From Methanolobus sp. ZRKC5 (GTDB taxonomy: Archaea; Halobacteriota; Methanosarcinia; Methanosarcinales; Methanosarcinaceae): DNA of 64,000 nucleotides. The stretch is from the NCBI RefSeq assembly GCF_038446525.1, contig NZ_CP151792.1, positions 806,001-870,000 on the forward strand, in the 5' to 3' direction. Position numbers and translations under genes: made by a program. Of the stretch, positions 1 through 64,000 are shown in pieces (within the stretch, counting starts at the first letter, position 1; the number at the start of each line of letters is the position of its first letter). Below the pieces are notes generated by a model. The model saw only the letters and a list, made by a program, of their open reading frames with translations. It was not told the DNA's origin and searched no databases.

Positions 1-488
1 CCGGAACTTGTCGGAAGAACTGTGCAACCTACCTCTTCAGCACCATAGTGTAAGCCAAGACCACCTGTAAAAAGACCGTATCCGTAACTTATCTGGACAA
101 CATCACCGCGTCCGACACCAATTGAGGTAAGTGCCCTTGCAAGGGACGTAGCCCATTCATTAATGTCGTTACGAGTGTATCCGACTACCGTAGGTTTTCC
201 GGTTGTTCCTGAAGAAACGTGGAAACGAACGAGTTGTTCATTGGGCACACAGAACATACCTGTTGGATAGGTATCCCTGAGGTCTGACTTATATGTAAAA
301 GGCAACTTTTTTAAATCGCCCAGTGACTGTATATCCTCAGGTTTAACACCTGCATCATCAAATTTCTTTTTATAGAAATCCGAATGCTGATATACATAAT
401 TCACCAGACTTTTTAGTTTCTTTTCCTGCATATTATCCAGTTCATCAACTGGCATCCTTTCAACCAATGGGTTCCAGTACTCTATCAT
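1..488 (-). CDS. Phenylacetate-CoA ligase-like AMP-forming acyl-CoA ligase (N-terminal part, runs off the window)
   Basis: About 162 codons read from an ATG at 488 without a stop to the window edge. The translation begins MIEYWNPLVERMP and carries the adenylate-forming P-loop SSGTTGKPT at about residues 92-100, followed by a YGYG-LFTGGLG stretch typical of the PaaK branch. These enzymes activate aryl or acyl acids to CoA thioesters using ATP. The substrate cannot be read from this fragment. The gene runs in the same direction as the DHH gene upstream at 508 and may be co-transcribed with it. The C-terminal half lies outside the window. Confidence 0.85.
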   Translation of the reverse strand, partial: MIEYWNPLVERMPVDELDNMQEKKLKSLVNYVYQHSDFYKKKFDDAGVKPEDIQSLGDLKKLPFTYKSDLRDTYPTGMFCVPNEQLVRFHVSSGTTGKPTVVGYTRNDINEWATSLARALTSIGVGRGDVVQISYGYGLFTGGLGLHYGAEEVGCTVLPTSS

Positions 489-507
489 CTAATCGCCCTT
501 TATTAGA

Positions 508-1506
508 TTATTCTGATTTTTGAGATTCTTCGTTCAGTGAATCACATATCGAGGGATTGGGTTTCCCTCTGAGGATATCACGTATCCTGTATTTGCATTC
601 AAAAATGATGGTATCCATATCAGCAACTACATCTATGCCAGCAGCTCCTGCATGTCCTCCTCCGGTACCATCATAGTTCTTACTAATATCTTCCATTATC
701 TTACCCAGATTCACACCTGCTGCAACTGCTTCACGCTTAGCCCTTCCGCTAACCCTTATATTGGCATCACGCGAAGTACCAATAAGAGCAACATCTGCAC
801 CAACATTAAGAAACATAGAAGAAGCAGCACCTCCAAATGAATTTACGTGAGAATCAACTACCAGCCAGTCATCAACTCTTTCAATGGTTGCCCTTGTTGC
901 ACATTTTAACATTGCGATGCGCATTGATATGTCCTGAGGAGTTGCAGCCATCATTTCCAGTACATCGGCATACTCCACTCCGCTGGCAGCTATTATCTCG
1001 GAAACCGTCTTGAAAGTTTCCTGCGTAGCATGTTTAAAGTGTCCTGTATCGGTAATTATACCGGTCAAAAGACCCATGGCAGTGCGACGCATGATGGGAG
1101 CACCCATGGATTGCAGAATACCAAAGACCATTTCTGCAGTGGATGTTGCATGACGATGAAGATAGAATTCGGCATTTTCAATTAAAGCTGTAGTAGCATG
1201 GTGATCGATCACACAATACTTGCCAAGCTTGATATCATTGAGCTGTGAACTAGTAGAAGTATCAACTACCAGAGTAATATCATACTCCGATGGGTCGGGT
1301 GTTTCAACAACATCAATGTTGAGTTTATCTATAAGAAGTGAAGCAACCCTGTTGCATCCATCCACAAGACCGATTGTCCCACCCAGTGCCTCAGAAAGAG
1401 CAAACGCACTGCTCACTGCATCTGGATCAGCATTCCGATGGCAAAGATAAAGAATATTAGTGTAATCCAGAAGTTTATTAAAAAACTCCGTTTCTTCAAC
1501 TTGCAT
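508..1506 (-). CDS. DHH/DHHA1-family phosphoesterase (NrnA/RecJ-like)
   Basis: 332 residues. The N-terminal DHH domain shows CHRNADPDA (motif I, near residue 22) and VIDHHATT (the DHH motif, near residue 97). The C-terminal DHHA1 domain ends in GGGHAGAAG near residue 285. The family comprises manganese-dependent phosphodiesterases acting on short oligonucleotides, pAp or single-stranded DNA. The size and domain order fit a nanoRNase/pAp-phosphatase-type protein better than full RecJ. It lies downstream of the RNA-processing superoperon on the same strand, which would fit a role in clearing short RNA fragments. That role is inference. A second, distinct DHH protein is at 50899. Confidence 0.85.
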   Translation of the reverse strand: MQVEETEFFNKLLDYTNILYLCHRNADPDAVSSAFALSEALGGTIGLVDGCNRVASLLIDKLNIDVVETPDPSEYDITLVVDTSTSSQLNDIKLGKYCVIDHHATTALIENAEFYLHRHATSTAEMVFGILQSMGAPIMRRTAMGLLTGIITDTGHFKHATQETFKTVSEIIAASGVEYADVLEMMAATPQDISMRIAMLKCATRATIERVDDWLVVDSHVNSFGGAASSMFLNVGADVALIGTSRDANIRVSGRAKREAVAAGVNLGKIMEDISKNYDGTGGGHAGAAGIDVVADMDTIIFECKYRIRDILRGKPNPSICDSLNEESQKSE

Positions 1507-1567
1507 GGAAACCTCTGAACATTATCAGCCTGTTAAAGTGATAATGTCATCAGTATAGGAAATAGGC

Positions 1568-1921
1568 TTATTGAGCCTGGTTCCCCATAGATTGTTCGAT
1601 CTGTTCCTGAAGTTGTGTGAAACGTTTGGAGACTCTTTCTTCCTGCCTTGAAATTGATTGTATTCTGAGTGAAAGTGTCTCGACCTTTTCATTTAATTTA
1701 GAAACGGATTCTTCCTTGCTGGACTTTATCTGCAATTCGCCTATGCTGCGATAAACAACAACATCTTCAGGAAGTTTATCCAGTTCTTCAAGTGCCATTT
1801 CAGATTCTTTTTGCAGGGACTCTATCTGGGATTTTTGCATAGCCAGGGACTGTGCCTGCTGCTGAACCTGCTGCAACTGAGATATTTGGTTCTGTATCTG
1901 CGGGGGTATTTGTGTACTCAT
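1568..1921 (-). CDS. pfdB: Prefoldin subunit beta
   Basis: 117 residues, the normal length. Two long glutamine- and glutamate-rich heptad helices (about residues 8-50 and 75-110) flank a short hairpin segment around LPEDVVVYRSIG, the prefoldin beta signature. Prefoldin is a hexamer (alpha2 beta4) that captures unfolded proteins in the cytosol and passes them to the thermosome. The alpha subunit gene is not in this window. The position at the downstream end of the exosome/ribosome superoperon is conserved in many archaea. The ATG at 1921 follows a GGTGAAACC segment that can act as ribosome binding site. Confidence 0.95.
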   Translation of the reverse strand: MSTQIPPQIQNQISQLQQVQQQAQSLAMQKSQIESLQKESEMALEELDKLPEDVVVYRSIGELQIKSSKEESVSKLNEKVETLSLRIQSISRQEERVSKRFTQLQEQIEQSMGNQAQ

Positions 1922-2061
1922 TTGGTTTCACCTGGCATATCAATAAACCTAAAGTGATTTTAATGTTTCTATGTACACAGAAGCAATAAACAACGATGTA
2001 AAGAGATGATACAGATGCAAAATAGAAAGCGAAAAATGAAGGCCCTATTAGCAAAATCTAA

Positions 2062-2298
2062 TCATACCAGACAGGATGCTGTCTCGGATGCAACCTGAAT
2101 TAGGCGTAGCCATGTGTTAAGAGTTGAGCGCATGGAAACAAGGTCATCAGATCTAACGGTAAGATAAAGAGAGGTACCTTCAAAGAGCATATCAACAGAA
2201 GACCTGTCAGTTATCATTGTCTCAAGTTCAGGTTTCAGGGAACGATAAATAGAAGGAGCTGCAGGCGTTTCAAATACAGAATTGGTGATTAAGAGCAA
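2062..2298 (-). CDS. Pcc1-family KEOPS subunit (copy 1)
   Basis: 78 residues reading from a TTG at 2298 that overlaps the last codons of the Brix gene; a GGTGATGAAGA stretch just upstream can serve as ribosome binding site. The C-terminal half (DLVSMRSTLNTWLRLIQVA) matches the Pcc1/CTAG fold, in which a beta sheet is followed by the DLxxLRxxLNSxLR helix used for dimerisation. Pcc1 dimerises within the KEOPS complex that makes the N6-threonylcarbamoyladenosine modification at position 37 of tRNAs. A second Pcc1-like gene is at 52236, so one of them is probably the paralogous subunit described in archaea (Pcc2). Which is which cannot be decided here. Confidence 0.75.
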   Translation of the reverse strand: MLLITNSVFETPAAPSIYRSLKPELETMITDRSSVDMLFEGTSLYLTVRSDDLVSMRSTLNTWLRLIQVASETASCLV

Positions 2299-2762
2299 TC
2301 TTCATCACCATTATATATTTTATGACTTTTTATCCTCAGACTGAACAACACTTTTTCCTGTTCCTTGAAATCCATTTTATCCCCGGAAATATCCAGCGAT
2401 AATGAGACCGAAGAACCTTTTGGGCAATCAGGACAGAGAATGTCAGATACAACTGATACAAGCTCGCCATCTCCCCCTATTGAAGGAGTTACACCGGACT
2501 TTCGAGGATATGAAAAAACCGCAGATAACATCGAAATATGAAGTGACAATACACAGTAACCCTCATGATCATAAAAAACCATACTACCCGGGTTGCCGTG
2601 ATATTCGCCTACTATGATGAGAGGAGTGTCATGAGAAAGGGCTAGAACCTCTCCCATACCCATCTTACCACGGTTGGCATATTCACAACCGAAAAAAGAT
2701 GCCAGATGCTTACATAGCGTACGCGTACTGGCGGAAGGTTTGCGAGAAGAAGTGATAAACAT
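2289..2762 (-). CDS. Brix-domain ribosome biogenesis protein (IMP4-like)
   Basis: 157 residues beginning MFITSSRKPSASTRTLCKHLA, the standard opening of archaeal single-domain Brix proteins (ITSSRKPS...TR). Eukaryotic relatives (Imp4, Rpf1/2, Brx1) bind precursor rRNA during subunit assembly, and the archaeal version is expected to act in rRNA maturation. It follows rpo12 by six bases and overlaps the Pcc1-like gene by ten, so it is part of the operon. Confidence 0.9.
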   Translation of the reverse strand: MFITSSRKPSASTRTLCKHLASFFGCEYANRGKMGMGEVLALSHDTPLIIVGEYHGNPGSMVFYDHEGYCVLSLHISMLSAVFSYPRKSGVTPSIGGDGELVSVVSDILCPDCPKGSSVSLSLDISGDKMDFKEQEKVLFSLRIKSHKIYNGDEDCS

Positions 2763-2768
2763 CGCTTC

Positions 2769-2906
2769 TTACTCTGCTTTGATGCGCTTAATAGATGTTG
2801 GACGTTCTTTCACAAGAATACGGTGTCCACAGTATGGGCAGCGGATACCAGTATACTCATAATCGATCTCAACATTTCTTTTGCATCTTGTACATTTATA
2901 GGCCAT
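2769..2906 (-). CDS. rpo12: DNA-directed RNA polymerase subunit P (Rpo12)
   Basis: A 45-residue protein read from the ATG at 2906 to TAA at 2769. It begins [15 protein letters not shown] and has the pattern CxxC ... CPYCGHRI, a single zinc ribbon with four cysteines, and ends in a basic tail ([13 protein letters not shown]). This is the archaeal counterpart of eukaryotic Rpb12, a small structural subunit of RNA polymerase. Its position between rpl37ae and the Brix gene is the usual archaeal order. Confidence 0.93.
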
Positions 2907-2912
2907 ATTCAC

Positions 2913-3200
2913 CTACTCGAGTGCTTCTGTTGCTTTCTTAACTGAACGTGTAACTGTCTTGCCTACATTGGTCTGTGGCAGGAAAGTTCCACCTGCAAAG
3001 GTATAGTCACATTTTGTACATTTCCATATACCAGTGCCTATTCTTTTGACGGTAGGACGTGCACATTTTGAACACATGTGAGGCATTCGCATCTTTTCTT
3101 CAAGGTCCGCTACTAATTTACGGTCCTTCCTACCATATCGTGTACCAAACCTACCAGCGGATCTGGACACTCGCCCTTTTCTTGTATACTTTTTTGCCAT
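2913..3200 (-). CDS. rpl37ae: Large-subunit ribosomal protein eL43 (L37Ae)
   Basis: 95 residues, the family length. It begins [19 protein letters not shown] and contains a four-cysteine zinc ribbon ([11 protein letters not shown]...[13 protein letters not shown]) in the middle. This basic protein is part of the 50S subunit of archaea and of the eukaryotic 60S subunit. It lies between the exosome genes and rpo12. In reverse complement, an AAGGAGATAAT box precedes the ATG at 3200, a strong ribosome binding site. Confidence 0.96.
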
Positions 3201-3254
3201 GAATATTATCTCCTTGAAATGGTGTGAAATAAATGTGATATTGAATCTTTCTGT

Positions 3255-4037
3255 TTAGATATTCAGCAGATGAGCTTCCCTCAGTTCTGATGCTTTCTGG
3301 CATGCCAAAGAAACGGCCTTTAACAGCTGCTCTTCAGTAAGTGCACCGTCACCGCTCTTTTGCATTCCTGATATAGAACCATCCTGATTAGAGATGATTG
3401 TTATACGGGTATCGCATGCAGTCTCTTCATCAAGACCTGGGTCAAGCATCATCTCGCCGCCGATATCTACCAGTGTAATAGCAACAGGCATATCTCTGAT
3501 AGGCATAGGCACGTCCTCTCCACGTCCCTCACGTCCACCAGGAACAGTGGCAGTCAACAAGGCAGCAATTGCACCCAGAGAGGCAGCATCCTGAATGTTC
3601 CCGCAGTTATTGAGAACATGGATATCGATGAATACCATCCAAACTTCTTCCCCCTTCGTAATACACAACTTACTTAAATCAATTGCGCCTGATTCACGGA
3701 TACCTCTGTCAGTCACCCGAGCCATCTCTATTGCATTCTCCTTTGGAGGACCAGCCTCAAAATTAGGAGAAGCAATTGGATTTAACTCCATGCTTGTAAT
3801 AATGACACCTTCGCCAGCAGAATCAGGGAACGGAGTTCCAATCTGAACTTTAACACCGACCAGAATTTCTGTTTCTCCCAGCTTGATCCATGCAGAACCC
3901 TCTGCTTTATCAATTACATTGGTCCTGAGATCTATATTCCTTATTTCATCAAAGGTACGACCATCATCACGTTTCCCTTTGAGCATAAGGTTGTAAATAT
4001 AATCTTTCTTAAGTATAGACATTGATTCATTACTCAT
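3255..4037 (-). CDS. rrp42: Exosome core subunit Rrp42
   Basis: About 260 residues from the ATG at 4037 (MSNESMSILKKDYIYNLMLKGKRDDGR). A GTG nine bases upstream at 4046 is an alternative start. The RNase PH fold is clear (DGRTFDEIRNIDLRTNVIDKAEGSAWIKLGETEILVGVKVQI). Rrp42 is the non-catalytic partner of Rrp41. Three heterodimers form the hexameric ring that degrades RNA 3'-5' by phosphorolysis and can add A-rich tails. It directly follows rrp41, as in other archaea, and the two must be made together to form the ring. Confidence 0.95.
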   Translation of the reverse strand: MSNESMSILKKDYIYNLMLKGKRDDGRTFDEIRNIDLRTNVIDKAEGSAWIKLGETEILVGVKVQIGTPFPDSAGEGVIITSMELNPIASPNFEAGPPKENAIEMARVTDRGIRESGAIDLSKLCITKGEEVWMVFIDIHVLNNCGNIQDAASLGAIAALLTATVPGGREGRGEDVPMPIRDMPVAITLVDIGGEMMLDPGLDEETACDTRITIISNQDGSISGMQKSGDGALTEEQLLKAVSLACQKASELREAHLLNI

Positions 4038-4051
4038 GATTACCACATCCC

Positions 4052-5035
4052 TCAGACAGTCTCTTCATCATCTTCGGGGACATCCTCATCATTGTCTTCA
4101 GGAATATCCTCTTCATCTACGTCCTGGAAAGAATCCTCTTGCTCTTCCACAGATTCAACTTCATCCTCTGTTTCAGCATCTTCTACATCATCTTCCATTT
4201 CGCCTTCTTCTATGCCCTCAGCATCCTCAGACGTTTCATCTTCTTCTGAAGACACCAATGCAGATTCAACAAGAGCGGAAACATCGACATCTTCCTCATC
4301 TTCAGAGGTTTCCACTTCTTCCAGTTTGGTAAATTTGTTCCTGAGAGTCTCCTGCTGCATCGCAAGGATCTGACGACATCCATCTTTACACATTTCAATT
4401 GCTGTTTTGAATTCTTCCTGTGTTACATCGCCATCCATTTGCAAGAGGGTGATCTCACCATCAGAAGTCATAGCCATTGGGATATCAGCATCACCATAGT
4501 TATCTTCAGGCTTATTAAGGTCAAGCACCATCTGGCCATCAACCTTACCTACAGCGCATGCAGAGATAAGTCCCTTCATAGGAATACCGGCATCTGCAAG
4601 TGCCAAAGAAGCTGCATTTATAGCTGCTGTACGAGTTCCGGCATCTGCCTGAAGCACTTCAGCAAAGACATCAATAACAGCACCAGGATAAAGATGCGTA
4701 AGAACGACAGGCTCAAATGCCTCGCGGCTTACTTTTGATATTTCGATACTTCTTCTGTTTGGACCAGGCCTTATGCGGTCCTCCACAGAAAAAGCTGCCA
4801 TATTATAACGATATCTTATCAATGCAGAATCTGCTTTCTGCAATCTTCTTGGATGGAGCTCCCTTGGACCATATACAGCCGCAAGAACCTTATTGTTACC
4901 CCATTCCAAATAACATGAACCGTCGGCCCTGGAGAGTACACCTATCTCCATTTTCATAGGCCTGATCTCATTAATACGTCTTCCATCGAGACGTAATCCA
5001 TTTTCATCAATGAACTTTTCAGGTTTATCACTCAT
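4052..5035 (-). CDS. rrp41: Exosome catalytic subunit Rrp41 with long acidic C-terminal tail
   Basis: Start at the ATG at 5035 (MSDKPEKFIDENGLRLDGR), because GGAG lies eight bases upstream and homologues begin here; an in-frame ATG at 5059 is less likely. The RNase PH domain (about residues 8-235) includes the RPGPNRRS segment and the QADAGTRTAAINAAS phosphate-binding segment, followed by DADIPMA with active-site acidic residues. Residues after about 240 form a tail of roughly 85 residues made mostly of Glu, Asp and Ser, absent from minimal Rrp41 proteins of about 240 residues. The tail is a real extension in frame, not a fusion to another recognisable domain. Confidence 0.95.
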   Translation of the reverse strand: MSDKPEKFIDENGLRLDGRRINEIRPMKMEIGVLSRADGSCYLEWGNNKVLAAVYGPRELHPRRLQKADSALIRYRYNMAAFSVEDRIRPGPNRRSIEISKVSREAFEPVVLTHLYPGAVIDVFAEVLQADAGTRTAAINAASLALADAGIPMKGLISACAVGKVDGQMVLDLNKPEDNYGDADIPMAMTSDGEITLLQMDGDVTQEEFKTAIEMCKDGCRQILAMQQETLRNKFTKLEEVETSEDEEDVDVSALVESALVSSEEDETSEDAEGIEEGEMEDDVEDAETEDEVESVEEQEDSFQDVDEEDIPEDNDEDVPEDDEETV

Positions 5036-5092
5036 ATTAATTCTCCAATGTTTGCACATTTTCCCTGTTGATAAAAAAGAGACACATCTGGG

Positions 5093-5875
5093 TTAATTAT
5101 CATCATCATCATCCAGCAGTGCATCAACTTTTCTGCAGGTTTCTTCCCTAATCTCGCATTCATCTTCCGTATCCACAACGAGATCATCTTCCAAAACAGT
5201 TTCATCCTTCTCAGAAACAACATCATCTTCATTTTTCAAGAAACTAGAAATTCTCTCCGTCAAACCGGAAGTATGAGAATGTTTCATTATAAGCTCAATA
5301 GCCTCATTGAGAAGGTCCATTTCAGCATCATTACCATTAATCCATATCCTTCCATTCTGACCTACAAATATCTCGCAATTTGTTTCTTTCTTAAGCATAG
5401 AGACCATAGAACCACCATGTCCTATGATACGCGGGACCTTTGTAGGAGTTATTTCAATAACCCGGCCCGTATCAAGAGCCCCCAGACCACGTTCTCTCAT
5501 GCTCAGTTCTACCTTCATGGATGAATTTACATCTTTTATGCGAAGCAAAGCTGAACTACCAACACCCATAATTCCCGACATTTTGTCAGATTCCACACGT
5601 CTGGGATACTCCGACACATGCAACAGGCCATCATATGGAGAGCTGATATTGAATATCCAGTTAGAAGGAGTTACCCCAATAACCGTACCAATAACATAGT
5701 CCCTGGGAGATGGAATGTATTTCCCGGTAAAAGGAATTACAGACATCCTATTTTTAGTATTCTTTACTCCATATAAAAGGGAATAGACCTTTCCGTCCTT
5801 TACATAGGTACCCGGACCGGAATCAGTCTTGTTTTCGGACAATAGCTGTCCTGGAATTACAATTTCACGTTCCAT
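5093..5875 (-). CDS. rrp4: Exosome RNA-binding cap subunit Rrp4
   Basis: 260 residues. An N-terminal domain (VIPGQLLSENKTDSGPGTYVKDGKVYS) is followed by an S1 domain (about residues 60-140) and a KH domain with a GxxG-like loop (IIGHGGSMVSMLKKETNCEIFVG). Rrp4 caps the Rrp41-Rrp42 ring and feeds RNA into it. After about residue 220 the chain becomes strongly acidic and ends in DDDDN, so both Rrp4 and Rrp41 carry acidic tails in this organism. It lies between the SBDS gene and rrp41, matching the conserved archaeal exosome order. Confidence 0.94.
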   Translation of the reverse strand: MEREIVIPGQLLSENKTDSGPGTYVKDGKVYSLLYGVKNTKNRMSVIPFTGKYIPSPRDYVIGTVIGVTPSNWIFNISSPYDGLLHVSEYPRRVESDKMSGIMGVGSSALLRIKDVNSSMKVELSMRERGLGALDTGRVIEITPTKVPRIIGHGGSMVSMLKKETNCEIFVGQNGRIWINGNDAEMDLLNEAIELIMKHSHTSGLTERISSFLKNEDDVVSEKDETVLEDDLVVDTEDECEIREETCRKVDALLDDDDDN

Positions 5876-5884
5876 TATGCAGCC

Positions 5885-6577
5885 TCATAATAATTTAGTT
5901 TCAGCATCCCCTTTTGAGAGGTGATTGACAAGGCCATAGAAATCGTTCTGCAGACCTGCAGGCATTTTAACAACTGCTACCCATGAACCATCACTTTGCC
6001 ATTCATTCTTGATAAGGGTTGCAAATTTAGAGATATCCCCATAAGCTTTTGCTGCGTATTCACCCGGAATCCTTACAGCAACGTCGACTTCCTCGAACCT
6101 TATAGGTATTATCGGACGAATGGCTTTCATGACAATACTTACCTGGTCGTCAACGCTTTTGATAGGATCTATATGGATTTTAGCTTCTTCCATTGCCTTT
6201 TCAATCCTGGAAGGTGGATGGGGGGCTTTTGTCTGGGGATTTATAGCATTTTGCGCAATAAAAGTAATGACTTGCCTAGTTTTCTCTTCCAAAATACGCT
6301 TTCTTTGTTCTTTGGTCAGCTGTAACTCACCATGCATAAGTATCTGCTCAGCTACCTCCAGTACATCATTAGTACCAAAGGTATTCAAAATATCAGATTC
6401 CCCAGCCTGGTCACCTTGATGAGCATCATAGAATATAGTCTCTACAGCGATTATACTCCCCATATCGAGTTTCTCGCCTCTTTTCAAGGCAAATGCACCC
6501 TCAGGTTCAACAAAGACTTCGAAATGATTCTTTCCTTTCTTGAGTCTTGCGATCACAGACTCATCAAGTGATACCAT
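5885..6577 (-). CDS. Ribosome maturation protein SBDS (Sdo1)
   Basis: 230 residues, the archaeal norm. The N-terminal SBDS domain begins MVSLDESVIARLKKGKNHFEV and contains LNTFGTNDVLEVAEQIL. A helical middle domain (REQR-like KEQRKRILEEKTRQVITFI, then NPQTKAPHPPSRIEKAM) and a ferredoxin-like C-terminal domain follow. SBDS works with an EF-2-like GTPase to release the anti-association factor aIF6 from new 50S subunits. It sits between psmA and rrp4, the classic superoperon position. Confidence 0.95.
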   Translation of the reverse strand: MVSLDESVIARLKKGKNHFEVFVEPEGAFALKRGEKLDMGSIIAVETIFYDAHQGDQAGESDILNTFGTNDVLEVAEQILMHGELQLTKEQRKRILEEKTRQVITFIAQNAINPQTKAPHPPSRIEKAMEEAKIHIDPIKSVDDQVSIVMKAIRPIIPIRFEEVDVAVRIPGEYAAKAYGDISKFATLIKNEWQSDGSWVAVVKMPAGLQNDFYGLVNHLSKGDAETKLL

Positions 6578-6609
6578 GTTAATTCACCCCATGACATAAA
6601 ATGCTAGAT

Positions 6610-7401
6610 TTATTCAGTGGTTTCGTCCTGACTTTCAGAGTCGTCTTTCTTTTCTTCTTCTGTACCTTTAAGTTCTTCACGGACTCTTGAAACATAAGTT
6701 GCAACTTCTTCTTCAGATAACTTTCTGAACTGACGATCATCAAGGGTCACAGTACCAAGTTCCAGAGTAGCTGCATCTATTTTTCCTTCTGTTGAAGTGT
6801 AGAGCGCTTTCATACCCAACATGATAGCAGCATCGACATCCATATCAGCCTTGTAATCTGACTCAAATATTTCCATAAAGGCATTTCTACCAGCTCCAAT
6901 AGCTGTTGCCTTGTATTCAAGTAATGCACCGCTTGGATCCGTTTCGAACAGACGTGGTCTGGAATCGTCAACACCTGCTATCAGAAGAGCAGTACCGTAA
7001 GGACGGACACCACCATACTGAGTGTATGTCTGTTTGTGATCACAAATTTTCTTGGCGATCACTTCAACGCCTATTGGCTCATCGTATGATACCATATTTA
7101 CCTGAGCCTCTACCCTGGCCCGGTCTACAAGAGCACGAGCATCTGCTACCAGTCCTGAAGTAGCAACACCAATGTGATCATCTATCTGGAAGATCTTCTC
7201 AATGGATTCAGCTTCTATCAACCTGCTTGTGATTCTTTTATCCACAAGCAATACCACACCATCTTTTGCTTTGATTCCTGCTGCGGTTGTACCCCTCTTA
7301 ACTGCCTCTCTTGCATATTCTACCTGAAAGAGACGTCCGTCTGGACTAAAAACAGTAATGGCACGATCATATCCCATCTGTGGTGTCATTTGCATCTTCA
7401 C
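6610..7401 (-). CDS. psmA: Proteasome subunit alpha
   Basis: 263 residues. The N-terminal segment ([29 protein letters not shown]) is the alpha-subunit H0 helix region that gates the 20S core and carries the [20 protein letters not shown] signature. The C-terminal region is rich in Glu and Lys ([22 protein letters not shown]). It forms the outer rings of the 20S proteasome; the beta subunit is not in the window. The track start is a GTG at 7401 with GGAG five bases upstream; an ATG at 7395 is also possible. A TATA-like GTATATATTC in the gap after pop5 (around 7440) suggests its own internal promoter. Confidence 0.96.
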
Positions 7402-7466
7402 TTCATCTCCTAATTTATTTATGAATAATAATAGAATATATACGATAACTAACTGAAATATGCTTT

Positions 7467-7841
7467 CTATTCATTTATATGTGACTGTTCTTTGGGGTTA
7501 AATACATCCACACCCTCTAAATACTTTTTTGTTGCTCCAAGAACCGTACCTGACACACCCAGAATATGAAAACTAACCCTTTTTCCTTTTACGTTGGTAA
7601 TTGTAGCAAGAACAGCCCGTGTTTGCCACACATGCTCCCGTTCACAGCTAACTACACCTTTAAGGTCATCGAAGGCAAAAAGCCATATGTTGCATTCACT
7701 CGAACCAAGATCCCCAAGCAAACTACCGGATGCAGAGAATATCTCCCTTATCAGTTCATCCCTGCTCACCTGACCATCAGCAATAAGTTCAAATGCAAGA
7801 TACCTTTTATTTTCCCGCATTGTAGGAGGAAGCACCTTCAT
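7467..7841 (-). CDS. rnp2: RNase P protein component 2 (Pop5)
   Basis: 124 residues, with the Pop5 opening ([17 protein letters not shown]) and a ferredoxin-like fold pattern ending in [23 protein letters not shown]. Pop5 pairs with Rpp30 to activate the catalytic RNA of RNase P, which removes the 5' leader of precursor tRNAs. The ATG at 7841 overlaps the stop of the rpp30 gene (ATGA), so the two partners are translationally coupled. Confidence 0.93.
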
Positions 7842-8578
7842 GCATTATCACCTTCATCCAAAATAACAACATCCGGATGAGCACTGACGATTTCCACACC
7901 TTCAAAAACATAATTAGCAGAAGGACGATTCCTTGATATAATAGATTCCGGAGTAGCAGAAAGACCACAAATAGCTTCGTCACGCTTCATACCAAAAAGC
8001 TCTGCAAGTGCAATCAACTCCTGAGGAGCACGCAAGTCATAACAGGACCTGGCATTGCTTGTGAGCAAGAAAGGAACATCATACTTACGTACAAGTTTCA
8101 GGTTCTTCCTGAAATTAGATAATGCTTTTACCCTTTTTCCACCACGATAACTTATAATGTCACCAAGATCGAAAGAAATTGCCACATCATTATCATTTGC
8201 AGACTTGGCAAGTACATGATTAAATCCATTGTCCTTTAAGGATCCAAAATTAGAAAGGACATCTACATTTGAATTTTCTACAGCTGCCCTATTTATGCTT
8301 TCACTGCCCCCATGGACAATAATAACATCGACCATTTTTCGATATTTACCTATAAGCCCATGCAACTTTGAAGCATTATCCACATTCAGTTCAACTCCAC
8401 TGAAAACCTCAAAGTCACCGAAACAAGCAGACCTTTCAGAAGAACACGATTTAGGAGAATTGGTAATAGCAATACCCTTATAGCAAAAATGCTTTGAAAG
8501 GGCAGCCATTTCTTCAATCGTATTTTTACCTTCGGGTTCAGAATAGATACTCAAATCGTAGAAATTGGATCTAGCCAA
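7838..8578 (-). CDS. rnp3: RNase P protein component 3 (Rpp30), TTG start
   Basis: Start chosen at the TTG at 8578 (translation [17 protein letters not shown]), because GGAGG at 8585-8589 lies six bases upstream and the homologous part begins at FYDL. A longer frame to ATG 8611 would extend into the neighbouring gene and has no support. The protein is about 246 residues with a TIM-barrel PHP-like pattern: ENSNVDVLSN, ISFDLGDII, LLTSNARSCYDLRAPQEL. It binds the RNase P RNA together with Pop5. It overlaps the upstream RNA-binding gene by eight bases and the downstream pop5 by four. Confidence 0.92.
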   Translation of the reverse strand: MARSNFYDLSIYSEPEGKNTIEEMAALSKHFCYKGIAITNSPKSCSSERSACFGDFEVFSGVELNVDNASKLHGLIGKYRKMVDVIIVHGGSESINRAAVENSNVDVLSNFGSLKDNGFNHVLAKSANDNDVAISFDLGDIISYRGGKRVKALSNFRKNLKLVRKYDVPFLLTSNARSCYDLRAPQELIALAELFGMKRDEAICGLSATPESIISRNRPSANYVFEGVEIVSAHPDVVILDEGDNA

Positions 8579-9026
8579 ACAATTCCTCCACGATCTGCCC
8601 CGCAAGAACACGGTTTTTAGGATAAGTGGCTATCTTTAACTTCATGATTATAGCATCGGAAGAAGAAGTCAATACCAATTTCCCCAGAGAAGCTGCCTGT
8701 TTGTCAAACCTGATATGGAATAACTGATCATCATCCAGCCTGTCAGGCATCTCACTGCGAAGACGCTCAACATCATCAGGAGACAGATGCCCCCGGATGA
8801 AACTGGCAATCTTTACAACGTCAGATTTGCGAGTGATCTGCGAACTGAGCATCACGGAAGAGTTGCCATAATGACCTTCAATATCCGTTACATCTACAAG
8901 TTCATCAGTAACAGCATCTTCTGATCTGCCTATGGCATTCCGTAAAAAGAAGTCCAGGGCATCACGTACCCTGGAAATATCCTCAGTTGAGTGCGCGATC
9001 ACGCGCAAGTGAATATAATGGATCAC
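8571..9026 (-). CDS. RNA-binding protein of the archaeal exosome superoperon (COG1325 type)
   Basis: 151 residues beginning [24 protein letters not shown]. The family is often annotated as a predicted exosome or RNA-binding subunit and resembles ribosomal-L5-like RNA-binding folds. Here it shows the internal sequence [23 protein letters not shown] and the ending [26 protein letters not shown]. No biochemical role is established that I can name with confidence. Overlaps of four bases with rpl15e and eight with rpp30 show it is co-translated with them. Confidence 0.82.
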
Positions 9027-9622
9027 TTGCCCCTGTTAAGGTTTGACCTGATACTTGGTCTGTTCTTCTCAGTACCTGTTCCACGTGACATCATTCCTCT
9101 GCCCTTACGGCCTGCACTGGTCTTACCACGGTTTGCACGTCCCTTATGGGTGTTGTTGCATATCCAGTTGAGGTTCTTGTCGCTTTTGATCACAGGATGG
9201 TTTGGGTCTACAAGAATTACCTCGTACCACTTCAGTTTACCATCTTCACCAACCCAGTAAGAGTTGAGAACTTCCAGGTTAGGGAATTTTCTGCCAGCAC
9301 GCTCTTCAGCAATTCTCTGAATGCTCTTTCCGGCAGTGATCTTGTTCTTGCCCATGCGCTGAGTACGTCTTCCACGAATATACCTGGACTTTCTCAGACT
9401 ACCTCTGCGTACATGTACACGAGCTACAATGATACCCTGCTTAGCCTTGTATCCAAGGGATCGAGCACGGTCTATACGGGTTGGACGTCTGATCTTTGTA
9501 ACAGACCCTTCCTTTCTCCATTCCTGAAGTCTTTCCCATCTTAGTTCATGGACATATGTTGCGTCCGGATCTTTCCATGCGTCTCTTACGTATGCGTAAA
9601 ATGATTTTGACAATTTATTCAC
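9023..9622 (-). CDS. rpl15e: Large-subunit ribosomal protein eL15
   Basis: 199 residues, very basic, with the eL15 features [13 protein letters not shown] at the start, a [19 protein letters not shown] block and [22 protein letters not shown]. It belongs to the 50S subunit. As the first gene of the minus-strand superoperon (the region upstream, 9623-9859, has no gene on this strand), its promoter likely drives much of the transcription down to about position 508. Confidence 0.96.
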
Positions 9623-9859
9623 CTTAGTTTCATTTCTAGTTTCACGGTTCAGCTTTTGTAAAGCTACATTCCCACGGGACTTATCCCGACAATGAAACAG
9701 GACTACTACTTAACGTAATTGGATTTAAACCTTTGCACCATCCAACAAAGAAAAACAAAAAATACAGAAGAAACCACAAGTCTAAAAATGACATACAGCA
9801 TTAAAAGCCAATGTATTGAATTAAAGCAAGAATAGTACCTGCAAATAAGAGAATGAATA

Positions 9860-10162
9860 ATGAACCGAATAAAATTGAACTATTGCGTTGATGCCATGTT
9901 GACAATATTATTCCTGGCAGTTGCAGTCACAGGATTTGTTATGTATCTTGTGATACCGCCAGGAGTGCCAAAAGGAAGATATCAGGAATATCTAGGATTA
10001 ACAAAAGCCACGTGGACACTGATACACAACAGATCGGCAATTTTGATGACATCTTTTACAGGAGTACACCTGGTACTACATCAAAAGTGGATATGCTGTA
10101 CAACAAAAAATATTTTGAAAAATGAAGAGAAAGATAGTAAATGCCCCATTACAGATCCTTAA
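9860..10162 (+). CDS. Small membrane protein, DUF4405/cytochrome b-like
   Basis: 100 residues. Two hydrophobic segments are visible (about residues 10-32, LTILFLAVAVTGFVMYLVI, and residues 57-73), and there are histidines at LIHNRSAILM and in GVHLVLHQKW, arranged as in DUF4405 proteins, where such histidines are thought to bind haem. No partner subunit lies next to it, because the next gene is on the other strand. Whether it binds haem is inference from the family. Start ATG 9860 follows an AAGAGAATGAATA leader with weak ribosome binding site character. Confidence 0.65.
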   Translation: MNRIKLNYCVDAMLTILFLAVAVTGFVMYLVIPPGVPKGRYQEYLGLTKATWTLIHNRSAILMTSFTGVHLVLHQKWICCTTKNILKNEEKDSKCPITDP

Positions 10163-10189
10163 AATGCAATGCACTTTAAAAACCATATC

Positions 10190-10951
10190 TTACTGGAATT
10201 TACTTAGATCTTCACCAGAACACAAGATTCCAGTAATATTATCATCCACATCTTTTAGAACAACATTATACCAGCGTACTGGAACTTCCCTTCCATCCTT
10301 TGCAATGACAGGATGTTCTATGAATTCCGGCAGTCCAGATTCACCACTTAAAGCCCCTTCAAACTTTTCCCTGACATCTTCCTTTAGTATTTCAGGAACA
10401 AGTAATTTAGAAAAGTCATGGCCTATCAGTTCAAATTCACCGTAACCCAGAATATCGTTGCCTTTTGCATTAACGAGATTGACCTTCATATCCCTGTCTA
10501 GGACGAAAACAATAAAACCCGCAATATCCAGATAGTTCATTGCTTCATTCCTTTCAGCAAGAATCTTATCCTGGAGATGCTTCATTCTTAAAAGTGATTT
10601 GACCCGGGTAACAAGCTCAAGTCTGTTTACAGGCTTGCCAAGGAACTCATCAGCCCCCACTTCTATTCCTTTGATACGATCATCTTTGCCGGATAATGCA
10701 GTAACCATAACAACAGGCAGGAACTGGGTTTCAACAGATGTTTTCAAAACCCTGCAAACCTCATACCCATTCATATCAGGCATCATCACATCAAGCAGAA
10801 TTATGTCGGGCTTTTCACTTTTAACCTTATCCAGTGCTTCCTGCCCACTATATGCAGGAATTACTTCATAATCTGACTTAAGGTAAAGGCCCATTAACTC
10901 AACTATGGCCTGCTCGTCATCAACAATGAGTACTTTATCCCTATCTGACAT
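10190..10951 (-). CDS. Response regulator: receiver domain plus PAS domain
   Basis: 253 residues. The receiver domain (about 5-120) has the acidic pair D11-D12 (IVDDEQ), the phospho-acceptor D54 in ILLDVMMPDMNG, the threonine in VTALS and the lysine in LGKPVNR. A linker helix follows, then a PAS domain (about 137-250: DIAGFIVFVLDRDMKVNLVNAKGNDILGY, ending in GILCSGEDLSKFQ). There is no DNA-binding or kinase domain, so it probably relays phosphate or sensing information to partner histidine kinases. No kinase gene is adjacent. The gene is monocistronic. Confidence 0.9.
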   Translation of the reverse strand: MSDRDKVLIVDDEQAIVELMGLYLKSDYEVIPAYSGQEALDKVKSEKPDIILLDVMMPDMNGYEVCRVLKTSVETQFLPVVMVTALSGKDDRIKGIEVGADEFLGKPVNRLELVTRVKSLLRMKHLQDKILAERNEAMNYLDIAGFIVFVLDRDMKVNLVNAKGNDILGYGEFELIGHDFSKLLVPEILKEDVREKFEGALSGESGLPEFIEHPVIAKDGREVPVRWYNVVLKDVDDNITGILCSGEDLSKFQ

Positions 10952-11154
10952 GAATCATAGGCTCCCTGTTTACACGTAAATTAAATAAATATATTGCAAT
11001 ATAAATCTGCTGGTGAGCATCACATCTTGTTACACAATTAAGCATAAATTAATCGAACTTTTTTCACTATTAATTATATAGTTCTATCCACATATATAGT
11101 TTAGGCATAGAAAACTAACCTTGCAGAAATTACAAATACTGCAATAAATTAATG

Positions 11155-11350
11155 TGGGGCTGGTGAGATTCGAACTCACGATCGACGGGTCTCTCCGAAC
11201 AGCTGCAAAAAACAGCATTCAGTTAATGAGCACATATCAGTGCTCCAACGGTTCCTCACAAACCAACCCCGTCGGGTTAGTCTCAGTAGACCCGTTGTTC
11301 ATCATTTATCCGCTGGAGCCCATCGCCATGCCGGGCTAGGCCACAGCCCC
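11155..11350 (-). tRNA. tRNA-Trp (CCA anticodon), split by an intron after position 37
   Basis: The 5' exon (11313-11350, 38 bases) begins GGGGCTGTGGCC and ends in the anticodon loop CTCCAG. The 3' exon (11155-11190, 36 bases) starts with A38 and contains the T arm GTGAG-TTCGAAT-CTCAC and acceptor CAGCCCC plus discriminator A. Acceptor, D, anticodon (ATGGG/CCCGT) and T stems all pair. The anticodon CCA reads UGG (Trp). The 3' CCA is not encoded. A TATA-like AAATATATC about 40 bases upstream of the 5' end (near 11390) is a likely promoter. Confidence 0.95.
11191..11312 (-). ncRNA. tRNA-Trp intron acting as box C/D guide RNA
   Basis: The 122-base intron has all four boxes: C (ATGATGA, 11299-11305), D' (CTGA, 11283-11286), C' (GTGAGGA, one mismatch to consensus, 11253-11259) and D (CTGA, 11237-11240). 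The guide before D' (ACGGGTCT) pairs with the 3' exon so that base 39 is five bases from the box. The guide before D (CCGTTGGAGC) pairs across the 5' splice site so that C34 is targeted. The splice sites form a bulge-helix-bulge: CTCC (32-35) pairs with GGAG near the intron 3' end, leaving AGC and AGA bulges. The same design is known for haloarchaeal tRNA-Trp. Confidence 0.9.
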
Positions 11351-11419
11351 ATAAATTCGGGCAGCACCCCCAAAATACATCTTATCAATGATATATTTAG
11401 CGGTACCATTGCCTCGATG

Positions 11420-12496
11420 TTATATATTTTCGTTCGCTACCCGGTTCAAATCACCAAATTTGCACAACTCATCACAAAGTTCCTCAATCTTTGAGCGTAG
11501 ATCTTCCAGGGAATAACCGAACATGCCTGCCAGATAGATAGCTCCACCTGCACCCACACCTTCTTTGACAAAACCAGCTTCATATTGCTGCAAACCCTTG
11601 AATGAAGATTTACCGAATTCAGGATCAACACCTTCAAAAGTAGCACCAATCTCACTTGCAAGTTCTGTAAAATTAGCAGACTCGTCTTGCACAACGTAGG
11701 TGGTAGTAACAATTTTGATGTTATCTGTAGAGTAGCCCAGGTGTTTGATAACAGCAAATATAGAAGCCATCTGAGTGCCACCTGCAAGAATAACAGGAGT
11801 ATCCCCAAGACCTGCGGCAATTCCTGCAACAGCAACCATCATTGGATCACCAACGGATGCCACTGCCTTGAGAGGATCCCCACTCAAAGAACCAAAATTA
11901 ATAGAAGAAGATTTTAAAGCATCATCCACAACCTGTTTTTTGAGACTCAACGGGTTTGAACTGGAACTACTACTAACAGTACCATCATAACCCAATGACT
12001 GAAGTACTGCATTGGCAGTTGTAGTTCCTGCAGGAATACTCTCCCCGATCACAATGAGATCATGGTCCTTTGCAAGTTTCTCACCAAGCTTAAAGGCATT
12101 TTTGAATGCATCCCCAATATTGTGCACAGCAGTAGATTTTCTGATATCATCACCAGGCAACCCGCCAATGTCAATAAGCGGCACCTGTTTTGCCGGAAGA
12201 ACCTTTAAGCCTGCATTCACAAAGATATGTGGAATACCCGTAATCGATAGCGCTGCACGAGTAATAAGTGCAGGCGTAGGTGTATCATACGGAGGCGTCA
12301 TTGGCAGGATCGGAATATCTACGATAGTTCCTGTTTCAAGGACTTCCGCATCACCTGCCGGCGTGTAATCTGTTAGTTTTGCAGTCTTGCCTGCGGCAGA
12401 GAGACCTTCGATATAAGCGGTTTCTGTGTTTCCAAGAACACATACAAACAACGGTTTTTCAGGTAACCTGACTTTTTCTGGTGCTAATGTATCCAT
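11420..12496 (-). CDS. cobT: Nicotinate mononucleotide-dependent phosphoribosyltransferase (archaeal CobT, TIGR00303/UPF0284 type)
   Basis: 358 residues. Glycine-rich signatures typical of the archaeal CobT group are present: IDIGGLPGDDIRKSTAVHN, IGESIPAGTTTANAVLQ, SVGDPMMVAVAGIAAGL and ILAGGTQMASIFAVI. CobT attaches the lower-ligand base to ribose phosphate for the nucleotide loop of cobamides, which methanogens need for methyl transfer. The gene stands alone between tRNA-Trp and proS, both on the same strand. Confidence 0.88.
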   Translation of the reverse strand: MDTLAPEKVRLPEKPLFVCVLGNTETAYIEGLSAAGKTAKLTDYTPAGDAEVLETGTIVDIPILPMTPPYDTPTPALITRAALSITGIPHIFVNAGLKVLPAKQVPLIDIGGLPGDDIRKSTAVHNIGDAFKNAFKLGEKLAKDHDLIVIGESIPAGTTTANAVLQSLGYDGTVSSSSSSNPLSLKKQVVDDALKSSSINFGSLSGDPLKAVASVGDPMMVAVAGIAAGLGDTPVILAGGTQMASIFAVIKHLGYSTDNIKIVTTTYVVQDESANFTELASEIGATFEGVDPEFGKSSFKGLQQYEAGFVKEGVGAGGAIYLAGMFGYSLEDLRSKIEELCDELCKFGDLNRVANENI

Positions 12497-12550
12497 ACCA
12501 ATCGCCTAGATGTATTTTACAGGGAGTATATGTCAGTTTCCAGACAAACT

Positions 12551-13987
12551 TCAGTACGTCCTGGCAACATACACCTGAGTATCCGCATCTGCACCACATA
12601 TAGGACATTTGCCGGAGCAACCTTCTGTTTGCTCAGTAGGTATGCCAAGTATACCCGCACCGATCTCTTCCTCAAGCTTAAGGCCACATTCCTTATTACC
12701 ACACCAGAATACCTTTGCAATTCCCTCAGCCAGTTTCTCCTTAATTACAGCAATATCCTCACACTCAAAAATACGTTCCTGCAAACTTGCGTTTGCCTTT
12801 TCATATAAATTCTCATGAATTTCGTCAAGCAGGGACAGAACTTCATCTGTGATATTGTCGAGAGATACCTGCAGCTTCTCGCCAGTATCACGACGTGCAA
12901 GCATTGCAGCATTATTTTTAAGGTCCCTTGGACCAAGTTCCAGCCTTACAGGAACTCCGCGCATTTCCCACTTATAGTATTTAGCACCAGGACGACTGTC
13001 ACTTGCATCCATCTTTACACGAATACCTGCTGCTTCAAGAGCACTCATTACTTCCTCACACGCTTCAGGAACACCTTCGGGCTTCTTGAAAACGATAGGA
13101 ATTATCACAACCTGTACCGGAGCAACCGCAGGAGGAAGCACCAGACCCTTATCATCCCCGTGTATGGATATCATGGAAGCTATGGAACGTTCTGAAACAC
13201 CATAACAGGTCTGATAAGCATAGACCTGCTCACCTTCTGCATCCTCATAGGTTATGTCAAATGTCTTTGCAAAATTGTCACCAAGATGGTGAGCCGTGCC
13301 TACCTGTAAGGTCTTGCCGTCGGGCATCAGGGCATCAGTAGCTATCGTGTAGTCCGCACCAGGGAATTTATCCCAGTCCGGTCTTTTGGATGCAAGAACA
13401 GGAACTGCGAGTTGGCGGTAGAACTCAGTATAAAGCCTAATGGCTTCATCCACCTGAGCAGCTGCATCATCCCATGTTGCATGAACTGTATGTGCTTCCT
13501 TGAAGGAAGTGATCTCACGCAGTCTGATAAGAGGACGCGTGTGCTTAGTCTCATACCTGAATGTATTAACTATCTGGTATAGTTTAAGAGGCAGGTCTGC
13601 ATGTGACCTTACCCACAGCTTGTACATAGGATAAATAGCAGTCTCACTCGTAGGACGAAGTGCCAGTTTAACATCCAGCGGAGAGGTACCTCCGTGTGTT
13701 ACCCAATAAACCTCTTCTTCAAAACCTTTTATGTGTTCAGCCTCTTTCATGAACTCATTTTCAGGAATTAGAAGGGGGAACAATGCCTCCTGATGGTCCC
13801 TATCAAGCAACTTACGAATGATATCGTAAACATTTCTCCTGATGTTGAAACCAAAAGGGAACCACACATATAATCCTTTGACAGGATAACGTACGTCCAT
13901 AATCTCACCTTTCAGTAAAAGGTCATTATACCATTCACTGAAATTCTCTTTTGAAGGAAGCGCAGCCTCTTTTTCTTGCTCTGCCAT
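12551..13987 (-). CDS. proS: Prolyl-tRNA synthetase
   Basis: 478 residues, the archaeal/eukaryotic-like length without the bacterial editing insertion. Class II motifs are visible: [28 protein letters not shown] (motif 2 region), RTRPL-like [22 protein letters not shown], and the motif-3 area [13 protein letters not shown]. The C-terminal zinc-binding domain shows CGNKECG ... [12 protein letters not shown] and ends in tyrosine, which is typical of this subtype. It charges tRNA-Pro in the cytosol. Confidence 0.96.
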
Positions 13988-14154
13988 GTGTTCACCTGTT
14001 TATATCTGATTTTGGCTACATTAACAAGTACATTGCTTATAGGCATTTCCTTTCTGAACCAAAATAAACATAAAAGTATAACACAGGATCAAATAAGTAA
14101 CAGCGAATTCGACACAACGATATGTCAAAGTAAAAAATGATCAGGAATGAAATA

Positions 14155-14793
14155 TCATTCCTTTAACTGATGCTCAGAGTCGGAGGCATCAAGTTCCATC
14201 TCTGAAGAATCCATATCAAAGACTATCATCCCAGTCTTAAGTTGTTCAGAATCTTCTGGAGAAAGTGCATAGGATTTAGCCTTGTCAGAAATAATAGCAC
14301 TATTGCCGAAAGGATCCTCGATTATAACAGTAAGAAATCCTTTGCCCTCAATTACCTCTTCAAGTGTTTTTTGAATCTCAAGTCCACGGGAATGTTTCTC
14401 TTCATCATCCACAGACCATTTGGTAGCAGTGACGACCACATTGTAGATCCGGTCAAGAACCCCTTCAATGTTTGTGATAAAAGAATCTGAAATTGAACCG
14501 GGTTCCACGTCAATCCCAAGTTCAGGTATACGAATGGTACCAGAAGTGGAACGTACTACCCTGCTATTGAGATCCTCAAGACCCTCTACCTTCAACACAT
14601 ACCTCATTGGCTCTTTCTGTGAAAGAATTAAGGTATCAGCAAATCTGAAACTGCATTTACATAATGCAGTAATGTGCATCACCTCACCAAAATAAGGTAT
14701 ATCGTCGCTCTGCCACTTGATTATCAAATCTTCATGGCAAAGAGGACATGACGTTCTCGTTTCAAAACTCTGACAGGATTCTCCACCGTTCAA
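14155..14793 (-). CDS. ZPR1-type zinc-finger protein
   Basis: 212 residues. An N-terminal zinc finger CPLCHEDL ... CKCSF and the beta-rich ZPR1 domain (SSGTIRIPELGIDVEPGS-type SGTIRIPELGIDVEPG, then ISTVEGVLDR-like ITNIEGVLDRI) identify the archaeal single-module ZPR1 family. Eukaryotic ZPR1 binds elongation factor 1A and assists its folding, and the archaeal role is presumably similar. The ATG at 14793 overlaps the stop of sepF by four bases, so the two are made together. Confidence 0.88.
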   Translation of the reverse strand: MNGGESCQSFETRTSCPLCHEDLIIKWQSDDIPYFGEVMHITALCKCSFRFADTLILSQKEPMRYVLKVEGLEDLNSRVVRSTSGTIRIPELGIDVEPGSISDSFITNIEGVLDRIYNVVVTATKWSVDDEEKHSRGLEIQKTLEEVIEGKGFLTVIIEDPFGNSAIISDKAKSYALSPEDSEQLKTGMIVFDMDSSEMELDASDSEHQLKE

Positions 14794-15170
14794 TATCTTC
14801 CACCAGTTAACTTTGACCTGTCGATCTTGATACCCATCGGTGTTACCAGGACCTGGTCTTCCTTGATGCCGGCAATGTCACCATGAACATCCATTACGAC
14901 CTCTTTGAGATCCTTCAAAGCACGGTCAAGCAATAACTTGTCCACTTTGATGTTGGATATATCTATCATTACAATATTACCGTCATAGATTTCTTTTTTG
15001 AGTGAGGTCAGCTCATTGAGGTTTGTGAGCTCTGCAACCCGTATATAGGTCTCTGCAGGTTCATCATCCATTACCTCTTCATACTTAGTGAGGTCAAGTT
15101 CTGTATATTCATCCTCAGTGGTTGAGCTTTTGCTGCTGCTACCAAATAATTTGTTCACGATATTTGCCAT
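14790..15170 (-). CDS. sepF: Cell division protein SepF
   Basis: 126 residues. The N-terminus MANIVNKLFGSSSK is a short amphipathic membrane-anchoring helix followed by an acidic linker. The core (TYIRVAELTNLNELTSLKKEIYDGNIVMIDIS ... GDIAGIKEDQVLVTP) is the SepF fold. In archaea SepF anchors the FtsZ ring to the membrane. It is transcribed before zpr1 with an ATGA overlap. Confidence 0.9.
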   Translation of the reverse strand: MANIVNKLFGSSSKSSTTEDEYTELDLTKYEEVMDDEPAETYIRVAELTNLNELTSLKKEIYDGNIVMIDISNIKVDKLLLDRALKDLKEVVMDVHGDIAGIKEDQVLVTPMGIKIDRSKLTGGRY

Positions 15171-15299
15171 AATTCGCCCTCATGTATTCAAAAACATTGT
15201 TATATAATAATATCACTACTACTTAAAATGTTACCGGACTGTTAATATAAACTGTTGCTGCTATTTATATTAAAACTCATCCTATTTTAATTATTTCTT

Positions 15300-15782
15300 T
15301 CAGATGTCCAGATTCCAGAGCTTATCACCCACGTAATGTATGGACCTTACGGCTTTACCCTTATTTCCAACCATATCAGCACCTGGCATCAAAGCTGTGC
15401 CAATGGCAAGAGGTTTGCCATGAGCCTCTTCAATTATGATAACAGGATCATTTTCACCTATATCAGAGTCAGCATCAACAATTCCCGGGCACATGATGTC
15501 AGCGCCGTTTACAACAAAACGAACGGCACCGGAATCAACTTTTACCACGTTTTTGGTCAGACCAAGATTCAGGACTCCTTTTACAGTAGGGAAGTAAAAG
15601 CCATTTATCTGGAACAACAGCGGCTCCCCGTCAACAAGTACAAGCGACAGATCCTCTATGTTTGCCGTTTCAAACTTGCTCTTTTCAAGCTTCTTTACCG
15701 CTTCACCAAAGATAGAAGTGATATCGCTCAGAAGTTGATTCTTTGCTGATTTTCTTAGCTGTACCCTGGATTTTATTTTCAA
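15300..15782 (-). CDS. PUA-domain RNA-binding protein (MCT-1/Tma20-like)
   Basis: 160 residues. An N-terminal pre-PUA domain (KSRVQLRKSAKNQLLSDI ... SLVLVDGEPLLFQINGFYFPTV) is followed by a C-terminal PUA domain (VVKVDSGAVRFVVNGADIMCPGIVDAD ... PLAIGTALMPGADMVGNKGKAV). The arrangement equals MCT-1/Tma20, proteins linked to translation initiation or recycling in eukaryotes. The PUA domain implies structured RNA or ribosome binding. The archaeal function is not established. It lies between sepF and valS on the same strand but with gaps of more than 100 bases. Confidence 0.85.
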   Translation of the reverse strand: MKIKSRVQLRKSAKNQLLSDITSIFGEAVKKLEKSKFETANIEDLSLVLVDGEPLLFQINGFYFPTVKGVLNLGLTKNVVKVDSGAVRFVVNGADIMCPGIVDADSDIGENDPVIIIEEAHGKPLAIGTALMPGADMVGNKGKAVRSIHYVGDKLWNLDI

Positions 15783-15943
15783 CTAATCACCTGTCAAGCA
15801 GATAAATATTATTTGATTATTAATAGTACTATCCTGATAGTATTACCCTGCATTATTTCCAAGGTAGTTACATTGGTAAAATAAGTAATGGATGCTTTTA
15901 AAGTTTATGCGGGCAGAGCCCACATACTGCACCCATAAGAACC

Positions 15944-18535
15944 TTATCTCACAATGACTACAGGAACCCCGCTGATATCAAGAACATCAACTGCCCTTCC
16001 TGCTGAGACAACTTCTTTCTCTATCTCAACACATCCGGGTTCAAGTTCAAGAATATCGCCGTTAACTTTTACAGTTATCTTTCCTTTTGCGATCTCATCA
16101 GCAATCTTCCGGGGATTCTCTTCAATTAGTGCATTGATTATATCCTTTGCCTGTCCCCTGAATTTAGGACCGATTACACCCATATTAGGTTTGACGTTCA
16201 CAGGAACATGCTCAAAATCAGGATCTCCCGCAATGACCTCTACCGGAGAATTCGTAGCGCCCAGAACATCAGTGATGTCTGCAAGACTTCCATATATCTC
16301 TATTTTAGCAAGAGGAGCATTGAGTGCCATACCGTGCTCGGATTTGTATCTCCTTACACTGCTTGCAACATCCTTTATGAATTCACCGGACTGCTCAATT
16401 TCAGCATCTATCATGGACTCGCAGGCTTTAGGCCAGGCCATAACATGCACACTGCCATCGCCTATGCGAGAGAACATTTCCTCTGCAAAGAACGGAGCAA
16501 ATGGCGCAAGCAAACGGGAAAGAGCATCAACTGCAGTATATAATGTGTATCTTGCAGCCTGCTTTCCAGATTCATCTTCACCATAAAGACGTGCTTTTAC
16601 AAGCTCGATGTAATTGTCTGCAAGGACATCCCATGTAAAACCTCTGACAGCTTTGAATGCCTCATCAAACTGATAGGTCTCCATGGACTTTGTAACTGAC
16701 ATAATAAGTCTGTTGAGATTGCTCAGAAGCCATTTGTCAACTATCTTCAACTCTGAAACATCAATATCGCAGTGCTCATAATCTTCAAGGTGAGACATGC
16801 TGAACCTGTAGATACTCCACATCTTTGTGAAGAACCTTGATGCTGAAACAACATCTTTCCAGCGAAACATCACATCAGATCCTGGTGATCCACCAATTGC
16901 AGCCCATTGCCTGAATGAATCAGCACTGTAATCCTTGATCACTTCTTCGGGAGCTATGACATTACCAAGTGATTTACTCATCTTGTGACCGTCTTCACCA
17001 AGCACCATACCGTTAACCAGGATAGCATCCCACGGTTTTTTGCCTGTGATAGCCATGGAACGTAATATGGAATAGAATGCCCATGTTCTGATAATATCAT
17101 GACCCTGTGGGCGAAGTTGTGCAGGCAGTCTCATTTCGTGGTCCGTGAGCCAGCCTGAAACATGAAGTGCTGTGATAGATGAATCCATCCATGTATCCAG
17201 AACATCCTCTTCAGCCTCAAACTCAGTGCTACCACATTTACAGGCTTCAGATGGTTGCTGCTGTGTAGGATCAATAGGCATCCATTCTTCCTTTGCAACC
17301 ATTACCTCATTACAATGCTTGCAGTACCATACAGGTATTGGTGTTGCGAAAAGCCTCTGACGGGATATACACCAGTCCCACTCCATTGTGTTTGTCCAGT
17401 TATCAAGCCTGACCTTCATATATTCAGGCAGCCACTCAATCTCATTTGATGCCTTTGACACCTCATCAGTATCTATCTTAATGAACCACTGGCGTTCGGA
17501 AAGAATCTCAATAGGAGTGCTGCATCTCCAGCACATTCCGACATTCTGTTCAAGTGGTTTCTGCTCAAAGAGATAACCTTCTTTTTCAAGGTCTTCAATG
17601 ATAGCTTTCTTACATTCAGGAATCGACATACCCTTGTACTTGCCGGCAATCTCAGTCATAAGACCACTCTTGTCAATGGCCTTGCGCAGTGGCAGACTGT
17701 GCTCCAGCCACCATCTGACATCCTGCTTATCACCAAAAGTACAGATCATAACTGCACCGGTACCAAATTCAGGATCTACATCCTTGTCACCAATGACCTT
17801 GACCTCATGACCGAAAAGAGGTACTTTGACAGTTGAATCGAGATATCCCTTATAGCGTTCGTCTTCAGGATTGATGGCAACCGCGACGCAGGCTGCGAGT
17901 AATTCCGGTCTGCTGGTTGCGATCTCAAGATTATCAAAATGCAGGTAATTGAGTTTCGTTTCCCTTGAATCGTACTCTACTTCTGCAAAAGCAATTGCCG
18001 TTTCACATCTTGGACACCAGTTTACAGGGTGTTCCGACTGGTAGAGACGGTCCATATCATACATCTTTCTGAAAGACATCTGGGTCTTGGAATAGTATTC
18101 AGGCTCCATTGTCACAAATTCATTGCTCCAGTCAGTTGAGAAACCGAGGTTTAGCATTGTGTTCCTCATTTTTTCGATGTTCCCAACTGTTAGTTCACGA
18201 CACATGTTCCTGAACTCTTCTCTTGGAACCTCGTTCTTTGTGATACCATGGATCTCTTCGACTTTCACTTCAGTAGGAAGACCGTGGCAGTCCCATCCCT
18301 GAGGGAACATTACATTATATCCACACATTCGTTTGTATCTTGCAACAAAATCGATGTAACACCAGTTAAGGGAATTACCGATATGGAAATTTCCCGTCGG
18401 ATATGGTGGTGGCGTGTCAATTATGAACTGGGGCCTGCTTTCATCTTTCCAGTCAAAATGATACATGGACATATTCCATGAATCACGCCATTTAGGCTCT
18501 ATAATGTGTGGGTCATATTCTTTTGGGACGGTCAT
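15944..18535 (-). CDS. valS: Valyl-tRNA synthetase
   Basis: 863 residues, class I. The HIGH-type motif appears as [14 protein letters not shown] near residue 40, and KMSKSLGN appears near residue 520. The editing domain (CP1) includes [27 protein letters not shown] zinc-ribbon-like CGSTEF segment and WYCKHC are present in the insert. The anticodon-binding domain and C-terminal region follow. It charges tRNA-Val and edits threonine. Start ATG 18535 has GGAGAGTC upstream. An opposite-strand ORF begins about 55 bases away. Confidence 0.97.
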
Positions 18536-18591
18536 TGTGACTCTCCGATAAGTATAATCAATTAATGTATTGATTGTGTTTTTTATCCTAA

Positions 18592-18882
18592 GTGGTGTTA
18601 GATTATTTAAATTATCTGGTTAGAAACGAAGATGCTCAAACGTTTAGAAAGGATAAGAAACATAAAATAAAAAACGTAAATAACGCATGTTTTCAAAAGA
18701 GGTTTGTCCCTGCACAACAAAGATATCTTGCAGAAAATCCCGACTGGACAAAAGGTCATCAATGTACGATTGAAAGCAAACATTTCCTTGACAAGTGGGT
18801 GATGATACCGTCTGGAACATATGCCCTATTCTTTGACCAGCTGCATGCAGAGGACAAGCCACATCATGTGAAGAGAATTTAG
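18592..18882 (+). CDS. Unidentified small protein, start uncertain
   Basis: A frame of up to 96 codons from a GTG at 18592. The last 60 codons (from about 18705: [20 protein letters not shown] ... [19 protein letters not shown]) use the same codons as neighbouring genes and look genuinely coding. The first 35 do not, and no good ribosome binding site or ATG is seen. I do not recognise the family. It may be a short gene with an unusual start or the 3' remnant of a decayed gene. The opposite-strand frame in the same place looks like a shadow. Confidence 0.35.
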
Positions 18883-19045
18883 TATATCAACTTTACTATT
18901 TTGTTCTCTGTTAAATAGAATAACCAGAACACAGTACCTTCGCATTTTGAATAAAAATATCAGGAAACCGAAAACACTTTATAGAAATCTATACCATTTT
19001 AGAAAGGGGAAGCGGAGGCGAATAAATGTCAGATAAGGTGGTCTT

Positions 19046-19396
19046 ATGTCCAGAAAGATAGCTCTTTTTGTATTTAACGGAGAGGAAATATGTTTCATCC
19101 ATGCTTTGATGAATACACTTGATATGAAAGAGAAAGGCTATGATGTCAAAATGATAATAGAAGGTCCTGCAACACGCCTCATTAAAGAGGCAGAAGATGA
19201 AAAAAGACCTTTTATAAACCTTTATGTAAAAGCAAAGGAAGCAGGATTGATAGACTGTGTATGCAGAGCTTGTGCAGCAAAAATGGAGAGCCTTGAAAGT
19301 GTAAAGCAACAGAATCTCACATTATGCGATGAAATGTTTGGACATCCGAGCATGGCACGATATATGGATGAAGGCTACGAGATAGTAGTATTCTGA
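19046..19396 (+). CDS. DsrE/DsrF-like small cytoplasmic protein
   Basis: 116 residues. The fold pattern (KIALFVFNGEEICFIHALMNTLDMKEKGYDVKMIIEGPATRLI) and the cysteine pair in DCVCRACAAKM match DsrE-like proteins that carry sulfur or electrons on conserved cysteines. It is the first gene of a plus-strand cluster with ferritin (30 bases downstream) and superoxide reductase, suggesting a role in redox or iron-sulfur stress, by inference. Start at 19046 is likely: an ATG a few codons upstream (ATGTCAGATAAG) is out of frame. Confidence 0.75.
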   Translation: MSRKIALFVFNGEEICFIHALMNTLDMKEKGYDVKMIIEGPATRLIKEAEDEKRPFINLYVKAKEAGLIDCVCRACAAKMESLESVKQQNLTLCDEMFGHPSMARYMDEGYEIVVF

Positions 19397-19426
19397 TTAT
19401 CAAATAACAAAGAATGGAGAGAAGAA

Positions 19427-19939
19427 ATGATAAGCGAAAAGATGACAGAAGCCCTTAACGGGCAGATCAATAAGGAAATGTACTCTGCATTTCTTTACAT
19501 GGACATGTCAGCACACTGTACCTACGTAGGACTTAATGGTTTTGCCAACTGGTTCATGGTCCAGTATCATGAAGAGATGAGTCATGCCATGAAGATATAT
19601 GGCTACGTTAATGATCAGGGTGAAAAAATAGTTCTTGATGCTATCGAAAAACCACCTGGCACCTTTGGAACTCCATTAGAGATGTTTGAGGCAACATTGA
19701 AGCATGAACAATTCATTACGAAGTCAATACATGGACTTGTAGACCTTGCAAATAAGGAAAAGGATTATGCAACCCAGATATTCCTCCAGTGGTTCGTCAC
19801 TGAACAGATAGAGGAAGAAGCAAATGACAATGAAATGATAGCAAAGCTCAAGCTCGTAGGCAAGGATGGAAATGGCCTTTTCATGATCGACAAGGAACTT
19901 GAAGCAAGAACGTTCAATTCACCTGCTAAAGGAGAATGA
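19427..19939 (+). CDS. Ferritin (non-haem)
   Basis: 170 residues forming a four-helix bundle. Ferroxidase ligands are all in place: E17 (NKEMYSA), E50 and H53 (YHEEMSHAM), E94 (LKHEQF) and E130 (EQIEEEANDN), with Q126-type helper residues nearby. It belongs to the bacterial-type FtnA group, which oxidises Fe(II) and stores ferric iron in a 24-subunit shell. The preceding AATGGAGAGAAGAA is a good ribosome binding site. It is likely co-transcribed with the DsrE-like gene and superoxide reductase. Confidence 0.95.
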   Translation: MISEKMTEALNGQINKEMYSAFLYMDMSAHCTYVGLNGFANWFMVQYHEEMSHAMKIYGYVNDQGEKIVLDAIEKPPGTFGTPLEMFEATLKHEQFITKSIHGLVDLANKEKDYATQIFLQWFVTEQIEEEANDNEMIAKLKLVGKDGNGLFMIDKELEARTFNSPAKGE

Positions 19940-19972
19940 GCAATAATTACATAATATACAAAAGGTGAAAAT

Positions 19973-20323
19973 ATGGAATTCGGGGAAATACTGAAAGGAA
20001 AGGAAGTTGAAGGTAAAGAGAAACATGTTCCTGAAATAGAGATGATCAGAGGACATGGACAGACAAAAGCTGACTTTGTACGCGTGGTCGTAGGAAAGGA
20101 AATTCCACACCCAAACACAGTGGAACATCACATCGAATGGGTTGAACTCTACGGCATTACAAAAGAAGGAAAAACAATTAACTTCGGAAAAATGACCTTT
20201 GAACCAGTCCACACCGACCCGGTTGCAACCTTCCACGTGAACAACATCGATAATTTCAAGGCATTCTGTGCTCTTGAATACTGTAATGTTCACGGAGTCT
20301 GGCAAAACTGCGTAGAAGTCTGA
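19973..20323 (+). CDS. Superoxide reductase (neelaredoxin/desulfoferrodoxin type)
   Basis: 116 residues, a one-iron neelaredoxin without the N-terminal Fe(Cys)4 domain. Iron ligands and catalytic residues are visible: E16-K17-H18 (EKHVP), H46 (PHPN), H52 (EHHI), C104 and H107 (CNVHG). It reduces superoxide to hydrogen peroxide without releasing oxygen, which suits an anaerobe. It follows ferritin by 33 bases with an AAAGGTGAAAAT ribosome binding site, and a strong terminator lies just downstream. Confidence 0.94.
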   Translation: MEFGEILKGKEVEGKEKHVPEIEMIRGHGQTKADFVRVVVGKEIPHPNTVEHHIEWVELYGITKEGKTINFGKMTFEPVHTDPVATFHVNNIDNFKAFCALEYCNVHGVWQNCVEV

Positions 20324-20348
20324 ACACATCAATAAAAAATATGTAATT

Positions 20349-20376
20349 TGTGGCATCCGTTGCCACATCTTTTTTA
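20349..20376 (+). terminator. Terminator after the ferritin/superoxide reductase cluster
   Basis: A hairpin TGTGGCA - TCCGT - TGCCACA (20349-20367) is followed directly by TCTTTTTTA. It sits 26 bases beyond the superoxide reductase stop and ends the plus-strand stress cluster. Confidence 0.8.
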
Positions 20377-20442
20377 TACCTGCTCATCCCCACCCTTACG
20401 TGGAAGTTTCTTTCAAAGATATGAAGGTTAAGAGGTGACAGT

Positions 20443-20544
20443 ATGCTTGTAAAGCTTATATTTAAATTTGCATTCCTTGCCATTATTATGCTAATCATGG
20501 CTTATATATTAGCGGATTACCTGATTCCGAATATGCATAATTAA
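20443..20544 (+). CDS. 33-residue single-pass membrane protein
   Basis: ATG at 20443 with AAGAGGTGACAGT immediately before it, a strong ribosome binding site (GAGGTGA, five bases spacing). The product starts MLVKLIFKFAFLAIIMLIMA and ends YILADYLIPNMHN. It is one hydrophobic helix (about residues 4-24) with a short polar tail. A terminator separates it from the superoxide reductase gene, and a TATA-like TTTTTTATACC lies at 20370-20378, so it probably has its own promoter. Function unknown. Conservation has not been tested. Confidence 0.5.
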   Translation: MLVKLIFKFAFLAIIMLIMAYILADYLIPNMHN

Positions 20545-20556
20545 AAAAAAGAACGA

Positions 20557-21759
20557 TCAGAGGGAATCGTCGTAACCGATCTCTTCATTGCTCAGGTAAC
20601 ATGCAGGATCATCTGCCCAAATATTACCATAAACAGACTCGGCACGTACGCGGAAATTACCATTGCATACATCAAACCACTTGCATGAGGCACACCTGTC
20701 AGCATTCTCCTTGATCAAAGGTTTACGATCCTTGAGCCCTGCCATAAGCTTGTCATTGGTATCCCCCCATATTTCACTGAACTTACGGTCCCTGACATTT
20801 CCAAAGGAGTAATGCCTCCAGAACTGATCAGGGTGAACTGAACCATCCCATGAAACACAGCCAAAACCAATTCCTGTTGAATTACCCCGATTCATGTTCA
20901 GAAGCTCTAGAACCTCTGCGGCTCTTTCCGGATCCTCTTTCAGAAGACGCAGGTAAATGTAAGGACCATCACAGTGATTATCAACTGTCAATACTTCCAC
21001 CATTTTACCTTTGCTGTGGAGATCCCTTGTCTTATCTATCAACATATCCACAGTCTTACGACTTTCCTCAAGGGAGAGGTCCTCGTTTATCATTTCCGAA
21101 CCACGGCCTGAATAAACAAGATGATAGAAACATATACGAGGGATATTCTCCCGCTCCATCAGGTCAAATATTGCCGGAATATCATGAACATTATGACGAT
21201 TGATGGTAAACCGCAAGCCTACTTTTATACCTTGTTTCTGACAGTTATGAAGACCCTGCATTGCCTTGTCAAAAGAACCTTCAATCCCACGGAAACTGTC
21301 ATTGGTTTCACGCATCCCATCAAGAGATATGCCGACATAAGAAAGCCCTATTTCCTTGAGGGTCCGGGCCATATCTTCTGTGATCAGTGTTCCGTTGGTA
21401 GATACTACTGCACGTATACCCTTTGAGGTTGCATATTCTGCCAGTTCAGGAAGGTCTTTCCTCATGAGAGGTTCACCTCCTGAAAACAATATCACAGGAC
21501 AGCCAAACTCAGCAAGGTCGTCGATGAGAGCTTTGCCTTCTTCGGTGCTAAGCTCATTTTTGTAATCAATATTCTTGGAATGTGCATAGCAATGAACGCA
21601 GCGAAGATTGCATCGCTGAGTAACATTCCATACTACAACTGGCTTCTTATCCTTTGAGAATTGAAGCAAATGAGACGGGAGTTTTTTAGAGTCGCGCCCA
21701 TAGCGAAGCGCATCCGAGGGTTCGACGGTTCTGCAATAAAGTTTTGAAATACCTATCAT
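20557..21759 (-). CDS. ahbC: Radical SAM/SPASM protein, 12,18-didecarboxysiroheme deacetylase (AhbC)
   Basis: 400 residues. The radical-SAM cluster motif is C50-C54-C57 (TQRCNLRCVHCYA), with GGEPL downstream. The C-terminal SPASM region has GCVSWDGSVHPDQFWRHYSFGNV and CASCKWFDVC, cysteines for auxiliary iron-sulfur clusters. The opening MIGISKLYCRTVEPSDALRYGRDS matches the Methanosarcina AhbC group as I remember it. AhbC removes acetate side chains from 12,18-didecarboxysiroheme on the siroheme-dependent haem route. AhbD, a close relative, is the main alternative. The adjacent hemD and cobA, which make the siroheme precursor, support the assignment. Confidence 0.82.
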   Translation of the reverse strand: MIGISKLYCRTVEPSDALRYGRDSKKLPSHLLQFSKDKKPVVVWNVTQRCNLRCVHCYAHSKNIDYKNELSTEEGKALIDDLAEFGCPVILFSGGEPLMRKDLPELAEYATSKGIRAVVSTNGTLITEDMARTLKEIGLSYVGISLDGMRETNDSFRGIEGSFDKAMQGLHNCQKQGIKVGLRFTINRHNVHDIPAIFDLMERENIPRICFYHLVYSGRGSEMINEDLSLEESRKTVDMLIDKTRDLHSKGKMVEVLTVDNHCDGPYIYLRLLKEDPERAAEVLELLNMNRGNSTGIGFGCVSWDGSVHPDQFWRHYSFGNVRDRKFSEIWGDTNDKLMAGLKDRKPLIKENADRCASCKWFDVCNGNFRVRAESVYGNIWADDPACYLSNEEIGYDDSL

Positions 21760-21880
21760 GATCAGGACTCCGAAATAGAAGAATAAAAGAAGATCGTTCT
21801 AATATGTGCGAACTCTATAACATCATCCTATATTACACCTATGGTGACTGAAACAAAAAACAGGAATGTTCAGGAAATAC

Positions 21881-22678
21881 TTAATTAAGCAGTTCCAGAA
21901 CTTTCTTAAGAATATCTTCAAATGTGAATTTACCGGGAGTAACTGAAACCTTCACCCCATAACTTTCAATTGTTTGTGCTGTGGGTATACCTATAGCTGC
22001 AACAATGGAATTATTCATAATACTGATAACTTCTTCTTTTGTAGCCCGGCTTACAGCATCCTCAAAGAAATTGCGCACCATCATAGAACTTGTGAATGCA
22101 AACACGTCAATATCGCCATCAAGAACCCTGCGAATAAAATCATCCTGCTCAGTACCCTGTGGTTTGGTGAGCGTGTATACTTTAGTCTCATGCACTTCAG
22201 CACTGCATTCTTTCAGACCTTCGATGAGAAGGGAAGAACCATAGAAACTTCTTGCTGTATCAATAACTTTCCCTTTTATATCAGGACAGAGGAATTCCAC
22301 AAGCCCTTCTGAACTGTAAACACCAGGCATTCCAATTACATTTATACCCAGATCCTCCAGTGATTTACGGGTCGTTGGGCCAATGGCTATGACCTTGGTA
22401 GCATTTAGTGCCTCAATGAACTTATCCTGGCCATCCGATGGAATTTTCCCGAGAGTAAAATCAATACCATTGGCACTGGTAATGATAACATAATCAGAAA
22501 TACCAGAAAGAACTCTTTCAACAAAACCATCGAAGTATTCATCCTTCATATCGGCCAGTTCTATCATAGGAACTGCCAATGGTTCAAAACCCATGGAATC
22601 TGCAAGCTTAGTAGACTCTTCCAGATAACGCTGCGGCCTCATTATTGCCAATACCGGCCTTTTGAGTTGTTCTGCCAT
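21881..22678 (-). CDS. hemD: Uroporphyrinogen-III synthase
   Basis: 265 residues. The HemD fold shows as two similar Rossmann-like halves: RPVLAIMRPQRYLEESTKLADSMGFEPLAVPMIEL, DYVIITSANGIDF, VIAIGPTTRKSLEDLGI, then VFAFTSSMMVRNFFE and IVAAIGIPTAQTIESYGV. It cyclises hydroxymethylbilane with inversion of ring D to give uroporphyrinogen III, the precursor for cobamide, F430 and haem. It lies 12 bases downstream of cobA in one transcription unit. Confidence 0.93.
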   Translation of the reverse strand: MAEQLKRPVLAIMRPQRYLEESTKLADSMGFEPLAVPMIELADMKDEYFDGFVERVLSGISDYVIITSANGIDFTLGKIPSDGQDKFIEALNATKVIAIGPTTRKSLEDLGINVIGMPGVYSSEGLVEFLCPDIKGKVIDTARSFYGSSLLIEGLKECSAEVHETKVYTLTKPQGTEQDDFIRRVLDGDIDVFAFTSSMMVRNFFEDAVSRATKEEVISIMNNSIVAAIGIPTAQTIESYGVKVSVTPGKFTFEDILKKVLELLN

Positions 22679-22690
22679 AGGAAATACCTT

Positions 22691-23458
22691 CTATTCTAAG
22701 CTGCCTGAAGTCTGTTCACCAAGTATATCGTGAAGTGTAACAACGCTTCCCACTACCGTGATAGCAGGTGCTTTTACACCTCTCTCTTTTGCAATCTCAG
22801 CAATATTATCAAGGACACCTGTGGTCACGCGCTGATCAGGTCTTGTACCTCTTTCTATAAGAGCAACAGGAGTCTTTGGATCCTTGCCGTATTTCATAAG
22901 TTCCCCGACATTTCTGCCAAGCATTTTCACACCCATGAAAATTACAATTGTTCCATCGAATTTTGCAAGTGTTTCCCAATCAAGAGCACTTTCCTCTTTG
23001 GTAGGATCCTCATGCCCTGTAATGAAAGTGACCATAGAAGCATGGTCCCTGTGAGTTACAGGTATGCCTGCATAAGCAGGAGCAGAAACAGCTGATGTTA
23101 TGCCAGGTACAACCTCAAATCCAATACCCTCAGCAATAAGTTCCTGAGCTTCCTCCCCTCCACGACCGAACATGTAGGGGTCACCACCCTTCAGACGAAC
23201 TACATCCTTTCCTTCCTTTGCTTTGCGGACAATAAGAGCATTAATCTCATCTTGAGTGAGCGTATGCTCCCCTGCATGTTTACCTGCATCTATCTTTTCA
23301 GCATTGGCAGATATAGAATCGATTATAGCTTTGCCAGGAAGCTGGTCATATACAACAACTTCAGCAGTATCAAGAAGCCTGCGTGCTTTGAGCGTTAATA
23401 GTTCCGGATCACCCGGGCCTGAACCAACCAAATAGACTTTACCATATTTCTGGGCCAT
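22691..23458 (-). CDS. cobA: Uroporphyrinogen-III C-methyltransferase
   Basis: About 255 residues from the ATG at 23458 (MAQKYGKVYLVGSGPGDPELLT); a 54-codon in-frame extension upstream is hydrophobic and not conserved in the family, so it is rejected. SUMT motifs: GSGPGDPELLTLKA, VVRLKGGDPYMFGRGGEEA, PGITSAVSAPAYAGIPVTHR. It methylates uroporphyrinogen III at C2 and C7 with S-adenosylmethionine to precorrin-2, which leads to siroheme, cobamides and F430. It begins the tetrapyrrole operon cobA-hemD, with ahbC about 120 bases further on. Confidence 0.94.
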   Translation of the reverse strand: MAQKYGKVYLVGSGPGDPELLTLKARRLLDTAEVVVYDQLPGKAIIDSISANAEKIDAGKHAGEHTLTQDEINALIVRKAKEGKDVVRLKGGDPYMFGRGGEEAQELIAEGIGFEVVPGITSAVSAPAYAGIPVTHRDHASMVTFITGHEDPTKEESALDWETLAKFDGTIVIFMGVKMLGRNVGELMKYGKDPKTPVALIERGTRPDQRVTTGVLDNIAEIAKERGVKAPAITVVGSVVTLHDILGEQTSGSLE

Positions 23459-23663
23459 GTTAATGAAATCCTGTATATCTTTTTTAGATGGTAATGAACT
23501 TACCAAGTTATAAATATGCATCGTCTCGAAGACATATGAAAACAAGGCAACTTTATAATTCGAAGAAAAATATGAAATGCATAATATTAATAACACAGTT
23601 AACACACTAAAACGGATCAAAAAGAATCTTAAAACAAAAAGTAAACCTTAACTAAATACAAAT

Positions 23664-23692
23664 AAAGTGCGTATCATTCGATACCGCACTTT
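23664..23692 (-). terminator. Hairpin terminator downstream of the DUF1699 gene
   Basis: AAAGTGCG-TATC / GATA-c-CGCACTTT pair around an ATTC loop (one bulged C). In minus-strand direction it follows the DUF1699 stop by 18 bases, and a T-rich stretch comes after it. It separates that gene from cobA. Confidence 0.65.
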
Positions 23693-23710
23693 ATCCTAAA
23701 TTTTGAAATG

Positions 23711-24109
23711 TTATTTTTTGCTCAATATGTAGAACAGCATTTCCCTGTTCAATTTCCCTTCGCGTTCCAATTTATTCACTATGTTTTCATCAGACATGCC
23801 TTCTGATTTAAGCTCTTTGATCTTATCAAGTAATGCAGGAGCGATACTATAGTATTCGTTGATATCTTTCCTGTGACCCCATACATCACCCTCAACGAGC
23901 TTGATGTCCTGCATTGTCATGAACATCTCAATGGACTTTGAAACTGTGCGCCTGTAAGAACTAGGAATCTGGATGACTTCCACTTTTGGACATGTCTGGA
24001 CCAGTAAAAAAATATCCTTGTTCGATGGTCTGAAAGCAAGATGAATTACCTTTTCAGCCGGATTTAACTGCGGTATTTCTTCTCGCGAACTTACAACTCT
24101 TATTTTCAT
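23711..24109 (-). CDS. DUF1699 family protein
   Basis: 132 residues beginning MKIRVVSSREEIPQLNPAEKVIHLAFRPS, with VEVIQIPSSYRRTVSKSIEMFM and a C-terminal helical part EGMSDENIVNKLEREGKLNREMLFYIL that looks like a winged-helix or recombinase-like tail. I know this family only from Methanosarcinales-type archaea, and its function is unknown to me. It is monocistronic, with a hairpin terminator downstream and hisD upstream. Confidence 0.7.
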   Translation of the reverse strand: MKIRVVSSREEIPQLNPAEKVIHLAFRPSNKDIFLLVQTCPKVEVIQIPSSYRRTVSKSIEMFMTMQDIKLVEGDVWGHRKDINEYYSIAPALLDKIKELKSEGMSDENIVNKLEREGKLNREMLFYILSKK

Positions 24110-24212
24110 GAGACTCCCTCACCTCCCGTTAGTAGAGAACTTATTAAAATAATGTATGTACTCACCTATTAAATAATTACCGATTTATCGTAGAAAAAAA
24201 TAGAAGGGTATA

Positions 24213-25490
24213 TTATTCAAATCTAGCCCGAACAGAATCTGCATGCGCCTTCAGACCCTCTTTTTCGGCAATCGAAATAACAGAATCTTTTAAAGTTTCA
24301 AGTCCCTGCTTACTTATTTTCTGTATGCTTGAAGATTTCATAAAATGAGCAAGGTTCAGGCCAGAATAGATCCTTGCATAACCTGCCGTAGGTAATACAT
24401 GGTTGGTACCGGATGCATAGTCACCCACAGGAACCGGAGAATAGTTTCCTACAAATATGGAACCTGCATGCTCTATACTCTCAAGAACAGCATCTGAATC
24501 TTCAACCATTATTTCAAGGTGCTCTGGGGCAAACTCATTGGAAAATGCGATACATTCATCCATGGAATCAGCTACCAATACTGCGGCGTTTTCAAGGGAA
24601 GTGTTAACTATCTCGGTCCTGAGAGTTTCCTTTGCCTGTTTAATGACTTCACATCTTACATCTTCTGCAAGCTTTTCAGAAGTCGTTACAATAACAGACA
24701 CAGAATTAGGATCATGCTCCGCCTGAGCGATCATATCTGACGCTGCCATCCTGGCATTACAGGAATCATCAGCGATGATGAGAACTTCACTTGGACCAGC
24801 AGGGAAATCGATCTCTGCCATATCCCTTACCTGCATCTTTGCCGCAGTTACAAAAACATTACCAGGACCTACTATCTTGTCAACTTTCAGCACACTTTCC
24901 GTACCGTATGCCATACCGGCAACTGCCTGCACACCGCCTATCCTATAAACATGGTCTGCACCAGCTATCTTTGCTGCCGCAAGTGTAAGAGGAGTTATCT
25001 TTCCGTCCTTGCCCGGAGGAGTGCACATTATAATATTTTTGACACCTGCAACCTTTGCGGGAACTATTGTCATAAGGGCGGTAGAAGGATATGAGGCTCT
25101 TCCACCTGGAACATAGGCACCTACGCTTTCAAGAGGTGTGACCTTCTGTCCAAGTTCAATACCTGGTGAAAGCTCAATGAACCATACTTTTTGCGGCATC
25201 TGTGCTTCATGGAACTTCCTTATATTACCGGCAGCGAATTCAAGATGCTTCAGAAGAGCAGGATCTACACTTTTTGCAGCCTCATCGATCTCTTCCTTTG
25301 AAACTTCGATAGCTTCAATATCAGCACCATCAAATTTCTGAGTATACTCACGCAGGGCTGCGTCACCATTCTGCCTTACATCTTTAAGGATAGAAGCAAC
25401 CGTAGCGCCAACATCTGCAAGTTCTCCACCACGACCAATTATTTTTCCTTTTTCTTCATCGGTAAGTTCGGATAGTTTCTTGTAAAGCAT
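24213..25490 (-). CDS. hisD: Histidinol dehydrogenase
   Basis: 425 residues, full length. Signatures: [81 protein letters not shown] (zinc ligands Q and H) and FAPEHLEIM. It performs the last two oxidations of histidine synthesis, L-histidinol to L-histidine with NAD. No other his biosynthesis gene lies nearby, as usual for archaea with scattered his genes. Confidence 0.96.
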
Positions 25491-25622
25491 GATATTTCCC
25501 CGGAATGGATATGTAAAATTGCTAGTTATAAATATAGTAAATGATTATGATTATTTCCTGATGCATATACCTGTTCATCATATATAATGCTTAAAACATA
25601 ACACTCCAAACAGAATTAAAAC

Positions 25623-27857
25623 TTATTTTTCAAAATCGCTGAAAGTCCTCTGCTCATTTTCCATTAATGAACCCATGGTCTTTGAGCTTATAGTCCCTAA
25701 TTCTGCGGAACTGAGTGTCAGGTGAATGCCTATCTCGCTAAATAGCTTTGCTGCTGTCTTTTGACCAATGAGACCAGAGACCGTATTCAGATTAGAGTTT
25801 CGTATGTCAGCTATACTCTTAAGACCATTGTCATAGAGCTTGCGGGCACGTACACGTCCAATACCCCGTATACTGACAAGTTGGATAAGCTCAGGCGAAG
25901 CACCGTAATGTATTCTCTTTTCCAGCATCACAGCTCTGCCGGCAGCATCATTGTCCAGTTCAGAAGCAATGAGACCTGCAAGCCTTGAAGCGGAATGCAT
26001 CAACCACTTGGCAATATCTGCAAATGCATGTACATCACCTTCACCAACATTGAATTTCTTGGTAATCTGATCAAGTGATTTCTCACCTATCCAGTCAAGT
26101 ATCAAAAGAGCAGTTTTTACTTCACCAAGGAACCAATCATAATCTATTTCCTTTGAACGGGGAGGAATCTCTGCGAATTCTTCACTATGAGCCATGACAA
26201 AATCATTGATTATCTCATAATCATTGGACCTCATGTAGAGTTGACGCATATCAGGTGTCTTGCAGATAAGATGCAAGAGAGTCAGGTCTGTGATATGCTC
26301 TGCTTTCTTCAATCCGTCAACGATATAAGCACCTGAAAGTGGGTCGATGTAAAGAGTAGATACAAGTCTTCCAAGGACCGTGGGCAATAAAGTGTCATCA
26401 CCTTCAAGCATCCTTTTGTCCCTCAGGAAGTCGAGACATTCGTCAACCACTTCCACAATGCCCCATGTATCATTCTGGTGGGCAAAGAACGTAGCTTCAA
26501 TGAACTCCATAAGTCCGTCCCTTGTAGTTGCAAAACCGTTCACGATGGTTGAAAGGATATGAGTCCTCAAGGCATTCTCTGTTCCAAGCTTGGACCAGAT
26601 GTCCTCGGCACCTGCATCGATATAGTTGTCAAAAAGCCCTGCCATTTCGTCATATGACCTTGCGATAAGGACGGACTCACCATAAGGATCAAGGTGTGGT
26701 CTGCCTGCTCTGCCTGCCATCTGTTTGTAGTCCAGAACCGGTATTGGCTGCATGCCATAGTTAGGATCATAGCGTCTGTAACTTTTGACAATTACCCTTC
26801 TTGCCGGAAGGTTCAGGCCTGCTGCAAGGGTAGGAGTGCTGCATATCATCTTGATTTTGTTGGCCTTGAAACCATCTTCCACAATTTTACGATGTGCTGA
26901 GTTGAGTCCTGCATGGTGAAATGCGGATCCATTTCTTACACATTGTGCCAATACGTTTGATGCCTCCGTCTCACCACTTTCGATTATCTGTTCAACAAGT
27001 TCATCCAGTAAATTACGTGTGGGTTTATCGAGAGTCTCGGAAACCTTTGCACCTGCCCTTTTAGCAAATGAAACACAATTCTTACGGCTGCTTTCAAAGA
27101 CAAGACATTGCCCCCCATCATGCAACGTGTCCAGCAGTATGTTGACAGCATCGTCCGCAGACCTGGGTTCAATACGTTTCTGTGAACTCCTGAAATTGAT
27201 ATTACCGCCGTAGTAAACACCTTCATGCAGGTCGGTTGGACGCCATTCACTGAGCACAAGCTTTGCCTTCAGCCAGTCTGCAACCTCGTAGGCATTTCCC
27301 ACTGTTGCCGAAAGAGCAATTATCTGGCATCCAGGATTGAGTTTCATGAGTTTGGTGAGGGTAACTTCCAGAGTGGGACCTCTATTGGCCGAATCAAGCA
27401 GGTGGACTTCATCTACAACGATGGTGGTTATCTCCTGCATCCAGGAAGTTTCATTACGCAGTAGGGAATCGGTCTTTTCAGATGTTGCAACAATAATATC
27501 ATTGGAACCGAGCCACTCATCCCGGGATTCAAAATCACCTGTAGATATACCAACCTTTACTCCACCGTCCTTCAACCCGATGGATGAGAATTGCCGGAAA
27601 CGGTCGAATTTTTCACTTGCCAGAGCCCGCAGTGGAACAATGTATAAGGCTTTGCCTCCGTTTGCTATAGATTTTAGCATTGCAAGTTCGGCAAGTAAAG
27701 TCTTTCCAGAAGCCGTTGGAATTGCCGCAAGCAGATTATTGCCATCAAGTAATCCTTTTTCAATGGCTTCTGCCTGAGGGGGATAGAGTTCTTCTATGCC
27801 AGAATCAAGGTAGAAACGGATAACTTCACCTGGCAGGTCCAATGATTCAATTTTCAT
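25623..27857 (-). CDS. hel308: Ski2-like DNA helicase Hel308
   Basis: 744 residues. Q-motif YPPQAEAI (residue 26 on), Walker [11 protein letters not shown] (44-53), DEVH (149-152), LSATVGN and the motif VI region [16 protein letters not shown] are all present. A C-terminal helix-hairpin-helix region ([26 protein letters not shown]) completes the Hel308 layout. It is a 3'-5' helicase acting at stalled replication forks and in recombination. Immediately upstream lies 353 bases of non-coding DNA. Confidence 0.95.
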
Positions 27858-28210
27858 AGCATCGGAATTAAAGGATTAAATATCTTATAAAATTACCCTA
27901 ACTTAAGCATAGATCAAAAAATATCAAATTGTTGTTATCTAGAAATAATAAGCTTGTTTCTCCGACATTACATGTTCTTGATTTGATCGACATAAATATT
28001 TAAAAGAAAATTCTTCCAAAATGCGCAATCTGGAATAAACACAATCATCTCCTTTGTGTTTACTGTAGCTTCCTCCCCTGAAAAACAGTTTAATCAGAGA
28101 ATAACAATTTTTTCACAGGGTAATTACAATTCCAAAAAAATGAATTGAGGCACTGATGCTTTGATAATTCCTACTTTTGCTACTTGGTTTTGCCTTATGG
28201 TTGTGAAAAG
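27858..28210. other. Intergenic region with one perfect hairpin
   Basis: 353 bases between hel308 and the ferredoxin gene, both minus strand. No convincing ORF. TATA-like AAATATCTTATAAAAT at about 27877-27892 is the probable hel308 promoter. TAAACACAA (28036-28044) and TTGTGTTTA (28054-28062) form a perfect nine-pair stem with a nine-base loop. No T-run follows in either direction, so it is not a clear terminator. It could be part of a small RNA or an operator. Confidence 0.5.
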
Positions 28211-28891
28211 TCAAAAACACTCATCGATATAGAGTGCATTTACCGGACAAAACTGTATACACTTGAAGCAACATACGCAGGAATGTTCTGTCACAATATC
28301 CTTTTTTGAAATTTCTATCCACATGGGACAAATCCTGTCACAAATGCCACATGAATTACACAGGGAAGCATCCCTTCTGACCTTCCCCCTACTAACAAGA
28401 TTCAATATTCCGGCAACAGCTCCCTCCTTGCAGAAATACTTACATGCTGCCCGATCCACAAAAAATGAAAGCAGTATTGAAACTATCATTATGGCTACCA
28501 GTCCTTCAAGTACGAGAATTTCTGTGGACTCAGGAAGAAAACCAAATTCTGAAAGGATCAAAATCACAAGAACAAACACCATAAGGACATATCTGGAATA
28601 TATCAACCAGGGATGGAATTCTCTGGGAATTGCAGTATTGTATCTTTTGCCAAGAATCTTCCGCCCCAACCTAGCAAAGATATCCTGGAAAAGTCCTCTT
28701 GGGCACATCCAACCACAATAAACAGGTCCAAAAAGCAAAGCCAAAGGTACACTTAAAAGTATAACGTATATTGTGGACTGGCTGCCAAAATAAACAAAGA
28801 TTGCCAGCCCTGTCAATTGCAGGATTAACCTGAAAGCTTCAACTGTCTTTCGTTTGGCAGAATTGGAAAGTAAATCATTGACAATTTTCAC
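28211..28891 (-). CDS. Membrane-bound 4Fe-4S protein (NapH/CcoG-like)
   Basis: 226 residues. About four membrane helices occupy residues 20-145, with CGWMCPRGLFQD between the second and third, the motif seen in NapH/NosR-type proteins. Then comes CKYFCKEGA. The C-terminal domain has two ferredoxin-type clusters, CNSCGICDRICPMW and CVCCFKCIQFCPVNAL. Such proteins move electrons across or along the membrane to redox partners. The partner is not in the window. It may be co-transcribed with the aquaporin gene upstream. Confidence 0.82.
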   Translation of the reverse strand: MKIVNDLLSNSAKRKTVEAFRLILQLTGLAIFVYFGSQSTIYVILLSVPLALLFGPVYCGWMCPRGLFQDIFARLGRKILGKRYNTAIPREFHPWLIYSRYVLMVFVLVILILSEFGFLPESTEILVLEGLVAIMIVSILLSFFVDRAACKYFCKEGAVAGILNLVSRGKVRRDASLCNSCGICDRICPMWIEISKKDIVTEHSCVCCFKCIQFCPVNALYIDECF

Positions 28892-29041
28892 AATACATGC
28901 TAACGTATATCTGATTGAAATATTCTTTTGTTTTCAAGATTCAGTATGTTAATGTATTGCTTTTATCAAAATGAGGAATTCTATAGAGACACTTCTTGTG
29001 TGATAATATTTGAAAACAAAAAGAGCAGATAACTGCTCCCA

Positions 29042-29791
29042 TCAATCCAACTCCTTTACTCCTGACACATAATCATAAAGCAAAGCTGCAACCAGAGCAC
29101 CAACTATCGGCCCTATAATGTATATCGGGAACTGCCACCAGAGATTCGAACCTCCCATAACAAACTCCGCAAGATACGGACCGAAAGTACGGGCCGGATT
29201 AAGCGATGAACCTGTTATGTTTCCCACAACAATAATGTCTGCTGCGACCACAAGACCGATTGCCAATCCTGCAAAACCTGAAGGTGCCCTTTTATCCACT
29301 GCTGAGCCCATGATAGTCAGCATCAGGAAAAAAGTTGCAACTGCTTCACAAAGTATAGCCTGGCCATAGCTAACACCATCAAACATTGCCGTTGCACCAA
29401 GGCCAGTTCCAACTGCACGTGCACCCAATATCGCAACAATGGTGAACGATGCAAGACTTGCACCAATCAACTGAGCAACGATATAACCAAACATATCCTT
29501 TGCAGGGAAACGTCCGGTTGCCCACAATGCAATACTAACTGCCGGATTGATATGCGTTCCCGATATGTGACCGAAAGCATATATCATGGCAATTATCGCT
29601 ATGGCAAAAGAGATGCCTATTGCAAACCAAGCGGCAATGTCTATACCTACGTTGAAAGTGTTGCCCGGAATGGGGCTTGCGCCCTGGATCAACAGGACAG
29701 TAGTTACTACGGACCCGGTTCCCAGAAATACCAGCACATAGGTTCCGATTAGTTCGGCTATGGATCTTTTAAATAGACCCGGTTCTGACAT
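29042..29791 (-). CDS. aqpM: Aquaporin (MIP family, AqpM-like)
   Basis: 249 residues with six predicted membrane helices and two NPA boxes: HINPAVS (N82) and SLNPARTFGP (N198, with the selectivity-filter arginine R201). The residues around 186-189 are Ile and Val where classical water channels have His, as in the AqpM subfamily of methanogens. AqpM passes water and small neutral solutes through the cell membrane. The gene is on the same strand as the DUF2193 gene, but a hairpin between them suggests separate units. Confidence 0.9.
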   Translation of the reverse strand: MSEPGLFKRSIAELIGTYVLVFLGTGSVVTTVLLIQGASPIPGNTFNVGIDIAAWFAIGISFAIAIIAMIYAFGHISGTHINPAVSIALWATGRFPAKDMFGYIVAQLIGASLASFTIVAILGARAVGTGLGATAMFDGVSYGQAILCEAVATFFLMLTIMGSAVDKRAPSGFAGLAIGLVVAADIIVVGNITGSSLNPARTFGPYLAEFVMGGSNLWWQFPIYIIGPIVGALVAALLYDYVSGVKELD

Positions 29792-29800
29792 AAAATCACC

Positions 29801-29834
29801 TGCCTGAAAACAAAATGTGCCTCATGGAGGCACA
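29801..29834 (-). terminator. Hairpin terminator after the DUF2193 gene
   Basis: TGTGCCTC - ATG - GAGGCACA (29816-29834), eight base pairs, lies 8 bases past the DUF2193 stop (minus direction). The minus strand then reads TTTTGTTTTC. Confidence 0.75.
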
Positions 29835-29841
29835 TCTGTAA

Positions 29842-31317
29842 TCAAACGGCCTCCGCCCAGTTACAGTCCTTGCACTTGTAATCGAAGTAGTTGGCTGCGC
29901 AGAACTTACATGTACGTGCTGGGGAATGTGGCTCTGTCTTATGCAGGGCTATAATATTGGTCAGCATTGTAGCTGTGACCGGTTCACTGGTCAGCAAACA
30001 TGGGAAATCAGCCAGCCGCATAAGTGCTGAGAACCGCACAGTGATAGCACATGCAGGATAAGTATAACGCTGAGGGTTATTGAGGACCTCATTCTTCTCG
30101 ATCGGACTCATGTCAACAGGTATACCCTGAACAACACCACCCATACCCCTTGGTTTGTGGTCAATGATACGTTCTCCCTTTTCAATAAGATCGATAAAGT
30201 CAACGTTATGAAGTTCAGCTGCGGCGCCCCTTGTAGGATTGGTGAGCACAAGGTTATGGAACCTTTTGACCAGCAGGTCAATGACCATCATTGTCGTGAA
30301 ACCATCCATCCAGAGTATCTTTGTCGTTGCAGCTGCAGCAGCATCCGTTGCAATGGTAAGCGGTGAATATTCATCCCTGAACTTACCCATACCATTTTTC
30401 ATGGTTCCTTCCATTACATCGCTTACGGCATTGATAACTTCCATGATGACATCATCTTTTGTCATGTTGAACATTGACTGGGATATGTGATGGGCAACAT
30501 CACCCACACCATATGCAGGAACTGTTACGATATTACCATAGAAAACATCGGCATCCATTGCAGCTTTGATAGTAGGCTTCATCTTCTGCTTGTACTGGTT
30601 CATATATTTCTTAACATCGAATGATGTGTGACCAGCTTCGTCCATAAGTTTGACCTGTGCCGATATAGGAGAGTCGTAGACCATCTGCAGCATTTCAATC
30701 TCTTCTTTGATTGCCTCTGTGGGAGTCTTACCATTCTCAATTGCCATCTGGAATTTGGCGCCTACTCCATATGATGTGTTCATTCCCCATGATTTGGAAG
30801 AGAGTATTGCACGCTTGTGATCTACCGGAATATCTGTTTTCTGCAATATTCTGTTAACCACATTACTCGTGCTTCCAGGGACAAAGGCAAAGTCAACCAC
30901 GCAGGTCGGACCATAGAAACCTCCGTATCTTCTAATTGATTCTTTGCCGATAAGAGCTTCAGATCTGCCTATCCTTTCAATGAATTTCTCTACTGAGGCT
31001 CTGAAAGAAGGATCTTCCTCGTACAAGATATCCAATATAGGTGGTGTCTGATAGTGTTCAACGTAAGGATCGTCTTCCGGCCGTACACTGTCCGTTAAGC
31101 CGGAAAGTGTCTCATAATGCGTATTTACCGAGTTGACGTGCAAATCAAATACTTCTTTGCATTGAGCACCTTCTGGTCTCATTTTATTTACTGCATCCAC
31201 GTATGCTTTTGCATCCTCAACTTTAAATGCAGTACCTCGTTTCTTGTTTATAGTGCTTACAACAGCTTTCTGTGCATTCATGGCTTCTGTTGCCATTTTA
31301 TCATATATTTCGTTCAT
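29842..31317 (-). CDS. DUF2193 family protein of methanogens, about 491 residues
   Basis: I recognise the family but not its function. The sequence is soluble and mostly helical, with an N-terminal helix (YDKMATEAMNAQKAVVSTINKKRG), a central GGFYGPTCVVDFAFVPGST segment, conserved-looking DEAGHTSFDVKKYM and PRGMGGVVQGIPVDMSPIEKNE motifs, and a C-terminal cysteine knuckle CKFCAANYFDYKCKDCNW that may bind zinc. It ends the aquaporin-side gene group. Its region 31318-31578 upstream contains no other ORF. A metabolic role in methanogens is a guess. Confidence 0.7.
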   Translation of the reverse strand: MNEIYDKMATEAMNAQKAVVSTINKKRGTAFKVEDAKAYVDAVNKMRPEGAQCKEVFDLHVNSVNTHYETLSGLTDSVRPEDDPYVEHYQTPPILDILYEEDPSFRASVEKFIERIGRSEALIGKESIRRYGGFYGPTCVVDFAFVPGSTSNVVNRILQKTDIPVDHKRAILSSKSWGMNTSYGVGAKFQMAIENGKTPTEAIKEEIEMLQMVYDSPISAQVKLMDEAGHTSFDVKKYMNQYKQKMKPTIKAAMDADVFYGNIVTVPAYGVGDVAHHISQSMFNMTKDDVIMEVINAVSDVMEGTMKNGMGKFRDEYSPLTIATDAAAAATTKILWMDGFTTMMVIDLLVKRFHNLVLTNPTRGAAAELHNVDFIDLIEKGERIIDHKPRGMGGVVQGIPVDMSPIEKNEVLNNPQRYTYPACAITVRFSALMRLADFPCLLTSEPVTATMLTNIIALHKTEPHSPARTCKFCAANYFDYKCKDCNWAEAV

Positions 31318-31602
31318 ATTGACCCCTTAGTTACTTGAAAGTGCACAAGTATACCTGGCAGAGGTGTAACAAAATAAATCAAAAAGAAACAAAAAAGAAC
31401 AGAAGCCCTTTATTTACCTATAGCTAATGCTCCCGGGCTCATACCCAACATACACTCCCTGTCCGAAAGATTTGTTCACTCCACATTATATTCAGAGGTG
31501 ATACGAAATAAACCTTTTGAAACATATATAAGCTGACAATAAGTTGCAAGTGACGACAATAAACTCATATCTATTCAATTGCTAATATGTTTAAGAGTTA
31601 AT
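31318..31602. promoter_or_regulatory. Divergent promoter region between DUF2193 and mscS
   Basis: 285 bases without an ORF. On the plus strand AAACATATATAAGC (about 31523-31536) is a strong BRE/TATA candidate placed about 70 bases before the mscS ATG. On the minus strand AT-rich sequence precedes DUF2193. No riboswitch-like structure was recognised. Confidence 0.45.
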
Positions 31603-31789
31603 ATGGCAAACCTGATAACTATACCAGCATGGATAACATGGGAGCTTGTGAATGTAACCTTGATCGTACTTACAATACTGTTGACTGTTTTTTTTGCAAG
31701 GTCTGTTGACCACATCCTTTCCAGACAGTTCAAAATTGTAAGCAAAAAAATGAATGTGGACCTGACAAGTTACAGGGTTGTCAGACATA

Positions 31790-31795
31790 CTACAG
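31790..31795. repeat. Target duplication, left copy, of the IS in mscS
   Basis: CTACAG at 31790-31795, repeated at 32941-32946 directly next to the other IS end. Because AG/CT adjoin the inverted repeats at both ends, the inverted repeat could be counted as 14 bases with a 2-base duplication (AC). Either reading gives the same ancestral mscS sequence. Confidence 0.85.
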
Positions 31796-32940
31796 AGGAT
31801 TTCGATATTCCCTCATTTTAGATCATTAAAGTATTCAAACTCAATTATATCCTCTCATTTTTTATCATTTTGTTTAATTTCTCTTCATTAATCCTTATTT
31901 TTAGTATAGCTCCCGCTATCCTAAATTACTCCTTTGGTTTTTAGTGTCCTCAATTGATGCAGATTAAAACAAAAAGCTGTCATCAACATTTTTGCATTCA
32001 CTCTTTCTACAGTTGTAACAAGAACCTTTCTGGTTTTAAATATTTCTTTTGTCACTGCATACACTCTTTCGCAAGGGACTCTTTTCACACTTATTCTTTC
32101 ATTTCTGAGGATATCCATTATTCCTAAAGGATGTCCTCTTACAGCTCGTTGCATTGTTGCTGCAAAACCTTTTGCTATTGCTCCAAAATATCCTTTATCT
32201 CTATACACCACTTCACCCTTTTCAGACAGATCAACCTGTGAATCGTGAAGTGATGCAGTTGTTGTCTCAAATCTTCTGATTAGTTCATAATCCTTATCAA
32301 TAATTGTATGAAGTTTGTATCCAAAGTGAGATTTACCATTTTTCTTAGTCCAGGTTCCATCTTTGCTTCTTCTTGTTTTCGCATCTTTTCCTCTGAGTAC
32401 ATCTGCTTTTGCATGTCCTGGATCTGAGTGAATAAAAGTTGCATCCTGGATCATTCCTTTTTTAATCTTCAAACCAAGAGCATCAAGCTGATTCTGCATT
32501 TCATCCCACACCGCTTTTTCTTTACCATTGTCGATAATTCTCTTCCTGAATGACCAGACAGTTGTACTGTCTGGTACATATTCAGGAAATCCCAGGAATT
32601 TCCTAAAGGATATCCTGTCAATACACTGCTTTTCAAGCTCAGCATCAGAAAGACCATGCCATTGTTGCAGAACAAGCATCTTGAACATTACAATAACATC
32701 AGCTTCAGGCCGTCCGCCTGAAGCTGTTCTGTTTATGTACATTGACTCCAGAATAGGGCGAAAAGGCTTCCAATCTACTAAATATTCAATTTCAGCAAGC
32801 TTATCTCCGACAGATTGGAGACGCTTATATTCTTCATTTAAGGCAAAATCAGTAAAAGAATCCATAATAGTAAATTTGCTTTGCTATTATTTAAATTTTA
32901 TTGAATTGTATGAGTATTGATGGTAGTTTATCGAAATCCT
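31796..32940 (-). mobile_element. IS5-family insertion sequence, 1145 bp
   Basis: Ends are perfect 12-base inverted repeats AGGATTTCGATA (31796-31807 and, inverted, 32929-32940). One transposase gene fills the element on the minus strand, opposite to mscS. The flanking CTACAG duplication and an intact transposase suggest a recent insertion. The right end contains AT-rich promoter-like sequence for the transposase (about 32880-32900). Confidence 0.92.
31921..32865 (-). CDS. IS5-family DDE transposase
   Basis: 314 residues, apparently intact. The N-terminal helix-turn-helix region has GRPEADVIVMFKMLVLQQWHGLSDAELE. The catalytic DDE triad is D141 (MIQDATFIHSD), D223 (VYRDKGYFGA) and E266 (CERVYA, followed by KEIF). 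It would cut and join the ends of the surrounding element. No frameshift or stop is visible, so it may still be active. Confidence 0.93.
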   Translation of the reverse strand: MDSFTDFALNEEYKRLQSVGDKLAEIEYLVDWKPFRPILESMYINRTASGGRPEADVIVMFKMLVLQQWHGLSDAELEKQCIDRISFRKFLGFPEYVPDSTTVWSFRKRIIDNGKEKAVWDEMQNQLDALGLKIKKGMIQDATFIHSDPGHAKADVLRGKDAKTRRSKDGTWTKKNGKSHFGYKLHTIIDKDYELIRRFETTTASLHDSQVDLSEKGEVVYRDKGYFGAIAKGFAATMQRAVRGHPLGIMDILRNERISVKRVPCERVYAVTKEIFKTRKVLVTTVERVNAKMLMTAFCFNLHQLRTLKTKGVI

Positions 32941-33679
32941 CTACAGTTGCTGGTATCTACATTCTTGGCATCCTTGTTGTCGTAAACATGATACCATCAC
33001 TTGAAGCACTTTCAATAACGCTCTTTGCCAGTGCAGGTTTTGCGGGTATCGTTCTTGGTCTTGCAGCCCAAAGTACACTCTCAAATATCATATCCGGCAT
33101 CTCACTTGCGGCATTCCGCCCTTTCAGGGTTGGAGATCTCGTCACAATCAGAGATGAGTACGGGAGAATAACAGATATCACACTCCGGCATACGGTGGTG
33201 AGAACATGGGATAACAGAAGACTGATAATTCCAAACAGTGTTATTAGTGAGGAATCCATAATCAACTGGTCCATTGAAGACCCTACTGTGAACTGGCCAA
33301 TTGATATTGGGATCAGTTATGATTCTGATATTGACAAAGCAAGGAACATTATGGTCTGCGAAGCCAGAAAGAACAATAATGTAATGACCCTGAGTCAGCT
33401 CAGGAATCATCACCCAGACATTAAAAAAGAAGATGTTATAAGTGTCCGGGTCAGGGAACTGGGAGATTTTGCAGTAATACTCAGACTACTTATATGGGTC
33501 GAAGACAGAGACATAGCATACGATAATGGCTGTGATTTAAGAGAAGCAATCAAAAAGAGATTCGACGTAGAAGGTATTGAGATACCATTCCCATACCGCA
33601 CTATTGTTTACAAAAAGGATATGGAATCAAACTAATATTAGACTGAAGTGTTCGAAAAACAAAAATGAAAAATAAATGT

Positions 33680-33700
33680 GTGGCATGAGAAACATGCCAC
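33680..33700 (-). terminator. Terminator of trpB2 (convergent with mscS)
   Basis: GTGGCATG - AGAAA - CATGCCAC, an eight-pair stem lying 28 bases beyond the trpB2 stop. The minus strand after it is T-rich (ATTTATTTTTCATTTTTG). Confidence 0.75.
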
Positions 33701-33728
33701 TAAACCCTATTTGAATTAATTATTAAAT

Positions 33729-35027
33729 TTAGTCGTTGGTCAGGTCACCACTGAAATACTTGTCATAGGAACCCATATCAAAGTGACCATGTCCACTGAG
33801 GTTAAACAGAATTGTTTTCTCTTCACCGGTCTTCTTGCATTTGAGTGCTTCATCAATGGCGCATTTGATAGCATGAGCTGATTCAGGAGCAGGAGCAATT
33901 CCCTCACTGCGTGCGAATGTCACTGCTGCATCAAATATCTCTATCTGGTGGTAGGTGGTTGCTTCCATGAGACCTTCTGAAACAATTTTACTAATGATTG
34001 GTGAAACACCATGATATCTGAGACCGCCAGCGTGAATTGCAGGTGGTATGAACTCTGAACCAAGTGTGTACATCTTAAGCAGAGGTGTCATTTTTGCCAT
34101 GTCACCGAAGTCATACTTGAATTCGCCTGCTGTAAGAGTTGGACATGCAGAAGGTTCTACTGCGATGAACCTTGTGTTGGTTTTACCAGCAAGGTTGTCC
34201 CTGATGTATGGGAGAGCAACACCAGCAAGGTTACTTCCGCCACCACAGCATCCGATGACTATGTCCGGATAATCCTCGGTCTTATCGAACTGTGCCTGGG
34301 TCTCAAGACCTACTACGGTCTGGTGAAGGCTTGTATGGTTGAGGACACTGCCAAGTGCATACTTGGTGTTATCGTTAAGTGCTGCCTCCTCGATTGCTTC
34401 ACTGATAGCTATACCAAGGCTACCTGATGTGTCAGGATACATTTCCCTGATTTTTCTTCCGAACTGTGTCTCGTTACTTGGGGATGGAACAACATTTGCT
34501 CCCCAGAGATTGATAAGTGACTTGCGGTATGGTTTCTGGTAATAGCTTGAGCTTACCATGTAGACCTTACACTCCATATCAAAATAGTTACAGCAGAGTG
34601 ATAATGCACTACCCCACTGGCCTGCACCAGTTTCGGTTGTTATCCTTTCTGTGCCTTCCTTCATGTTATAGTATGCCTGTGCAACAGCAGTGTTCGGCTT
34701 GTGGCTTCCTGCAGGACTGACACTTTCGTTCTTGTAGTATATCTTTGCAGGTGTTCCCAGTGCCTTCTCAAGCCTGTGTGCCCTATGCAAAGGTGATGGC
34801 CTCCAGAGAGTGTATATCTCCCGGATCTCCTCAGGAATGTCAATATACCTCTGTGTGCTTATTTCCTGCTGAATGAGCTCCTTTGCAAAGATAGGCTCAA
34901 GATCCTTGGGGTCCATTGGCTCGTTAGTTGCCGGATTGAGTGGCGGCTCAACAGGCAGGTCTGCAAGTATATTATACCACTGTTTTGGCATTTCATTTTC
35001 ATCAAGTAAAATCTTTGTATGATCCAT
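33729..35027 (-). CDS. trpB2: Tryptophan synthase beta-like protein, TrpB2 type
   Basis: 432 residues, longer than TrpB1 (about 400) as usual for the TrpB2 branch. The PLP lysine is K110 in [27 protein letters not shown] binds the PLP phosphate, and [13 protein letters not shown] and [13 protein letters not shown] are characteristic. TrpB2 makes tryptophan from indole and serine (or phosphoserine) but usually without TrpA. No trpA or other trp gene is adjacent, which also favours TrpB2 over TrpB1. Confidence 0.93.
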
Positions 35028-35156
35028 AGTTATACCTCTGTAGAAAAAGTCAATTCATTGATGTATAACTAAGTACATTGGACGATGTATTTAATGGTTT
35101 TGATTTATTTTGGGACAGCAAAGTGATTGAAAAAGAAGAGATTCTGTGAATTGAAT

Positions 35157-35756
35157 CTACTCTTTTCTGAGAAGGACTGCTGCTACCATAGCAGATGCAG
35201 CGGCCAACGCTGTAAATGCCGGAGTTGTTGGTGAACTGCTCTGACTGTCAGAGTCATCGATGGGCGCTGCCGTTGTTTCAAGGCCATCGTAGTACTCTTC
35301 GGAGATTGTGACGTAGGCGGCGGTGAATCTACCACTTGTAATCGTTTTTGCAGTATCCAAATCAGTCATTTGGTAGTAAAAATCAATTGGTGCACTTCCT
35401 CCAGCCCACTCTTCATTTGGAGCCACAGTCCATTCAAAAACCCTTGTCTCATTTACCTCCATTACCCCATCTGTAAACAATCCTAACTTTGATGTTGGAC
35501 CTTCAAGTATGTCAAAATCGTTTTCCCCAATCGAAGTTAACATTACTGACAAATCATTTCTTTTGTAACATGTCATTTCAAATCTCAGTTTGAATGGTTC
35601 ACCTATTTTCAAAAGTGGTTTTGGAGTTGAAGCTCCAGGATACAATTGATCATTGTAGTAGACATCAATATTAAAATTGGAACTTTTAGATGACACTGGT
35701 GTTGAAAACATTACTAATAAACATAAAACACATGCAATACCTAATTTATAATTCAT
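35157..35756 (-). CDS. Secreted sarcinarray-family surface protein
   Basis: 199 residues. A signal peptide (MNYKLGIACVLCLLVMFSTPVSS) leads a beta-rich domain (NIDVYYNDQLYPGASTPKPLLKIGEPFKLRFEMT ... VNETRVFEWTVAP) of the kind called sarcinarray in Methanosarcinales. A Ser/Asp/Thr-rich linker and a C-terminal TPAFTALAAASAMVAAVLLRKE segment follow, an archaeosortase-like sorting signal with a hydrophobic helix and basic end. It should be anchored at the outer cell surface. It lies nine bases downstream of the giant membrane protein, so the two are probably co-expressed. Confidence 0.72.
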   Translation of the reverse strand: MNYKLGIACVLCLLVMFSTPVSSKSSNFNIDVYYNDQLYPGASTPKPLLKIGEPFKLRFEMTCYKRNDLSVMLTSIGENDFDILEGPTSKLGLFTDGVMEVNETRVFEWTVAPNEEWAGGSAPIDFYYQMTDLDTAKTITSGRFTAAYVTISEEYYDGLETTAAPIDDSDSQSSSPTTPAFTALAAASAMVAAVLLRKE

Positions 35757-35765
35757 ATTTGCTCC

Positions 35766-38700
35766 TCAAAATTGTGATTCAAAATCCTCATAATAAAATG
35801 ATTTTTCATCTCTATCTCCTACTTTATCTCCAACTCCTTTTGGCCCTGGTCCTACAATTGTTGCTGCGAACCCAGAAAAGCCAAACACAATCGGTTGGTT
35901 ACGCCCAATATAGATGAATCCACCATCGTCTTCTCTTTTTGTAGGATGAACAACTCTGTCATCTTTACGAATGTAAACTTGTGCATCATGTCCAAAATAT
36001 GGATTGAACATGCATTCATTATCGTTATCAATAACTTCAAATTCCTTATAAACACCTTTTACATCATATTCCCACACATTCACCGTACAAACCCAGTTAG
36101 GTGGCAACACAGGCAATCCGCAAGGAATCATTTTCATAGATTTCTGCAACCTCTTTTCCATCTTTTCAGCAAACTGAGCTGTCAGTTTATCAGTTGATTC
36201 ATCCAGTTTGTTTTGTAACTCGTTATTGATGTTTGTGAAACATTGATCGATAACTGCCTGGCAGCTCTGTATAGCTACGCACACTCCTTCTGTCACACCA
36301 ATCTGCATGTCTGCTTCGAGGCGGTATAGTGCCACATCAATTTCATTGGAGGGGATTGAAGGATTCTCATTTATGATTTTCTGGCTGACCTGAGCAAATA
36401 TATCATCCTGAAGGGTGTTGTTTGAGCTCATGTTTACAAGTTCAGCATCTGATAGAGTTGCAAGGTAATCTTTAGTTATTTGGTTTACATCTGCACTGCT
36501 GATCCATGTGCTCAGAACCGGGTCTTTTGAAACTTCGCTAGCAATCGTCAAGGGTACCTGCTGTCTGATAGCATCGCTGTATGCGTCCATCATTCTCGTG
36601 CGGTTCTCTTCTATGTGGGTTGTATCTGTAGATACACCTTTCATGGTAAACTCTGCACTGTTGCTGCCGATATCTTCAAGCAGAGAATCTATTTCAGCAT
36701 TTGCATCTGCAAGACTCTGGCTCATAGACTGGGAAACCACATCTTTCAGGGGTTCAGAAGCATCAGCAAGCATTGCTGCAATATCATCACCTATTCCTGT
36801 GGAGAATACGCAGACATTACGAACAGCCAGCGGATATACTTCCTTGCCGGATTCATCCGTCCATTTATACTGGCTTTGAAGGTCGAAACCCGGGTCGTGG
36901 TAGAGATAATCAGGGTACTGGTCCACAACAAGAATGAGGTTTTCGGTCCAGTTGTATTTGCTGTTGGGCATTCCTACAACCTGCATCGTTTCTATGATGC
37001 CCATTTCTGCGCCAAGGGCAGTTGAAGCCTTATCCATAGCAGGGTTGTTGAAGAGTACATCGGTTGAGACTTTGTTCTTTAAAAGACTTAGAAGGGAATG
37101 GCCCTGTTCCTCTTCAAAAGATTTGTCAACGTATTGATCAAATGAGCCTTCTGCATTTTTGTTTCTTTCCTTGAGCTCTTTGAGCAGGCGCTCGTATGCT
37201 TCATTCTTTGCAATGGCACGACAGGCAGCACTACTTGTAGTGAATTGGCTTGCGTCCATGTATTGAGCTTGTTGGATGAAAGATTCTCGTTTTGACGTTC
37301 CCTTCATCTCCGCAGCAAGATCCAGAGATGCAAGTTGTATCAGCGTTGTTGGGTTTTTGCCAAGATTCGCGCCAAGCAAGGATACCTCCCTGGTAGGATT
37401 ATCCGTATTGATGGCACTGAACATCTCCTCCATTTCTGTTGCCATATTATAATGAAGCCAGTCAGGAACGTCGCAATAAACTGTTTCCACAGGGAGCAGT
37501 GTTCCGTTGGTGTAAGCAAGATAATTGCCCTGAAGAATTGGTAGTTTGGGAGAGACTTCCTGTTCACGATACTTATCTGCTGCATCACTGCAGCCCTTAT
37601 CATTTAATGGAATGCCGTCGACAATCACAGTGCTTGATTTGTAGTCATTGCCACTTCCAGAACCGTAGGAACTCAGGCCATTGTACCCACCGGAAGGTAG
37701 GTATTGATAATATACAACGCTGAAGTTCTCAGTTTCTGTCTGTGTGTGGGATACTTTTGTATAATCATTAAGCGGGTAATTTTTGAGTGAGTCGGAAGAG
37801 TCGCCATTGAAATATTTGCGGTTGTTCGTATATGAATTATAGGTCATGTAAGACCAGTGATATGTATAATCGATGTCCCAGCGTGTTTTGATCCTGAATT
37901 TGACGTTGTAAGTGACCTTCCAGTCAAAACTATGATTCTCGTCAGACAGGTATCCGTCTGTGCGTTCAAGATTTTCTATCCTGTCATTTCCAAGGTATTC
38001 ATAATTAACATCCACTCCTTCACAGACTACGTCTGTGGATACATGATTCACTGTAACAGATTTATAATACCATTTGTGGGACGAAGCATCGATATTCACC
38101 TTGTGGTTTACATCTAATATGCCACTAAAATTATAATCAGGTGTCAGAGCACAGGTATGTGAAACATTGACTGGATAGTGGGCTGTCCACTTAATGTCCG
38201 TACCAGTTTTTGAGTTCCCACCCTGCCATGTAGCAGGTTCGTAAGTTGTAGATCCGACCTGCAAATCATAAGGAGTTGAAGTATTGAACCCATCTCTGAT
38301 GACCTGCCCCTGTATCGTACCGCTGTACACCTCATGAGTAACATCATGCAGCAGGTCCGGGTATTCCGTGCTTTTCCACACATCATCATCGTTGTAGACC
38401 CAGTTGCTATACACCTCATTTGTGAAATTGGAAACAGAAACCACTATCTTTGAATTATTGGCGACTTCTTCCATTGTAGTATTGGCATCTTTCATGGACT
38501 TGTTTATCCCCTGTGAGACGCTGATATTGAAAGTGCCTTCATCTGAGAGACTATCGTAGGTAGTGCTCAGGTTACTTCCTTTGTCATCTTCGTAGGTACT
38601 GGTGTCGCGTTTGACATCATTATAGAGAACTTTTCCGTTGTAATAAGTAGTGTATGTGAGAGCCCATGGGTCCACAGAATCAAAGATACGTTTCTGGGCA

Positions 38701-39824
38701 TAGAGAGTGCCGGCATTCACAGAAGCCGTCAATGACGGACCGGTGACAATGTTCAACGGACCGTTCAGATAGTGTTGCCACGGGCCATATGTGAAAGTTC
38801 GGATATTGGTAGCACCCAGTACGATGTCAGAGGTAACTCCGCCGCTTAACTCTGTTTCGTATTCGTTGACCAATTGCTCCAGCAAGGGTTCTCTAGAAGT
38901 GATGATAGCTGTCACATTCATGGAATCTGTGCTGGATGCGTTCGTTGTAAGGTCCACCAGAGTATAATCCAGGTCATGGACGTTCATAATATAATATATA
39001 GGATAATCAGGATCATCTGAAGCTGACCTGCTAATCTCCCTTTTCAGGGTTCCGTTGATCTTATCTATTCTTATTTGCGAAGGATCAACATTCGGTTCTA
39101 TGTTAACCGCATAATTGTTGAAAGTATGCTGGTTTTCCTGATAGGATGTCTGCAGGTATTCATTGAAATACTCCGCAGTGATATCTTTAATAGGACTGCT
39201 GCCCACATGGAACCAGTCCACTGCCTTTGCCTCTTCGTCATATTCCAGAATCAGGTAAGTGTAACCATATTCAGCATTTTCGGGAATCACGATCTCTTCC
39301 TCGAAACTTGAGCTGCTCCAGAATGAATGGGATTCATTGTAGTCTATCTTCTTGTATATCGTCCCTGAATCACTTTTTACAATCAGGGTCCTTTGCTTAT
39401 CCGAAAAGAGACAGGAAATGAATTTGAATGTATCAGAAGGAAGGGACACTGATACCTTTATCGTATCACCGGGTTCTACATCACGACTATCGGATGATAC
39501 GGAGAAATCATCAGATCCCATAATTTCATTTGTAGTGGTTTCAGGTTTTATCACCGGATGTTCACCCTGCCATACAAGAGCTTCCATGCCCGCATAATTG
39601 AGACAGCGTGCAAGATCAGCAGATGCAAATTCAACAGCTGCTCTTTCCATATCAGCAGTATTAGTAGTGTAGATAACTTCCGCAAGTTCATAATCAGTCT
39701 TTGCTATATATACGGATGCTATTACCGCGAAGAGAAGAATGAACATACCAATTACCGCAAAGGGAATGTAAGCCCGGGTATCCTGACTAAAACAACGTTT
39801 TTTATTCGCGGGATATGAATTCAT
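35766..39824 (-). CDS. Giant pilin-like/membrane-anchored exported protein (1352 residues)
   Basis: One membrane helix lies near the start (about residues 19-43, YIPFAVIGMFILLFAVIASVY), preceded by the short motif SQDTRA, like the charged segment before archaeal pilin helices. The rest is predicted exported: rich in Ser, Thr, Asn and Tyr, with many N-glycosylation sequons and a few Cys. The C-terminal region GLPVLPPNW-CTVNVWEYDVKGVYKEFEV and VGPGPKGVGD resembles, from memory, the haloarchaeal DUF7286 family found in pilin-like gene clusters. A plus-strand set of similar but smaller proteins starts at 41400. The function is unknown; I infer a component of a type IV pilus-like surface structure. 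Confidence 0.7.
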   Translation of the reverse strand: MNSYPANKKRCFSQDTRAYIPFAVIGMFILLFAVIASVYIAKTDYELAEVIYTTNTADMERAAVEFASADLARCLNYAGMEALVWQGEHPVIKPETTTNEIMGSDDFSVSSDSRDVEPGDTIKVSVSLPSDTFKFISCLFSDKQRTLIVKSDSGTIYKKIDYNESHSFWSSSSFEEEIVIPENAEYGYTYLILEYDEEAKAVDWFHVGSSPIKDITAEYFNEYLQTSYQENQHTFNNYAVNIEPNVDPSQIRIDKINGTLKREISRSASDDPDYPIYYIMNVHDLDYTLVDLTTNASSTDSMNVTAIITSREPLLEQLVNEYETELSGGVTSDIVLGATNIRTFTYGPWQHYLNGPLNIVTGPSLTASVNAGTLYAQKRIFDSVDPWALTYTTYYNGKVLYNDVKRDTSTYEDDKGSNLSTTYDSLSDEGTFNISVSQGINKSMKDANTTMEEVANNSKIVVSVSNFTNEVYSNWVYNDDDVWKSTEYPDLLHDVTHEVYSGTIQGQVIRDGFNTSTPYDLQVGSTTYEPATWQGGNSKTGTDIKWTAHYPVNVSHTCALTPDYNFSGILDVNHKVNIDASSHKWYYKSVTVNHVSTDVVCEGVDVNYEYLGNDRIENLERTDGYLSDENHSFDWKVTYNVKFRIKTRWDIDYTYHWSYMTYNSYTNNRKYFNGDSSDSLKNYPLNDYTKVSHTQTETENFSVVYYQYLPSGGYNGLSSYGSGSGNDYKSSTVIVDGIPLNDKGCSDAADKYREQEVSPKLPILQGNYLAYTNGTLLPVETVYCDVPDWLHYNMATEMEEMFSAINTDNPTREVSLLGANLGKNPTTLIQLASLDLAAEMKGTSKRESFIQQAQYMDASQFTTSSAACRAIAKNEAYERLLKELKERNKNAEGSFDQYVDKSFEEEQGHSLLSLLKNKVSTDVLFNNPAMDKASTALGAEMGIIETMQVVGMPNSKYNWTENLILVVDQYPDYLYHDPGFDLQSQYKWTDESGKEVYPLAVRNVCVFSTGIGDDIAAMLADASEPLKDVVSQSMSQSLADANAEIDSLLEDIGSNSAEFTMKGVSTDTTHIEENRTRMMDAYSDAIRQQVPLTIASEVSKDPVLSTWISSADVNQITKDYLATLSDAELVNMSSNNTLQDDIFAQVSQKIINENPSIPSNEIDVALYRLEADMQIGVTEGVCVAIQSCQAVIDQCFTNINNELQNKLDESTDKLTAQFAEKMEKRLQKSMKMIPCGLPVLPPNWVCTVNVWEYDVKGVYKEFEVIDNDNECMFNPYFGHDAQVYIRKDDRVVHPTKREDDGGFIYIGRNQPIVFGFSGFAATIVGPGPKGVGDKVGDRDEKSFYYEDFESQF

Positions 39825-40164
39825 GAACTAACCTTTTTTGATGCTGATGTGAACTGAGCAAAGCATTACAGAAGATTATTTAAACTTCGTTATTTTGTTC
39901 TTTTTTAATCAAAATTTTATAATCACATACCAATATTCATTTACTCCAATGATTAAAAATATCATCAGCCGCTTCAGTAAAGAACATCACATTTCAAAAT
40001 AATGTCCTGTTCTATCACCAGGCATAAGCAAGAACTAATCGAAACTGTAAAATATACTACATTTATACTACCAGACATACTTGATCAGAAGAAGGAAGAA
40101 CTTTCTTTCAGACAATCACTATAATACCATTTATAGATCATTCATATTATCAGGTTGACAAAAA
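39825..40164. promoter_or_regulatory. Divergent promoter region, giant protein / hisS
   Basis: 340 bases without a believable ORF. On the plus strand CATTTATAGATC (about 40128-40139) is a TATA candidate giving a very short hisS leader. On the minus strand AAGTTTAAATAATC (about 39882-39895) is the candidate for the giant gene. The two transcripts diverge from this region, so both halves of the pilin-like locus could be controlled here. Confidence 0.5.
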
Positions 40165-41400
40165 ATGAAGATAAGCAAACCACGAGGTACACGTGATTTC
40201 CCCCCGGAAGACACAAAGAAAAGAAGATACGTGGAGAACATACTACGTCAGGTCGTTAAGAATTGGGGATTCAACGAGATAATCACTCCAACATTTGAGA
40301 AACTGGAACTTTTCACACTCAAATCCGGTGAAGGAATAGTAGGGGAACTCTACAACTTCAAAGACAAGGGAGACAGGGAAATGACCCTGCGTCCGGAACT
40401 GACAGCTCCTGTCATGAGAATGTATGTCAATGAGATGCAATCATACCAGCAACCATTGAAGTTGTTCTATTTCGAGAACTGCTTTAGGTATGAGAGACCC
40501 CAGAAAGGACGCTTCAGAGAATTCTGGCAGTTCGGTGTGGAACTCATTGGCAGCAAAAGAGCAGACGCTGATGCTGAAGTCATTGCACTGGCAACCGAGA
40601 TGCTCAAATCCGTGGGTATCAAAGGTGACCTTCACGTGAATAATCTTGGTGTTATCAGAAACCTTCTGAACGTTTTGGAAACCGAGCACCAGAGCAAAAT
40701 AATGAGACTTGTTGACAAGAAAGATGACACAGGACTCAATGATTTCCTTGAGGAAATAAACGCACCTGCAGACCTGCGCATGAAACTCCTTGAACTTATA
40801 TGCCTCACAGGAGAGGGAGCAGTGACAAAGGCACGGGAACTTGTGGGAGACATTCCTGAAATAGAGACATTCCAGGAACTTCTGACTCTTCTGGATACCT
40901 ACGGCGTGGAATATACAATTGATTTTGGAATCGCCAGGGGACTTGACTACTACACAGGCACAGTCTTTGAAATATACGCTGAGGGACTTGGTGCCCAGAA
41001 TCAGGTATGTGGAGGAGGTTCATACAATCTTATCAAACTATTTGGCGGCGGAGATGTGCCATCCACAGGATTCGGCCTTGGATTTGACAGGATAATGGAA
41101 GTCTGTGAGATGGAAGCGCCTGATGACAAGCCGCTCGTTATCATTGCAAAGGACAGTACACGTCTTGATGCTGTGAAAGCTGCTACTAAACTCAGGCCAC
41201 ACATGCCGGTATACAATGACCTGATGAAGAGGAATTTCAAAGCCCAGTTATCCTATGCAAACAACATCGGTGCCAATTATGTGGTAATAATCGGTGAGCA
41301 GGAAGTTGAAGCCGGAAAAGTTACTTTGAAGGACATGAAAAACGGTGAGCAGGAACTTCTGACTCTTGAAGATGTCATTCAAAAACTTACAAACAAATGA
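40165..41400 (+). CDS. hisS: Histidyl-tRNA synthetase
   Basis: 411 residues. Class II motifs: [18 protein letters not shown] at the start, [36 protein letters not shown] (motif 2), [16 protein letters not shown] and the motif-3 stretch [12 protein letters not shown]. The anticodon-binding domain follows. It charges tRNA-His. The stop overlaps the ATG of the first pilin-like gene (ATGATGG), so translation of the pilin-like genes is probably coupled to it. Confidence 0.96.
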
Positions 41401-41891
41401 TGGAAAAATCCCCGATAAGCATCATAAAAAATGAAAGGGCAGCAGATGCCCTTCCCATGAGAATGGTGGTTGCAGTTATTGCCATAGGAGCATTGCTGCT
41501 TCTACTATCAACAGCAGTATCCTCACTACTTGAAAATGAGGAAATGTATGCTACTGAAGCTGTAATATCGGAAATAGAAGGTCATGCTGACCAGATGTCT
41601 TCCAGGGGAGCTGGCAGCAATATAACTCTTGAAATTGATATTCCTTCAAATACAAAACTTGTAATGGGAGCTGTCCCGGGGAAAGAGGATAATTGGCCTT
41701 CCGATTCCCGGAACTACTACATAGAGGTCAACGGAAAGCAAATCATCGGAGAGTCCATTGCATTTTATTCTAATGTTTCACTTGATGGATGCGCTGTCCT
41801 GAGCCCCGGTCCGCACATAATTACCATGGAAAGTGTCCGCGATCAAAATAGAAAAATTTTTATTACACTTAGTGATAAGTCCCAGTTGTAA
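41400..41891 (+). CDS. Pilin-like membrane protein A
   Basis: 163 residues from the ATG at 41400 ([18 protein letters not shown]); an in-frame ATG three bases earlier is an alternative. A charged stretch with ERA precedes one membrane helix (about 21-41, RMVVAVIAIGALLLLLSTAV). The external part is beta-rich with one Cys, ending KIFITLSDKSQL. No named function. The position of the helix, the ERA motif and the size match archaeal type IV pilin-like proteins, but no prepilin peptidase site is certain. Its TAA overlaps the ATG of gene B by one base. Confidence 0.65.
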   Translation: MEKSPISIIKNERAADALPMRMVVAVIAIGALLLLLSTAVSSLLENEEMYATEAVISEIEGHADQMSSRGAGSNITLEIDIPSNTKLVMGAVPGKEDNWPSDSRNYYIEVNGKQIIGESIAFYSNVSLDGCAVLSPGPHIITMESVRDQNRKIFITLSDKSQL

Positions 41892-42390
41892 TGAAAAAAC
41901 GGACAATAGTTAATACCATAGATCCTTCTTCGTTAGTTGGTACGAAAAGCTTTACTGATGATAACACTGCGTGGGTAGACCTGATACTTTCAAAAACAGC
42001 ACTCATCATAGTAACTGTGGTCATCTTTGCCGCAGTATATAATCTGACTTCCATTTCATCAGATATGGTCAAAAAGAATGAGCTGGAAGTACTCGCAATT
42101 GACCTGGCATCAAACATTGATTCGCTGGGAAGTATTCATTCCGGTACAGACAATGCAGTGAAAATATACAATTTTGACAGTTCTGCAAGACAACTAACTA
42201 ACCGTGGCAGACTAAATATCTCAGTCACCGGAGAATATGTAAGCTGCACTTTTTCGGATAGTGGAAACAACCTGGCTGTTGTCAAACCTCTGAATTACAG
42301 GACACTACCCTTTAGTCCCGAAAATCTCAGGAATCTCCTCACAGGAGAATTTGCAGCAGATGGAAATGCAAGCCACCCTGTTAATTCAAT

Positions 42391-42396
42391 ATTTCC
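42391..42396. repeat. Target duplication of the MITE, left copy
   Basis: ATTTCC just before the left inverted repeat, repeated at 42593-42598 just after the right inverted repeat. Six bases. Confidence 0.88.
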
Positions 42397-42592
42397 AGTA
42401 ACTATTCAGCCTGGCACGATTTGCCTATTGGTACTGATTTCATCGAAATAGAGATGTCTGCTCACTAACAATCTAACAATCAAAAAAGCAATCAATAGCA
42501 ACAATCAAAATAAATGATCCTAATGAAATTTACGTTTCAACTTTTTGTCAAGATTGTTATTGATAGCGTTTTTATCAGGCTGAATAGTTACT
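42397..42592. mobile_element. MITE-like element, 196 bp
   Basis: Terminal inverted repeats AGTAACTATTCAGCCTG are identical over 17 bases (42397-42413; 42576-42592). The interior (160 bases) is AT-rich and encodes no transposase; only a short frame MKFTFQLFVKIVI-DS near 42523 is visible. The host sequence ATTTCC is duplicated at 42391-42396 and 42593-42598. The features fit a small nonautonomous transposon mobilised by an unlinked transposase. The repeats do not match the IS5 element at 31796, so another family must supply the enzyme. Confidence 0.9.
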
Positions 42593-42729
42593 ATTTCCAT
42601 ACACAAACCTGACAGAGTTCCTGTCCATTACCGCAGCAGAAGAGTTCTGTTTGAACATCAGTGAAGAAGTCCATATAGAAAAAAAACACGTATTTGTAAC
42701 AGACGGAAGCGAGGTGAATGAACTTGAAT

Positions 42730-43227
42730 ATGTCCTCGTTTACCAGTGATGAAAGAGCTTTTCTTGAGCCGAACAACGATATAATAGCTACCGCAATGGT
42801 GGTTATTGGATTTGTTGTTTTTGCAGCTATCCTGTCAAAGACATTCATCGCATTCAATGACAATTCACAGGCACTTGAAAACTATGAGCAGGCTGCCATG
42901 ATAGCACAGGACATTGCATCTTATCCACCCCTTCAGGGAAGCAGACCTGAACTCATTTCTGCAGAATCACTTGACAGGATTACCACTTCCTCTGCAAATG
43001 AGGAACGCTATATGTTCTTCCAGCGTTTTTCCCCCAATCTTGAGTTTTATGTTGAAGCGGTAACAGACAATGGAAACCACCAATGGACAATTGTAGACGG
43101 GGCAGTTTCACTTAATGGCAGGGATGTCATTGCATCATCAGTGCCAGTTGTCATTGAACTTGGAAGCAATGCACGCTGCGTTCCCGGAACCATTACTGTG
43201 AAGATCATGCAGAACAAGTGGGAATGA
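42730..43227 (+). CDS. Pilin-like membrane protein C
   Basis: 165 residues. The ATG at 42730 is chosen because GAGGTGA (42711-42717) is too close to the ATG at 42718 to serve it. The N-terminus MSSFTSDERAFLEPNNDI carries the DERA motif before a membrane helix (about 18-37, IIATAMVVIGFVVFAAIL). The external part includes YEQAAMIAQDIASYPPLQ and ends VPGTITVKIMQNKWE. It overlaps the end of the intact form of gene B by 20 bases, so B and C were once translationally linked. Function unknown, probably a surface-filament or secretion subunit. Confidence 0.65.
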   Translation: MSSFTSDERAFLEPNNDIIATAMVVIGFVVFAAILSKTFIAFNDNSQALENYEQAAMIAQDIASYPPLQGSRPELISAESLDRITTSSANEERYMFFQRFSPNLEFYVEAVTDNGNHQWTIVDGAVSLNGRDVIASSVPVVIELGSNARCVPGTITVKIMQNKWE

Positions 43228-43258
43228 AACAAGTGGAAATGTGAAAACGGAGATCGAC

Positions 43259-44473
43259 ATGCTACAATCTAAACCCACCGGGAAAAAAAGCCATCTCTCT
43301 GAAATGTTCAGGGATGAGAATGCATTCTCATCAAGCATCGATGCCATTTTCTTCCTAATCCTGGTTTCTATTTCCGCAGTAATTCTTTTGCCTTCTATTG
43401 CAGCAGATGAGCAATATCGATCGGCATCTTATACTTCAGCGCAGGTTATGGACATGTGCCTAATGAATACCATCATGAGCAGCACCGTAGATGAATTTGA
43501 GTACACATTAAAACCCACTGATCTGGCAGGCATCAATGTAAACCTCTCGGAAAATTCAATTCTTGAAGATGCAGAGGAGACAGTATTTACAAAAGAACAA
43601 CGCCATCGCACCTTTTCAGACCTTGTAGCCGAGGGTCTGGTACTGAGCTTGTACCAGACAGAGAACGGTACTATGAAACCTCTTAATCCCATGACAAAAA
43701 TGCAAAGCTTTGAAACTGAAAGGCAAATAGAAGCTCACCTTGAAAGAACCATAGGACAGAGATATAATTACAGATTTGAAGCCCACTGGCAGCCTGTTAT
43801 CGGATATAAACTACAAAGTGATATAGTAATAGGAGAGGAAGCACCTGAAACTGCAATCAAGCAAAAAGTTAGGATATCGCTACCTGTAACATATTTGGTC
43901 ACAAAAGAAGAGATATACAAGCCTTTCAATGAGACAAAAATACACAATGCGATTAATTCTCCTGAGCCGGATAAAGAGCTGCGTGATATGTTCAACGACA
44001 GCATTGGAATTGCATCGGGTGGATGTGCAGAGATAATTACAGATATCGTTTTTCCATATGATTATCTGTCATCACTAAATAGCACTGAGATATCGGTAAA
44101 CAGTGAACAACTGGCATGTCTTGCAGGTCCTGATGATGAAAATTATAGCAGCCCTGTGATACAGAGTGCCCTTGGATGCATGAACTACACAATAAATGAC
44201 CTTTACGGACTGAACATAGCAATAAACCCGGAAGAACAAAGTATCAGCCTGGATATTGTAGACACAGTCAATACTGTAATAATGGATGTGAACACTCAGC
44301 TCATATCAGATCATATCATTAACTACCAGAGTGATGATATCAACAAGACTATCGCACTCATATGTAATACCACGGACAACAGCACAAGATATGAACTTGC
44401 CAACATCCAATTAGATGCAATATATAAAACAGCGAATCCGGCTGGTGCAGACATTGTGCTCATTATATGGTGA
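43259..44473 (+). CDS. Pilin-like membrane protein D
   Basis: 404 residues from the ATG at 43259 (GGAG six bases upstream). A charged segment MFRDENAFSSS precedes a membrane helix (about 27-46, IDAIFFLILVSISAVILLPS), and the rest is predicted exported with several Cys and Asn-X-Ser/Thr sites. The DEN-AF motif parallels DERAF in C. It is the last gene of the hisS-linked group. No transposon or frameshift is visible. Homologues of unknown function (DUF7284-like in haloarchaea, from memory) lie in pilin-type clusters. Confidence 0.62.
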   Translation: MLQSKPTGKKSHLSEMFRDENAFSSSIDAIFFLILVSISAVILLPSIAADEQYRSASYTSAQVMDMCLMNTIMSSTVDEFEYTLKPTDLAGINVNLSENSILEDAEETVFTKEQRHRTFSDLVAEGLVLSLYQTENGTMKPLNPMTKMQSFETERQIEAHLERTIGQRYNYRFEAHWQPVIGYKLQSDIVIGEEAPETAIKQKVRISLPVTYLVTKEEIYKPFNETKIHNAINSPEPDKELRDMFNDSIGIASGGCAEIITDIVFPYDYLSSLNSTEISVNSEQLACLAGPDDENYSSPVIQSALGCMNYTINDLYGLNIAINPEEQSISLDIVDTVNTVIMDVNTQLISDHIINYQSDDINKTIALICNTTDNSTRYELANIQLDAIYKTANPAGADIVLIIW

Positions 44474-44670
44474 GGACTAAAAAAATAGAGTTCGCAAAAG
44501 CGATTCCATCAATCATAACATATATATTAGATGATAGTATTCATAGGAAGCACTTCGCCAATCACATTAACATATTATCAGATTGTCTCCCAAGTTCAAC
44601 GATCTGGTAAGTATCTAAAACCTATACACATTAAATCAGAACTTAATTTACAATTATCAGGAGGAAGCTT

Positions 44671-45129
44671 ATGGCAAAAATGCATACCCGGAAAAAAGGA
44701 AAGTCCGGCCCAACAAGACCACTTCGTACCGAAGCACCGGCATGGTCCACAATGACCACTGAAGAAGTGACAACTGTAGTGAATGACATGTGGAAACAGG
44801 GTGTCAGCACAAGTGAAATTGGAATGGTACTCAGGGACAAATATGGTGTACCTGACGTCAAGATCGCAACAGGCAAGAAAGTCACACAGATACTCAGAGA
44901 GAATGGTGAGGATTTCGCCGTACCTGAGGACCTGTACAACCTTATCGTAAAGGCTATCGGACTGAGGAAACATATGGACAGCAACAACAAGGATGTTCAC
45001 AACAAACGTTCCCTTCAGAATACCGAAGCAAAGATTAGAAGATTGGTTAAGTATTACCAGTCCACAAAGGTTCTTCCAGCTACCTGGAAGTATAAGCCAG
45101 AGACAGCTGCAATGCTGATCACAAGATAA
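44671..45129 (+). CDS. rps15: Small-subunit ribosomal protein uS15
   Basis: 152 residues. The archaeal/eukaryotic form carries an N-terminal extension ([25 protein letters not shown]). The S15 core ([32 protein letters not shown]) binds 16S rRNA. An AGGAGGAAGCTT ribosome binding site precedes the ATG. A TATA-like AACATATATATTAG at about 44517-44530 is the likely promoter. A strong terminator follows. Confidence 0.97.
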
Positions 45130-45144
45130 ATAATCAATACAAAT

Positions 45145-45178
45145 GTTTGGCCGAAAGGCCAAACTTAATTCTTTTTTT
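45145..45178 (+). terminator. Terminator of rps15
   Basis: GTTTGGCC - GAAA - GGCCAAAC stem-loop (45145-45164) followed by CTTTTTTTG. The GAAA tetraloop and perfect eight-pair stem make it a strong candidate. Confidence 0.85.
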
Positions 45179-45227
45179 GTAATTATATTTTTCTTAGTTT
45201 CAACTGTAAAGTGAATCTATTTTAAAA

Positions 45228-45250
45228 TACCTTCGAAGGTAACTTATAAA
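45228..45250 (+). promoter_or_regulatory. Promoter of the amino-sugar cassette with overlapping palindrome
   Basis: A perfect 14-base palindrome TACCTTCGAAGGTA (45228-45241) lies directly before TTATAAATT (TATA box, about 45244-45250). The ATG at 45275 lies about 25 bases past the box, so the transcript is probably leaderless. The palindrome overlaps the BRE position and could be a repressor site. Confidence 0.5.
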
Positions 45251-45274
45251 TTGTTTTAAAGATCATTGTATGCC

Positions 45275-46492
45275 ATGAAAGCAATCATTCTCGCAGCCGG
45301 TGAAGGTAAAAGATGCCGGCCCCTTACACTTGCAAGATCAAAGGTAATGCTTCCGGTAGCAAACAAACCCATCCTTGAACATGTCATCAATGCCCTTGTA
45401 AAAAACAACATCAAGGAAATTATATTGATAGTAGGATATAAAAAAGAACGCATAATGGATCATTTTGAAGACGGGTTAGATTTTGGCGTCAAAATAGAAT
45501 ACATTGAACAAAAAACACAAATCGGAACCGCACATGCCATTCTTCAGGCTCGCCAGATGATTGGCCAGAATGAAGAGACCTTTATTGTTGTGAATGGTGA
45601 TAACATAATAGGCCCCGATACAATATCGGATCTTATAAACGGTGCACAAGGCGATGCAACAATCCTTACATGCAAAAAAGACGACGTCAGCAACTATGGA
45701 GTAATAGTTGCAAAAGGAAAGAATGTTAAGGAAATCATTGAAAAACCAAAGACGCTTGTAAGTCATCTGATCAACACAGGAACATATCTATTCAAACGAG
45801 AAATATTTGAAATGATAGAAAAAACACCAATCTCGGCAACTGGAGAATATGCCATAACTGACACACTCCAATCAATGGTCGATAATGGAATAGATGTGAC
45901 AATGGCAATAACCAATACAGATTGGCTTGATGCTGTGTACTCATGGAACCTGCTGGAAGCAAACACAATTGTACTTGGTGACTTTGAAACCGACATCAGC
46001 AAAGCAAAGGTTGAAGATGGAGTAAATATCAAAGGCAGCGTATCAATAGGAAATAACACCACCATCAGAGCAGGCTCATATATAGTCGGACCAGTAGTCA
46101 TTGGAGATAATTGTGACATCGGACCAAATGTTGTCATACTTCCTTCTACATGCATTGGAAATAACGTTTCAGTGGCCTCGTTCACATACATAAAGAATAG
46201 TATCCTCATGAATGATGTACGTATCAGCACCCACAGTAATGTATCCAGTTCAGTAATTGGAAGTAACGTTTCAACGGGACCAAATTTCATCACAGAAGAA
46301 AATACTGAGATGCTTATTCAGATCGAAGGCGAGTTGCAAAACGCAGAAAAGCTCGGGACCATTATAGGTGATGATACGGAGATTGGAAGCAACGTGCTTG
46401 TTCGTGCAGGAAATTTGGTATCTGTGAACTGTCGCATAAGTTCAGGTAAAACGATTACACAGGATATTCCAGCAGACTCAATCTTGATTTAA
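45275..46492 (+). CDS. Bifunctional sugar-1-phosphate nucleotidylyltransferase/acetyltransferase (GlmU-like 1)
   Basis: 405 residues from ATG 45275 (MKAIILAAGEGKRCRPLT). The N-terminal nucleotidyltransferase domain has LAAGEGKRCRPLTLARSKVMLPVANKP, GTAHAI and VVNGDNI. The C-terminal half is a left-handed beta-helix of hexapeptide repeats ([39 protein letters not shown]). Archaeal proteins of this type acetylate glucosamine-1-phosphate and transfer UMP to give UDP-GlcNAc. A close paralogue at 49658 shares the same architecture. The first GXG loop here has Cys-Arg instead of Met-Arg. Confidence 0.85.
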   Translation: MKAIILAAGEGKRCRPLTLARSKVMLPVANKPILEHVINALVKNNIKEIILIVGYKKERIMDHFEDGLDFGVKIEYIEQKTQIGTAHAILQARQMIGQNEETFIVVNGDNIIGPDTISDLINGAQGDATILTCKKDDVSNYGVIVAKGKNVKEIIEKPKTLVSHLINTGTYLFKREIFEMIEKTPISATGEYAITDTLQSMVDNGIDVTMAITNTDWLDAVYSWNLLEANTIVLGDFETDISKAKVEDGVNIKGSVSIGNNTTIRAGSYIVGPVVIGDNCDIGPNVVILPSTCIGNNVSVASFTYIKNSILMNDVRISTHSNVSSSVIGSNVSTGPNFITEENTEMLIQIEGELQNAEKLGTIIGDDTEIGSNVLVRAGNLVSVNCRISSGKTITQDIPADSILI

Positions 46493-46502
46493 GGTGATTA
46501 AA

Positions 46503-48332
46503 ATGTGTGGAATAGTTGGATATATTGGTGATGGACAAGCCGTGCCCATTTTACTTGAATCACTCAAAATGCTGGAATACAGAGGATATGATTCTGCAGG
46601 TATTTCTGTTTTCAACGGATCACTTGAAACATACAAGATAGCTGGAAGGATAAAGAACCTGGAAGCCATAATTCCTGAGAATATGCAGGGAAACATCGGT
46701 ATAGGACATACAAGATGGGCAACGCATGGAAAACCTGAAACCAGAAACTCTCACCCCCATCTCTCATCTAATATCTCAGTGGTCCACAACGGGATCATCG
46801 AAAATTATATGGAACTCAAGGAAAGATTGATAGACCTTGGATATGAATTCAAGTCTGAAACGGATACTGAAGTTATAGCACATCTTTTGCATTTCAATAT
46901 GAACTGCAGTGGAAAAAAATGCCTGCTTGACAGCCTTGCAGAAACAATAAAAGAACTTGATGGTTCATATGCAATTGCAGCCCTGTGTGCTGACGAGCCC
47001 GACATAATAGCTTTTGCCAGAAAAAATAGTCCCCTTGTTATAGGAATAGGGAACGGCAGCAATTATGCCGCATCAGATGTCACTGCTTTTTTAAAGCATA
47101 CAAAGGAAGTAATCTATATCAACAACAATGAGATAGGTTTTCTAAAACCAGACTCTATTGAAATATTTGACCTTGATGGAAACAGTGTTTCCAGAGATAC
47201 GGAAACCATAGAATGGACCCTTGAAGCTGCTGAAAAAGCAGGTTATGAGCATTTCATGTTAAAAGAGATCCATGAACAACCCACCTCGATCCAGAATACC
47301 TTTGCAGGTAAATTATCAGAGCTTGAAGGAACCGTTACATTGGATGAACTCTATCTTGAACGTGAAGAGATAAAACGACTTAGAAGAGCTACCATTATAG
47401 CCTGTGGCACCTCATGGAACGCAGGAACACTTGGCAAATATCTTTTTGAAAAGCTCGCAGGGCTCCATACTGATATAGAAACCGCATCAGAATTTAGATA
47501 CGGTAACCCGGTCCTTTGTGGAGAGGAATTAACAATTGCTATTACTCAGTCAGGCGAGACCGCTGACACCCTGGCTGCTGTCAGGAGTTCAAGCTCCTAC
47601 GGCTGTCGCAGCATTGCCATAACAAACGTTGTTGGAAGCACCATCACAAGAGAATCTGACAGCGTACTGTATACCAGATCAGGACCTGAAATCGGAGTTG
47701 CTGCAACAAAGACCTTCACAGCCCAGTTAATCACACTATACATGCTTGCCATTCATCTCGGGAGGATACGTGGTGTTGTCAGCGCAAACGAGGCAAAGGA
47801 TCTTATCGTTGCAATGAAGCGTCTTCCAGGACAGATACAAAAGATACTCAACAGAAAAGACGCAATAAAGGAATGTGCTACGCTGTTCGCAGACAAGAGA
47901 GATTGTTTCTTTATCGGGCGCTACCTGAATTACCCTGTGGCCCTTGAAGGAGCACTTAAACTCAAAGAAATATCATATATACATGCTGAAGGTTATGCGG
48001 CTGGTGAACTCAAACACGGTCCTCTGGCACTTATAACTGATGAGACACCCGTAGTTGCAATAGCCACCCGGGGACATACATATGAAAAAATACTCAGCAA
48101 CATCAAAGAAGTAAAAGCACGCAATGCCATTGTCGTTGCAGTAGCTGATGATGATGATACAGAGATAGAAAAATATGTGGATGTTGTGATCCGAGTACCA
48201 CCTTCACATGAATTGTTAGCACCGGTCCTTTCATCTGTAGCACTGCAGTTGCTTTCATATTATACTGCACTGGCAAAGGATTGTTCCATTGATAAACCCA
48301 GGAATCTTGCAAAGAGTGTAACCGTCGAATGA
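46503..48332 (+). CDS. glmS: Glutamine-fructose-6-phosphate aminotransferase
   Basis: 609 residues starting MCGIVGYIGDGQ at ATG 46503, so that Cys2 is the N-terminal nucleophile after Met removal; an upstream GTG at 46494 would block it. The glutaminase domain shows HTRWATHGKPETRNSHPH; two SIS isomerase domains follow (ACGTSWNAGTLGKY, ITQSGETADTL, KDCFFIGRYLNYPVALEGALKLKE). It makes glucosamine-6-phosphate, the first step of UDP-GlcNAc synthesis. A ribosome binding site AAGGTGATT precedes it. Confidence 0.96.
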   Translation: MCGIVGYIGDGQAVPILLESLKMLEYRGYDSAGISVFNGSLETYKIAGRIKNLEAIIPENMQGNIGIGHTRWATHGKPETRNSHPHLSSNISVVHNGIIENYMELKERLIDLGYEFKSETDTEVIAHLLHFNMNCSGKKCLLDSLAETIKELDGSYAIAALCADEPDIIAFARKNSPLVIGIGNGSNYAASDVTAFLKHTKEVIYINNNEIGFLKPDSIEIFDLDGNSVSRDTETIEWTLEAAEKAGYEHFMLKEIHEQPTSIQNTFAGKLSELEGTVTLDELYLEREEIKRLRRATIIACGTSWNAGTLGKYLFEKLAGLHTDIETASEFRYGNPVLCGEELTIAITQSGETADTLAAVRSSSSYGCRSIAITNVVGSTITRESDSVLYTRSGPEIGVAATKTFTAQLITLYMLAIHLGRIRGVVSANEAKDLIVAMKRLPGQIQKILNRKDAIKECATLFADKRDCFFIGRYLNYPVALEGALKLKEISYIHAEGYAAGELKHGPLALITDETPVVAIATRGHTYEKILSNIKEVKARNAIVVAVADDDDTEIEKYVDVVIRVPPSHELLAPVLSSVALQLLSYYTALAKDCSIDKPRNLAKSVTVE

Positions 48333-48359
48333 ACATTTTATTTTAAGAGAGGATATTGA

Positions 48360-49661
48360 ATGAAATTATTTGGTTCTTCAGGCATCCGTGGACTTGCAAA
48401 TATAGAAGTTACCGTTGACCTGGCCCTGAAAGTAGGAATGGCTCTTGGCATATCAAAAAAGACTGCAGTCATCGGAAGAGATCCTCGTGTAGCCGGGGAG
48501 ATGATAGAACATGCGATCATCTCAGGTCTTATGTCTGCAGGATGTGATGTTGTCCGCGTTGGTCTTGTCACAACACCCACACTTGCATATGCAACCCGCA
48601 ATTATGACTGCGGAGTCATGGTCACTGCATCACATAACCCTGCACAGGATGTAGGAATTAAACTCTGGAACCCTGATGGAATGGCATTTGATTCCAACCA
48701 GCAGGAAGAAATAGAATCCATTATCGAGAAAGAGGATTTTGCTAATGTAGACTGGAATATGATAGGAGAATTATCTTCATATGAAAATGCAGTCAGAGAC
48801 CACATTGATATGATACGCAGCCATTCAACCGGTGCACCCCTAAGAGTTATTGTGGATTGTGGAGGTGGTGCCGGCGGAACTATAACACCATTCCTTTTAC
48901 GTGAGATGGGATGCGAGGTTATAACACTTAACTCACAGCTTGACGGACATTTTCCTGCACGTAATCCTGAACCAAAAGACTCGAATCTAGGAATGCTGAA
49001 AAAAGCGATGACTGCATTTGAGGCGGACCTTGGTATCGCACATGACGGGGATGCTGACAGAATGATGGCAGTGGATGAAAATGGTGTGTTCGTGTCAGGG
49101 GACGAAATGCTTGCCATCTTTGCACGCTATGAATGCAAAGACAATCCAAAGGTTGTAGTACCTGTTGACACCTCAATGATAGTCGATGATGCACTCCCTG
49201 GTTCCACTATCATCCACACACGAGTGGGCGACGTTTATGTCGCTGAGGAAATGAAGAAGCAGAAAGCTGATTTTGGCGGTGAGCCTTCCGGAAGCTGGAT
49301 CTTCCCAAGGATTTCCTATTGCCCTGACGGAATCTACGCTGCTGCCCTTCTTGTCGATATAGTCAAGGAAAAGAAACTCTCGGCCCTTAGAGAAGAACTC
49401 CCACAGTACCCAACACTCAGAACTACAGTTGCATGTGATAATTCGAGAAAGGACGAAGTTATGAAAGCTATCAGCTTAAAGCTTGCAACAATGGGTGAAG
49501 TTTCCAGTATAGACGGCATCAGAATTGATATGGAAGACGGCTGGGTGCTTGTCAGACCATCTGGAACCGAGGCAAAGATAAGAATTACAGCAGAGGCCAG
49601 AAAGAATGTGGAAGAACTCCATGCAAAAGTAGAGAGCATCGTTAAGGAGTGCCTTTTATGA
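48360..49661 (+). CDS. glmM: Phosphoglucosamine mutase
   Basis: 433 residues. The phosphoserine loop [18 protein letters not shown], the metal site [12 protein letters not shown], the sugar loop [10 protein letters not shown] and the C-terminal phosphate-binding [16 protein letters not shown] are intact. It converts glucosamine-6-phosphate to glucosamine-1-phosphate, the substrate of the neighbouring GlmU-like proteins. The stop overlaps the start of the next gene (TTATGA). Confidence 0.94.
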
Positions 49662-50866
49662 AAGTCGTTATACTTGCCGCCGGTGAAGGCACACGAATGA
49701 GACCACTCACCGTATCCAAACCAAAGGTTATGCTTCCCATAGCGAACAAACCAATGATGGAACATACAATTAATGCTGCCACGGATGCAGGAATAAAAGA
49801 GTTCCTCATTGTTACCGGATACCGTGAAGATGCAATTATGGATTATTTCATGGATGGTAGCCACCTTGGCATCAGTGTCGAGTACGTGCATCAGGAAGAG
49901 CAGCTTGGAACTGCCAATGCCATCGGTTATGCAAAAGAATATGTGAAAGGACATTTCATTGTTCTTAACGGTGACATGCTTGTAAGCAAAGAACATATCA
50001 GCCACCTTATATCAAGAACAGAAGATGCGATTATTAGTGTGAAGAAAGTTGAGAATCCTTCTCAGTTCGGTGTCATTGAAACCGAGGAAGATGAGGTTAC
50101 CAGAATTATCGAGAAGCCAAAGAACCCACCTACTAACCTTGCCAATGCTGGCATATATCTTTTTGATGATGTTATTTTTGATTACATAGATAAAACCGGA
50201 AAATCAAAAAGAGGGGAATATGAAATAACAGACTCACTGCAGATGATGATAGACGATGGCTGCAGCGTTGGTTATGAGATACTCACCAGCGAATGGATCG
50301 ATATTGGAAGACCCTGGGACATACTGGATGCAAACAAGGTGCTGCTTGAAAATATAGATAACACACGAGAAGGTGTCGTTGAGCCTTATGCAACCCTCAA
50401 TGGAAACGTCAATGTTGGCAAGAACACCATTATCCGCAACGGTGCTTACATAGTCGGACCGGTAATTATTGGCGATAACTGTGATATAGGACCTAACTGC
50501 TTCATCAGAGCTTCAACCGCTATTGGCAATGATGTTCATATTGGCAATGCTGTGGAGGTAAAGAACAGCGTGATCATGGATGGCACGAAAATAGGACACC
50601 TTTCATATCTTGGTGACAGTGTCATAGGCACAGCCTGTAATTTCGGTGCTGGCACTAAGGTTGCGAATCTCAGGCACGATAACAGGAACATAAGGTCAGT
50701 GGTAAAAGGTGAACTGGTAGACACGGGTCGCAGGAAACTTGGAGTCATCATGGGAGATGATGTTCATACCGGCATCAATACCAGCATCAATATCGGTACT
50801 GTAATGGAACCCGGAAGTTCTACCATGCCCGGTAAAGTTGTCACACACAAAAGAAAAGCTAATTAA
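49658..50866 (+). CDS. Bifunctional sugar-1-phosphate nucleotidylyltransferase/acetyltransferase (GlmU-like 2)
   Basis: 402 residues from the ATG at 49658 ([18 protein letters not shown]). It has the same two-domain design as GlmU-like 1: nucleotidyltransferase with [24 protein letters not shown] and [12 protein letters not shown], then hexapeptide beta-helix ([32 protein letters not shown]). The GEGTRMRP loop is canonical. One of the two may use glucosamine and the other glucose or another sugar phosphate. The ATG overlaps the glmM stop. Confidence 0.86.
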
Positions 50867-50898
50867 GACATATTGCAATCTTTATCCCGGAGGTTCGG

Positions 50899-52239
50899 AT
50901 GAAACTAAATATCGAGATGCAAAAACTCAAGGAACTGGCAAGAGAAGCAGCAGATGTAATTGAGAAGTATGAGCATGTCCGTGTCATTTCACACAATGAT
51001 GCTGATGGTCTTACGTCTGCCGGAATAATCTGCCAGGCACTCATGAGAAAGAACATCCGCTTTCATACTACCATTGTACCAAGGCTTAATAAAGCCGTAG
51101 TGGAAATGGTAAAAGCTACTGCTGCTGACGGTGATTTGGTACTTTTCTGCGATATGGGTAGCGGGCAGTCGGATATAATTTCTGAGATCAAGCAGGAGAT
51201 TATTGTGCTTGACCATCACGTGCCGGTAGGAGAGACACCTGCCAAGGTTCTTGTGAACCCACACATTGTCGGAATTGACGGAGCAATGCATGTGTCCGGA
51301 TCCGGAGTAACCTTCTTTGTAGCGATGGAAATGGGACCTGATAATATAGACCTTGCAGGACTCGCAATTGCAGGTGCTGTGGGCGATAAACAGCTTTTCA
51401 GCACAATCAACGGCCACATACTGGAAGAGGCTGTGAACGCAGAAATTGTATCCGTTAGGAAAGGACTTCGAATCGGTGACGGAGACCTTGCAAAAATACT
51501 TGAGTACACACCTGAACCTTATCTCGACTTCACTGGAGATAGGGAGAATATAGATAATTTCCTCGATATTCTAGGGCTTCATGGCAATATTGAAGACCTT
51601 GATCCAGACCAGACCAAGAAACTTACATCCGCCATCGCTCTCAAACTGGCAAAGAACGCCAGTCCTGAAGCCATCGATGCAGCTATTGGTGATGTATATA
51701 TCCTTAACAAGGAGCTAGTTCACAACGTTTATGATCTCGTTGCAATACTGAACACGTGTGGCAAGGCCGAAAAAGCCGGCATGGGACTCTCTATATGTAT
51801 GAAGAACGACACACACCTGGCAGAAGCAGCAGATATGACAATATCCAACCAGATATCAATTGTGGAAAACATCAAAAAAGGCCTGGATATAGTACAACAG
51901 GGTAATAGCATTGGATATCTGATAGGGAAAGATATGGAAGGAACTGGCCTTATAGCAAGTACTTTCGTCAGATATGTCAATCCTGAAATGCCCTTCGTTG
52001 CAGTCAACCAGGTAGAAGACCTTGTTAAAGTTTCCGCAAGAGGCACCCGTGCACTTGTAGAAAAAGGACTTGACCTGTCATTTGCACTCCGTGAGGCTGC
52101 TAAACTGGTCGATGGTGAAGGAGGAGGACATAATGTGGCATCCGGTGCCTCTATACCCCCTGGAACGGCAGAACAGTTCATCAGCAAAGTTGATGAGATC
52201 GTTTTGGAACAACTCCCCAAACCGGAGAAGAGTGAATGA
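50899..52239 (+). CDS. RecJ-like DHH exonuclease (archaeal GAN/RecJ family)
   Basis: 446 residues. Motifs: ISHNDADGLTSAG (I), FCDMGSGQSD, EIIVLDHHVPVGE (DHH), ATIAGAVGDKQ-like AIAGAVGDKQLF, and the DHHA1-type VDGEGGGHNVASGASIPPG. Archaeal relatives bind GINS in the replisome or degrade single-stranded nucleic acid. The position close to rps15 and next to a Pcc1-like gene is conserved in many archaea, where the three are commonly neighbours. A ribosome binding site CCCGGAGGTTCGG precedes it. Confidence 0.88.
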   Translation: MKLNIEMQKLKELAREAADVIEKYEHVRVISHNDADGLTSAGIICQALMRKNIRFHTTIVPRLNKAVVEMVKATAADGDLVLFCDMGSGQSDIISEIKQEIIVLDHHVPVGETPAKVLVNPHIVGIDGAMHVSGSGVTFFVAMEMGPDNIDLAGLAIAGAVGDKQLFSTINGHILEEAVNAEIVSVRKGLRIGDGDLAKILEYTPEPYLDFTGDRENIDNFLDILGLHGNIEDLDPDQTKKLTSAIALKLAKNASPEAIDAAIGDVYILNKELVHNVYDLVAILNTCGKAEKAGMGLSICMKNDTHLAEAADMTISNQISIVENIKKGLDIVQQGNSIGYLIGKDMEGTGLIASTFVRYVNPEMPFVAVNQVEDLVKVSARGTRALVEKGLDLSFALREAAKLVDGEGGGHNVASGASIPPGTAEQFISKVDEIVLEQLPKPEKSE

Positions 52240-52469
52240 AGATAAGTACTACCATCGAGTTCAAAGACGAAGGAGCTATGCAGATAGCTAAGAAAATTGC
52301 GAACTCATTGGCTCCTGATAACCTGACAAACATGCGTACTGAGGTAAAGAATGGCAGTGTGTGTATCCACATTTCTACAGAGAAAATAACCTCGCTTATA
52401 GCTACGGTTGATGATCTCCTAATGAATGCAAAAATAGCAGAAGAAATAGCCGAAAAACTTAAAGAATAA
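52236..52469 (+). CDS. Pcc1-family KEOPS subunit (copy 2)
   Basis: 77 residues starting MKISTTIEFKDEGAMQIAKKIA at an ATGA overlap with the RecJ-like gene. The fold matches small Pcc1 proteins: beta strands ending CIHISTEKITSL, then a helix ATVDDLLMNAKIAEEIAEKLKE. It differs from the copy at 2062. The recently described Pcc1-Pcc2 heterodimer of archaeal KEOPS would explain the presence of two. Function in tRNA modification is inferred from the family. Confidence 0.7.
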   Translation: MKISTTIEFKDEGAMQIAKKIANSLAPDNLTNMRTEVKNGSVCIHISTEKITSLIATVDDLLMNAKIAEEIAEKLKE

Positions 52470-52489
52470 AGTATTCTAAAACTACTTTT

Positions 52490-53059
52490 TCATTCCCACA
52501 GATTCCTGTTGCTATCTATCAGAGCATTTTGTTCTTCGATTCTTGAGCGTTGATAGATAAGAGCAGCCGGATGATAAATCTTCAAAAGAGTATATTTCCC
52601 ATCCACTATTCTGGGAACACCCCACTCGAGCTTCTCACCGTTACAAAAGGCTTTTTCCGCAGTGTTACCGAGCAGAATGATAACTTTCGGATCAAGAAGT
52701 TCTATCTGAGCCTGAAGGAATGGTTTGCAGGCATTTATCTCACTTTTCAGAGGGGTACGATTATTTGGCGGACGACATTTTATTGTGTTTATAACTGCGT
52801 AATCATTCTCGTAAAGCCCCATGTAATCGACCATAACATCAAGATTCTTGCCAGCTCTGCCGCAGAAGGGGATACCAGTTTCATCTTCATTCTTGCCGGG
52901 AGCCTCGCCCACGAAAACCACCCTGGGACTTCTGGAGCCTTTACTGATGACCCTGTTTGTGACCGTTTCATGAAGCTGACAGTCAGTACATTCCATAATC
53001 TCTTTTTCGATGCCTTCAAATCCCTGTTCTACAAGTTCACTCACTTTTCGGATTGCCAT
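52490..53059 (-). CDS. Type-4 uracil-DNA glycosylase
   Basis: 189 residues, start at ATG 53059 (MAIRKVSELVEQGFEG); an in-frame ATG at 53074 is possible. The active-site motif GEAPGKNEDETGIPFCGRAGKNL and HPAALIYQ are the family 4 signatures. Cysteines in CTDCQL, IKCRPPNNR and INACKPF are placed to hold the [4Fe-4S] cluster. It removes uracil from deaminated DNA. It converges on the Pcc1-like gene with a 20-base gap. Confidence 0.92.
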   Translation of the reverse strand: MAIRKVSELVEQGFEGIEKEIMECTDCQLHETVTNRVISKGSRSPRVVFVGEAPGKNEDETGIPFCGRAGKNLDVMVDYMGLYENDYAVINTIKCRPPNNRTPLKSEINACKPFLQAQIELLDPKVIILLGNTAEKAFCNGEKLEWGVPRIVDGKYTLLKIYHPAALIYQRSRIEEQNALIDSNRNLWE

Positions 53060-53102
53060 GTACACACCTGTCAACTATAGTTACATCGATTTAATAGATA
53101 AT

Positions 53103-54032
53103 TTAATCCTGTGATTGTTTTTCTGCCTGCAGCGCTTCCATGAAATGTATCTGCTCTGAAATGAAAGTGTTATATGGCGTGTCAATGCCCAATTCATTTG
53201 CCCTTGCAACAATAGCACCGTTAAGAAAGTCGATCTCGGTCTTTCTTCCTGATGAGATGTCCTGAAACATTGAAGAATGGTGTCCTGCTGTGTTTGGAAG
53301 CTGGAAATCACGTAGGAATGTTAGATATTCATCTGCTGTTTTCCAGGGGAGTACAACACCTTCTGCTTCTGTTACCACAAAAGCTTCTTTTACAATATTC
53401 TTGATTATGCTCCAGGCATGTGGGTTCTCTAGCTTTCCATAGGGGACACCCATGACTGCACCAAGTGGATTTAGAGCTGAATTGTATAAAACCTTGGACC
53501 AGACGGAACTCATTATATTCTCTGTTCCAGTAACCTGGATGCCTGTACTCTTTACGAGTTCCACAAGCTTCAACACAGATTCATCCATACCTGATGGGAA
53601 CCTTCCAAGGTTCATGGGACCTGTTTCCACAGAAACATGTATCTGTGCATCGCCTGCCCATTCAAACCCGGTGATAATGGTGCCTCCAATTACTTTATCG
53701 GTGTATCTGGCAATTATTTCCTCGTTACCAAGACCGTTCTGCATACTAATGACTTCCCTGCCTTTGATAATATCAGAGAACTGTTCACATATGGCTTTGG
53801 TAGAAGTTGATTTAGAAGTAATGAAAATGTAATCATAATTATTATCTGGCACATCTTCCGAGCAACTGAAAGTGTAAGTGGCATCACCCCACATCCCAGT
53901 CATTCTGAAACCATCAGACATAATTTTATCAGCATGCCTCCGCCGGCATACCGCATGCACATTGCAAACTGAAGAAAGTTTTGCGGCAAGGGATAGACCT
54001 ACCGCTCCTGCACCTAATATTAGAACATTCAT
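53103..54032 (-). CDS. panE: Ketopantoate reductase (2-dehydropantoate 2-reductase)
   Basis: 309 residues. N-terminal Rossmann fold MNVLILGAGAVGLSLAAKL (GAGAVG), then FITSKSTSTKAICEQ, SMQNGLGNEE and the helical C-terminal domain with KVLYNSALNPLGAVMGVPYG. It reduces ketopantoate to pantoate with NADPH in CoA synthesis. No panB neighbour is present. The family contains some members of uncertain substrate. Confidence 0.82.
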   Translation of the reverse strand: MNVLILGAGAVGLSLAAKLSSVCNVHAVCRRRHADKIMSDGFRMTGMWGDATYTFSCSEDVPDNNYDYIFITSKSTSTKAICEQFSDIIKGREVISMQNGLGNEEIIARYTDKVIGGTIITGFEWAGDAQIHVSVETGPMNLGRFPSGMDESVLKLVELVKSTGIQVTGTENIMSSVWSKVLYNSALNPLGAVMGVPYGKLENPHAWSIIKNIVKEAFVVTEAEGVVLPWKTADEYLTFLRDFQLPNTAGHHSSMFQDISSGRKTEIDFLNGAIVARANELGIDTPYNTFISEQIHFMEALQAEKQSQD

Positions 54033-54232
54033 ATCAGACCCTCATTTCTGACTTAGATGTTTTTTTCCGTTAAAAGAATAACTCCTGGATGGCATAAAGA
54101 GAAGCTCTTAATTAGCAAAAGATACATCATGCATAAAGTAACCAGACACAGATAAATATTTGTGGAAATCAGGCATCATAACTTACTTATCGCCACTAAA
54201 TTATCAAAATCACAAAGAGGAATGGAATCATA

Positions 54233-55804
54233 ATGGAAGCAAAGAAAAGAGATGAATGCTGTCCAGCAGACAAACCTGATGGTGTCGGAGCTGTAATCAA
54301 TTTCAAATTCAGGTTGGAGTGTTCGCTGAAGACAAGTGCTGATGCAACAAAAGCTGTGGACGTTGTTAACGCATACATTGATGAAGCTAATCAGACCGCA
54401 CTCACCAAAGGAGCACCTGAAGGACAGGGAGCAAAGGTAACGGAGCATAGTGTTGATGGAGACAGGATCAATCTTACTATTCAGTCTGGCAGGCATGTAC
54501 GTGTCCATGATGCATTGCTTCGTATGAAAAAACCCCTCGCAGCTAAGCTCGGAAAAGAGTTCAAGATCGGTATACGCGGAATCGAGGTTAAGTCATACAC
54601 CATTGAAGTGCCATCTGAAAAAGAACTTCCCCAGATGAAGATTCCCTATGTCACAGAGATGAGCTATGAAAACGGAAACATCAAACTTGTACTTGATGTT
54701 GATGAAGCTGCAATGTCAAACCGTGTACCTGACAGGATACTTTCTCTGATGGAAGATAAACTGGAACAACAGACATACGGCGGAAAGACAGAGCACTGGA
54801 ATGTACTCTGGCAGAGTGAAAAGAAGGAACACGTTTTCACTGAAGACCCGACAAAAGCAATGGTGGAAGCCGGATGGCTCAAAAGAGGAGCCAGCAGAGG
54901 ACAATGGATACACGGCCCTCAGTCCACAAAGATGTTCAGGACCTTTGAGAAGATAGTGCTTGACGAACTGCTGGAACCTCTGGAGTACAGGGAAATGATC
55001 TTCCCAAAACTTGTGCCCTGGGAAGTATGGCAGAAATCAGGACATGCAAAAGGTGTTTATCCTGAAATCTATTACGTTTGCCCTCCAAAGACCAGAGACC
55101 CCGAGTTCTGGGAAGAGGTCATTGACCATTATAAAGTGACCCTTGAGGTCCCTACGTCCCTTATAAAAGAGAAAATCGGCGACCCTATCGGCGGAATGTG
55201 TTATGCACAATGTCCTCCTTTCTGGACATACCTGCAGGGCGAAACGGTACCCACCAATGAATTCCCCATAAGAGTATTTGACAGGTCAGGAACTTCACAC
55301 AGGTATGAGAGTGGTGGGATTCACGGTATGGAACGTGTGGATGAATTCCACAGGATAGAGATTCTCTGGGTCGGAAACAAAGAACAGGTAATAAAAACCG
55401 CTAACAAATTACACGAAAGATACATGCACATCTTCAATGAGATACTGGACCTCGAATGGAGAAAAGCATGGGTTACACCCTGGTTCATGGCGCAGGAAGG
55501 ACTTACCGGTGTTTCCGAACAGACCGAAGCGGGTACAACGGATTATGAAGCAGTCCTGCCTTACCGTGGCGAAGATGGAGAATGGCTTGAGTTCCAGAAT
55601 GTCAGTGTGAACGGAAACAAGTACCCTTCAGGATTCAATGTTAAATGCCAGTCAGGAGAAGAACTCTGGTCCGGATGTTCCGGTGTTGGACTGGAAAGAT
55701 GGGCTTCTGCGTTCTTTGCGCAGAAAGGACTGGACCCTGAGAACTGGCCTGAGGAATTTAGGAAAAGAGTAGGAAAGATTCCAGAGGGAATCAAATTCCT
55801 CTGA
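54233..55804 (+). CDS. serS: Seryl-tRNA synthetase, type 2 (methanogen type)
   Basis: 523 residues, distinct from the common SerRS. The unusual N-terminal tRNA-binding domain ([20 protein letters not shown]) precedes a class II core with [56 protein letters not shown]. Cysteines in this core suit its zinc-dependent active site. This form is found mainly in methanogens. The [12 protein letters not shown] segment is motif 2. The gene has its own promoter region (54033-54232) and ends in a terminator shared with thiE. Confidence 0.95.
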
Positions 55805-55811
55805 TTTTTTG

Positions 55812-55853
55812 TTTTGATGGGAATAATATCCCATCAAAATCCATTTCTTTTTT
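55812..55853. terminator. Bidirectional terminator between serS and thiE
   Basis: TTTTGATGGGA - ATAATA - TCCCATCAAAA, an 11-pair stem (55812-55839), followed by TCCATTTCTTTTTTAAA on the plus strand and preceded by AAAAAC on that strand (TTTTT on the minus). It can end both converging transcripts. Confidence 0.85.
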
Positions 55854-55875
55854 AAAATAACAATACAATTTTATC

Positions 55876-56529
55876 TTACTGTTCCTGTCCCTTGACCAGT
55901 CTTACAAGATTAATGAATTCTTTTGTTTCCCTTTTAACATCATCACTACATACAACCGCGGAGATGGCTACCAGGCTGTCAGCACCACCTGTTATGACAC
56001 TTTCACTATTCTGTTTATTGATACCACCGATTGCAACAACAGGTATTTTTATTGCATCTTTCACTGCCCTGATACTTTCAGGACCAATACCATCCCCTGC
56101 ATCATTTTTGGTGGTGGTGTTAAAGATAGGACCCAGACCCACATAATCAGCACCGTTTTGTTCTGCTTCCATAGCCTCTTCAACATTGTGTACCGAAAGA
56201 CCGATTATCTTATCCGGGCCCAGAAGAGCTCGTGCAGTTGATATATGCATATCATCCTGGCCGATATGAACACCATCGGCATCAACTGCGAGTGCAACAT
56301 CAACCCTGTCATTCACAAGGAATATCACCTCAGTGCCACATAGAGTTTTAATCTGGGTTGCTTCAAGGATCATATCCTTTGTGCTTATGGCTTTTTCTCT
56401 GTACTGGACTATTCTGCATCCTGCACCAACTGCATTCTCTACATCTGACAGGGTTCCTTTTATGGACATACCTGAATCAGTCACAAGATAGAAGTCCATA
56501 AGGTTCAGCAATAATCTTTTGTTTTCCAT
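55876..56529 (-). CDS. thiE: Thiamine-phosphate synthase
   Basis: About 217 residues from ATG 56529 ([20 protein letters not shown]); a longer in-frame start at 56553 would overlap thiM. The TIM-barrel motifs [59 protein letters not shown] and [12 protein letters not shown] are intact. It couples the thiazole and pyrimidine halves of thiamine. Directly downstream of thiM in one operon. Confidence 0.95.
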
Positions 56530-56536
56530 GGTCAAC

Positions 56537-57322
56537 TCAGCATTCTTCAACATTCATCATGGACTGTGCTTTTTCGTCTGATAGGTTGAATACCTCATCG
56601 TAGAAATACATCTTGAAAGTTCCCGGACCTGCAGACTGCCGGGCTGCTAGTTCCCCGGCAATCCCGAAATAGCACAATGCATCCTTTGCAGCAGCACAAT
56701 AGTCTGCATTGACTGCGGCAAAAGAGCCAATTACCGATGCAGCCATGCAACCGGTGCCTACGATAAGACCCATTGACTCATGTCCGTTCTTTACAACATA
56801 GGTCTTTTTCCCGTCACTGATTATGTCTTCCTTGCCGGTCATCACAACAACACATGACCTTGAGTTTGCAAATTCCTTTGCAACCTTCTTTGGGTCAGCA
56901 TCGATGGATGTTGATTCAACACCTCTTGTCTGGGCATTCTCTCCCGCAAGTTTTGCAATCTCCGAATAGTTGCCTTTGATAATATCAACACGAATGGAAT
57001 TGAGTATCTTTGCTGCCATATCATCACGGAACTTTGTAGCACCAACACCTACAGCATCAAGTACCACAGGTATGTTCTTTTCATTCGCAGCAGCAGCTGA
57101 AATTAGCATAGCATCAATGAGGTCTGTAGTAAGGGTTCCTATATTGAGAACAAGACCAGACGAGATACCTGTCATGTCTGCACACTCTTCCTTAGCATGG
57201 GCCATTACAGGAAGAGCACCGAATGCCCTCGTCATATTCGCACAGTCATAGATAGTTACCCAATTAGTTATGTGATGCAACAGCGGTTTTGTTTCCCTTA
57301 TTTTTTGCAGTGGATGATCCAT
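56537..57322 (-). CDS. thiM: Hydroxyethylthiazole kinase
   Basis: 261 residues from the ATG at 57322 ([29 protein letters not shown]), which has AGGAGTG nine bases upstream; an 11-residue upstream extension is rejected. The kinase signature is seen in [30 protein letters not shown]-like [13 protein letters not shown] and [16 protein letters not shown]. It phosphorylates the thiazole alcohol for salvage, giving the ThiE substrate. The leader region upstream has no recognisable TPP riboswitch. Confidence 0.94.
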
Positions 57323-57616
57323 ATATAATACACTCCTATGTGCCACAAGAAACATTTTCTTGATATTAGATTTACAATTGTGAATGTCATAGAGAAGTAT
57401 TTATTAATAAAATACTTTTTGTCACTCACAATCACCCATACTCTTTGCTGAAACCAGTAACCGATTTCTTTATATAGAGACATGCATAGTATAGAGAGCC
57501 AATTTATCAGTTCATACATTATTTCAGAATCAGATTCTGATCGCTAGTTAAACAATTACAATATATCATTAGAATTACATCCATCATTAAATAATATTTA
57601 CCCGGAGGAATTATTT
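57323..57616. promoter_or_regulatory. Divergent promoter region thiM / rps3ae
   Basis: 294 bases, no believable ORF. Candidate TATA sites: TTTATATAG (57468-57476, readable on either strand) and CAATATATCATT (57559-57570, plus strand, for rps3ae). An inverted repeat AAGTATTT...AAATACTT (57395-57417) lies in the thiM leader, and a 17-base palindrome TCAGAATCAGATTCTGA lies at 57524-57540. Either could bind a regulator. CCCGGAGGAA precedes rps3ae. Confidence 0.45.
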
Positions 57617-58207
57617 TTGGCAAGGAAAGTGCAGAGAAAGTTAGACAAATGGAAGTCTAAGACATGGTACAACGTTGAAACACCTGAATTTATGAGCAGA
57701 GCAAATATTGGAGTTACGCCTGCAGAAGAGCCAGAGCAGCTCATTGGGCGTGTTGTTGAGACCACTGTTGGAGAAATTGCTAACGATTTCACAAAGCATA
57801 ACACAAAGCTCAGACTCGAGATCAGCGAAGTCAATGGCGACATTGCAAGTACCAGATTCCTTGGTCACGAGATCACTACAGATTACCTGCGCTCTATCGT
57901 TAAGCGTCAGACATCAAGAATTGATGCAAACCTTGACGTTACAACAAAAGACGGATACGTCGTTAGAGTGAAGCCTATATGCTTCACTGTCAAAAGAGCA
58001 AGAACAAGCCAGATAAAAGGCATCAGAGAAGTAATGAACATTATCGTAAAAGAGCGTGCATCAGAACTTGTCTACGAGCAGTTTATCGAAGAAGCTATCA
58101 TGGGCAAGCTTTCCGCAAACATTTACAGGAATGCAAAGTCCATCTACCCACTTAGAAGGGTAGAGATCAGAAAGACAGAAGTAAAATCTGTCCCTGTAGC
58201 AGCTTAA
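57617..58207 (+). CDS. rps3ae: Small-subunit ribosomal protein eS1 (S3Ae)
   Basis: 196 residues beginning at a TTG ([19 protein letters not shown] follows), with a strong GGAGGA ribosome binding site nine bases upstream. Core sequence: [35 protein letters not shown] and [16 protein letters not shown]. It is an archaeal/eukaryotic 30S protein near the mRNA exit. The gene follows the recJ-like/pcc1-like pair at a distance and ends at a hairpin terminator. Confidence 0.96.
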
Positions 58208-58217
58208 CTTAATATTC

Positions 58218-58252
58218 AGGTGGTTTTAACCACCTACTCTTTACTTTTTTTG
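58218..58252 (+). terminator. Terminator of rps3ae
   Basis: AGGTGGTT - TT - AACCACCT stem-loop (58218-58235) followed by ACTCTTTACTTTTTTTG. It lies close after the stop and is rich in T downstream. Confidence 0.8.
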
Positions 58253-58283
58253 TGTACTTATCAAGGACAATAACTGAAAGTCT

Positions 58284-58526
58284 TTATTCAGAAATACGGA
58301 GCTTGCGCTCGTATTCTTCACGTATAAGAGCCATCATTTTCTGGTTGGCATCAATAACGAATCCACCAATATAACCACAGTATTTACAGTGGTAAAGACC
58401 TTCAATCCCCCCGGTCTCATAATAGAGATCCGGACTGCCACAGACAGGACATACTTCTATCAGTTCTTCCTCTTCGCCTTCATCCGATCCCTGAATATCA
58501 GTTGCTTCGATATTATTCTCTTCCAC
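58284..58526 (-). CDS. Small acidic zinc-ribbon protein
   Basis: 80 residues from the GTG at 58526 (M/VEENNIEATDIQGSDEGEEEELIEV), chosen because AAGGAGG lies eight bases upstream; an in-frame ATG at 58580 would place that site inside the gene. An acidic N-terminus (EGEEEEL) precedes a zinc ribbon VCPVCGSPDLYY ... YHCKYCGYIGGF. Such ribbons are common in small archaeal transcription or translation factors. No specific partner is known. Confidence 0.7.
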   Translation of the reverse strand: MEENNIEATDIQGSDEGEEEELIEVCPVCGSPDLYYETGGIEGLYHCKYCGYIGGFVIDANQKMMALIREEYERKLRISE

Positions 58527-58599
58527 GACAATATCCTCCTTTTGTGCATACCCCTGATAAATAATGCACCGACAATACAATATGGATTTTTAAAACATA

Positions 58600-59553
58600 T
58601 CAAACTATCTGCAAACTGCCGGACAGTTCAGGAGGATAAGGCCGGAAAAAGGATTGCTTCAAAAGATAGTCTGCATTAAACTCTTCTGCCTTAAATATGA
58701 ACCATTTTTTCAATTCAAATATGGAAGAATTATCTTCGCGATATTTTTGCAATTTCTGCATGAAGATGAATTTGTCTCTGGCACTAAGATTTCGGGAAAA
58801 ATAACCGAATGCATGCATCAGAGCATTAACAACAATACCTGTTTCAGCTGGTTTTGAAAGTATCTGCAATAAAAAGGACAGGTACTTTTCATAAACCTGC
58901 TCAACTGGAAGATTCTCCTTGTTTGCAACAAGATTACCCATGACAGTCATAAGCTGCTTATCGTATGCCATGAACAGAAGTTTGTTCTCTGTATGATACT
59001 CAACCAATGCGTGCAGCTTTGTAGAAGATGACATTTCCCTGAAGGATGCCATTGCGAATACTCTGGCCAGGAAATGATCCCTTAGAATAGAATCATCTGT
59101 CTGTATTTCATCAATAACAGGCAGGTCCGGATAATCTCTTAATACTGCATCTGCAAAAAAACCATTTTCCTGACCATGCAAGTATTCTTTACTACCTGAG
59201 TTAGGGAAAACTTTAGTTGTCCCAATTCCACATGAAGGAGACTTAGATTTAAGAATGAAACCGTCAAAATCATTCAATTTCCCAAGATATGATCTTGCAA
59301 AAATCTCCATCTCAGCAGTAAGATCCTTTCCGGTAGCTGGCTGTATAAGATGCTTCTGATCATTGGTGACTATGCGGATCGGCTTGCGTGGAACACCCAG
59401 ACCAATTTCGCACTCCGGACAAATATCAATAAATTCAACAAAAGGTTTCATAGGTTCAGCCAATTGGAATGGTAGCATTTCTCCGTCATATCGACAGGCG
59501 GCAAATCCAAGACATTTGCTGATCACGATTATTGGACGTGGAAATTTTGGCAT
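58600..59553 (-). CDS. DUF523-DUF1722 (YbgA-type) protein
   Basis: 317 residues. The N-terminal DUF523 domain has cysteines in VISKCLGFAACRYDG, CPECEIGLGVPR and SPSCGIGTTKVF. DUF523 members (TudS) carry a [4Fe-4S] cluster that desulfurises thiouracil. The C-terminal DUF1722 domain (LLFMAYDKQLMTVMGNLVANKENLPVEQVYEKY) is helical. The fused form is found widely in bacteria and methanogens. The substrate here is unknown. The gene is unlinked to sulfur genes. Confidence 0.8.
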   Translation of the reverse strand: MPKFPRPIIVISKCLGFAACRYDGEMLPFQLAEPMKPFVEFIDICPECEIGLGVPRKPIRIVTNDQKHLIQPATGKDLTAEMEIFARSYLGKLNDFDGFILKSKSPSCGIGTTKVFPNSGSKEYLHGQENGFFADAVLRDYPDLPVIDEIQTDDSILRDHFLARVFAMASFREMSSSTKLHALVEYHTENKLLFMAYDKQLMTVMGNLVANKENLPVEQVYEKYLSFLLQILSKPAETGIVVNALMHAFGYFSRNLSARDKFIFMQKLQKYREDNSSIFELKKWFIFKAEEFNADYLLKQSFFRPYPPELSGSLQIV

Positions 59554-59627
59554 TAGAATAACCTCGATAGTATGTGAATACGATAAACAACAAAAAAGAG
59601 TTTGTGGATAAAACTGATAGAGTAAAA

Positions 59628-59649
59628 AAGGGAATAGAAGAATTCCCTT
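59628..59649 (-). terminator. Terminator of gltX
   Basis: AAGGGAAT - AGAAGA - ATTCCCTT stem (59628-59649), immediately after the gltX stop in minus direction and followed by CTTTTTTAC-type T-run. Confidence 0.7.
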
Positions 59650-59650
59650 G

Positions 59651-61360
59651 TTACTTATGTGTATAATAAGCCACTATTTCTCCGGCAACAGCATCTATCC
59701 TGCAGAAACCAAATCTTTCAAACTGTACAACCTTGTTCAGCTCTGTAGCGACCTGCCTTTCACCAATTCCAGTAAATTCGCCATCTTGCGAGAGCACTCT
59801 TACAGGAGCTCCGTCCATTGGAGCCCAGTGGATGATTCTCATCTTTTCCTTTTTGGCAGTCTCCATGGAGTCATCAATATAGCGAGCCTGAAGTGGTTCC
59901 ATAGATATTATCTCCACGTTATAGAGATCTTTAAGCCTCAACTTTGAACCTACTTCAAACTTCCCAACATCATCATTACATACGTATAGCTTTGAACCTA
60001 CATCTATACTGCGAGTACCCCTATCTTCTGTTGGATGGAGTGTGGGAGTCACTGTGCAGGGCTCTGCATTAGCAATCTCAAGCTCGACCGGATTCCAGAC
60101 AAAGAAATACCTGTTGGCTATCGGGTCGATAATCTTACGGTTCTCTGCATAGAGAGTATCCATACTGAGGCTGATATCAGTCTCACCGACACCCATATCG
60201 ATCATGAACTTACGGATAGCCTCGGGTAGTATTCCTCTTCTGCGCAGTGCACGCAGGGTTGGAAGACGGGGGTCGTCCCATCCGGAATACTCACCATTTT
60301 CTATAGATTGGCGAAGTCCACTTGTACTGAATTTACCGAACTCGTGCATCTTCACACGACCCCAGTGAGTTGTTTTCGGATAGGTCCAGCCAAGGTAATT
60401 GTAGATGTATGTCTGGCGTTTTTCACTATCCATCAGATCCTTACCCCTGATGATGTGAGTCATACCGAGTTCATGGTCCTCAATGGCACCCTCAAAGTCA
60501 AGCAATGGCCAGACACAATATTTGTCCCCAACTTCAGGACGGGGGTGTGGAGTCTTTACAATCCTGAACGCACCAAAATCACGAAGTGCAGGGTCCTTAT
60601 GAGTGATATCGGTTTTGATACGCAGGACAGCATATCTCTCCTCGTATTCACCTGCAATCATCTTATCCCAATGCCCCATGTTTTCCCCAGGACTTGCATT
60701 CCTGTGTGGGCAAGGCTCTTTGGCATCCTTGAACTTCTTGAAATCAGCACCATCACAGAAACAGACATATGCATGTCCCATTTCTATGAGCTTACGAGCA
60801 TAATCATAATAAACAGGTATCCTGTCAGAAGCAATGACTATCTCGTCAGGATTAGCACCGAGCCATTTGCAATCATCCACATACCAATCGTATGCTTCAA
60901 GCATAGGGCGCTTTGTCTGGGGGTCGGTGTCATCAAAGCGTATGATGAACTTGCCACCGTACTTTTTTACGTACTCGGAATTCACAACGATACCACGAGT
61001 ACTTCCAAGGGTTGGCGGACCGTTAGGGTTTGGTGCAAAACGCATTACAACCTGCTGTCCCTCTTCAACATCCAGTGCTTTTAAACCCTTATCAGGTTCT
61101 TTTTTAGTATTCAATTCCTCAATAAGTTCAGGAGCAATTGCCTCAAGGCGAGCCTGCCACTGCTCAGGTGTTTCCTTTGCAACTTCCACAAGAATCTCCT
61201 GTATGAGCGGAGTAACATCCTTTGCCTTGGAACGAAGCTGTGGGCATTCACCCATGACACGACCCATAACAGCACCAATTTGTGGAGCCTGACCATATTT
61301 CACAGCATTCTGGAGTGCATACTTCTCTATAGTTTTCTTATCATCGTCAGTTAAAGTCAT
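59651..61360 (-). CDS. gltX: Glutamyl-tRNA synthetase, archaeal (GlnRS-like) type
   Basis: 569 residues. The class I signature is the archaeal variant RFAPNPNGPPTLGSTRGI, with FIIRFDDTDPQTKRP and a KMSKS-like FGKFSTSGLR. The C-terminal beta-barrel anticodon domain is of the GlnRS type. This enzyme normally charges tRNA-Glu and mischarges tRNA-Gln, the product being fixed by an amidotransferase (GatDE) that is not in this window. Monocistronic. Confidence 0.96.
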   Translation of the reverse strand: MTLTDDDKKTIEKYALQNAVKYGQAPQIGAVMGRVMGECPQLRSKAKDVTPLIQEILVEVAKETPEQWQARLEAIAPELIEELNTKKEPDKGLKALDVEEGQQVVMRFAPNPNGPPTLGSTRGIVVNSEYVKKYGGKFIIRFDDTDPQTKRPMLEAYDWYVDDCKWLGANPDEIVIASDRIPVYYDYARKLIEMGHAYVCFCDGADFKKFKDAKEPCPHRNASPGENMGHWDKMIAGEYEERYAVLRIKTDITHKDPALRDFGAFRIVKTPHPRPEVGDKYCVWPLLDFEGAIEDHELGMTHIIRGKDLMDSEKRQTYIYNYLGWTYPKTTHWGRVKMHEFGKFSTSGLRQSIENGEYSGWDDPRLPTLRALRRRGILPEAIRKFMIDMGVGETDISLSMDTLYAENRKIIDPIANRYFFVWNPVELEIANAEPCTVTPTLHPTEDRGTRSIDVGSKLYVCNDDVGKFEVGSKLRLKDLYNVEIISMEPLQARYIDDSMETAKKEKMRIIHWAPMDGAPVRVLSQDGEFTGIGERQVATELNKVVQFERFGFCRIDAVAGEIVAYYTHK

Positions 61361-61474
61361 TATAGATCACCGAAAAAATCAGATTAATATATACAATGGG
61401 ATTGGAAAATTCCGTAATCCCTGTATTGTAAGCATAGTAGGATGAATTATAAGAACTGAACTTAAAATATATGG

Positions 61475-61774
61475 TCAGAAGGATTTTCCAATATCTTTTA
61501 CTACTTCTGCTATGCTGATCAGTTCATCAATATCCTTTTCAAACTCAGAAAGGAAAGTTTCCACTGCATCACCTGCAATGGCACCGTGAGATGAAGGTTT
61601 TATAAGCTGTCCCTGTTCAAGAACACGCAGGGAATAACGCACTTTATGTGTAGGCATGCCGGTTTCTTCCGCTAGCTTGAGTATGCCAATGGGTCCACGG
61701 TCAATAACCACTTTTAAAACTTCCAGATGACGCTGGGCAAGTTCCAGTTCCCTGTTAACCTGATCAAATAACAT
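61475..61774 (-). CDS. Winged-helix transcription regulator-like protein
   Basis: 99 residues. A winged-helix DNA-binding pattern (HLEVLKVVIDRGPIGILKLAEETGMPTHKVRYSLRVLEQGQLIKPS) is followed by a short helical tail. Archaeal proteins of this small type are annotated as predicted transcriptional regulators. It begins at the stop of the FAH-family gene (TAATG overlap of one base), so the two are co-translated, but no target promoter is evident. Confidence 0.75.
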   Translation of the reverse strand: MLFDQVNRELELAQRHLEVLKVVIDRGPIGILKLAEETGMPTHKVRYSLRVLEQGQLIKPSSHGAIAGDAVETFLSEFEKDIDELISIAEVVKDIGKSF

Positions 61775-62505
61775 TATACAACCTCGTTGGTCAAAGTCCC
61801 TATTCCTTCTATCCCCACTTCTACAATATCTCCGGGGTGAAGCTCACCTACACCTGGAGGAGTGCCTGTTGCAATTACATCTCCGACTTCCAGTGTCATT
61901 ATTCCTGAAATGAATTCTATGAGATAGGGTACATCAAATATCAGTTTGGATATATTGGAATCCTGCATCACAACACCATTAACACGGGTTACAATTGAAG
62001 CGTCTTCCGGGTTGAAATCCTCAACCGGAACAATGAAAGGACCCACCGGCGCAAAGGTATCAAAACTTTTTGCCCTCGTCCACTGCCCATCCTTTTGCTG
62101 CAAGTCACGGGCAGTCACATCATTAAAACACGTAAAACCAGCAACAACATCATAAGCTCTGTCATAGGTGATATTCTTACATTTTTTCCCAATTATGATA
62201 GCCAACTCTGCTTCAAAGTCAACTCTTTCACTAACCTTGGGATAAATAATCTTCCCATGATGCCCAATAACAGCAGATTGTGGTTTGATAAAAAGTATTG
62301 GCTCGTCGGGGACGCTAAGACCAAGCTCAGCTGCATGGTCATGATAATTAAGACCCACACAAACGATCTTAGAAGGATTTGACGGTGGCAGCACCTCTAA
62401 CTCTGATAGTTTATACTCCACAACTGCACCTTCCTGTGAAGTTACTGTATTGCCACTCACCTCACCGTAGAACACATTATCATTACACCTGAATCGTCCG
62501 AACAT
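61774..62505 (-). CDS. Fumarylacetoacetate hydrolase-family protein
   Basis: 243 residues, the C-terminal FAH domain only. The core KIVCVGLNYHDHAAELG, RVDFEAELAIIIGKKCKNI, GFTCFNDVTARDLQ and VGDVIATGTPPGVGEL carries the metal ligands (E in FEAELA and D in NDVTA). Members cleave or decarboxylate beta-keto acids; the substrate is not predictable. It is first in a two-gene operon with the HTH regulator. Confidence 0.85.
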   Translation of the reverse strand: MFGRFRCNDNVFYGEVSGNTVTSQEGAVVEYKLSELEVLPPSNPSKIVCVGLNYHDHAAELGLSVPDEPILFIKPQSAVIGHHGKIIYPKVSERVDFEAELAIIIGKKCKNITYDRAYDVVAGFTCFNDVTARDLQQKDGQWTRAKSFDTFAPVGPFIVPVEDFNPEDASIVTRVNGVVMQDSNISKLIFDVPYLIEFISGIMTLEVGDVIATGTPPGVGELHPGDIVEVGIEGIGTLTNEVV

Positions 62506-62711
62506 CAGTGGGACTGTTTTGTTTTCATTATAGATAAGGATGAGTATTAGAATGATTCCTAAATGGAAGAAGACTCCCGCTAAAGTAGGAATTTGTTACG
62601 TGGAAACATTCAATCGACTACACTTTTTAAAAAAGAAGAAATGATGTCGGAACCCTCTACATCATTCGATAACTGCATCCAAGTACATTTCCTGAAACTT
62701 CCAGATCATCT

Positions 62712-63731
62712 TCAAATTATTGAGGAGATTATCAGAACAATAAGCATTGCAATAATACCTATTGCCCAGAATTTTATTGTTTCATTCAATGGTATCCTGA
62801 TATCTACTATCTCGGAGCTGGAGATTGCAACTGGCCTTGAACTACTGATGGGTTTTGAAGAAGGAAGTGATGCAGCTTTCATTTTATCCATTTGAGGTTT
62901 CCTGGAGATAGCTGCCGAGGGAGAACTGATACTAGCTGATTTTGAGACTACAGTTTCCTTATTGCTAATAACATTTTCTTCAGCTTTGAAAGATGAAGGA
63001 GTTTCCGGGGTAGTTGATGCCTGATCGGATGAGAACGTATCCTCTCTTTCATTCACCACTACTTCTTCAACTTCAGGGGAGATAGATGATGCAAATGAAG
63101 AAGCCTCGTCAGCAGCCATGTGGCCATTTTCCGAAATTATGTCGGGTTCAGATATTACAGATGATCCTTCCTGACTGCTGCCAAAAACATCATCATCCTC
63201 TTCTTCCCTAATCATTGCAGGAGAGCCATTGTCTTCATCTGAACTTGATATTGCATTGCTGAATATCGATTCTTCCCCAACAGGCGGGGTGAAAGAATAT
63301 TCATCCTCCTTAAGCACTTCTTCTTCTTCTTCTTCTGTAATGATAGTGTCCGGTGTTTCAGCTATCCATTCCCCGGTGTCCTGTTCATCTTCAATAACTG
63401 GTTCAGAAGGGGATGAAACAAAACTTGCACCATCATCTACAAGAGGAGCTGGAGAAGCATTTGATTCATATTTTTGACTAATAAGCCCCTGATAGTCCGG
63501 ATCAATTTCGACTGCAAGGTCAAGGCATCTTTTAGCTTCCTCAAACTGTCCAAGTCTTTCCAGGCCTTTGCCCTTCTTGAACCATGCCTCTGCATTATAG
63601 GGATCTATGTCCAGTGATTTGGTATAGTATTCTATTTGCTTTTCAAGTGTTTTGGCCGATTCAGCCATTTTCATCCAATTTTCAGCAGCTTTCTGTTTTT
63701 TCTTTGATTTGACGTCATCTAGCATTCCCAT
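62712..63731 (-). CDS. Tail-anchored TPR protein with acidic linker
   Basis: 339 residues from ATG 63731 (MGMLDDVKSKKKQKAAENW), chosen because AGGTG lies five bases upstream; ATG 63758 is less likely. Two tetratricopeptide repeats occupy about residues 15-90 (EKQIEYYTKSLDIDPYNAEAWFKKG, FEEAKRCLDLAVEIDPDY). A long Ser/Glu/Asp-rich region follows, and a C-terminal membrane helix (FWAIGIIAMLIVLIISSII) ends the protein. Protein-protein docking at the membrane is inferred. Confidence 0.75.
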   Translation of the reverse strand: MGMLDDVKSKKKQKAAENWMKMAESAKTLEKQIEYYTKSLDIDPYNAEAWFKKGKGLERLGQFEEAKRCLDLAVEIDPDYQGLISQKYESNASPAPLVDDGASFVSSPSEPVIEDEQDTGEWIAETPDTIITEEEEEEVLKEDEYSFTPPVGEESIFSNAISSSDEDNGSPAMIREEEDDDVFGSSQEGSSVISEPDIISENGHMAADEASSFASSISPEVEEVVVNEREDTFSSDQASTTPETPSSFKAEENVISNKETVVSKSASISSPSAAISRKPQMDKMKAASLPSSKPISSSRPVAISSSEIVDIRIPLNETIKFWAIGIIAMLIVLIISSII

Positions 63732-63927
63732 ATTAGCACCTTTTTTATTCAATATCACATATTCAACGTGTTAATTTCCGCACCCTTATAGGTTCCAGCA
63801 CGGTTTGATATAATTAGTACCTGTAGTTAGTAACACTTTATTGAATAACTGTTTTTGCTTATTTTTAAGCATGTATAACGCATATAAAGATGTTTGTAGA
63901 GATTAATACATATTTACAGATGCACCA

Positions 63928-64000
63928 TCAACCTTTCAATTCTTCATACTCAAAAGCCCACATTGGAAGTCCATCTATTCCGATATGTTCTAAGTGTTCC
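63928..64000 (-). CDS. 3' end of an unidentified gene
   Basis: The last 23 codons (EHLEHIGIDGLPMWAFEYE, then ELKG, TGA at 63928-63930) of a minus-strand gene that starts outside the window. The sequence uses normal codons but is too short for me to name. Confidence 0.4.
   Translation of the reverse strand, partial: EHLEHIGIDGLPMWAFEYEELKG

What the first reader, a model, noticed from the sequence alone, without database searches (positions are those of the whole stretch)
41400..44473. A four-gene pilin-like locus coupled to hisS, with a divergent 1352-residue partner
Genes A, B, C and D each carry one N-terminal membrane helix preceded by a short charged motif containing an acidic pair then Arg/Asn/Thr and Ala (NERAAD, DDNTAW, DERAFL, DENAFS). 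The giant minus-strand protein has DTRAYI in the same place. The spacing is tight (hisS-A by ATGA overlap, A-B by one base). The parts resemble, from memory, haloarchaeal clusters with DUF7284-DUF7288 proteins. No ATPase or peptidase is in the window. The locus may encode a surface fibre or secretion device not yet characterised in methanogens.
Basis: partly seen in the sequence, partly recalled or inferred. Interest (0 to 1): 0.7.

Follow-up and report, generated by a model that had tools for sequence, protein, structure and literature searches.

The report
Archaeal pilus genes, possibly swappable tip
A methanogen carries the subunit genes of a surface filament of the type IV pilus kind, apparently powered by a motor encoded elsewhere in its genome, and related species seem to recombine the presumed tip of that filament, together with a partner surface protein, with spare gene copies.

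Summary
The four genes are real: the pilin-like operon of an archaeal type IV pilus (T4P) system, between hisS and uS15 in a Methanolobus-like genome. Profile comparison assigns A to DUF7311, C to DUF7285, D to DUF7284 and the 1352-aa protein to DUF7286; B matches DUF7283 by position only. In haloarchaea these families share an operon with a secretion ATPase and TadC. The cognate ATPase/TadC here lie 1.5 Mb away; that ATPase is in 53 of 53 DUF7284-positive genomes and 5 of 47 negatives. Its Cys-rich N-terminus fits 'subclade 4F' T4P (Makarova 2016). Gene B is split by a 194-bp MITE with at least 42 near-identical copies. And DUF7286 is paired with a downstream 'sarcinarray' MAST protein with a sorting-type C-terminus. 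In relatives, orphan DUF7286 C-termini alternate with sarcinarray genes in cassette arrays. In one contig the full gene and an orphan share 1038 identical bases, then diverge abruptly at the terminal beta domain. In Methanolobus, MAST diversity follows the tip, not the arm. I infer a filament whose tip/partner pair is exchanged by recombination. Filament assembly, tip position and switching are untested.

The parts
40165..41400 (+). hisS, upstream neighbour; positional link only
   Evidence: directly upstream of A in 14 of 28 loci
41397..41891 (+). Gene A, 164 aa, single N-terminal TM; DUF7311-like
   Evidence: hhalign prob 91, E 1.1e-6
41891..42451 (+). Gene B, first 186 codons before a premature end caused by the MITE; DUF7283 by position only
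42398..42591 (.). 194-bp MITE-like insertion in B, 16-bp perfect inverted ends, 8-bp target duplication at 42390-42397 and 42592-42599
   Evidence: (42 listed copies at 99% or more, including this one)
42600..42749 (+). Remnant of the C-terminal part of B after the insertion
42718..43227 (+). Gene C, 169 aa, pilin-like; DUF7285-like; one long helix plus alpha/beta domain
   Evidence: (prob 93)
43241..44473 (+). Gene D, 410 aa; DUF7284
   Evidence: E 5.5e-11; prob 98
35766..39824 (-). Giant, 1352 aa, N-terminal TM with leader-like motif; DUF7286; presumed large terminal subunit
   Evidence: (E 7e-40)
35790..36092 (-). Terminal beta domain of the giant (residues 1245-1345), the segment that is variable in relatives
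35157..35756 (-). Sarcinarray MAST protein, 199 aa, signal-peptide-like start and sorting-type C-terminus
   Evidence: (TIGR04209 E 4.3e-48)

Best explanation
A-D and the giant are the pilin-type and accessory subunits of an archaeal T4P-like filament of the subclade 4F kind. Step 1 (inferred): the one A24-type peptidase found in the genome trims the short charged leaders of C, D, the giant and probably A and B. Step 2 (supported by synteny in haloarchaea and co-occurrence, not biochemically): the ATPase and TadC at about 2.33 Mb are the engine and act in trans. Step 3 (inferred): C and D, with A and B as further pilins or membrane assembly partners, build a filament or pseudopilus that carries DUF7286 as its large terminal subunit, a helical arm ending in a beta domain. 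Step 4 (inferred from family and C-terminus): the sarcinarray MAST protein is exported by Sec, processed by the archaeosortase found at 1,197,618 and anchored on the surface, where it pairs with the DUF7286 tip. Step 5 (sequence signature shown in relatives, process inferred): tip plus MAST gene are exchanged as a unit by homologous recombination through the conserved arm and the conserved sarcinarray 3' end, using orphan cassettes or incoming DNA. In this strain B is truncated by a recent MITE, so the apparatus may be impaired.
For: DUF7284 and DUF7286 by Pfam. Diagonal hhalign matches A-DUF7311, C-DUF7285, D-DUF7284 between independent methanogen and haloarchaeal alignments. In haloarchaea these genes share an operon with ATPase and TadC (for L122) whose best own-genome matches are those at 2.33 Mb, 241-273 bits against 77-108 for the next ATPase where both are listed. 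The ortholog of that ATPase (400 bits or more) is in 53 of 53 DUF7284-positive genomes and 5 of 47 negatives; a control ATPase matches 93 of 100 genomes. 14 Cys in its first 300 residues against 0-3 in the five other T2SSE matches. In four Methanocella-like loci A-B-C-D-giant-sarcinarray are contiguous. C is predicted as one 49-residue helix plus a sheet. One A24 peptidase and one full-scoring archaeosortase A. For the variable module.
Against: No pilin was listed among structural matches to C; the hits were PAS-like sensors and ribosomal S3, Z at most 7.0. Haloarchaeal counterparts of A and B start at the would-be mature end, without the leader, so A and B may not be pilins. The leader motif is common in unrelated proteins. 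A major PilA-type pilin was not looked for. Subclade 4F is assigned from described features; the paper's arCOG tables could not be opened. Co-occurrence counts are not corrected for shared ancestry. The window has a single giant-sarcinarray pair and no array.
Confidence: 0.7

Rival explanations
1. The set is a dedicated secretion or surface-display device (a pseudopilus) for DUF7286 and no extended filament is made.
For: No major pilin gene in the operon; DUF7286 is the largest and most distinctive product; haloarchaeal A and B lack leaders.
Against: Stand-alone major pilins are usual in archaeal T4P (PMC4858521, section 8), so their absence from the operon says little.
Confidence: 0.35
2. The DUF7286 tip and the sarcinarray gene are a polymorphic toxin and immunity-like pair: orphan C-termini with partner genes are the spare warheads.
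For: Orphan C-terminal modules lacking the N-terminus, each with its own downstream gene, in arrays; a comparable idea was raised for VARTIG in Thermococcales (PMC8416519, abstract).
Against: The tip stays one homologous domain with invariant residues rather than unrelated domains; the partner has a signal-peptide-like start and a sorting-type C-terminus, so it is on the cell surface rather than in the cytoplasm; no toxin family hit.
Confidence: 0.08
3. The cassettes are decaying duplications; recombination merely homogenises the arms and there is no functional switching.
For: Some array members are fragments (G055; a 185-aa piece in G045); several contigs end inside arrays, so assembly effects are possible for G027, G045, G061, G068, G080 and G084.
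Against: Many orphans remain long open frames ending in an intact tip plus a full sarcinarray gene; the G058 pair lies inside one 68-kb contig; in single-copy Methanolobus loci MAST distance follows the tip but not the arm.
Confidence: 0.4
4. A-D are membrane assembly proteins and chance neighbours of hisS; the true pilins of the ATPase are elsewhere, and the giant is an unrelated surface protein.
For: hisS is absent beside A-D in 14 of 28 loci, and the giant is away from A-D in other Methanosarcinaceae stretches examined.
Against: All five families share an operon with the engine in haloarchaea and stand together in four Methanocella-like loci.
Confidence: 0.12

Closest known systems
Subclade 4F archaeal type IV pili (Makarova, Koonin, Albers 2016, PMC4858521)
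   Same: Cys-rich ATPase N-terminus in methanogens; a coiled-coil partner in haloarchaea; ATPase/TadC separable from the pilin set; pilins of euryarchaeal type (sections 11 and 12 read).
   Different: arCOG membership could not be checked (supplements not readable here). The main text has no occurrence of hisS, and the sections read do not mention cassette arrays or a sarcinarray partner.
Haloarchaeal operon DUF7310-DUF7311-ATPase-TadC-DUF7283-DUF7285-DUF7284-DUF7286
   Same: Same families in a compatible order.
   Different: In Methanosarcinaceae it is split into the pilin operon, a giant-sarcinarray unit and a distant engine; sarcinarray was not found in Haloferax volcanii (control genomes); haloarchaeal A and B lack the leader.
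Haloferax volcanii PilB1-C1 and PilB3-C3 pili (PMC6491452, passages read)
   Same: ATPase/TadC-driven archaeal adhesion pili; engine and pilins can be encoded apart.
   Different: That paper places PilB1/2 in clade 4C and PilB3-5 in clade 2; the relation of the present ATPase to each was not tested by a tree.
VARTIG modules of Thermococcales (PMC8416519, abstract, outline and section 13 read)
   Same: Large surface protein with a hypervariable C-terminal domain shaped by recombination, and variable downstream genes.
   Different: Ig domains, no tandem orphan C-termini in what was read; that study reports no closely resembling module in other archaea. Its relation to pili was not read.
Neisseria pilE/pilS antigenic variation (recalled)
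   Same: An expressed pilus subunit with partial copies that share conserved stretches and differ in variable ones.
   Different: Here the variable unit spans two genes, the terminal domain of a giant subunit and a separate anchored partner; switching has not been observed.

Membership tests
Archaeal type IV pilus system (general) | VirB11/GspE-type secretion ATPase with cognate TadC | tested here: met
   Present in trans at G000:C1 about 2.331-2.336 Mb, adjacent and on one strand; co-occurs with DUF7284
Archaeal type IV pilus system (general) | Class III signal peptide before a single N-terminal helix in the subunits | tested here: inconclusive
   Leader-like motif in all five window proteins; a loose regex does not separate the families cleanly from background; cleavage not testable
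Archaeal type IV pilus system (general) | Prepilin peptidase in the genome | tested here: met
   One Peptidase_A24 match over cut-off, 261-aa frame
Archaeal type IV pilus system (general) | Pilin fold (long N-terminal helix plus beta domain) | tested here: inconclusive
   C model: helix 19-67 plus four strands; no pilin listed among matches; A, B, D not modelled
Subclade 4F T4P | Cys-rich N-terminal domain on the ATPase in methanogens | tested here: met
   14 Cys in residues 1-300 and two CxxC in 1-320; the five other T2SSE matches have 0-3 Cys
Subclade 4F T4P | Halobacterial coiled-coil partner in the locus | tested here: met
   DUF7310 coiled-coil protein beside DUF7311 in L122; identity with arCOG07564 not testable
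Subclade 4F T4P | Dedicated major pilin arCOG02981 | not tested
   arCOG profiles not on hand
Subclade 4F T4P | ATPase placed in 4F by phylogeny | not tested
   No reference sequences of that tree were fetched
DUF7284 (D) | Pfam gathering score | tested here: met
   43.3 bits against cut-off 27
DUF7286 (giant) | Pfam gathering score | tested here: met
   137.8 bits against cut-off 27
DUF7311 (A) and DUF7285 (C) | Pfam gathering score of the window protein itself | tested here: not met
   No direct Pfam hit; the relation rests on profile-profile comparison, so A and C are called relatives, not members
DUF7283 (B) | Profile similarity | tested here: inconclusive
   hhalign prob 0.1 (Methanosarcinales) and 4.8 (Methanocella-like); positional match only
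Sarcinarray MAST family TIGR04209 | Curated cut-off 45 bits | tested here: met
   162.9 bits
Cassette-type antigenic variation system | Partial copies sharing identical flanks with a full gene and differing in a bounded segment | tested here: met
   In relatives: G058 1038-bp identity then abrupt divergence; G027 857-bp exact run between two orphans. No array in the window
Cassette-type antigenic variation system | Observed switching within a clone | not testable with these tools
   Needs population or long-read data

The most novel reading that the evidence does not exclude
An archaeal T4P-like filament carries a two-gene variable recognition module: the terminal beta domain of DUF7286 and the adjacent archaeosortase-anchored sarcinarray protein are cognate partners that are swapped together from arrays of silent cassettes, through conserved flanks in the helical arm and in the sarcinarray 3' end. 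It would be an archaeal counterpart of pilus antigenic variation in which a tip and its surface partner switch together, possibly as a kin-recognition or virus-evasion device.
Probability: 0.35. Interest if true: 0.85.

Novelty: new variant of a known kind. Interest (0 to 1): 0.6.

Why it matters
It gives a concrete assignment (engine, subunits, large terminal protein, anchored partner) to a set of DUF families for which my searches found no described function, in a genus of culturable methylotrophic methanogens. If the cassette reading holds, it would make directly testable whether archaea vary pilus tips by recombination, as some bacterial pathogens do (recalled), and would explain why sarcinarray genes occur in arrays in some methanogens and related lineages.

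Tried and rejected
Motif alone: a loose regex for the charged leader hits 19 of 61 unrelated single-N-TM ORFs, so I do not rely on it. A stricter FlaFIND-type pattern was considered from memory only and not computed.

DUF7287/7288: not supported; the only sign was a sub-threshold DUF7287 hit (E 0.009) on the haloarchaeal DUF7285 protein.

B = DUF7283: tested and not significant.

Other engines: the MinD-ATPase-TadB-TadC-like set at about 2.675 Mb and the ATPase/TadC pair at about 0.285 Mb looked tempting, but the haloarchaeal operon's ATPase prefers the 2.33-Mb one, and the 2.675-Mb ATPase has matches in 93 of 100 genomes, including genomes without DUF7284 such as G003-G006. The 0.285-Mb ATPase was not run as a control.

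Structures: Foldseek and VIA-align on C and Foldseek on the giant's C-terminal model gave no match above unspecific level; pilins were absent from the lists, which does not exclude them. PDB sequence searches with both profiles gave nothing meaningful.

Coupling statistics, results against the simple reading: in the Methanosarcinaceae arrays tip and MAST correlate only weakly (r 0.30; 5 of 500 permutations reach it); in family f2 arm, tip and MAST all move together (r 0.73-0.86), so there the arm is part of the variable block. Over all 25 rows the tip also follows the arm (r 0.85), and the partial tip-MAST correlation is 0.64. Within Methanolobus the tip is not less conserved than the arm (median identities 0.72 and 0.63). 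Permutations were not corrected for phylogeny.

Rows dropped: only pairs of seven chosen array genomes with a gap between -130 and +60 nt were kept (35 pairs, some with full-length genes, some cut by contig ends). In one search, 26 loci were tried and 25 kept; one (G002) had no sarcinarray in the fetched stretch. G026 counts as DUF7284-negative although A and B are intact there and C runs off the fetched stretch.

Literature: searches for DUF7284-7288 (0 papers), sarcinarray (1 paper, one table row), archaeal pilus antigenic variation and phase variation (nothing on this system in the listings), archaeosortase and MAST (listing), polymorphic toxins in archaea (listing) and Methanolobus with type IV pili (listing). 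The library lacks most subscription papers, and the TIGRFAM notes on sarcinarray were not readable here, so earlier notice of the arrays cannot be excluded; the family's name itself suggests that arrays were noticed by its authors.
Full report
What is in the window. Genes A-D lie between hisS and uS15 on the plus strand, and the 1352-aa gene runs away from hisS on the minus strand, followed 9 nt later by a 199-aa gene. The window is G000:C1:806001-870000 of a 3.05-Mb genome; the nearest named relatives by gene C are Methanolobus species.

Family assignment. Pfam recognises D as DUF7284 (E 5.5e-11) and the giant as DUF7286 (E 7e-40); A, B and C have no acceptable direct hit. I built A-D profiles iteratively from fetched loci and then compared methanogen-only alignments with haloarchaea-only ones by hhalign: A-DUF7311 prob 91, C-DUF7285 prob 93, D-DUF7284 prob 98. 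All off-diagonal pairs of the Methanosarcinales profiles against the haloarchaeal families were at 2% or less. Against the Methanocella-like profiles the diagonal was 99.4-100, the largest off-diagonal 13.3. B was not significantly like DUF7283, which occupies the place between TadC and DUF7285 in haloarchaea. In one haloarchaeal locus Pfam names nearly the whole run: DUF7310 coiled coil, DUF7311, T2SSE, [TadC by BLAST], DUF7283, DUF7285, DUF7284, DUF7286 (L122).

Synteny. A-B-C-D stand in this order on one strand in 27 of 28 loci examined; the exception, L146, shows only C and D. hisS is directly upstream, same strand, in 14 of 28. In four own-genus loci and one further locus DUF7286-sarcinarray sits divergently beside hisS as in the window; in the other Methanosarcinaceae stretches taken around DUF7286 no A-D gene was labelled.

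The engine. The genome has six T2SSE matches, none in the window. Haloarchaeal ATPases of the DUF7284 operon score 241-273 bits with the one at 2,333,220-2,335,832 and 77-108 with the second best where that is listed; TadC has its best match at the same place. The ortholog of this ATPase (400 bits or more) is in all 53 DUF7284-positive genomes of 100 and in 5 of 47 negatives (G003, G026, G086, G096, G099) (Fisher p 5e-23, not corrected for relatedness). A control ATPase has matches in 93 of 100 genomes. The first 300 residues of the candidate hold 14 cysteines against 0-3 in the others. With the coiled-coil partner in haloarchaea this fits the description of subclade 4F (PMC4858521, section 12). 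One A24 peptidase and one archaeosortase A of full score are present.

Loss and damage. Four same-genus genomes lack DUF7284 and DUF7286 (G003-G006). In G003, G004 and G005 hisS has no A-D beside it, and in G006 a 97-aa piece of D and a 325-aa piece of the giant remain beside hisS. In the window itself B is split by a 194-bp element with perfect 16-bp inverted ends and an 8-bp target duplication; 42 copies at 99% identity or more, this one included, were listed in this genome, 40 of 204 candidates having been scored, so the number is a lower bound. In the 27 complete loci of relatives B and C overlap. The near-identity of the copies suggests that the insertion is recent, and it was not seen in the other loci.

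The partner. The 199-aa protein is a sarcinarray MAST protein (TIGR04209, TIGR04204) with a signal-peptide-like start and a C-terminal hydrophobic stretch with a basic end. A sarcinarray gene follows DUF7286 within -12 to +34 nt in 25 of 26 loci. Sarcinarray genes are in 52 of 100 relatives, with up to 12 copies.

Cassettes. In G045, G027, G058, G061, G068, G080 and G084, shortened DUF7286 genes that lack the N-terminal helix alternate with sarcinarray genes; I collected 35 adjacent pairs, which include some full-length genes and some pieces cut by contig ends. In the Methanosarcinaceae arrays the helical arm is 74%, 90% and 100% identical within a genome (medians for G045, G027, G058), the sarcinarray tail 68%, 86% and 67%, but the tip only 65%, 69% and 66% and the MAST domain 53%, 52% and 51% (for G058 this is a single pair). 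At nucleotide level, G058's full gene and orphan, in one contig, share 1038 identical bases and then fall to 0.55-0.77 per 100 bases; two G027 orphans show an 857-bp exact run and the same cliff, with identity rising again at the end of sarcinarray. In G045 the cliff is sharp in one pair and shallow in the others. G055, one contig, has four sarcinarray genes with up to 94.7% identity over 188 bp at their 3' ends and pieces like DUF7286 between them. So recombination between the full gene and partial copies is the likely cause. Whether it homogenises arms or moves tips is not decided by these data.

Coupling. Among 17 own-genus rows the MAST distance is unrelated to the arm distance (r -0.05) but related to the tip distance (r 0.53; partial 0.57, 0 of 1000 permutations). 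G024, closer by hisS (89%) and D (74%) than most of the nine genomes compared, has the most different MAST domain of them (50%), while G025 (hisS 85%) has 86%. G016 carries four sarcinarray genes, the best of them 85% like the window's and the one next to its giant 56%. In family f2 arm, tip and MAST vary together and only the tail is independent.

Structure. C is predicted (pLDDT 80.6) as a single helix of residues 19-67 and a four-stranded sheet with two short helices; matches are unspecific (Z at most 7.0). The giant's last 618 residues are predicted at moderate confidence (pLDDT 71.5, pTM 0.42) as a helical arm and a terminal beta domain, with no Foldseek match.

Judgement. Shown: family identity of D and giant, profile relationship of A and C, synteny, co-occurrence of the distant ATPase, split B, pairing of DUF7286 with sarcinarray, cassette arrays, recombination-like signature in relatives. 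Inferred: filament assembly, tip position, leader cleavage, lipid anchoring, tip-MAST binding, switching. Papers: PMC4858521 (outline, sections 8, 9, 11, 12 and passages), PMC6491452 (passages), PMC8416519 (abstract, outline, section 13), PMC5244752 (one table passage), PMC12369344 (passages).

Noticed in passing
window 42398-42591 and 41 further places in G000:C1: A 194-bp MITE-like element with perfect 16-bp inverted ends, in at least 42 copies at 99% identity or more, some in tandem; it seems to have spread very recently. Its mobilising transposase was not identified.
   Followed up: partly
G033, G046, G056 (L218:6734-7402, L219:7129-7794): Genomes of one genus (g8) carry a sarcinarray gene but no DUF7286 match, so the partner can occur without the giant or the giant there has diverged.
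   Followed up: no
L216:3412-4890 (G080:C73): A 492-aa sarcinarray protein whose C-terminus looks like a dockerin-type repeat (by eye, not tested).
   Followed up: no
G000:C1 about 2,675,000-2,680,200 (L087:5163-10117): MinD-like protein, secretion ATPase and two short TadB/TadC-like proteins in a row with no pilin gene beside them; assigned from sequence and topology by eye, apart from the ATPase.
   Followed up: partly
G003:C1:1513703-1515616: A same-genus genome keeps an 88% identical ATPase ortholog (matching residues 237-870) although DUF7284, DUF7286 and sarcinarray are not found in it.
   Followed up: partly
window 45266-50866: A glmU-glmS-glmM-glmU paralogue block after uS15 stays next to A-D in many Methanosarcinaceae loci (gene names recalled, not tested by family search).
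   Followed up: no
L124:1614-2198 and L127:1186-1686: Second, weaker A-profile matches in two haloarchaeal loci, with a DDRA-type leader in one; possibly a paralogue or drift of the profile.
   Followed up: no

Follow-up and report, generated by a model that had tools for sequence, protein, structure and literature searches.

A 194-bp MITE with ISBst12-group ends, most likely moved by a resident IS66 transposase, interrupts a gene in a Methanolobus genome

In the 64,000-nucleotide stretch of the Methanolobus sp. ZRKC5 genome analysed here (the window), the reading frame of one gene, denoted gene B, is broken by a short insert, which raises the questions of what the insert is, what moved it and what its arrival did to the gene. 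We consider it highly probable (about 0.93) that the insert is a MITE of the ISBst12 group of the IS66 family that was mobilised by a resident transposase and recently cut gene B.

The MITE is 194 bp long, has perfect inverted ends of 16 bp (GTAACTATTCAGCCTG) and is bounded by an exact 8-bp target duplication, TATTTCCA (Table 1). The first-pass annotation of this DNA had recognised an insert with identical inverted ends, a direct duplication and no transposase, all of which stands, the element being without an ORF of note. Its 17-base ends, 196-bp length and 6-bp duplication (ATTTCC) are superseded, because the boundary had been set one base out. The base immediately outside GTAAC is A, C, G or T depending on the copy, so the 17th matching base is part of the duplicated target, not of the MITE end. 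In total, 202 bp were inserted (194+8), and, as 202 mod 3 = 1, the frame is shifted. The ends, the duplication and the multicopy interior establish that the insertion is real, and the element has the defining features of a MITE: it is short, transposase-free and multicopy, with terminal inverted repeats and a target duplication.

Table 1. Features of the gene B locus (window coordinates)
Feature	Position	Strand	Remarks
Gene A, upstream neighbour	41397..41891	+	1-nt overlap with gene B start
Gene B, truncated ORF	41891..42451	+	169 native codons + 17 element-read codons (VTIQPGTICLLVLISSK)
Target duplication, left copy	42390..42397	.	8 bp, TATTTCCA
MITE, subfamily A copy	42398..42591	+	194 bp; identical to 42 other sampled genome copies
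Left terminal inverted repeat	42398..42413	+	GTAACTATTCAGCCTG
Right terminal inverted repeat	42576..42591	-	perfect, 16 bp
Target duplication, right copy	42592..42599	.	8 bp, TATTTCCA
Gene B 3' remnant, detached	42600..42749	+	49 codons + stop; no further stop
Gene C	42718..43227	+	overlaps native gene B end by 26-32 nt, as in relatives
Gene D, DUF7284 protein	43241..44473	+	same cluster

The MITE interior is present in 126 copies (68 forward and 58 reverse) in the 3.05-Mb Methanolobus genome, of which the family makes up about 0.8%, whereas a reversed-pattern control yielded 0 matches in the same genome; together with the exact 8-bp duplications around 70 of the 90 sampled copies, this excludes chance. 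Exact 14-bp ends spaced 188-200 bp apart delimit 120 elements in this genome, compared to at most 6 perfect-ended elements of this size in any other of the 393 sampled genomes of the phylum. Such a copy number is unusual for an archaeon. The 90 copies that were read, on which the subfamily, identity, orientation and duplication figures are based, are evenly oriented (45/45) and form two near-clonal subfamilies, 99-100% and about 89-90% identical to the window copy, with a few intermediates; 43 of them, including the copy in gene B, are identical. At genome positions 209980-210375 (L024), one copy apparently lies inside a copy of the other subfamily.

The first-pass annotation had proposed a search for a full-length IS with the ends of the MITE, and such an IS was found in the genome. 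The IS copies that were read are 1,622-bp members of the IS66 family that have these ends and are flanked by 8-bp duplications (exact in 10 of 13), and 31 full-length IS66 transposase frames without stops were detected. The IS is filled by a single frame of about 477-495 codons that encodes the DDE_Tnp_IS66 (PF03050) and zf-IS66 domains, and its GTAAC..CAG type ends and 8-bp duplication assign it to the ISBst12 group of IS66. Members of this group (ISBst12, ISGst1, ISDge4) likewise have GTAACTATTCAG type ends, an 8-bp duplication and a single transposase ORF with these two domains. ISGst1 on Geobacillus pGS18 has the ends GTAACTATTCASCC and AAAAGAAC on both sides as its 8-bp duplication, and ISDge4 has the ends GTGACTACTCAGCA/GTAACTGCTCAGCA, an 8-bp repeat and one ORF (PMC12898284). 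Unlike these elements, the MITE lacks an ORF, and its interior is unrelated to that of any sampled IS66.

Comparison of the MITE with the resident IS revealed nothing in common beyond the ends, so the ends, the length of the duplication and the pattern of the target carry the case for mobilisation in trans. By this evidence, the MITE is most likely mobilised in trans by the resident IS66 transposase, which most likely recognises the common 16-bp ends and would paste the MITE into an AT-rich, TA-flanked 8-bp target, duplicating the 8 bp. The genome also contains, at about 94808 (L014), an IS66 left end with a further DDE transposase ORF no more than 100 bp beyond it, and the window includes a DUF772/DDE_Tnp_1 transposase at 31921-32865. 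Related IS66 transposases in other genera, including Methanosarcina (L224, L225, L227, L230, L231, L233, L234, L235), have a single in-frame TAG where residue E115 of the transposase of this genome lies, a position at which the copies of this genome have a sense codon; the TAG fits the amber (pyrrolysine) transposase family noted previously (PMC2933860). The N-terminal in-frame stops in some Methanolobus-type IS66 frames are located upstream of the likely start.

The duplicated 8-bp target is AT-rich, with TA on each side (T 61%, A 58%; G+C 2-4% at these positions), as computed from sites free of an adjoining copy, and positions 4, 6 and 7 of the outward flanks show a further bias toward the bases of the element itself. 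At six junctions, two elements are exactly 7 bp apart, a spacing explained by the resemblance of the element ends themselves to the target (AT-rich, TA-flanked): the 8-bp target of the newer copy took in the seven flanking bases and the initial G of the resident end, followed by TA. The duplications of the tandem pair at genome positions 256269 and 256470 reveal which copy came second. MITE copies at 728871 and 739011, in opposite orientation, have swapped reverse-complement duplications, which indicates that the stretch of about 10 kb between them has been inverted. Intragenic insertions such as that in gene B are a minority: an ORF score trained on the window classed 8 of the 78 clean insertions as intragenic, versus 57 of 101 control positions taken from these flanks. 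The count is approximate, as the gene B insertion itself fell just under the threshold.

What was lost from gene B can be read from its reconstruction. Removal on paper of the MITE and one duplication (202 bp) restores a single frame of 218 codons plus stop that ends at 42749, as the first-pass annotation had it; the loss, put there at about 50 native residues with 17 gained, is 49. In nature, precise excision of the MITE would be unlikely, given that the movement of ISDge4, an ISBst12-group element, is stated to be copy-and-paste (PMC12898284). Relatives of the reconstructed protein are encoded in 75 other Methanosarcinaceae genomes (76 of 112 counting this one), and the only matches in this genome are the two halves at this locus, with no second copy of gene B. 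In ten aligned relatives, the gene is uninterrupted at the site and keeps the lost C-terminus, which mostly reads ELEYxLVYQ or near it. Homologues across the genus and the family thus run through to the same end, as expected if the MITE cut an intact gene; none was found to stop at residue 186 with an element-coded tail, and the relatives show an uninterrupted site instead of the element.

The lost 49 residues include the family-invariant positions I195, V208, L215, V216 and Q218 and the last three strands in the AlphaFold model of a gene B homologue (mean pLDDT 80), so that loss of function is likely and gene B is probably non-functional in this genome, even if the 186-residue product could keep partial function. 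The insertion looks recent, judging from the remnant, which has acquired no further stop, and from the identity of the element to 42 other sampled copies. By landing at TATTTCCA, the element shifted the frame of gene B, whose product lost its final 49 residues and gained 17 element-coded residues.

Could this replacement have provided gene B with a new, selected C-terminus instead of knocking it out? The truncated ORF is open, and one left-end frame of many family members yields tails of about 22 codons, but frame 1, in which the tail of gene B is read, gives tails of 3 to 39 codons across relatives, the element shows no codon periodicity, the segment lost from gene B is conserved across the family, and the shortage of intragenic insertions relative to the controls argues in the same direction. 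We consider a functional tail very improbable. Coding capacity of the MITE was rejected, given the lack of codon periodicity and the variable tail lengths. Function of element-coded tails has been proposed for some Rickettsia palindromic elements, which similarly add element-coded residues when inserted within ORFs (PMC10969869); unlike those cases, the frame here is shifted, the protein is truncated and intragenic copies are a minority.

The initial description of gene B as pilin-like is not borne out. A Pfam profile search with gene B gave no match, and a fold search against the PDB with the AlphaFold model of a gene B homologue, a good model in which a long N-terminal helix is followed by a beta domain, gave nothing significant; neither search identifies gene B as a type IV pilin. 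The protein looks membrane-anchored, and the neighbours of gene B include DUF7284 and DUF7286 proteins. Intact gene B had been predicted to overlap gene C by 20 bases. The overlap is confirmed, but is more likely 26-32 nt long, with gene C starting at ATG 42718 or TTG 42724, matching near relatives, in which the two genes overlap by 26-32 nt. Because the overlap is conserved in relatives, the proposal that the insertion parts gene B from gene C is supported: the stop of gene B has moved upstream, to a distance of about 266 nt from gene C. We infer an effect on B/C co-translation, such that the insertion would entail, along with the loss of gene B function, loss of B-C coupling and possibly a polar effect on genes C and D.

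Of the 112 Methanosarcinaceae genomes, 37, belonging to 6 of 14 genera, contain nucleotide matches to the MITE; many are full-length at 66-91% identity, and some are short and partial. The exact 14-bp end is present in 52 of the 112 genomes. Copies from several genera are 192-197 bp long, mostly with exact 8-bp duplications, and since the interior of about 160 bp remains recognisable across these genera, the MITE represents an old non-autonomous lineage rather than a deletion product of the resident IS. Recent derivation from the 1,622-bp IS by internal deletion would account for the shared ends and duplication length, but the interior has no similarity to the resident IS and has relatives in genomes of other genera, which makes this origin exceedingly unlikely. 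Origin from any sampled IS66 was rejected as well, with no match to the MITE interior beyond the ends in about 25 elements.

This dissimilarity, together with the identity (66-91%) and length (192-197 bp) kept across several genera, would be compatible with an interior that is a conserved functional unit, such as a transposase-binding array, a promoter or terminator, or a small RNA, selected in the element or the host. We regard this as unlikely: RNAalifold predicts conserved pairing at the ends only, so that a conserved RNA structure was rejected, codon periodicity is absent, no relevant Rfam match was found (the sole match to the covariance models at E ≤ 1 is outside the element and far below the gathering score), and successive bursts from masters able to transpose could, by themselves, preserve both length and interior. 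We similarly doubt the broader proposal that the lineage has persisted and been amplified repeatedly across Methanosarcinaceae without depending on any single IS, by borrowing any end-matching ISBst12-group transposase, its interior being selected for the element or the host. If this were true, the selected interior might, for instance, be a transposase-binding array able to outcompete the parent IS.

In MAGs labelled Bacteroidetes, Anaerolineales, Burkholderiales and Lachnospiraceae (L265, L278, L280, L281, L283, L284, L285), the same 14-bp perfect ends enclose elements of 189-199 bp whose interiors are unrelated; an exact 8-bp duplication accompanies nearly all of them. This length range was set by the search pattern and is thus no evidence for a universal length. 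The MAG labels may conceal contamination: copies labelled 'Bacilli' and 'Bacteroidales' look archaeal. Other spacings between the ends, about 206-337 bp, also occur. Methanococcoides, ANME-3-labelled and Methanothrix records contain other interior types between the same ends, and in an IMG/VR viral contig (L291) they flank a 195-bp element whose interior is Methanothrix-like.

In a survey of archaeal MITEs, many resemble the partner IS in the inverted repeats alone (PMC3852290, Table 4). The present family is likewise small, multicopy and similar to its partner only in the ends, and the surveyed hosts include Methanosarcina. However, none of the 18 new MITEs of the survey was assigned to IS66 and the top copy number was 34 (PMC3852290), compared to IS66 ends, about 126 copies and a family that extends across genera in our case. 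An earlier record of the 194-bp family in Methanosarcina is possible among the 26 MITE families that predate the survey. The Correia elements of Neisseria are similar in size (about 200 bp) and copy number (more than 120; PMC10969869), but belong to a different host domain. Events of the kind seen in gene B are known, and this insertion is a clear example; what sets it apart is the copy number, age and spread of the family.

For annotation, gene B in this genome should be marked as disrupted. For the biology of the methanogen, the findings describe an apparently recent MITE burst with two near-clonal subfamilies, in which a candidate mobiliser is resident, the target rule can be read and one inversion has occurred between copies. 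The occurrence of the same ends in archaea and in several bacterial phyla illustrates how conserved the ISBst12-group recognition sequence is, and, given the conserved interior, what sustains a MITE lineage becomes a directly testable question.
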